DNA from: a virus
Reading direction: 5' to 3' (one strand)
IMG/VR virus record: IMGVR_UViG_3300020450_000079
Location: 1 to 27,110 of that record
DNA: 27,110 nucleotides
Positions 1-27,110 of this stretch are shown piece after piece (position 1 is the first letter of the stretch; each line of letters opens with the position of its first letter). Under the pieces are notes generated by a model. It was not told the origin of the DNA. It ran no database searches and saw only the letters and a program-made list of their open reading frames with translations. A program made the position numbers and the translations under genes.

Positions 1-3000
1 ACCAACTCTAACAGTAACTTTGGTAATACATCATTACATGCTATTGGTCATAAAGGATTTGCATTCAACCAAGATAAGGGTGGATATATTGATGCTATCA
101 TTCCACCAAAGAAAGTTCTAGAAGTAGGAAATACCAAGAGACAATCTTACTATACTATTGACATTCAGGCATCTAATGATCAAGCAAACCATACCAAAAT
201 ATATCTTGGTGATGATAATGCCTATGTTCCAACTGAGAGACCTGCTGCTACTATAGGTGGTTATCGTATTGGTGCAAAATCTGATGAAAAACTTTATGTA
301 AAATTAGCACCAAGAACTACAGGTGGTAATAGTGAATTTAATGCAACACTTTCACCCAATGGATTCAAGAGGTTTGTTGCTGCTCCAGATATTTTAAATC
401 CTTCCTCTGCTCAAGTTAATAACAAAGCACAAGATGCTGCTAATTTAATTGAGGCAAACAAAGAATTTATTGCATTTGAAGCATATGGATTTATTACAGC
501 AAAGTATCCAGCATTGCTTGTCAAACAGAGCATTGAAATTGTTAAGTGTCGCCGTGATATTGGTTACTTACTTGATGCTACTATTCAAGACTTACGACTT
601 GGTGGAAATATTAATACTATTCAGGCAGCTGAATCCTATTATGTAAAATCTGGTGGTGTAGATAATCTAACTTACATCAACAATGAACTTAATGAAACAT
701 TAGAAGGTTACTTCTATGCAAGAGATTTAGCAATTGCTGCATTACGTAACTACACATATAAACGTATTGGTGTAGAAACAACTGCTGGAAATTCTATTAT
801 TAAGGTTGGTGATAGCAGTGGTATTGCACCAGGTATGACTGTTGCTGATTATGCTCCTAGTGAGTTTGAAAATGCACAAGGTGTTCAAACAAATGATCTA
901 AAGAATGGTGCAACAAGACCAGCACAACCTGTTATTCCTGACAATACATTTGTTAAACGTATTGTTGATGCAACGACAGTTGAATTAGGTCAAAGAGCAA
1001 CAACAAGTGTTAAGCAAGTTGTTGCAGATCGTAATGGAGATGCTCGCAATTTAATTCTTGCTAACAAAACATTTATTGCAACTGAAGCATATGAAAGAAT
1101 GCTTCTTGATTATCCTAACTATACACCCTCTACTGGATATAATGCAACTACAGGTAGGGCAAAATGTATAGATGACATAGAAAAAGCAATTGAAGCTGTT
1201 TCAGAGAATACTGCTTACGGTGGTAATGCTGATACATGGGATGCAGCATACTATTATGATAGTGGTGCTGTGCAAGATTTAGCAGCAAAGAAAGATGAAA
1301 CTATAACTGCATTTAATTACGCAAAAGACATGTCTATTCAAGTCATGCGTAAAGAAAATGTATTTATTTTTGGCACACATGGATTAACACAATCATATAC
1401 TACTGCTAATGATCCTGTTACCTATGAAGAACCAGAACTAGTCAATGATAGAAATGGTGACGCACGTAATTTAATTCTTGCAAACAAACAGTTGATTGCA
1501 AAGGAAGCTGTTGAAAGAATGATTCTAGAATCATCTACCCAACAGTTTACACCATCAGGTGCTGTATATAATCCTGTAAGTGGTGATTTAACTCTTACTA
1601 TTTCTCAGCATGGACTAACAGGTGCAGATTCTTATACAGTATCTGATGCATCATATGAACCTGTAAGTGGTAAGTTAACAATCACTATTGCCAATCATGG
1701 TTTTGGTAATGGAGAGAGAGTTAAGTTTGATGATAATTCTTTAACCTTTACATGCTCACAAGATAGCAATGCAACACAACATACATATCCAAGAGCAAGT
1801 GATCCTGTAAGTAATAAGTGGTTAAAAATATCTCATGTAACTGCAAATACTTTTGAAGTTAATGTGGGAGATACACTTGATGGAAACTATACCCATACAT
1901 TTGTATCTGCTGTTGCTAATGGACTTAAAAGAGCAGCAGATAGCGTAAGATTTGATTACAATTCATTCATATTTACATGTGATATGGATGCCTCTGAGCA
2001 GAAAAAATATCCTCGTATTGGAGACCCTGCTGGTGGTAAAGTGTTGCCTATTGGTGCAACAACTGCTGACACTATTACACTCGCTATTGGTAAATCTTTA
2101 AACATCAACCATGATGTTACGACTGCTGATTATGATCCTAACACAGGTGATCTTACATTAGACATTGGATCACACAATTTGAGTGTAGGAACAAGTATCA
2201 AGATTCCTAACAATTCGTTGTCATTCAAGTGTGCTCTAGATAATTTCCAAGCGACTAAAACATATCCTCGTGCTGGTGTTGATCCTTATGCTGATAAAGC
2301 AATCAAGATTACAAAAGTTGGATCCTCATTCCATACAGCAACCGATGCAACGTATGATCCAACATCGGGTAACCTTGATATAACAATTCCTAATCATGGA
2401 TTTGTTGCTGGTAATAGAATTAGAATTTCAGATGATGCACTAACATTTACTTGTGCAATGGATAATTATGCTACGGAGCATTCATATCCAAGATCGGGTG
2501 ACCCTGCAAGCGGTGAATTCTTAGACATCTCCAACGTAACTACAAACACATTTAGAGTCAATGTAGGACCTGCTGGTGCTGCACAGGAGTTTACACCAAC
2601 CGATGCTACTTATGATGCTGCTAGTGGTGAGTTAACTCTTACTATTGCTGGTCATGGTTTGAGTGTTGGTAAGGGTATTGTTATTGATGATAATGCATTA
2701 TCATTTACATGCACAATGGATGGCAATGATAGTCCAAAGACATATCCTCGTGCAAATAAAGATAACGCATCTTCACGATCACTTCCTATCATTAGTAAAA
2801 CAACTGACACTATTACAATTAATGTTGGTAATGCTGGTGATAACAAATTCTTTACACCTAGTGATGGTACATATAATGCAGCAACAGGTGCATTGACTTT
2901 AAACATAGGTCAGCATGGTCTCGCTGTTGGTTCTAGTATTACGTTAAAAGATAATTCTATCAGATTTACATGTGATAAGGATGGTAATACTAATGTAGAG

Positions 3001-6000
3001 AGTTATCCACGTCCACAGGTTGATCCTTTTGCTGGCAAGTCTATTGAAATTACTGATGTAGCATATTCAGAACAAACTGCTACAGATGCAACATATAATC
3101 CTCACTCTGGTGATTTAGAGATTACTGTTGCGAGTCATGGATTTACAGGACCACAAGAATTTACACCTTTAGTCTCAGCATTAACTACATATGACCCTGC
3201 AACTGGCATATTAACACTTAATATTCCTAACCACGGTTTGCAGAATGGCGAGTATGTTAGAATCGCTGATGGTGCAATATCATTTACATGTACTAAGGAT
3301 AATGACACTCAAGCATATGCATACCCAAGAGCAACTGACCCTGCAAGTGGTAAGAACCTAGTCGTTAGTAACGCACAGCAAAGTACATTTGATGTTAATG
3401 TTGGTGTTGCTACTGGTCTTGGACAATATGTACATACAGTCACAAGTGTTGTAACTGGTGGTGTAACTTCTGGTGGAGATTACATTCAAATTGCAGACAA
3501 TTCACTAAGTTTCACATGTGATTTAGATGCGAACGCTGGTGCAAAACCATATCCTCGTACTGGATTTGATTTACCAAGTGGAAGATGGTTACAAATCAGA
3601 GCTGTAACTGCAAACACTTTTGTTGTTAATGTAGGTAAATCATCTAACCTATCTACACATACATTTGATAGTGCTGTTGCTAATGGTATTAGAAAGCAAA
3701 CTGGTAATATCACAATCAACGTTGGATTTGATAGTAATACTAACAATCAATATACCCACACATGGGATAGTGCTTTGACAAATGCTGTTGAGTTCTTACC
3801 ACAGTCTGCACATACATTTGTATCTGCTGTTGCTAACTCTATCAAGTATACACCTAATGCTGCTCACACATTTAAGAGAGGAGCAACAGGTGGAATAGCA
3901 AGACAAAATGGAACTATCACTGTTAATGTTGGTCCTTCTGCACCTGCTGATCGTTATGCTCATATATGGGCAGGTGGAACTGCAACTGGTGCTGTAGTAA
4001 GTGGTGGTAATTATACACATGCATGGGTAAGTTCTGTAGCAAACTCAGTTCATAAAGTATTCTCTATTGCTGGTAATAGAAACTATCACGATCAAGATTG
4101 TGTTGATGATACAGTAGATGTATTGGAAGCAATCGCAGATAACGTAGCATACGGTGGTAACGATAAGACATGGGATGCTGCATATTCATACAAGACTGGT
4201 GCTCACGTTGCTGGTGAAGAAATTGAAACTAATGAGGTCTTCCGTCACGCTAAAGAGATGGCAGGTCAAGTTATTAAGAACCAAAAGATTTTACAAGTTG
4301 GTGGATCTGGTATTAGTCAGGTATTTGATACCACTATTACAGAAGACACTCCAACTGCTGTTGATAACAAGAGTGGAGATGCATACAATCTATTAATTGC
4401 AAACGCTGCATTCATTGCTAGTGAAGCATATGATAGAATGATCTTTGAGTTTCCAGACTTCACACCCCCAACTGGTAACCCACAAGATTGTAAGGATGAC
4501 ATCAAAGACTTTGTTGTTGAGATAGCACATAACGTAGGATTTGGTGGAAATGATAGAGTCCTTGACATGGCAAACCTATATGTATTAGGTGCTTATGTTG
4601 TTGGTGAAGAAGCACAAACATTGAAGGCATTTGAGGATGCTAAAGAATTGATGCTTCAGGTAGCAAGAAACGAAAAAGTTCTTGTAAGTGGATCACATGG
4701 AAAGACTCAAACATTTGATAATACTATTACAACTGATCCTTCAATACCATCTACAGTAGAATCTGGTAATGCAAAAAATCTAATTCTTGATAACAAAAAC
4801 TTTATTGCTGAGATTGCATTAGGTAGAATGCTTGCACAGTATTCTAACTATGTTTCACCACAAGGTTATACTACTAACGACTGTCTTGATGATCTTAAAG
4901 ATGTTGTTGAAGTTGTTGCACACAACGTAGCATTTGGTGGTAATGATCGTACATGGGATGCTGCACTATTGTATAACGCTGGTGCTCATGCTGCTGGAAC
5001 TGAAAATGAAACAATCTATGCGTTTAATCAAGTTCGTGATATTATTAGACAAGTAATTGTAAATGAAACAGTTACTGTTGGTGGACACACAGCACTTAAT
5101 CAAGCAACAAATGCAAGTATTGCTGCTGGTATTGCCAATGGCGATTATGATTCTGCTAAAGATACAGCTACTACACTTGTTGGCATCTTAACTAATGCTA
5201 TCAACACACCATCATCATTGTATCAGATTACTCGTACTGAGTCTACATCTAAATGCACTGGTGTTGTATCTACAATCACAACATTATACACAATCATTAA
5301 AGATGCTATTACAACTCCAGAAAGTCTCCTGTCTATAACAAGAACAGTTTCAGGTGGTAAGTGTGATAACATCAAGTCTACTATAGACACATTATTTGGT
5401 ATCATAACCAGCACTGTATCAAATGGTTCTGCTCTTGATTCAGTATCAAGAAATATTTCTAATGGTTCTTGTCAAGAAGTTGCTTCAACAATTACAACAT
5501 TGTTTAGCATCTTAACAAATACAATATCTACCACTGGTTACTTAGATACTATTGATAAGGTAGAGATTCCTTTGGGATTATCATTAGGTCAATCTGTAAA
5601 TGCAAACTCTACAACTACAGACACATATCTATGGATTACTTGGCCATCATCGGGTGGTGTTCCTGACACAGGTATCTACACAGATAAGAAACCAGTTATT
5701 GATGCGTTCTTCAATAATGACCCTGCTAATGCTGCTAATCAAGATACAAATTATCCTGAATGTGCTAATGAAGCAACAGCTGTACGCCAATACTTTACCA
5801 ATATTGCTACAATCATACAGTCTGGTTTAGGAACTGTTACTAGAAATGAACCAGTATCATCTTCTGCATTGTCAAGAAGAGCAACTATCTTTACACTTAC
5901 AGATCCATCCAAAGCACCAGCAAATCAATCTGATCCACATAAGTTAGAGACAGGAACACCAGTAAGACTTGTTCCCCGTCCTAAATCAGGTGCGACAGTT

Positions 6001-9000
6001 GACAAGAGAAATGTTAGACTTCCAAATGGATTTGATACTAACGAAGAATACTATGTAATTGCACCAGGTAGAGAAACAAATCCACAAGATTTTGCTGCTA
6101 CAACAGCATTCAATGGATTGCAACAAGATGTATTGATGCTTGCAAGCAGTAAAGAAAATGCTGCTGCTGGTATTTACTTACATTCTCAAGAAGTTGGTGG
6201 CATTCATCCAGATATAGAAATTGATTTGTATCAGTTTACTATTGATGATAGTTATGACTTACATCAATATGCTTGTACATTGGTAAACAATGGTATTCAA
6301 ACTGATGTATCTCACATCTTTGATTTACCAAAACCAAATGTACCTGAAGGACATCCAGTATTCTTCAGAGCAGAAATTGGTAAAGATATGCCTACCGTTG
6401 GTGGCACTGATGCTAATGACCCTGCTGTTACAGTACAAAGTGGTGTTGACATTGGTAAACTAAGAGGAGATAAAGAATTCTTTGCGAGATATATTACACC
6501 TAAAGTATTCAAGATTTATAGAACACACGCTGATGCTATCAACGATGTAAACGCTATTGATCTTACTACCTCTGCTAATATTGGTTTCAATGTATTTGCT
6601 AACAAGCGTACATCACCAATGCGTTTTGATCCTAGTTTTGTTAATCCACAGGTATCAGACAAAGGTAAGTGGTACTTACAAGTTGAACCAAATTCTTCTG
6701 GAGCACCTGCAACATCACAAGAGATTCTTGCAAGACTTCATGACACAGAATATAACGATGCATCTGGTAATACTAAGTCTAATGACACATGGTATATTCG
6801 TCTAAAAGATGATAGAACTCCAAATGATCGTATCTATCGTTTCCGTTATGTAATTCCTAGCTACCTCAAATCAGTTCGTGATCCTCTAAATGGATTTACG
6901 CTCAAGATGAGGAAGGATGAAACAAGAAAACTTCTTCCACAGAAAATTGTTCTTAAACCTGCTTCAGGCAATGCAGTAACCAAAGCAATCTTCAATAATA
7001 CTACTGATAGTGGTCAGGCAAATGAAATAATTGGTATGACTGCTGCACAGTTTGCAAATCCTGGCAACAATCAACCTGCATTGGATACAAGTAAGAGATA
7101 TGATCCATTTAGAAAAGATCTAACAGGTGCTGGTAAAGAATTCCAAGCATATATCAGAACTGACTCTAAGATTCAAGCAACTATTCAATCTGGTAGATAT
7201 TTTGTTGATGCTACAAGTGGAGATGAATTACTTGAATTAACAGTATTTGATCCTGAAATTGATTCTCAAGTACCTGCATTAAAGAATGAAACATTAACCA
7301 CAGTTAAGATAACTGCACCTCAAGGTGGCACATTTATTTCTAATACTGCTAACCCTGCAACAGGTTATTTCCAAGATACGAAAGTAGAGTGGGATGGTAA
7401 TGATAAGGGAACTGGTTACATTCATGCTGCTCTTAATGTTCCTGGCACTTCAGAATGGCATTTGATTTTAAAAGGTATCTCAGGAACATTAGATTATAGT
7501 TCTACTGAAGATACTAGATTTACACAGGTACAAACTAATACAGTTGTATTTGCAGATCAACTTGCTGATCCTGATGATGGTAAATCATTAGCACTTAAAG
7601 AACTTATTCGTAAGGGTTACCCTGAGTTCTATTATAAGGAAAAGTCATCTAATGTATACACACTTACTGCTGGTGATAGTATTACAGACCAAGCAGGTAA
7701 TCAATACTACATCGCATCCGTAAATGATATTGGTGAAATTGATGACACATTCTACATCTTTGATGTGGAAGAAATACAGAGACGTATTTTTGAACAGCAA
7801 GATGGTATTTTCTATCTAACTGCTGTTCGTGGTAATATCTCACCATTCCCAACTGGTGCTGGTAACCTTGGTAACTTTAGAAACTTTAAGTTCTCTCAAC
7901 CAATCAGTAAACTATTCCCATTAAATTATAAGAACGATCCAGTATGGTTCAAACAGTTAGATCCTAACCTTGTTGATCCACCAGCAACATTCTCTGCTGC
8001 TGATAACTATGTTCATGGTTTAGTTACTGTTAATGACTTCAAAAATTCAATTACTAAAGAAGCAGTTATTGATTTCTTACAGACACCATCACTTAATCTA
8101 AACACTTACACTGGTGACAACGCAATTCAGGCACAAGATGGTAACGCTGCATCAGGATCTGAAGATCGTCAGATTCCTATCGCTGGTGACAACACAGTTG
8201 TTGTTGATCAGAGATTGTATGTTGAACTTAGACGACCATCAATAGCACGTGCTGGTAACCATACGTTTGAATATCTTGGTTTTGGACCAGGTAACTACTC
8301 AACTGGTTTACCTGCAAGACAAGAAGTTATACTGACTGTAGAGCAAGATTTCTTTGCACAGTCTAAGAAACAAGACGGTGGATTAGTATTCTATACTGGT
8401 CTTAACTCAAATGGTGACCTATACATTGGTAACCGTAAGATTGATGCTATCACTGGTGAGGAAGTATTCTTAGAGTCTGCATCGCTGCAAGATTCTGAGG
8501 ATCCAGACGATATCATTGATAGTCTTGTTACTACATTTGATACTCCTGTAACATTCAACCAAAACATTACAGTTAATGGTGGTGATGAAGGTAAGTTAGT
8601 CAATACATTCAACTCACCAGTAACTGTTAATGTTGCTAGTGGTTTAGGATTAACATCATTTAGAGTTCTCTCTACTGTAAATCCAAATGCCACACCTGTG
8701 GGTGATGATGAGACACTTGATAGATCATCACAACAGGGTAATACTTTAACCAATGGTGACATTGTTCTTAATAAGAACATGATTGCTGCTTCTGTATTCC
8801 AGTTCAACCCACGTGGTTCTAATGGATTTGCACAAGGTTATAAGATTCAAAACCATGTTGTAGGAACCGAAGGTTCAAATGCAACTCCTTCACAGAGTGC
8901 AACTGGTAAAGATTACTTTGATTCAACACAGGTGGTACGTTATGGTACTAATGGTGCTCTACCTGTACCTGGCGACATTCTTCTCAAGGGTGATAGCGTT

Positions 9001-12000
9001 GGTGCATCTGGTTCTATTGGTTGGATTTATGCTAACTCTTACTACACATTAGGAGATCAAACTGCATCCAATCCAGACCAAGTATTCAATGTAGAATTTG
9101 ACGGTAGTAGTCTAGTTAAGATTAATTGGAAGAATTCTAAACAGAATGGTAGTTTTGCACCTAAGATTACACCTGCAACTAAGATTAGAATCAAGAATTG
9201 CAGTGAACCAGCATTGAATGGTGTACACAGCATTGATCCTAACACATATAATGAAACCAATTCTTATGTGAAAATTATTATTGGTGCAAGCATTGTCTCA
9301 AGTCCAATTGTTTGGAACTCTGAGGTTAATGCTTCTATGGAATATAGTGACACTGCATGGAAAGAATGGGGTGTACTTGGTGGTGAAGCAATTAGAACAG
9401 AAACTTCAGAACTAACAAATTATAAGGTTGGTATTAATACAGTTGCAAGAACTGGTGGAGTTGGTAGTACAGCATGGAAGACATCATTCGTTAATGATGC
9501 ATCCACACCAAAAGCAAACTTAGATGTTGATGGTAATGGTATTATAACTGGTTATAATATTGTATATTCAACTGGAACATTTGTTGGTTTAGAGAATGCA
9601 TTCTTGGTAGGTACAATGACACCTGGCTTGCCAAATTCTTCTGCTATCTTCCGTGTAAATGCTCAAACTAATCGTGTTGGTATTAATGTTTCTGATGATC
9701 AGACAGCAGCAACACAACTAGACAGAACACTCACTGTAAATGGTACTGGTAGATTCTCAGGTGATGTTAAGTTTGAACAGGATATTGATGTAAATGGTGG
9801 TGGTGCTGGAGTTAACAACACTGCTGAAATTAGAACATCAATTACTGATGGAACATTTGAGTTCTTGATGAACAATGGATTTGAAGGTCAGCATGATGCT
9901 TACCAAACATCTGTTGGTGGTAGCAATGGATTCAAGATGGCTGGTTACGCCAAGAATATTGAATTTGGTAATGAGCAAACACTCATTCAAGAATTTGAAA
10001 TTGGCAACAAGGCAGCTAAGAGTTTTGTTGACTTAGGTGCTACTTCTGATGGAGACGGTACAAATGCACATATTTCTAGAGTTTCTATTGGTGGTGCATT
10101 TGATAGTACAGAGACAGATTCTTACGCACAAATTAATAACAAAGAATTAAAAATTGCTGGTGATATTTTACTTGGTCAGGTCAAAGACAAGACTAATGGA
10201 TCTAACATCACTAGACGAGGTGCTGGAGATACTGCATTCTTTAGATCTACTGCTGAGACTGTTTCTTTCTTAGGTGATAACAGTTTAACAACCATAGTTG
10301 ATTTTGCTACTAATGCATCACAGTTAACAATTGCTGGTCAGGGTGGTACTACCAAGATCAGAAACAATACTGTTATTGATTCTACATTGAGAGTCAATAG
10401 TGATATTATTTTATGTGGTGGATTAAATAACTTCTCATTCACTGCTGATAGAAAACAAGCAGGTTCTGCTTCTATCATAGCACATACGAATGGAATCATA
10501 GGCAATAATATTTACAATAAAAACGTAGATATTATTGATGTTTTAAGAATCGCTGCAACAGTACCATCTGGAAACAAATCTGATTATAACAGAATTGATA
10601 CTGGTGGTAGTGGTGCATGGGGTGATTCAACATGGAGTCAAGCAATTCCACAAGCAAATCTACCTGCTCTACCTACAGGACAATATTACTTACCACTTAA
10701 GTACAGTCCATACAACAATATCAATGTTGCTAATCCTGATGGTGATCAATATTTCAATGAGAATGATATTCTCTTAATTGACAGTGCTGAAACTGCTACA
10801 GGTCATGCAGAATTTGTTAAAATTGTTTCTCTCCCAAGAATCGTTGCATCTAACAGTCCATATTATATTGTTGTAAGTAGACAACCATTTGGTACGTTTA
10901 CAAATGTATCTTCAACACACGCAGATACAACTGATATATTCAAGTGTACTGTACAATTAGATTCTACATGGATTACATCTGACATAGATCAAAGTGCAGG
11001 TAATAAAACAATTAATTTATCACAATTTGGTGGTAATATTGATGTTGGTGATTATGTAATCATATCACGTGCAGATGGTACACCTGCTAATGATGGTGTT
11101 GATGATGAGGGTGAGATTTTCAAATTAACAACTGTAATTAACGCAGTTGCGAAAAAATTATCCGTCAAAAAAGGATGTGATACTGCCAATGAAACAACAG
11201 TATTTGAAGTTGATTCTATAACTGGTAGTGTTACCATTGGTGATGGAAGCGAGGATACAAATACCATTATCAATGGTTCATTAAGTCTCAAAGGTTTATG
11301 TGGTAGTCCTCTTGAAATATATCCACCTGCTGATCCTTCACTGAATGATAAGTTTACTCTTAGCAATTCAGAGACCAGTGTATTCTCTGTTGACATGTGT
11401 AATGGAGATACAATCATTGGTCACACAGTTGGTACTGTATTTGCTATTGGACAATACTATGGATCCACTGCTATTGCTCATGATAGCACCACAGTGGTAA
11501 CATCATACATGCATGATCCTGTAAGTATTCAGTCAAATGGTCCTATTACATCACTAGCAAATGCTGTTACTACATCAACATTTGATATTCCTATTGCTTC
11601 AAATGCAGATGCATTTGAGAAAGGAGACTTAGTTGCTATCATTGACGGTACTAGTAATATTGAGATTATTCTCATTACTGATGATCCAACAACTGATGCA
11701 CAGGGTAATGCAATATTACCTACAATTTATAATGCTGCTTACCCTGCTGGACAATACCCCAATGGTGGTAGAGGACAGGAAGATACATCAGTTGGTGGAT
11801 ACAATGGTCAAACATGGAATGCTGGAGCAACCGTTGTTAAACTTAAGAAGTTTACTGAAACAACATCATTAATTGATCCTATTGCTGCAACTGGTAGAAC
11901 TGCTGTTGAGTCACCTAATCAAGATGCGAACAAAATTAGAGTAAGAATTAAAAATTCTAATCTTATTTCTGATAAGTTAGATTATATACAATTCCTCAAG

Positions 12001-13056
12001 TTTAAGACAGGAAATGATTTTGAGTGGTTCTATCCTGATAGTATTGATGGCAATGCTGATCTTACATTTGGTGTGAGATTGTCTAAGTCAACTAGACTTG
12101 ATGCTAATGGTAACTTCCTCGCATCTGGAACACATAGCAGATTCTTTGGTGGAGGTGCTCTCAAGATTCATGATCATGTTGAGATGATTGGTGGTAACCT
12201 TAGAATGTATGGTTCTGATGGTGAAACCTTAGTATTCAACGTATCAAACGATGATGATCATATAGGTGATGGTGCAGTTCTTGATGAAGCAACTGGTGTA
12301 TTTGGAATGTATGTCAATGGTGGAGCAATGATCGGTGGTGATCTTAAGGTCATCTATGAAAATTGTCAAACTAATGGCACATGTAGTAAGGACATTCAAT
12401 TCCAAGCATTTGGTTTTGATGGTTCTGTCAACATGGGTGCAAAACTTTACATCAAAGGTCAAGTTTCTTCTGGTGGTAACTCACAGGAAGCAATTGTTCA
12501 CGTTGATAATCTTGGTTCTGCTGGTAATGCAACAACAGGACCTAGAGACCTCAAGATTTATCAAGACTGTTCAATTGATGCATTTGGTATTTCTCGTTAC
12601 TTTACTAGAAATGGTGGTCGCAGATATACATATGTTGAGCAATCACTTACTGGAATTGGTCAAACACAAGCAAATCCATTACAACCTAATAACAACTACT
12701 TAATCAATACAAGTAGTGGTAATAATGTTGTCATGTATCTGCCCGAATATGCAGAAACAGGTGACATGATTAGATTTGTTGAAGTTAGTGGAAATCTAAC
12801 ATACAATACAAGTCTAGTATTGAGAGCACTTAAAGTCAACAATGTACCAACCGCTATTCAAGGTGACACAACTGGTACTAAGATTCAAGCAGGTGCTGGA
12901 CAATTAGTTACTGCTTGGGACAGTGGTGAATTGGTTGTTCAAACAAGAAATGCATCATTTGGTTTAATTTATGTTGGTGCAACAGATGCTGCTGGTGATC
13001 CAAACGCATCTACAGTTCCATCCAATCTACGTGGATGGTGGTTAACAGAACTATAA
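1..13056 (+). CDS. Giant virion structural protein, cyanophage type (5'-truncated by window edge)
   Basis: Frame 1 is open from base 1 to the TAA at 13054-13056, so at least 4351 residues are present and the true start lies upstream; the TTG at 514 is internal. Order of parts: an N-terminal region with SNSNFGNTSLHA and AFNQDKGGYI (1 to about 410); helical modules with GDARNLI..NK.FIA and YGGN..TWDAA motifs (about 415-5100); a beta-repeat array inside one module (1543 to about 4062); four 36-residue repeats (5164-5562); mixed domains to about 8150; a conserved stretch with ELRRPSIARAGNHTFEYLG and GLNSNGDLYIGNRKI (about 8170-8480); fibre-like regions such as LTVNGTGRFSGDVKF (about 9720 onward); and a C-terminus with YLPEYAETGDMIRFVEVSG ending GWWLTEL. 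I recognise several of these phrases from structural proteins of marine T4-like cyanophages. The role is inferred: a large baseplate or fibre protein of the virion, encoded just before the tail-collar genes. Its exact place in the particle and its enzymatic potential cannot be read from sequence. Confidence 0.85.
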   Translation, partial: TNSNSNFGNTSLHAIGHKGFAFNQDKGGYIDAIIPPKKVLEVGNTKRQSYYTIDIQASNDQANHTKIYLGDDNAYVPTERPAATIGGYRIGAKSDEKLYVKLAPRTTGGNSEFNATLSPNGFKRFVAAPDILNPSSAQVNNKAQDAANLIEANKEFIAFEAYGFITAKYPALLVKQSIEIVKCRRDIGYLLDATIQDLRLGGNINTIQAAESYYVKSGGVDNLTYINNELNETLEGYFYARDLAIAALRNYTYKRIGVETTAGNSIIKVGDSSGIAPGMTVADYAPSEFENAQGVQTNDLKNGATRPAQPVIPDNTFVKRIVDATTVELGQRATTSVKQVVADRNGDARNLILANKTFIATEAYERMLLDYPNYTPSTGYNATTGRAKCIDDIEKAIEAVSENTAYGGNADTWDAAYYYDSGAVQDLAAKKDETITAFNYAKDMSIQVMRKENVFIFGTHGLTQSYTTANDPVTYEEPELVNDRNGDARNLILANKQLIAKEAVERMILESSTQQFTPSGAVYNPVSGDLTLTISQHGLTGADSYTVSDASYEPVSGKLTITIANHGFGNGERVKFDDNSLTFTCSQDSNATQHTYPRASDPVSNKWLKISHVTANTFEVNVGDTLDGNYTHTFVSAVANGLKRAADSVRFDYNSFIFTCDMDASEQKKYPRIGDPAGGKVLPIGATTADTITLAIGKSLNINHDVTTADYDPNTGDLTLDIGSHNLSVGTSIKIPNNSLSFKCALDNFQATKTYPRAGVDPYADKAIKITKVGSSFHTATDATYDPTSGNLDITIPNHGFVAGNRIRISDDALTFTCAMDNYATEHSYPRSGDPASGEFLDISNVTTNTFRVNVGPAGAAQEFTPTDATYDAASGELTLTIAGHGLSVGKGIVIDDNALSFTCTMDGNDSPKTYPRANKDNASSRSLPIISKTTDTITINVGNAGDNKFFTPSDGTYNAATGALTLNIGQHGLAVGSSITLKDNSIRFTCDKDGNTNVESYPRPQVDPFAGKSIEITDVAYSEQTATDATYNPHSGDLEITVASHGFTGPQEFTPLVSALTTYDPATGILTLNIPNHGLQNGEYVRIADGAISFTCTKDNDTQAYAYPRATDPASGKNLVVSNAQQSTFDVNVGVATGLGQYVHTVTSVVTGGVTSGGDYIQIADNSLSFTCDLDANAGAKPYPRTGFDLPSGRWLQIRAVTANTFVVNVGKSSNLSTHTFDSAVANGIRKQTGNITINVGFDSNTNNQYTHTWDSALTNAVEFLPQSAHTFVSAVANSIKYTPNAAHTFKRGATGGIARQNGTITVNVGPSAPADRYAHIWAGGTATGAVVSGGNYTHAWVSSVANSVHKVFSIAGNRNYHDQDCVDDTVDVLEAIADNVAYGGNDKTWDAAYSYKTGAHVAGEEIETNEVFRHAKEMAGQVIKNQKILQVGGSGISQVFDTTITEDTPTAVDNKSGDAYNLLIANAAFIASEAYDRMIFEFPDFTPPTGNPQDCKDDIKDFVVEIAHNVGFGGNDRVLDMANLYVLGAYVVGEEAQTLKAFEDAKELMLQVARNEKVLVSGSHGKTQTFDNTITTDPSIPSTVESGNAKNLILDNKNFIAEIALGRMLAQYSNYVSPQGYTTNDCLDDLKDVVEVVAHNVAFGGNDRTWDAALLYNAGAHAAGTENETIYAFNQVRDIIRQVIVNETVTVGGHTALNQATNASIAAGIANGDYDSAKDTATTLVGILTNAINTPSSLYQITRTESTSKCTGVVSTITTLYTIIKDAITTPESLLSITRTVSGGKCDNIKSTIDTLFGIITSTVSNGSALDSVSRNISNGSCQEVASTITTLFSILTNTISTTGYLDTIDKVEIPLGLSLGQSVNANSTTTDTYLWITWPSSGGVPDTGIYTDKKPVIDAFFNNDPANAANQDTNYPECANEATAVRQYFTNIATIIQSGLGTVTRNEPVSSSALSRRATIFTLTDPSKAPANQSDPHKLETGTPVRLVPRPKSGATVDKRNVRLPNGFDTNEEYYVIAPGRETNPQDFAATTAFNGLQQDVLMLASSKENAAAGIYLHSQEVGGIHPDIEIDLYQFTIDDSYDLHQYACTLVNNGIQTDVSHIFDLPKPNVPEGHPVFFRAEIGKDMPTVGGTDANDPAVTVQSGVDIGKLRGDKEFFARYITPKVFKIYRTHADAINDVNAIDLTTSANIGFNVFANKRTSPMRFDPSFVNPQVSDKGKWYLQVEPNSSGAPATSQEILARLHDTEYNDASGNTKSNDTWYIRLKDDRTPNDRIYRFRYVIPSYLKSVRDPLNGFTLKMRKDETRKLLPQKIVLKPASGNAVTKAIFNNTTDSGQANEIIGMTAAQFANPGNNQPALDTSKRYDPFRKDLTGAGKEFQAYIRTDSKIQATIQSGRYFVDATSGDELLELTVFDPEIDSQVPALKNETLTTVKITAPQGGTFISNTANPATGYFQDTKVEWDGNDKGTGYIHAALNVPGTSEWHLILKGISGTLDYSSTEDTRFTQVQTNTVVFADQLADPDDGKSLALKELIRKGYPEFYYKEKSSNVYTLTAGDSITDQAGNQYYIASVNDIGEIDDTFYIFDVEEIQRRIFEQQDGIFYLTAVRGNISPFPTGAGNLGNFRNFKFSQPISKLFPLNYKNDPVWFKQLDPNLVDPPATFSAADNYVHGLVTVNDFKNSITKEAVIDFLQTPSLNLNTYTGDNAIQAQDGNAASGSEDRQIPIAGDNTVVVDQRLYVELRRPSIARAGNHTFEYLGFGPGNYSTGLPARQEVILTVEQDFFAQSKKQDGGLVFYTGLNSNGDLYIGNRKIDAITGEEVFLESASLQDSEDPDDIIDSLVTTFDTPVTFNQNITVNGGDEGKLVNTFNSPVTVNVASGLGLTSFRVLSTVNPNATPVGDDETLDRSSQQGNTLTNGDIVLNKNMIAASVFQFNPRGSNGFAQGYKIQNHVVGTEGSNATPSQSATGKDYFDSTQVVRYGTNGALPVPGDILLKGDSVGASGSIGWIYANSYYTLGDQTASNPDQVFNVEFDGSSLVKINWKNSKQNGSFAPKITPATKIRIKNCSEPALNGVHSIDPNTYNETNSYVKIIIGASIVSSPIVWNSEVNASMEYSDTAWKEWGVLGGEAIRTETSELTNYKVGINTVARTGGVGSTAWKTSFVNDASTPKANLDVDGNGIITGYNIVYSTGTFVGLENAFLVGTMTPGLPNSSAIFRVNAQTNRVGINVSDDQTAATQLDRTLTVNGTGRFSGDVKFEQDIDVNGGGAGVNNTAEIRTSITDGTFEFLMNNGFEGQHDAYQTSVGGSNGFKMAGYAKNIEFGNEQTLIQEFEIGNKAAKSFVDLGATSDGDGTNAHISRVSIGGAFDSTETDSYAQINNKELKIAGDILLGQVKDKTNGSNITRRGAGDTAFFRSTAETVSFLGDNSLTTIVDFATNASQLTIAGQGGTTKIRNNTVIDSTLRVNSDIILCGGLNNFSFTADRKQAGSASIIAHTNGIIGNNIYNKNVDIIDVLRIAATVPSGNKSDYNRIDTGGSGAWGDSTWSQAIPQANLPALPTGQYYLPLKYSPYNNINVANPDGDQYFNENDILLIDSAETATGHAEFVKIVSLPRIVASNSPYYIVVSRQPFGTFTNVSSTHADTTDIFKCTVQLDSTWITSDIDQSAGNKTINLSQFGGNIDVGDYVIISRADGTPANDGVDDEGEIFKLTTVINAVAKKLSVKKGCDTANETTVFEVDSITGSVTIGDGSEDTNTIINGSLSLKGLCGSPLEIYPPADPSLNDKFTLSNSETSVFSVDMCNGDTIIGHTVGTVFAIGQYYGSTAIAHDSTTVVTSYMHDPVSIQSNGPITSLANAVTTSTFDIPIASNADAFEKGDLVAIIDGTSNIEIILITDDPTTDAQGNAILPTIYNAAYPAGQYPNGGRGQEDTSVGGYNGQTWNAGATVVKLKKFTETTSLIDPIAATGRTAVESPNQDANKIRVRIKNSNLISDKLDYIQFLKFKTGNDFEWFYPDSIDGNADLTFGVRLSKSTRLDANGNFLASGTHSRFFGGGALKIHDHVEMIGGNLRMYGSDGETLVFNVSNDDDHIGDGAVLDEATGVFGMYVNGGAMIGGDLKVIYENCQTNGTCSKDIQFQAFGFDGSVNMGAKLYIKGQVSSGGNSQEAIVHVDNLGSAGNATTGPRDLKIYQDCSIDAFGISRYFTRNGGRRYTYVEQSLTGIGQTQANPLQPNNNYLINTSSGNNVVMYLPEYAETGDMIRFVEVSGNLTYNTSLVLRALKVNNVPTAIQGDTTGTKIQAGAGQLVTAWDSGELVVQTRNASFGLIYVGATDAAGDPNASTVPSNLRGWWLTEL
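415..5100 (+). repeat. Helical modules repeated in the giant virion protein
   Basis: Within the giant protein a module of about 115-130 residues recurs: a degenerate copy at about 415-756, then copies at 1027-1420, 1447-1542 continued at about 4063-4360, 4363-4755 and 4759 to about 5100. Shared landmarks are [SN]G[DN]A.NL(I/L)..N..FIA.EA..RM, then a Cys-Asp-Asp pair (CIDDI, CVDDT, CKDDI, CLDDL), then N.A(Y/F)GGN..TWDAA....GA, and a final helix ending VI.NE. The copies are diverged but alignable by eye. The spacing suggests ancient tandem duplication of a helical domain. The function is unknown. Confidence 0.8.
1543..4062 (+). repeat. Beta-repeat array inserted in a helical module
   Basis: About 840 residues made of beta-rich units of roughly 75-100 residues. 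Each unit starts near TPTDATYDP.SG.L.(L/I)TI..HG(L/F)..G, continues with a core F.C..D......YPR..DPA.GK.L.I, and ends T.T..T(I/F).VNVG. I count eight F.C..D...YPR cores. A second short motif (HTFVSAVANGI-like: THTFVSAVANGL, THTFDSAVANGI, THTWDSALTNAV, AHTFVSAVANSI and others) recurs about eight times, mostly towards the end. This repeat type is familiar from cyanophage virion proteins. The array sits between the two halves of one helical module. Confidence 0.85.
5164..5562 (+). repeat. Four tandem 36-residue repeats
   Basis: Units of exactly 108 bases begin at 5164, 5272, 5380 and 5488, the last incomplete. The consensus is T(I/A)TTL..I(I/L)T..I.TP.SL..I.R......C..(V/I).S, with one cysteine near the end of each full unit (TSKC, GGKC, NGSC). 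The pattern of hydrophobic residues suggests a helical hairpin. The repeats are diverged in DNA but keep exact phase, so the period is under protein-level selection. Confidence 0.8.
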
Positions 13057-13063
13057 AGATAAC

Positions 13064-14734
13064 ATGGCACAATTTTACAGTTCAATAAAAACAATGAAAT
13101 CTGCCCGTATCGGAACAATTATTCCGTGGGCAGGTGATGGCAATGAAGGTTTCACTGTCTCTAATCTACCAAAAGGGTGGATTGTTTGTGATGGACAACT
13201 CAAAGATGCTAATGATTATCCTTTGCTTGCATCGGAACTTGGTAAAACTTATGGTGGAGATATGCAAGGAATATTTCCTAATTATTCAGGACAATTTAAA
13301 CTTCCTAATATTGGAAATAAAGTCATGCTTGATTTGGAAAATAGTATGCTCAATGAGACAAAATATCAAAATGGGCAATCTGATGCATATACTGTAGTGG
13401 GGAGTTTAGTTGGTGATGGTAGTGGTGATGATATAGCAAATGATTTTGGTCCTGATGCTCTACCAATAACATATAATGCATTTGCTGATATTGATTTTAC
13501 TTTCAATAATCCAAACATTTTATTATCTGGTAGATTTACTGGGCAAACGATTAGTGATCCAGACTTTTTTACTAGTATTAGTACAATTAATAGAAAATTA
13601 AACATAAATCACACACCAGCACACCAACATTCAGATATTTTTGATAGTGCTATTGCTGGATTTACTGGACCTCAAATATTTGATACTATTGGGGTAACTC
13701 TTGGTGGAACAGACCCAGCTGATTATTGTTCAGATAAAGCTATATCTAGAAATAATATATGTCAAATTGCAAGTGGTGATGCAACAGGACCAAGTTGGCA
13801 ACAAGGTATTACTTTTACATCATATTTTGGCGATTCAGATCATGAACACACATTACCATTAGCAAGTAAATTTCAACTGTTTCAAAATGATTCCAATACA
13901 GATTATTGGTCAACAGTACCAGCACCATCTTGGCATAGTGGTACTCCAACAAGAAATAGTCCTCAAGCAACTACACAAACTGTAAATAGACCAGCTTTAG
14001 GAAGTTATTCGTCTTCATTTGCATATGAACCATTTGATAATGATCCTACAACAACCGACAAACCAACTCATTATCACCCCTCATGGACAGGATTACATCC
14101 TAGACCACAAATTAATAGTAATTTTAGAAATTATTTTGGTGCAGCTACAGGTAATACTTTTGCTGGTCTTGAAGACAATCCAGAAGATCCATCAAATCAG
14201 TTTGTTGTTAACAATGTTAGTTTAGCTGCTAGTACTAATGAAATTACACTACCAGTAGGTACAGATATTAGAACCACAAAAACTGAGGGTAGTGAAACAT
14301 TTTACATTGAAGATAAAGTTCGTGCATTTAAAATAGTAGATGGTGAAGGTATTGAACCTGGCACTTATATTACTAAAGTAACTAGAACAGGTAATGATCT
14401 TGCTAGTTATGTGTATACACTTACCTTAAATCAACAAACACTTGATACTGTTCCCAGTGGTGGTACTACCTTGACGTTTATGGAAGGAACATTTCCATCT
14501 ACTGTCAACAATATTGGTTCTATGGATCCTAATGATTCATCATTTAACTCACATAATCATGGAACAATTGATGTGCAAATGTCTGTTGGATCATTGAAAC
14601 CACCCCCAACATTTGCAATAAGTAACGTTGGATTAGGAAATGTTGTTCCTCAGAGTGAGGATAACGCACTAAATATTACAGTTACTATATCACAACCAGC
14701 AATGGCAGCAGTGTATATTATCAAGGCATACTAA
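13064..14734 (+). CDS. Tail-collar-domain fibre protein 1
   Basis: 556 residues, starting 7 bases after the giant protein's stop. Residues about 17-90 match the phage tail-collar pattern (IGTIIPWAG...PKGWIVCDGQ...DYPLLASELGKTYGG...FKLPNIGNKV), the domain found in T4 short tail fibre gp12 and many phage fibres. His-x-His pairs follow at about 187-189 (HQH), 260-262 (HEH), 336-338 (HYH) and near residue 500 (HNH). In fibre proteins of this kind such pairs can coordinate metal ions along a trimer axis; that role here is inference. The C-terminus AAVYIIKAY resembles the ends of the next two proteins. The likely role is a baseplate-attached short fibre or pin that contacts the host. It is probably translated from the same long message as its neighbours, as no terminator or clear promoter is seen between them. 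Confidence 0.8.
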   Translation: MAQFYSSIKTMKSARIGTIIPWAGDGNEGFTVSNLPKGWIVCDGQLKDANDYPLLASELGKTYGGDMQGIFPNYSGQFKLPNIGNKVMLDLENSMLNETKYQNGQSDAYTVVGSLVGDGSGDDIANDFGPDALPITYNAFADIDFTFNNPNILLSGRFTGQTISDPDFFTSISTINRKLNINHTPAHQHSDIFDSAIAGFTGPQIFDTIGVTLGGTDPADYCSDKAISRNNICQIASGDATGPSWQQGITFTSYFGDSDHEHTLPLASKFQLFQNDSNTDYWSTVPAPSWHSGTPTRNSPQATTQTVNRPALGSYSSSFAYEPFDNDPTTTDKPTHYHPSWTGLHPRPQINSNFRNYFGAATGNTFAGLEDNPEDPSNQFVVNNVSLAASTNEITLPVGTDIRTTKTEGSETFYIEDKVRAFKIVDGEGIEPGTYITKVTRTGNDLASYVYTLTLNQQTLDTVPSGGTTLTFMEGTFPSTVNNIGSMDPNDSSFNSHNHGTIDVQMSVGSLKPPPTFAISNVGLGNVVPQSEDNALNITVTISQPAMAAVYIIKAY

Positions 14735-14735
14735 A

Positions 14736-16256
14736 ATGGCGACAATATATTCAAAAGAAAGAGGGAAATATGGTAATATATCTGGTCAAATAATTGTATG
14801 GCCTGTTGAAATTGATAATAATATCAATTCTACGTATTCTAAAAGAGAACTACCAGCTGGATATTTAAGATGTGATGGCACAGTATATAATGCCATTGAT
14901 TATCCACAACTTGCTGCTATTTGTGGAACAGGAACTGGTGGTAAGTTTGTTAGAAGGAATCTTGCTGGTGAACCATTACAGTCAGTAAGTGATCAACAAT
15001 TTGTAGTACCAGATTTAGGATCTAAATATCCAAAACCAACTGGTAGTGCAGGTGGTGGTGGAGTATATCAAAATATTAGAGTTACTACAGTAAATAATGT
15101 TGAAAAAAGTCGTTCTGGTATTGGTATTGAAGCAGAAGCAATTGCTGCTACAAATGGTGTAATTGATGTTGCATACACTGGTAACTTTGTTGTTCCATCT
15201 GTTGAAATGCCAATGAGAGGAAGACCAGTGTGGACTGCTGGTACTGCTGCTGGTAAAAGAACTGAAGTTGAAGCGGTTGATCAATCTGCATTGCATGGAC
15301 ACATGCATTTTCATAGTGGTACTAGAACTAGATTGAAAGCAAGAGCAGAAGTTGATGAAAGTTCTCCAACTACTATTTTAGACCCTGCACCAATAGGACC
15401 TGTTGGACTAGCAAATGCTTCAACGATACCTTTACATAAATGGATTGTTGCTACTTCAGACCCTACTACAGGTAATTCATATCCAGGTAATGCTCAACAA
15501 CCATGTAAAGCAATTGCATCTAATATACGTCAATCAAAAGCATTTGGAGGAGAGGGAAAGTTTGGTTATACTAATTTTGGAAGCACTCCTCTTGCCTATA
15601 GTAATGCATGTATTAATGGTAACCAATCTATTAAAGATGCGTGGAACTATATGTGTTTATTACCACCAGAAAGTTACTTAGAAGCTAATGGTGTATCAAC
15701 TGCTGGTGGTAGTCCTGGTGATTCTACAAGGGCGTGGGATAATTATCCAATTACTACAACTCCATACACAGTAACAGGTGATTCCTCAAGTTCTCTCACT
15801 CTTACAGTTACATTAAGAATTCCAACTCCATTTGGATCAATTTGTATCTACACGACAGGACCAGATTCACCAGTGACCAAGGATGTAGATATGCCAGCTA
15901 CATATCTTGCAGGTGCTCAAGGTGTTCCAATTGATTGGAAAGACAGTAGTTGGGCAGATTCAATGCCATTGCAAATGAATGATTTGTACCCATTTGCAGT
16001 TGATGATGGATCTCCATCTACAACTAATGAATTTAATCAAACTAATCCATTATATGCAGGTGGTGAGGATCCAACAGAGCATTTTCATAAGATTGATCTA
16101 GAAAAAGAAGATCATACATTCCAATTAAAAACAAGTTCTACTGAAATTTCAGCAGACTTATTGGAAACTAAGTTAAACCTATCTACTGATGATGCAAGAT
16201 CAGTAGATAATGTATCACAACCTTTCATCATTTTAGAATACCTAATTAAAATTTGA
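14736..16256 (+). CDS. Tail-collar-domain fibre protein 2
   Basis: 506 residues, with ATG one base after the previous stop, indicating translational coupling. Residues about 17-100 form a collar-like domain (ISGQIIVWP...LPAGYLRCDGTVYNAIDYPQLAAICG...FVVPDLGSKYP). A histidine cluster HGHMHFH lies at residues 187-193, a strong His-x-His signature of metal-binding fibre shafts or tips, and another pair (EHFHK) occurs near the C-terminus. The protein ends ILEYLIKI, like the IKA[YF] endings of its two neighbours. Between the collar and C-terminus I recognise no other domain. It is probably a paralogue of the flanking collar proteins with a diverged central part. The virion-fibre role is inferred from domain and context. 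Confidence 0.78.
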   Translation: MATIYSKERGKYGNISGQIIVWPVEIDNNINSTYSKRELPAGYLRCDGTVYNAIDYPQLAAICGTGTGGKFVRRNLAGEPLQSVSDQQFVVPDLGSKYPKPTGSAGGGGVYQNIRVTTVNNVEKSRSGIGIEAEAIAATNGVIDVAYTGNFVVPSVEMPMRGRPVWTAGTAAGKRTEVEAVDQSALHGHMHFHSGTRTRLKARAEVDESSPTTILDPAPIGPVGLANASTIPLHKWIVATSDPTTGNSYPGNAQQPCKAIASNIRQSKAFGGEGKFGYTNFGSTPLAYSNACINGNQSIKDAWNYMCLLPPESYLEANGVSTAGGSPGDSTRAWDNYPITTTPYTVTGDSSSSLTLTVTLRIPTPFGSICIYTTGPDSPVTKDVDMPATYLAGAQGVPIDWKDSSWADSMPLQMNDLYPFAVDDGSPSTTNEFNQTNPLYAGGEDPTEHFHKIDLEKEDHTFQLKTSSTEISADLLETKLNLSTDDARSVDNVSQPFIILEYLIKI

Positions 16257-16259
16257 TCA

Positions 16260-19200
16260 ATGACAGTATCACCAGCACCATCATATAGAAATACCAGACC
16301 TAATTTTTATACAGATAAAGCATCTGATAATACTCCTTTAGGTGCTATTGTTAATACTTTTAAGGCAACTACTGATGTTTATGATAATCAGTATACGCCA
16401 ACAAATGCTTATACGGTCACTACTGGTAATGCTAATACACAAACCAATCCAGACTACCAATATCCTGGTTATTTGTATTGTGATGGTACTGAATATGCAA
16501 TTAATGATTTTCCAGCATTGTATGCTGTTATTGGTAATGATTATGGTGGTTCTTCAAGACAAGCAATAGAAATTATTAATGGTGGTAGTGGATATGATGC
16601 TGCTGCTACGATAACATTCGCTGCTGCACCCTCTGGTGGTACTACCATAACAGCAAATTTAGTTATTGTCAATGGTGTAATTTCAGGTATCAATATTACT
16701 GATCTAGGAGCAGGGTATGTAACTGATCCTACGTTTACTATTAATAATGCAGGTGGTGGTAGTGGTCTTCAATTAGAATTAAATTTTGGTTCTGGTGGAC
16801 AATTGGAATCAGTCTCACAAGATAATATCTATGATCATTGGGGATCTACAAGAAGTTTAGGAACATTCAAAGTACCTGACCTAAAAACTAGAAAAGTTGT
16901 TGGATATGGTAATGTCTTTGGACAGGGAACACCCAGTATTGGTTTACTTACACTTGGTGCTGGTGCAAATAATGGTGTTGTTAAACAAGGTGGATCATGG
17001 TACTTTGATAAAGGATCTCAAGCAGGTTATTTTTCTCTTGGTTCTATAACTACAACTGGTTATGGTAATATTACAGATGACGTATCAACAAATATAATTG
17101 GTAGTCAAAAAGTTCATGTTACGATGCAAGAAAGAAGATTGCAACGAGTACCTGATCATAGTCATTTTGTTTACAGTACAAAAGCTGACGATACTTTTCA
17201 ATTTCGTAGTGGTTTAGGTGGTGATAGATATTTGGTAAATTACACAAATCAAAATGCTCGTTTATATGGTTGGTTTCCTATAGGTGGATTGCATTACCAA
17301 CATAAACATGGTTTATCTAAATCAGCAATTGAATCAAGGGAAGCAGCAACATATGATGTATTTGATTGGAGAGCTGGTGCTGAAGGGACTGGTAGTATTA
17401 AATATACGTCACCTGATTTTTATTTTGCATCAGGTGGTTCTGGTAGTGGTACGTACGAAGAGGTAACAGAGACTGCACCATCTATGTTTAGAACATTTAC
17501 TGGTAGTCCACCACCATTAACAGGTTCTCTGATTGGTGGCAGAGAAGTTAGAACAGGTGGTCAAGAAATCATTACATATTCTCAAGACATTGTATATACT
17601 GGTAGTTCATCTATCTCATTTCCATCAGCATGGAAGGTTATGGAAGTTGAACTACATGGTGGTGGTGGATCAGGTAGTGATGGAATGCAAGCAGGTAACG
17701 ATGGTCAGGACGTAAACTTTACCGTTGTAGCAGGTGGTACATTAATTGATATAACTGCTGGAGGTGGAGAAGGAGGAGGAAAGTCAAATAATTATACAAG
17801 CGGTGGTGATGGTGGTACTGTTACATCGTCAGGTAGTGCAATAAATAATGGAACCTTTACTGGTAATGCTAGTATAGATGGAACCGATGGTCAACAAGGT
17901 TCGGGACAAAACGGACAATTTCCTGGCATATCAAATCCAACTAATCCTAACGTAGCAGGTACTGGTGGTGCAGGTCTTAAAGGTGATGGTTCTGGTAATA
18001 TATTAGCATATGGTGCTGGTAGCGATGGTAAACACACACAAATTGGTGGATCACCAGTAACCACAACTAACACATATACATCACAAAGTTTGCAAGTTGT
18101 CAATCTCACAACACAATCAGAATTTACTAATATTCAATTTACCATTAAAGGTGGAAAAGGAGCTGATTCTCAACAAGGACTTAATCCACAATTTACGACA
18201 ACAAATGGTCAAGTTGGTGGTGTAGGATCCCAAGGAACTACAATGATACTTGAATGGATCAATCCTGGTAGTTCACCACAGTGGACATTTGGTGTTCAAG
18301 CAGGTGGTCAAGGATCAAGATGGTCTGGTGGTAATGGAGATGGAATTGGTGGTGCTGGTGGATCTGGATATGGAAACGCAAGTGGAAAACGTGGTGGTGA
18401 TGGTGCAACTGATGATGGTGGCGGTGGCGGTGGTGCGTCTGTTGTTACATGGAATGGTCAATTAGTCGCTGGTTCTGGCGGTGGTGGAGGAGGAGGTGGT
18501 CTCCAAAATGATGCTAATTATCCATATAACGGACGTAATGGTACAAATGCTTCTACATTATATGAACCTGCTAATAGTTCACAAACTGTAAATCTCCTCT
18601 ATACAGGTGGTGGAACCGTTGGTGGCAACTATGGTTGCGTTGGTGGCGGTGGTGGAGGTGGAGGCGGTGGTGTCTCCATATCATCTGGTGGAGGTGGTGG
18701 ATCTGGTGGAGTTGGAGGTGATCCAACTGGTGCTGGTGGTTCTGGCGGTCACGGTGGTGGCGGTGGAGGACAAGCAGGGAGATCTGCATACATTCCCACT
18801 TACTTTAACTTTATTAATGCTTCCGCAAGTAACGGTGGTGCTGGAGAAGTAATTGTTTCATACACAGAAAGTAATCTTGCATGGTCACCTGGCGGTGGTG
18901 GTGGAGGTGGAGGTGCATATACACGATATAAAATTGAAAAAGATGAATTACCTGGTGCATCTGGTGCTTCCTTAACATTTAATAATTCTGCTGCTGCTGG
19001 AGTTGGTGGTACAAGCAATGGAGAATTACCATACGCAAGAGTTGGATTTGGTGAAGTTACTGGATATGAAGGTGGTTTTGTTAACACAACGGTAGGGGAT
19101 ATTATTGTTAAAGCAAATGATAGTACAGATATTTTTGCTTCTGGTGCTGGTACTGGTGCAGGTGGTGGATTCAAACTACCAACCACACAGGTTCCTGAAG

Positions 19201-20120
19201 TTGAATTTGTAGGTGGTGGTGGAACAGGTGCTGCTGCTACTGCTGTTGTATCTGGTGAGAAAGTTACATCTATCACATTGGACAGTGGTGGATCTAATTA
19301 TACATCTGCACCAGTAATTCGCATCAAACATGGTGCTGGTACTCGTGCATTTGCTACTGCTACTTTGGATGAAAATACTAAAATAATTACTGCTGTTACT
19401 TTATCACCATTGGTTACACCTGAAGCATATAATAATGGATGGGGATATGTAAAGTTAAGTGGTTCTGACCTACAAAGATTTGTTATTGTAAAAGCAGCAG
19501 ATACAACTAATGTAAAACGTTTTAATATTAAAGTAGCACGTGGTAATGGTGTAAATGGTGGTAATTTACCTGAAAATGGTGGAGATGAATTGAAATTGTA
19601 TTACAATACCGATGGAAGTGATATTTTTAATAATTACTTGGGTGTTATAGTTCCAATTCCAACATCAGCAGAAGTGAATAGTCAATACGATGGCACTGGT
19701 TCTGGTAGTAATCCAACCAATTGGTATTGGTATGGTATTGATTTACCATCTGCTGCACAAAAACCAAATGTGCAATTTAAAATTTTACAGGAAAGGAATC
19801 CAGCTGGTGCTGGTAATGATAATGCTGACGCTGATTCAGACCATTATGGTATATGTGATTTCATCTATGAATACAAGGAAACAACTGAATTAAAATTCAT
19901 CCCTGCTGGCAATAAGATGTCAACAAATATTGATAGATTATCATATGAAGTTGAAGGTGCTAGTGATGGATTTTATACTACAGGTGCTACTGGTAATGAT
20001 TCTACTTTCACATTAACATCACAAGTACAACTTGTGCCAGATGCTGCAATTGATCCAGATGAAGATATACCATTAATTGAACCATATCATTTGTGTAAAT
20101 ACCTTATCAAAGCGTTCTAA
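16260..20120 (+). CDS. Tail-collar protein with glycine-rich adhesin-like centre
   Basis: 1286 residues, starting 3 bases after the previous stop. A collar domain is split: residues about 28-100 (GAIVNTFKA...YPGYLYCDGTEYAINDFPALYAVIGNDYGG) and about 187-215 (IYDHWGSTRSLGTFKVPDLKTRKVVGYG) flank an 86-residue insert of the GGSGY type. His motifs HSH (300-302) and HYQHKH (345-350) follow. From about 445 a beta segment (YTGSSSISFPSAWKVMEVELHGGGG) opens a glycine-rich region to about residue 886 with many GGGGGG runs separated by variable loops. A second GGSGY-like segment lies at about 980-1050. The end, YLIKAF, matches the other collar proteins. The domain plan suggests a distal receptor-binding fibre. 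The glycine-rich part recalls T-even gp38-type adhesins, where Gly-rich segments pack as a polyglycine sandwich and the loops between them bind receptors. That comparison is by pattern, not by alignment. Confidence 0.78.
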   Translation: MTVSPAPSYRNTRPNFYTDKASDNTPLGAIVNTFKATTDVYDNQYTPTNAYTVTTGNANTQTNPDYQYPGYLYCDGTEYAINDFPALYAVIGNDYGGSSRQAIEIINGGSGYDAAATITFAAAPSGGTTITANLVIVNGVISGINITDLGAGYVTDPTFTINNAGGGSGLQLELNFGSGGQLESVSQDNIYDHWGSTRSLGTFKVPDLKTRKVVGYGNVFGQGTPSIGLLTLGAGANNGVVKQGGSWYFDKGSQAGYFSLGSITTTGYGNITDDVSTNIIGSQKVHVTMQERRLQRVPDHSHFVYSTKADDTFQFRSGLGGDRYLVNYTNQNARLYGWFPIGGLHYQHKHGLSKSAIESREAATYDVFDWRAGAEGTGSIKYTSPDFYFASGGSGSGTYEEVTETAPSMFRTFTGSPPPLTGSLIGGREVRTGGQEIITYSQDIVYTGSSSISFPSAWKVMEVELHGGGGSGSDGMQAGNDGQDVNFTVVAGGTLIDITAGGGEGGGKSNNYTSGGDGGTVTSSGSAINNGTFTGNASIDGTDGQQGSGQNGQFPGISNPTNPNVAGTGGAGLKGDGSGNILAYGAGSDGKHTQIGGSPVTTTNTYTSQSLQVVNLTTQSEFTNIQFTIKGGKGADSQQGLNPQFTTTNGQVGGVGSQGTTMILEWINPGSSPQWTFGVQAGGQGSRWSGGNGDGIGGAGGSGYGNASGKRGGDGATDDGGGGGGASVVTWNGQLVAGSGGGGGGGGLQNDANYPYNGRNGTNASTLYEPANSSQTVNLLYTGGGTVGGNYGCVGGGGGGGGGGVSISSGGGGGSGGVGGDPTGAGGSGGHGGGGGGQAGRSAYIPTYFNFINASASNGGAGEVIVSYTESNLAWSPGGGGGGGGAYTRYKIEKDELPGASGASLTFNNSAAAGVGGTSNGELPYARVGFGEVTGYEGGFVNTTVGDIIVKANDSTDIFASGAGTGAGGGFKLPTTQVPEVEFVGGGGTGAAATAVVSGEKVTSITLDSGGSNYTSAPVIRIKHGAGTRAFATATLDENTKIITAVTLSPLVTPEAYNNGWGYVKLSGSDLQRFVIVKAADTTNVKRFNIKVARGNGVNGGNLPENGGDELKLYYNTDGSDIFNNYLGVIVPIPTSAEVNSQYDGTGSGSNPTNWYWYGIDLPSAAQKPNVQFKILQERNPAGAGNDNADADSDHYGICDFIYEYKETTELKFIPAGNKMSTNIDRLSYEVEGASDGFYTTGATGNDSTFTLTSQVQLVPDAAIDPDEDIPLIEPYHLCKYLIKAF
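16560..16817 (+). other. GGSGY-type insert inside the collar domain
   Basis: Residues about 101-186 of the third collar protein (AIEIINGGSGYDAAATITF...NGVISGINITDLGAGYVTDPTFTI...) interrupt the collar domain between its CDG...DYGG half and its FKVPDLKTR half. The segment has two GSGY/GAGY turns spaced about 40 residues apart, a motif common in phage virion proteins. A related segment, GGGGTGAAATAVV...SGGSNYTSAPVIRI, lies at about 19198-19410 in the same gene. Confidence 0.7.
17658..18917 (+). repeat. Glycine-rich, GGT/GGA-repeat region
   Basis: About 420 residues dominated by glycine runs (up to about nine in a row) with short variable inserts such as SGSDGMQAGNDGQD, SNNYTSGGDGG and RSAYIPTYFNF. 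The DNA is made of GGT and GGA codons in imperfect microsatellite fashion, so slippage or recombination in frame could change run lengths. The glycine codons mix GGT, GGA and GGC, which argues the composition is kept at protein level. Confidence 0.8.
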
Positions 20121-20132
20121 ATAAACAAGGGA
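20117..20132 (+). promoter_or_regulatory. T4-late-like motif and ribosome binding site
   Basis: CTAAATAA at 20117-20124 overlaps the stop codon of the glycine-rich fibre gene and resembles T4-type late promoter elements (TATAAATA). AAGGGA at 20127-20132 is a plausible but distant Shine-Dalgarno for the ATG at 20146. Such short AT motifs occur by chance in AT-rich DNA. Confidence 0.3.
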
Positions 20133-20145
20133 ACTACTATCTATC

Positions 20146-21021
20146 ATGGCAACACCAGAATTAATATTGCAAGCAGATGCAATACAAAAGACAGTTACAT
20201 ACAGAGGTGTAACTAAGAATATCACTGATACATACTGGACTAGTGACATTGTTCCTGTATTATATCCATTATGGGATAGTGACAAAGATAAGTTAGTGTT
20301 GTTTGCATGGTATTCAAATGATACTTACATGGCACAGAAACGTAAGTACACCAAGAACTTCAAGACTGATACATTCTATTGGAATGATTATGAGATGGAG
20401 GATATTGGTGGCACTGAAGGTAAGAAGGCATTTGATAAGTTCAAAGAAGCATTTTTCCTTGCTGATTCACTAGAAGAAACTGAGTATCAATCAACATTTA
20501 CTAAAGTATATGCTAAAACTTCCTCTGTCAGTTGGTTGTCTGTTAGATTAGCACGTAATTTCTTGCTCACTGAAACTGATTGGGTATTTGTTGAGGATTC
20601 TGGTATCAGTGCTGATGATAAAGAATTATACAAGAAGTATAGAAAGAAATTAAGAGATATTCCTAGTGATGCTTCAACTTCAGATCCTGTTGGAGTTAAG
20701 TTTCCCATCAATCCATCATATTATAAGAATATAATCTTAGATAAAGATGCTAGTGCGGAATATTTAGAAACTGATGATCAGTTTATTACTCTTGCATCTA
20801 CATACTTCAATACATTTAAAGAAAAGATGTCATCTTATCTAATTGTATCTGGACTAACTGAAGGATTGTATAACAAATCATTCCTTGATGAGTTATCAAA
20901 AGCAGGTGTTGTTTACACCAAAGCAGAAGAAACTACAAATGATTATAATTGGACAGAAGATGAAAAAGATAATGTTACTGAACGATTAAATCAATTACTC
21001 AAACAGTTAGAAGAGGAATAA
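20146..21021 (+). CDS. Probable tail (fibre) assembly chaperone
   Basis: 291 residues, ATG start 25 bases after the glycine-rich fibre gene. Residues about 134-190 read R..RNFLLTETDW...D......YKKYRKKLRDIPSD......VKFPINP. This matches, by eye, the signature of phage tail assembly chaperone proteins (R...L..TDW...D......YR..LRDIP), small proteins usually encoded straight after tail fibre genes and needed to fold or assemble them. The position directly downstream of three collar/fibre genes agrees. The first 130 residues (DTYWTSDIVPVLYPLWDSDKDKLVLFAWYSNDTYMAQ) and the charged helical C-terminus (LNQLLKQLEEE) are not recognised. It could also be a virion component that merely carries this motif. 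No signal peptide or membrane segment is visible. Confidence 0.55.
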   Translation: MATPELILQADAIQKTVTYRGVTKNITDTYWTSDIVPVLYPLWDSDKDKLVLFAWYSNDTYMAQKRKYTKNFKTDTFYWNDYEMEDIGGTEGKKAFDKFKEAFFLADSLEETEYQSTFTKVYAKTSSVSWLSVRLARNFLLTETDWVFVEDSGISADDKELYKKYRKKLRDIPSDASTSDPVGVKFPINPSYYKNIILDKDASAEYLETDDQFITLASTYFNTFKEKMSSYLIVSGLTEGLYNKSFLDELSKAGVVYTKAEETTNDYNWTEDEKDNVTERLNQLLKQLEEE

Positions 21022-21024
21022 ACA

Positions 21025-21378
21025 ATGAATGAACTTAATGTTTGGGATACAATTGAATCATATTGTAAAACCAATGATACATGCATTATACATTTTGTCA
21101 ATGATAAGATAAAAACTGCTGACGATGCTAAGAAAGCAGAAGTATGGGCATGGTATCAAAATTTTGCTGATGAAGAGGTTTTAATATTGATGAAGACCTT
21201 GGGTGATTGGGATATGATTCCTGTCGGTAATGTAGATCAGGCAATTGCTAATGCTGTAGCATGGTTTCCAAAGAAAGAGGATTGTCCTGACGAGTATCAT
21301 CACTGGACATGTCATGTGATAGGCAAGACTGGAGATTTTGAGTATAGGAATGTGGACAGTCCACCGTCAAATTCGTAG
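21025..21378 (+). CDS. Hypothetical protein, last gene of the structural operon
   Basis: 117 residues, ATG 3 bases after the previous stop (TAAACAATG), followed 20 bases after its own stop by a strong terminator, so it ends the long virion operon. The sequence is acidic and rich in tryptophan (VWDTIESYC, VWAWYQNFADEEVL, LGDWDMIPV, AVAWFPKKEDCPDEYHHWTCHVI). I believe similar small proteins occur in T4-like cyanophages without an assigned role. There are no membrane segments. Co-transcription with the fibre and chaperone genes suggests a virion or assembly role, but this is context only. Confidence 0.7.
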   Translation: MNELNVWDTIESYCKTNDTCIIHFVNDKIKTADDAKKAEVWAWYQNFADEEVLILMKTLGDWDMIPVGNVDQAIANAVAWFPKKEDCPDEYHHWTCHVIGKTGDFEYRNVDSPPSNS

Positions 21379-21398
21379 GACACATTACAAACTGTCAC

Positions 21399-21422
21399 AA
21401 GCACCCACACAGGGTGCTTTTT
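21399..21422 (+). terminator. Intrinsic terminator closing the structural operon
   Basis: An 8-bp stem AAGCACCC / GGGTGCTT (21399-21406 with 21412-21419) with an ACACA loop, running into a T tract (21418-21422). It lies 20 bases after the stop at 21378. Confidence 0.9.
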
Positions 21423-21424
21423 AA

Positions 21425-21433
21425 TGCTATGAT
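21425..21433 (+). promoter_or_regulatory. Extended -10 promoter for the structured RNA
   Basis: TGCTATGAT is an extended -10 element (TGn plus TATGAT) directly after the terminator T tract. No -35 is seen, which is typical of extended -10 promoters. A start about 7 bases downstream (near 21440) would fall at the 5' end of the long closing helix at 21436, supporting a separate transcript. Confidence 0.6.
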
Positions 21434-21435
21434 AT

Positions 21436-21640
21436 ATGTGTTGAGAGGATATGTGGTTCTCTAGCCCCAAACCTACTGACTAGTCTGACTTAGAAGCAGA
21501 CACATGACCGTTGGTAGAAACCTATTACTGCACAGACAGATGGTTGAAAGTGGTGGGGGTACAGGTGCAAGCGATTCCCTAGAGTTAAATTTGGGCATAT
21601 AGGTGAAACCTATGTTGATGCCCCACTCCTCTCAACACAT
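21436..21640 (+). ncRNA. Candidate structured RNA of about 205 nt, family unknown
   Basis: Bases 21436-21449 (ATGTGTTGAGAGGA) are perfectly complementary to 21627-21640 (TCCTCTCAACACAT), a 14-bp helix closing 177 nt. After a 3-base bulge it can continue GTGG/CCAC (21453-21456 with 21623-21626). Inside are a long arm opened by CTCTAG/CTAGAG (21459-21464 with 21579-21584) with CCCC facing GGGGG (21465-21468, 21555-21559), a hairpin GTCTG/CAGAC (21483-21487 with 21497-21501), and a separate hairpin GGCAT/ATGCC (21594-21598 with 21618-21622) capped by ATAGGT-GAA-ACCTAT. The whole resembles a three-way junction. The segment is visibly more GC-rich than its surroundings and has no good ORF. It may be a free RNA made from the promoter at 21425, or a leader for the gene at 21661. 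I do not recognise tmRNA, RNase P, 6S or intron signatures. Confidence 0.65.
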
Positions 21641-21660
21641 TATTCTATATTATTACAGTC

Positions 21661-21903
21661 ATGCTTTCTCAATTGAACAAGGACATTGATTACTGCACAC
21701 GTGTGTTGGAATGTAATGCAGAGCAGACTGATGAACTCATTGCTGCTGCTGAACGATTAACTGTAAACGTAGAATATTTCTGCGAAGAGTTTATTGTTGT
21801 ACCTGAAGATGAGAATCCATTAAAGTATCAAGATGAAGATTTCATGGATATAGATGGATTCAATTCATATCATGGTATCTACTTTGAAGAAGTAGATCAA
21901 TAG
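21661..21903 (+). CDS. Small acidic hypothetical protein downstream of the structured RNA
   Basis: 80 residues (MLSQLNKDIDYCTRVLECNAEQTDELIAAAER...). The N-terminal half looks helical. The C-terminal half is strongly acidic (VVPEDENP, YQDEDFMDIDG, YFEEVDQ). No ribosome binding site precedes the ATG (CTATATTATTACAGTC). A possible -10 TATATT at 21646-21651 would start a nearly leaderless message; the other option is read-through from the structured RNA. The gene is followed 30 bases later by a clear terminator, so it forms a single-gene unit. No family recognised. Confidence 0.65.
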   Translation: MLSQLNKDIDYCTRVLECNAEQTDELIAAAERLTVNVEYFCEEFIVVPEDENPLKYQDEDFMDIDGFNSYHGIYFEEVDQ

Positions 21904-21933
21904 AATAAGTGACAATTATTTTACTGGCACACT

Positions 21934-21957
21934 AGACCTCTATATGAGGTCTTTTTT
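21934..21957 (+). terminator. Intrinsic terminator
   Basis: A 7-bp stem AGACCTC / GAGGTCT with a TATAT loop followed by six T (21952-21957), 30 bases after the stop at 21903. Confidence 0.9.
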
Positions 21958-21965
21958 GCTATAAT
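21957..21965 (+). promoter_or_regulatory. Extended -10 promoter TGCTATAAT
   Basis: TGCTATAAT begins within the end of the terminator T tract, the same arrangement as at 21425. The leader continues with TTAACAAACAAGAAC before the ATG at 21988, similar to the cassettes at 25040 and 25341. Confidence 0.65.
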
Positions 21966-21987
21966 AATATTATTAACAAACAAGAAC

Positions 21988-22185
21988 ATGATCGCATCTG
22001 AATTTTTTGGTATGACATTTTGGTTTGATGATCACAATGACCTAATGTATTGCCCCACATATACAACAGGAGCACCAGCACTAGACCAATCAGGTTACGT
22101 TTGCGAATGGGATGATTGGGAAGGTGTTGACATGAGCGAATTATTTGCTATAGTATCAAAGTTAATCACACTCAAGGTATCTTAA
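21988..22185 (+). CDS. Small acidic protein, family A copy 1
   Basis: 65 residues. The core FFGMTFWFDDHNDLMYCPTY...YVCEWDDWEGVDMSELF aligns with the protein at 24739 (HFGRTFWLDENDDFCSAPTY...YVSEWDMEGVDFDKLF) and more weakly with that at 25859. It has about 11 acidic and 2 lysine residues, so it is strongly negative, and is rich in aromatics. I believe related short proteins are common in marine T4-like phages, function unknown. It has its own promoter and leader after a terminator and starts a run of closely packed genes leading to the possible nuclease and methyltransferase. A regulator, or a DNA-mimic inhibitor, would fit the charge, but this is speculation. Confidence 0.75.
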   Translation: MIASEFFGMTFWFDDHNDLMYCPTYTTGAPALDQSGYVCEWDDWEGVDMSELFAIVSKLITLKVS

Positions 22186-22187
22186 TC

Positions 22188-22415
22188 ATGGATGTTATTC
22201 TTGAAAAGTTCCCATACCGTTATGTTCAAGACGGTATCATTAAACTAAATGGTAAACCAGACTATCGTATTCAAAAATACAATGAGTATACTAAAAGATA
22301 CAACGACATGTATCTTTGTGATAATGTCATTCAATTTGATCTTGCGATAGAGGATACTGATTATACTAAATGGTTGGATCCTGAAGGTGTACCATGCTAT
22401 GTTAAGGATGACTGA
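22188..22415 (+). CDS. Hypothetical protein (75 aa)
   Basis: ATG two bases after the previous stop. Its TGA shares a base with the next start (TGATG at 22413-22417), which implies translational coupling to the possible nuclease gene. The sequence is tyrosine-rich (FPYRYVQDG, DYRIQKYNEYTKRYNDMYLCD) with mixed charge and no recognised motif. There is no membrane segment. Confidence 0.7.
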   Translation: MDVILEKFPYRYVQDGIIKLNGKPDYRIQKYNEYTKRYNDMYLCDNVIQFDLAIEDTDYTKWLDPEGVPCYVKDD

Positions 22416-23008
22416 TGTTTTCAACAAAATTTCTTAAATTAGCAGTGGGTCGTTCGTTGGGTAAACCAACAGAAAATCAAGGTGAACTGTTTGAAGAATT
22501 GTACAATGAGTACATGGCAGATTCAAACAGTTCATCTTTACGTGAACAAATAACTGCTGCTGTTGCAGGGTGCAAGACAATTCCTGGAAAATTAGGTAGA
22601 GATGCTATTGATATCAATGGTATTGAGAAAGAAATTAAACCTAAAAATTATACAGGTAAACGCACTAACGGCAGTGGTTGTTTTAATGATTACACTAGAA
22701 ATAGATATGAGAGAGATTTGAGTGTTAATCTACCAATTATATCTTCACTTTTTGCTGAAGGTATGCTAATATATGTTGTAGAGTTTAAGTTTGACTCTAT
22801 CAGCAATAGACTCAACGATCAAATCGTACGAATATGTGAAGAACAAGGTAACAGATATGTTCGTTCTTGTTCTTGGACTTATGCTCATTGGATTGATGAT
22901 CCTGACCTGATAGTCCACTACATAAACAAAGACTTACTCAAAGAACATTACCAATATGGTGAGGGTGTTGTAGTGAGTCCCTTATATAAAAAACTAATTT
23001 GCTTGTAA
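22415..23008 (+). CDS. Possible PD-(D/E)xK-type nuclease
   Basis: 197 residues, start overlapping the previous stop by one base. The segment at residues 61-80 (GRDAIDINGIEKEIKPKNYT) has the spacing of a PD-(D/E)xK nuclease core: aspartates at 63 and 66, then E73-I-K75 on a predicted strand. It is followed by GSGCFNDYTRNRYERDL (86-102), which looks like a substrate-contact or structural segment. A second E-x-K follows a hydrophobic strand at 119-126 (IYVVEFKF), so the catalytic assignment is ambiguous. A methyltransferase lies 0.8 kb downstream in the same run of genes, as in restriction-modification loci, and three small genes lie between. Alternatives are a host-DNA-degrading nuclease, a homing-type enzyme, or a non-catalytic protein. 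I do not recognise a named restriction enzyme. Confidence 0.45.
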   Translation: MFSTKFLKLAVGRSLGKPTENQGELFEELYNEYMADSNSSSLREQITAAVAGCKTIPGKLGRDAIDINGIEKEIKPKNYTGKRTNGSGCFNDYTRNRYERDLSVNLPIISSLFAEGMLIYVVEFKFDSISNRLNDQIVRICEEQGNRYVRSCSWTYAHWIDDPDLIVHYINKDLLKEHYQYGEGVVVSPLYKKLICL

Positions 23009-23009
23009 C

Positions 23010-23273
23010 ATGCCTGTTTACAGAGACTATGAGATACGTATCAATCTTAATGAATTGATTGAGAAACGTATTCCATGCTGTGATCTATTGCATCCTAATC
23101 ACTGTTTTACAGAGGATCAGATTGCACAGATTGCACATGATATCAATATGGATTTGAATTTACATCCAATATTTCATCAGATTGATGAACACATCATGAG
23201 ATATGTTGATGCTGCTGGCATTGATAATAGAGATCATTGGGTAGAACCACATTTACCAGACCTGAAAGAATAA
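23010..23273 (+). CDS. Hypothetical protein (87 aa)
   Basis: ATG one base after the preceding stop and TAA overlapping the next ATG (TAATG at 23271-23275), so it is translationally coupled on both sides. It contains many histidines and acidic residues (HPNHCFTEDQIAQIAHDINMDLNLHPIFHQIDEHIMRY is visible across residues about 28-65) and a CC pair (IPCCDLLHP). This could be a metal-binding helical protein, but no family is recognised. Confidence 0.7.
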   Translation: MPVYRDYEIRINLNELIEKRIPCCDLLHPNHCFTEDQIAQIAHDINMDLNLHPIFHQIDEHIMRYVDAAGIDNRDHWVEPHLPDLKE

Positions 23274-23599
23274 TGGAACAAGAACTAACATCCTATGAGA
23301 AATGGGATAGAGCAAAGACTCTAGTATTAGAATCATTGTACAAACCTGATGATAGACTTAGGGGTTGTGCTCATAACCAACAATGTTACAATGATTTGAT
23401 TCAAATACGTGATCAAGTCATTGAGTATGTACAAAACATGAGTAATCCTCGTAAGTTTATTGATGAGGGAAAATCTATTCCTACGTTGCCAGAATATCCT
23501 GTTGCAACTGAATCATATGTTGAATCAAAATCATATGAATACGCTGCTGATATTACTATGAGAGATATAGTAAGATTTCAACGTGGCAGTTCGCTATGA
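23273..23599 (+). CDS. Hypothetical protein (108 aa)
   Basis: The ATG at 23273 is preferred over upstream in-frame starts because it overlaps the preceding stop by one base and is preceded by GAAAGAA. The protein begins MEQELTSYEKWDRAKTLVLESLY and has a helical N-terminal half (YNDLIQIRDQVIEYVQNM) and a less structured, proline-containing C-terminal part. Its last codons overlap the next gene by 4 bases (ATGA). No motif recognised. Confidence 0.7.
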   Translation: MEQELTSYEKWDRAKTLVLESLYKPDDRLRGCAHNQQCYNDLIQIRDQVIEYVQNMSNPRKFIDEGKSIPTLPEYPVATESYVESKSYEYAADITMRDIVRFQRGSSL

Positions 23600-23790
23600 A
23601 AAAATTCCCATTTAATGTGGGTGATCGTGTAAGATATCAGGATGACCAAGGGTTCATCACATTTATAGACACTCACTACTTCACGCTATGCGTTAGAGAA
23701 TGGGAAGATAAAGGAAAGAAGAACGGTGTAGGGCAATGCAACTTGTTAGTATATCGCCAATATTGGAGAGAGGTTGAAAGATTATCGTGA
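23596..23790 (+). CDS. Small SH3-like beta protein (64 aa)
   Basis: Overlaps the previous gene by 4 bases (ATGA) and the methyltransferase start by 4 bases (GTGA). The pattern VGDRVRYQDDQGFITFIDTHYFTLCV is that of a small five-strand SH3-like barrel, as found in many short phage proteins. The C-terminus WREVERLS is likely a helix. Tight coupling to the methyltransferase suggests co-expression. The fold call is by eye. Confidence 0.65.
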   Translation: MKKFPFNVGDRVRYQDDQGFITFIDTHYFTLCVREWEDKGKKNGVGQCNLLVYRQYWREVERLS

Positions 23791-24716
23791 AAGATACTGT
23801 TATGTTTGGTGATTGTAGAGATACAATACCAAAAATTAATGAACCAATACAAATGTGTGTTACATCACCACCGTACTATGGTCTGAGAGATTATGGTGGT
23901 GAGGATAATCAGATAGGACAAGAAGAATCACCAGAGGAATATATTGAAAATATGGTGGATGTCTTCCGTAAGGTACGTGATGTGCTTGCGGATGATGGTA
24001 CATTGTGGTTGAATATTGGTGATAGTTATTATAATTATAGACCTGGTAAAGGACAAGCATTAGTTAAACAATCTGTATCAAATACAAAACAAGATCTACC
24101 TGACTCATGCCCACGCAGGGGTAATAAGTTAGAAGGATTGAAAGAGAAAGATCTCATTGGTATACCTTGGATGTTAGCATTCGCATTACGTGCGGATGGA
24201 TGGTATTTGAGACAGGATATTATATGGCACAAACCTAATCCAATGCCTGAGAGTGTGAGAGATAGATGCACAAAATCACATGAGTATTTGTTTTTACTGA
24301 GTAAGAGTAGAAAGTATTATTATGACAATGAAGCAATCAAAGAACCTGCTAGGGACTGGGGCACTCGCAACCGTAGTAAAGGTAAGTATCATAATGTTGG
24401 CACTGGTTTATCCCCTCATACAGGTTTGTCTAAATCATACCCAACTAAAAACAAACGAAGTGTGTGGTCTGTTACCAACAAACCATACAAGGGTGCTCAC
24501 TTCGCTGTGTTTCCACCTGATTTGATTGAACCATGTATTAAAGCAGGTAGTAGAGTGGGTGATACTATTTTAGATCCGTTCATGGGTAGTGGCACTAGTG
24601 CGATGGTAGCGAAGAAACTATCACGATACTATATTGGATGCGAATTGCACGAAGACTATGCCAGTTTACAAAGTGACCGCATTTCCACCATTCCAAACAA
24701 ATTGCCATTATACTAG
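23787..24716 (+). CDS. DNA methyltransferase, beta-class N4-cytosine/N6-adenine type
   Basis: 309 residues from a GTG start that overlaps the previous stop by 4 bases; ATG at 23802 is an alternative. Motif IV TSPPYYGLRDYG is at residues 26-37, followed by DDGTLWLNIGDSY, then LIGIPWMLAFALRADGWYLRQDIIWHKPNPMPESV, TKSHEYLFLLSKS, and the SAM-binding motif I LDPFMGSGTSAMVA at about 262-275, with YIGCEL after it. The order IV then I defines the beta class (N6_N4_Mtase family). It transfers a methyl group from S-adenosylmethionine to a base in a short DNA site; TSPPY is more usual for N4-cytosine, though not decisive. Members of this family are common in phages as orphan enzymes protecting against host restriction. 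Here a possible nuclease lies nearby, so a phage-borne restriction-modification pair is an alternative. Confidence 0.93.
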   Translation: MKDTVMFGDCRDTIPKINEPIQMCVTSPPYYGLRDYGGEDNQIGQEESPEEYIENMVDVFRKVRDVLADDGTLWLNIGDSYYNYRPGKGQALVKQSVSNTKQDLPDSCPRRGNKLEGLKEKDLIGIPWMLAFALRADGWYLRQDIIWHKPNPMPESVRDRCTKSHEYLFLLSKSRKYYYDNEAIKEPARDWGTRNRSKGKYHNVGTGLSPHTGLSKSYPTKNKRSVWSVTNKPYKGAHFAVFPPDLIEPCIKAGSRVGDTILDPFMGSGTSAMVAKKLSRYYIGCELHEDYASLQSDRISTIPNKLPLY

Positions 24717-24735
24717 GTACATACCAATCAAAGGA
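24709..24735 (+). promoter_or_regulatory. Promoter-leader cassette, diverged copy
   Basis: Starts with TATACT inside the end of the methyltransferase gene and continues to AAAGGA. It matches the 27-base cassettes at 25040 and 25341 at 23 of 27 positions. It ends 3 bases before the ATG at 24739. There is no terminator in front of it, unlike the other copies. Confidence 0.55.
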
Positions 24736-24738
24736 CTC

Positions 24739-24990
24739 ATGACTGCACCAAACTTATTTGAGCAAATGTTCCAGACTGTACAGTCACTACACTTCGGAAG
24801 AACATTCTGGTTGGATGAGAATGATGATTTCTGTTCAGCACCAACTTACAAGGATGGTACAACTGACTGGGATATGTGGGATTACGTATCCGAGTGGGAT
24901 ATGGAAGGAGTTGACTTTGATAAACTATTCTATGTCCATAAGGAGTTAGTTACCAATGCTGTTACAGAGTACGAACAGATGAGAGCATAA
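24739..24990 (+). CDS. Small acidic protein, family A copy 2
   Basis: 83 residues from the ATG at 24739, preceded by AAAGGA at 24730-24735; longer in-frame starts would run into the methyltransferase. The sequence FGRTFWLDENDDFCSAPTYKDGTTDWDMWDYVSEWDMEGVDFDKLF shares the FG.TFW.D..ND, PTY..G, YV.EWD and EGVD...LF motifs with the 65-residue protein at 21988. Net charge is strongly negative and aromatic content is high. It is followed 20 bases later by a terminator. Function unknown; see family A copy 1. Confidence 0.75.
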   Translation: MTAPNLFEQMFQTVQSLHFGRTFWLDENDDFCSAPTYKDGTTDWDMWDYVSEWDMEGVDFDKLFYVHKELVTNAVTEYEQMRA

Positions 24991-25009
24991 CCAATTAACA
25001 AACTGGTAC

Positions 25010-25035
25010 ACAGGCGGTTCACACTGCCTGTTTTT
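25010..25035 (+). terminator. Intrinsic terminator
   Basis: A 6-bp stem ACAGGC / GCCTGT (25010-25015 with 25026-25031), a 10-base loop GGTTCACACT and five T (25031-25035), 20 bases after the stop at 24990. Confidence 0.85.
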
Positions 25036-25039
25036 GTAT

Positions 25040-25066
25040 TATAATAAGTACATAACAAACAAAGGA
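25040..25066 (+). promoter_or_regulatory. Promoter-leader cassette, copy identical to 25341-25367
   Basis: A 27-base unit that starts with the -10 box TATAAT, passes through AAGTACATAACAAAC and ends with the ribosome binding site AAAGGA. It is identical to 25341-25367, and in both places the ATG begins 6 bases after the unit. No -35 is obvious. Confidence 0.7.
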
Positions 25067-25072
25067 ACCCAA

Positions 25073-25300
25073 ATGACTAGACCAGAATTCGTTGAGTATG
25101 TTGCATCATTCTACTTACCAACACATGAAGATGTATTATATCCTATTGAGAAACTAACTAGTCAGAAGATTGAAGATGCACTTGATGTGTATATTGAAAG
25201 ACTTGAGAAAGGTGATCTAGAGTATGTTCATTACTCATGGGGTGGTGGAGATAGTGTAGACAGAGAAAGAGTAAGAGATATTATATTAGAGACAGTTTAA
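25073..25300 (+). CDS. Hypothetical protein (75 aa)
   Basis: The ATG at 25073 follows AAAGGA with a 6-base gap, and is preferred to an upstream TTG that lies in the promoter. The sequence (MTRPEFVEYVASFYLPTHED..., YPIEKLTSQKIEDALDVYIERLEKGDLEYVHYSWGGGDSVDRERVRDIILETV) is mainly helical and acidic, with a WGGGDS turn. No family recognised. It forms a single-gene unit between two terminators and has its own promoter cassette. Confidence 0.75.
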   Translation: MTRPEFVEYVASFYLPTHEDVLYPIEKLTSQKIEDALDVYIERLEKGDLEYVHYSWGGGDSVDRERVRDIILETV

Positions 25301-25312
25301 GAACTGTCATAC

Positions 25313-25336
25313 AAGGGGGTTCACACCCCCTTTTTT
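25313..25336 (+). terminator. Intrinsic terminator
   Basis: An 8-bp stem AAGGGGGT / ACCCCCTT (25313-25320 with 25325-25332) with a TCAC loop and a T tract at 25331-25336. It is immediately followed by the promoter-leader cassette at 25341. Confidence 0.92.
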
Positions 25337-25340
25337 ATAC

Positions 25341-25367
25341 TATAATAAGTACATAACAAACAAAGGA
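25341..25367 (+). promoter_or_regulatory. Promoter-leader cassette, copy identical to 25040-25066
   Basis: Begins with TATAAT 4 bases after the terminator T tract and ends with the AAAGGA ribosome binding site, 6 bases before the ATG at 25374. All 27 bases match the copy at 25040. Confidence 0.7.
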
Positions 25368-25373
25368 TCTCTA

Positions 25374-25802
25374 ATGACAGTAGCAGCACCTATCTCAGAA
25401 AAAGTAAACCTATTGCTTTCAGCACTAGACGAGGACTTCAAACAGAGTTCACGTCAGCATCATCTACGCAACCTATCTGACTACAGCATAGAAAGACTAA
25501 AGGCGATTGATGAGGGTACTGCTAATCTTAACAGATTTGTAACATCAGAAGGACGCAAGTACATCAAGATCATCATGCAAGAGTATCATGAGTACAATGA
25601 GTACCACACACCAAAGGAAAAGGTAGGATACAGAGATGGTTCAGTGCATGCATTTGTAGATAAGAAGACTGGTGAGTTATACAAGGCAGACGGATGGCAG
25701 AAACCAGCGAAGTATGTTCGTTATAATCTTATGGATGAGAACTCATTGAATGAGTGCCTAGGAAGACTTGATTGGGCAGGTGGTTACCTCTATATGAGGT
25801 AA
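25374..25802 (+). CDS. Conserved cyanophage-type hypothetical protein (142 aa)
   Basis: ATG start with a good ribosome binding site (AAAGGA, 25362-25367). The N-terminal half is helical (SEKVNLLLSALDEDF, DYSIERLKAIDEG, GRKYIKIIMQEYHEYNEY). The C-terminal half, DGSVHAFVDKKTGELYKADGW.KPAKYVRYNLMD and RLDWAGGYLYMR, is a pattern I recall from many T4-like cyanophages, where it is unnamed. It is probably a small soluble beta-containing protein. The end of the gene is inside an 8-bp inverted repeat. Its function is not known. Confidence 0.8.
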   Translation: MTVAAPISEKVNLLLSALDEDFKQSSRQHHLRNLSDYSIERLKAIDEGTANLNRFVTSEGRKYIKIIMQEYHEYNEYHTPKEKVGYRDGSVHAFVDKKTGELYKADGWQKPAKYVRYNLMDENSLNECLGRLDWAGGYLYMR

Positions 25803-25803
25803 C
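25783..25803 (+). repeat. Hairpin overlapping a stop codon
   Basis: A perfect 8-bp inverted repeat GTTACCTC / GAGGTAAC with a TATAT loop spans the last codons and stop of the 142-residue gene. No T tract follows, so it is at best a weak terminator, though it could protect a 3' end. Its central 15 bases are identical to the stem-loop of the terminator at 21936-21950. Confidence 0.55.
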
Positions 25804-25805
25804 GC

Positions 25806-25834
25806 TTGACATTTGGCATCTACCATGCTAAATT
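25806..25834 (+). promoter_or_regulatory. Sigma-70-type promoter
   Basis: TTGACA (25806-25811), a spacer of 17 bases, and TAAATT (25829-25834) preceded by TGC. This is a near-consensus -35 box with optimal spacing, unlike the other promoters here, which lack a -35. A start near 25841 would give a leader of about 18 bases before the ATG at 25859. Confidence 0.65.
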
Positions 25835-25858
25835 ACTATGTAACCTCGCTCTCTTTTG

Positions 25859-26083
25859 ATGGCATACTTCATCTACGGTGATACATGTTATTTTCTGGAG
25901 GACGGGCATCCTTGCGGATGTTTCCTCTATGATGATGGCACACCCGATTGGGATTCAACTTTCCGATTCTATTGGGAAGATTACTACGAAGAAGAAGCAG
26001 AATATTACGGTCATTTGTTCAACTCATTAATTAACCTTATTAGCATTGCTTCTAACAATGAAAAACTTACCATCACTAACTAA
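25859..26083 (+). CDS. Small acidic aromatic protein, family A-like copy 3
   Basis: 74 residues from the ATG at 25859 (a TTG directly upstream is possible). No ribosome binding site is evident in the short leader. The sequence MAYFIYGDTCYFLEDGHPCGCFLYDDGTPDWDSTFRFYWEDYYEEEAEYYGHLF shares the plan F..G.T..F.ED and Y.DGT.DWD with the protein at 24739, although it is more distant. It is very acidic (WEDYYEEEAEYY). It starts a set of at least five overlapping small genes running to the window end. Function unknown. Confidence 0.68.
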   Translation: MAYFIYGDTCYFLEDGHPCGCFLYDDGTPDWDSTFRFYWEDYYEEEAEYYGHLFNSLINLISIASNNEKLTITN

Positions 26084-26381
26084 ACTCAAAGTACAAAAGG
26101 CAGCACCAATGATTGTAGATCATGTGGTGGAACTTCTTGCACCATTTAAATATCTTCCAGTACTAGAAGATATTGACAAGAGTGTAGAGAATGAACTGCA
26201 ACTCAGACCCACTACAACTGCTGAAGTTGGTAGTGACGATTGGAAGAAGTTCTGGCGTTATCAGTCACACTTCACTCTAGAGTTCTGCAAGGCAATTGAA
26301 AAAGTTTTACCTACTGGTTTATCAATTAAGTCTTACAACCACCTTACAAACGATTTAAGAGTCGTTATAGATAATGGATAA
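26058..26381 (+). CDS. Hypothetical protein (107 aa)
   Basis: The ATG at 26058 overlaps the preceding gene by 26 bases; a TTG at 26046 is the alternative. The protein starts MKNLPSLTKLKVQKAAPMIVDHVVELLAPF, is basic at the N-terminus and helical, and contains DDWKKFWRYQSHFTLEFCKAIEKVLPTGLSIKSYNHLTNDLRVV. No motif recognised and no membrane segment. Its last 8 bases (ATGGATAA) overlap the next gene. Confidence 0.65.
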   Translation: MKNLPSLTKLKVQKAAPMIVDHVVELLAPFKYLPVLEDIDKSVENELQLRPTTTAEVGSDDWKKFWRYQSHFTLEFCKAIEKVLPTGLSIKSYNHLTNDLRVVIDNG

Positions 26382-26547
26382 GATACCACAGAAACGTATA
26401 GATGAACTCATGGCAATGAAAGCATTACTTGAGGACACTGTAGAATACTATTGTGATGAACACATGGTATCGGGAGAGTGTGCGTGGACAATGGTTGCGT
26501 CACTTGCAGATGCAAAACTTAACGTGGAGTTTCCTTCCTATGAATAA
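26374..26547 (+). CDS. Small hypothetical protein (57 aa)
   Basis: A 57-residue frame from ATG 26374 to TAA 26547 (MDKIPQKRIDELMAMKALL...VEFPSYE). It overlaps both neighbours by 8 bases (ATGGATAA upstream, ATGAATAA downstream), which fits the translational coupling seen through this region. It is helical and acidic with two cysteines (YYCDEHMVSGECAW). It is favoured over the longer reading of the neighbouring frame because it makes a continuous chain of coupled genes. Confidence 0.6.
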   Translation: MDKIPQKRIDELMAMKALLEDTVEYYCDEHMVSGECAWTMVASLADAKLNVEFPSYE

Positions 26548-26788
26548 ATTCAACGAACGACCCGCAGACGATGAGGATGTAAAGAGGTTAAACAAAGTAC
26601 GATCTGATCTAGTGGTGTGGATAGTAGAGCGTTTCCAACGCTTACTTGCGGAACAAAAAATGGATGATGCATGTCATTTTATGGATGAATGGTTTGAGTG
26701 GGTTGATCCGCACTCATATATAAACGAGTCCACTCTATTTTTTGATGAAAATGAAATCAAAGAACTCTATGAAAACATCAAAACTTGA
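26540..26788 (+). CDS. Hypothetical protein (82 aa)
   Basis: The ATG at 26540 overlaps the preceding stop by 8 bases and has GGAG at 26526-26529 as a ribosome binding site; an earlier in-frame ATG at 26456 would overlap the upstream gene almost fully. The protein (MNKFNERPADDEDVKRLNKVRSD..., FQRLLAEQKMDDACHFMDEWFEWVD, FFDENEIKELYENIKT) is helical and acidic. It is not recognised. It could be a small regulator, but nothing in the sequence decides this. Confidence 0.65.
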   Translation: MNKFNERPADDEDVKRLNKVRSDLVVWIVERFQRLLAEQKMDDACHFMDEWFEWVDPHSYINESTLFFDENEIKELYENIKT

Positions 26789-26924
26789 TGGTGAACTGAA
26801 GAATTTGGCACTTGCGTACATCAAAGCACATAATGCGAAAGACTACACAGGTGCTGAATTGATACTACATGACATTAACAAATTGAAAGAACTACTTTAC
26901 AAAGATGACAGCAAAGACCAATAA
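26769..26924 (+). CDS. Small hypothetical protein (51 aa)
   Basis: The ATG at 26769 is preceded by AAAGAA and overlaps the previous gene by 20 bases; ATGs at 26745 and 26751 are alternatives. The sequence MKTSKLDGELKNLALAYIKAHNAKDYTGAELILHDINKLKELL is helical, resembling a short helical-hairpin repeat. Its 3' end overlaps the next gene by 20 bases. No family recognised. Confidence 0.55.
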   Translation: MKTSKLDGELKNLALAYIKAHNAKDYTGAELILHDINKLKELLYKDDSKDQ

Positions 26925-27110
26925 GAGTTTAAAGAAGAATCTCTCTAAACTCACCACTATCAAGACTAAATCAACACCAACACCAAAACGTAAGACTAGG
27001 AGTGATAAGAAACCAGTCTTTACTAAGGTCAAGTCCGATGCTAAATGGGAACTAGGCAATGGTAATGGTAATTGCTCTCGCATGTTTCCTTGGTATATGC
27101 AACCAACAAA
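26905..27110 (+). CDS. Basic hypothetical protein, 3'-truncated by window edge
   Basis: A frame open from ATG 26905 to the end of the window (at least 68 residues). The first 45 residues are very lysine-rich with serine, threonine and proline (MTAKTNKSLKKNLSKLTTIK, TPTPKRKTRSDKK), suggesting a flexible nucleic-acid-binding tail. After it comes AKWELGNGNGNCSRMFPWYMQP, which may begin a folded domain. Overlap with the previous gene by 20 bases argues for the same coupled operon. Function unknown. Confidence 0.6.
   Translation, partial: MTAKTNKSLKKNLSKLTTIKTKSTPTPKRKTRSDKKPVFTKVKSDAKWELGNGNGNCSRMFPWYMQPT

Follow-up and report, generated by a model that had tools for sequence, protein, structure and literature searches.

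What is the folded intergenic segment at positions 21,425–21,640 of a 27,110-nt stretch of viral DNA (IMG/VR record IMGVR_UViG_3300020450_000079, hereafter the window), and what does it do? An earlier note on this DNA had read it as a 205-nt structured RNA, either a free regulatory RNA or a riboswitch-like leader of the 80-residue gene behind it. The anatomy it described holds at the level of the window: closing helix P1 pairs ATGTGTTGAGAGGA (21436–21449) with TCCTCTCAACACAT (21627–21640) perfectly at 14 of 14 positions and encloses 177 nt, and the nested helices CTCTAG/CTAGAG (21459–21464/21579–21584) and GGCA(T)/(A)TGCC (21594–21597/21619–21622) give a three-way junction in both sequence and fold. 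The segment is, as stated there, richer in G+C than its surroundings (46% versus 35–36% in the 500-nt flanks) and has no ORF reaching 50 aa on its plus strand. Its RNA folds at −66.8 kcal/mol, compared with −55.9 ± 4.3 in shuffles (z −2.6; 1 of 200 shuffles equal), and the comparative structure described below lies 3.8 kcal/mol above this minimum-energy fold. Because the opposite strand folds about equally well (z −2.9), folding energy alone carries no strand information, and comparative data have to decide the strand. The note's failure to recognize a known RNA family was confirmed: covariance-model search against Rfam 15 (4227 families, including manA, wcaG, 6S and tmRNA) gave no match to the segment at gathering or relaxed thresholds, while manA in phage P-SSM2 was found by the same database at 142.84 kb with 181.6 bits as a positive control, and ARAGORN called no tRNA or tmRNA in the segment. 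Mimicry of the 23S rRNA GTPase centre through the conserved UUAGAAGCAG loop was considered and rejected because the TTAGAAGCAG loop gives way to inserts in relatives, which replace its UUAG part.

Blastn against annotated phages located relatives of the segment, as intergenic and unannotated stretches, in single-cell marine phage contigs as well as in P-SSM2 and P-SSM5. In IMG/VR, CAGGTGYAAGCGATTCCC matched at least 119 stretches, homologue counts being lower bounds, and pattern scans combined with a covariance model yielded at least about 130 homologues, which lie in contigs of marine phages and in the Prochlorococcus phages P-SSM2 and P-SSM5. Among the matches listed, complementary P3 strands occur in 116 of the 124 copies parsed, and the remaining eight lie at contig ends, vary in the CC behind P3, or carry long or altered inserts. 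The invariance of the CAGGTGYAAGCGATTCCC motif is partly by construction because the motif was the search anchor; a second scan with another anchor (TAAATTTGG..GTGAAAC) returned five additional cores by covariance model, and the four of them whose alignments were printed are each one base off the first anchor. The core is normally a single-copy element: across 27 records tested, whole P-SSM2 included, it occurs once in 24 of the 25 positive records and twice in one (G004), and it is absent from P-SSM7 and S-SSM4. The nearest named relatives of the window are Kyanoviridae cyanophages, by weak matches that come chiefly from one methylase gene. A bacterial origin was rejected, with 53 motif matches in bacterial genome contigs against a chance expectation of about 60 for 16 fixed bases. 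Since the motif occurs there at roughly the chance rate and the core was absent from the cyanobacterial matches examined, the family is phage-only as far as tested. On this sequence evidence, the predicted folded RNA is common to many ocean viruses of cyanobacteria.

Comparison of these relatives leaves almost no doubt that the segment is a genuine structured plus-strand RNA. In a structure alignment of 31 diverse cores, with inserts trimmed to their ends, 93.2% of the P1–P6 cells are paired, versus 75% in shuffled and 37–55% in slid alignments, and none of 500 shuffles did as well. Compensatory changes that alter both sides affect 23 of the 31 pairs, and they were found among marine phage homologues in the helices that the earlier note had singled out. 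Complementarity of P3 (≥5/6) served as a parsing criterion and is not independent evidence, whereas P1, P2, P5 and P6 were not selected for. P1 has 54 distinct strands among 103 loci, mostly of 8–14 bp, and its non-Watson–Crick replacements comprise 30 G-U against 1 A-C, in a register set on Watson–Crick pairs only and in related sequences, so these are not independent events. This asymmetry indicates selection on the RNA of the plus strand and disfavours a DNA cruciform or a minus-strand RNA. The moderately unusual folding energy (z −2.6), taken by itself, would still accommodate a chance fold or an unselected intergenic hairpin; the probability of such an origin is practically nil, as the homologues keep their pairs through compensatory change and the G-U/A-C asymmetry refutes it as well. 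Many loop positions are also invariant across the 31 cores.

The note's structured RNA therefore stands, but not as a uniform 205-nt molecule: the window locus is a conserved core of ~120 nt plus a swapped-in insert at ~21468–21555. The 5′ strand of P1 (21436–21449), supported by fold and homologue covariation, is followed on the plus strand by a UAU bulge at the P1–P2 junction (21450–21452; UAY in most members), the P2 5′ strand GUGG (21453–21456; GUGG/CCAC, ACGG/CCGU, GCGG/CCGC and AAGG/CCUU among homologues) and the P3 5′ strand CUCUAG (21459–21464), which occurs in 11 sequence versions, all complementary under the parsing criterion. From homologue comparison, CCC (21465–21467) is the P4 5′ strand and base of a socket arm, closed in the comparative structure by GGG (P4 3′ strand, 21556–21558), with the exchangeable insert in between. 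Behind it lie a highly conserved internal loop UACAGGUGCAAGCGAUUCC (21560–21578, in part the search anchor), the P3 3′ strand CUAGAG (21579–21584) as placed by homologue comparison, and a junction strand UUAAAUUU (21585–21592), whose consensus in the alignment of cores is GUAAAUUU. P5 (21594–21597/21619–21622) encloses the P6 hairpin AGGUGAAACCU (21601–21611), the whole spanning 21594–21622 with 100% pairing and compensatory changes that were no selection criterion, and homologue comparison also places the P2 3′ strand CCAC (21623–21626), after which fold and covariation put the P1 3′ strand at 21627–21640. The earlier note had missed the socket arm with its nested modules because relatives are needed to see it.

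Between the CCC and GGG of P4 the homologues carry at least 74 different inserts of 16–233 nt, with turnover at orthologous loci. Among the matches listed, GAA...AGUA, a frame that resembles the bulged-G (loop E) motif, bounds 45 of 74 inserts, and 19 of 74 open with CCCCAAACC. Locus pairs that share their 400-nt upstream flank have different inserts in 46 cases and the same insert in 20; the closest pair with differing inserts (L066/L123) is 98% identical in the flanks. The window insert holds the M2 module (21473–21517, plus strand; motif GAC..AGAAGCAG..ACAUGA) with an outer helix at 21473–21480/21510–21517 and an inner helix at 21484–21487/21497–21500. The inner helix was a selection criterion in the M2 collection, while the outer helix covaries independently, 6 of its 7 pairs being changed on both sides. 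M2 forms a separate RNA family, with at least 27 copies inside core RNAs and at least 27 elsewhere. It is also found by itself in phages without the core, namely P-SSM7 (L007, 2501–2537) and S-SSM4 (L284, 1293–1326, upstream of tRNA-Val). Module A (GCAAGGATC...GTAAGTC, 55 nt) occupies four or more distinct RNA arms and also occurs free-standing: in the core P4 (L005, L017, L123), in the first M2 loop (L024, L058, L077, L116), in the second M2 arm (L058, L084), in the F loop (L006, L044) and free-standing (L002, L031, L061, L069). It is alone in P-SSM2, whereas in the closely related P-SSM5 it lies within the loop of the RNA that precedes it. We are highly confident that folded modules are exchanged in the P4 arm of the core. 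A wider reading, in which marine cyanophages possess a combinatorial RNA system of self-folding modules that move and plug into one another's arms on fixed cores, is offered more tentatively; its repertoire would comprise the core, M2, A/B, E, F, H, I and others, and movement could be at the DNA or RNA level.

Two further modules have features of their own. A perfect 6-nt palindrome follows all 28 of 28 copies of module I (GAGGAGATGGATGTGCCTC..GAACTAACATCC), which occurs in L018, L021, L113, L121, P-SSM2 at 55.98–56.1 kb (L002, 1808) and others, and the palindrome takes five sequences (GCTAGC, CCTAGG, CACGTG, CCATGG and CTATAG). Self-complementarity, rather than sequence, is seemingly what is kept, and this pattern suggests RNA homodimerisation. 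Module H is an H-type pseudoknot in which both stems covary, with all cells (100%) paired and compensation at 8 of 16 pairs, found behind the core in L012, L032, L036, L054, L094 and L113 and alone upstream of P-SSM2 purM (L184, ~44050); the P-SSM2 copy has no Rfam match.

The surroundings of the core bear on its role. The terminator reported just upstream in the window corresponds to a terminator-like hairpin (AGCACCC-ACACA-GGGTGCT-TTTT, 21400–21422, plus strand) that is recognized by eye and falls just below the consensus-scan threshold, and the extended −10 reported with it (TGC-TATGAT, 21425–21433, plus strand, with no good −35) puts the expected start near 21440, inside the P1 helix. The same hairpin and promoter block occur in S-SSM4, where the RNA is absent. 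Across loci, at least 5 of 6 TATAAT positions are matched just upstream of P1 in 60%, versus 26% in shuffles, and the spacing, mostly 2–6 nt, would put the transcription start at or inside P1. About 40% of loci have no good −10 directly before P1, and at some (e.g. P-SSM2) the core lies behind another module. Behind P1, T runs are weakly above chance (≥5 T in the first 8 nt at 21 of 78 loci, 12 expected); P1 as an intrinsic terminator was rejected, as these runs barely exceed those of shuffles. A Shine–Dalgarno sequence is missing from 77 of 78 spacers behind P1, a start codon lies 9–22 nt past the RNA at about one-quarter of loci, and further RNA modules often follow the core. No conserved neighbour gene was found among the testable loci, where upstream and downstream genes vary widely and the downstream genes of 87 loci fall into 27 unrelated clusters. 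The 80-aa gene directly behind the window RNA (21661–21903, plus strand) has no PHROG match and, in agreement with the earlier note, no Shine–Dalgarno; its homologues are equally placed in L035, L058 and L044 and also lie behind the core in L040 and L043.

Several other elements were observed in these regions. Several small-gene-operon promoters and many cores are preceded by an imperfect inverted repeat, TGTGCCAG..CTGGCACA, which is possibly a phage promoter element. In P-SSM2 L183 it is represented by the D1/D2 repeats (e.g. 5757–5782 and 6569–6590), and a related GACACATTACAAACTGTCACA is at 21379–21399 of the window. A strong sigma-70-like promoter (TTGACA-16-TATAGT, 11/12) is located at window positions 22127–22154, within the end of a 65-aa ORF and before the gene at 22188. 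Behind the F module in L006 and L011, an element that opens with TGCCCTGTTGGTA and ends with GTGGTTCAATTCCACTTAGGGTA resembles the T arm and acceptor of a tRNA that carries a large insert; a tRNA-like identity for this element behind some cores was rejected, since ARAGORN calls no tRNA. The gene downstream of the core in L031 is HNH endonuclease-like by motif. Freestanding homing enzymes could contribute to the mobility of such pieces between genes, and no consistent association of HNH-type genes with the core was found among the loci.

Judged from this context, the core RNA is probably the structured 5′ leader of cyanophage transcripts at most loci; genes or RNA modules lie close behind the core and T runs are weak, which favours a leader over a free RNA. 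A free trans-acting RNA would be cut out behind P1 and bind a phage or host protein, or an RNA, with its highly conserved loops, the insert being neutral ballast or a specificity tuner. Such an RNA would account for the many invariant loop positions over the 31 cores, the normally single copy per genome, as for an RNA gene, the pairing of both ends in P1 and the lack of a tie to any particular downstream gene, but it sits poorly with the missing clear terminator behind P1 (again 21 of 78 loci with ≥5 T versus 12 expected), and the closeness of the genes that follow, which at many loci show no evident promoter of their own. We consider a free RNA of this general kind unlikely, although, given the conserved loops, one with a bound partner is nearly as likely as a folded leader. 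More unlikely again is a ligand-sensing riboswitch or cis-regulator of the following gene, in the manner of the manA and wcaG RNAs of the same phages. The 27 unrelated downstream clusters among 87 loci, with no consistent regulated gene class, the normally single copy per genome and the absence of a visible expression platform (neither a terminator nor a sequestered ribosome site) weigh against it, even though the RNA is placed between promoter and first gene, has a compact junction with conserved loops and finds a precedent in manA, which occupies a comparable place in P-SSM2 (142.84 kb) and is listed together with wcaG as a cyanophage candidate in Weinberg 2010 (PMC2864571). The specific proposal of a riboswitch-like leader for the 80-residue gene is not favoured because that gene follows few cores and the clusters are so varied.

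An improbable reading is that of a mobile hairpin element that spreads for itself, needs its fold for mobility and brings the phage no benefit. Modules do move, nest and merge, inserts turn over, module A occupies different sites in P-SSM2 and P-SSM5, and the core is found at many unrelated loci; however, the core does not multiply inside a genome (one in 24 of 25 positive records), its fold is under tighter constraint than that of simple palindromes and it is promoter-proximal at most loci. Cyanobacterial genomes hold small dispersed repeats that are tiny, apparently mobile and structured. These resemble the phage modules by description only, and they belong to host genomes and have no conserved core RNA. 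A closer parallel in style is offered by the GC clusters and double-hairpin elements of yeast mitochondria, in which small folded units relocate, fuse and are shuffled among neighbours (PMC4478555). Those clusters are simple palindromes with many copies per genome and flanking short repeats, whereas the phage modules sit in the arms of a conserved, normally single-copy core and no target-site duplication was seen by eye at module A sites.

Taken as a whole, a promoter-proximal folded leader whose preferred role is to shield messages from decay is the best explanation, and we hold it as possible rather than established. The core RNA, to judge from its anatomy, would be the first thing transcribed at most loci, and a start at or inside P1 would bury the 5′ end in a helix of 8–14 pairs whose sequence is free to drift. 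The core, often with modules behind it, would occupy the 5′ untranslated leader of operons with varying content and act as a knot at the 5′ end that shields phage messages from 5′-end-dependent decay by the host (RNase E and the 5′–3′ RNase J). The conserved loops would stabilise the core fold or serve as the binding site of a single factor, and we propose that modules move between RNAs because the socket tolerates, and would accept, any self-folding module. Host RNase E rises under phage P-SSP7, and antisense RNAs shield phage transcripts (PMC9692554); RNase J is a 5′–3′ exonuclease on non-triphosphorylated ends and is essential in cyanobacteria, as implied by failed knock-outs (PMC10989914). 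Protection from host RNase E/J decay is the preferred role, yet a doubtful one in its own right: the highly conserved loops exceed the needs of a simple 5′ plug and suggest a specific partner, and a copy number of normally one per genome fits poorly with a general protector of messages.

Among known RNAs, T4 species C and D are stable phage-encoded small RNAs, and the core RNA is like them, by description only, as a phage-encoded small RNA with a putative role in T4-like phages. To our knowledge, Rfam has taken up most motifs of a 2017 study of 224 candidate RNAs, and novelty against that set rests on the Rfam negative. In the open-licence literature, no precedent is known to us for a conserved RNA that is single-copy and has exchangeable nested modules. 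Reports of manA, wcaG and glnA RNAs in cyanophages exist (PMC2864571, PMC9964418), and manA and wcaG are riboswitch candidates in Weinberg 2010 (PMC2864571). The core RNA is like manA (RF01745) and wcaG (RF01761), which are large structured RNAs that take leader positions in T4-like cyanophages and have a putative function. It differs from both in giving no sequence or model match, in having no tie to gene classes such as the literature gives for them, and in its exchangeable nested modules, which the literature examined does not describe for manA or wcaG. The core RNA is thus another structured cyanophage RNA, but a separate, uncatalogued family.

Abundant ocean phages thereby gain a strongly supported RNA family that had not been catalogued. 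Folded RNA pieces are exchanged as building blocks between non-coding RNAs, for which P-SSM2 and P-SSM5 provide a natural before/after pair, and how RNA modules move becomes testable. If the combinatorial reading is true, non-coding RNA would have a mobile-module architecture that no known protein drives. It likewise becomes testable whether phages that face raised host RNase may protect their messages by folded 5′ ends.
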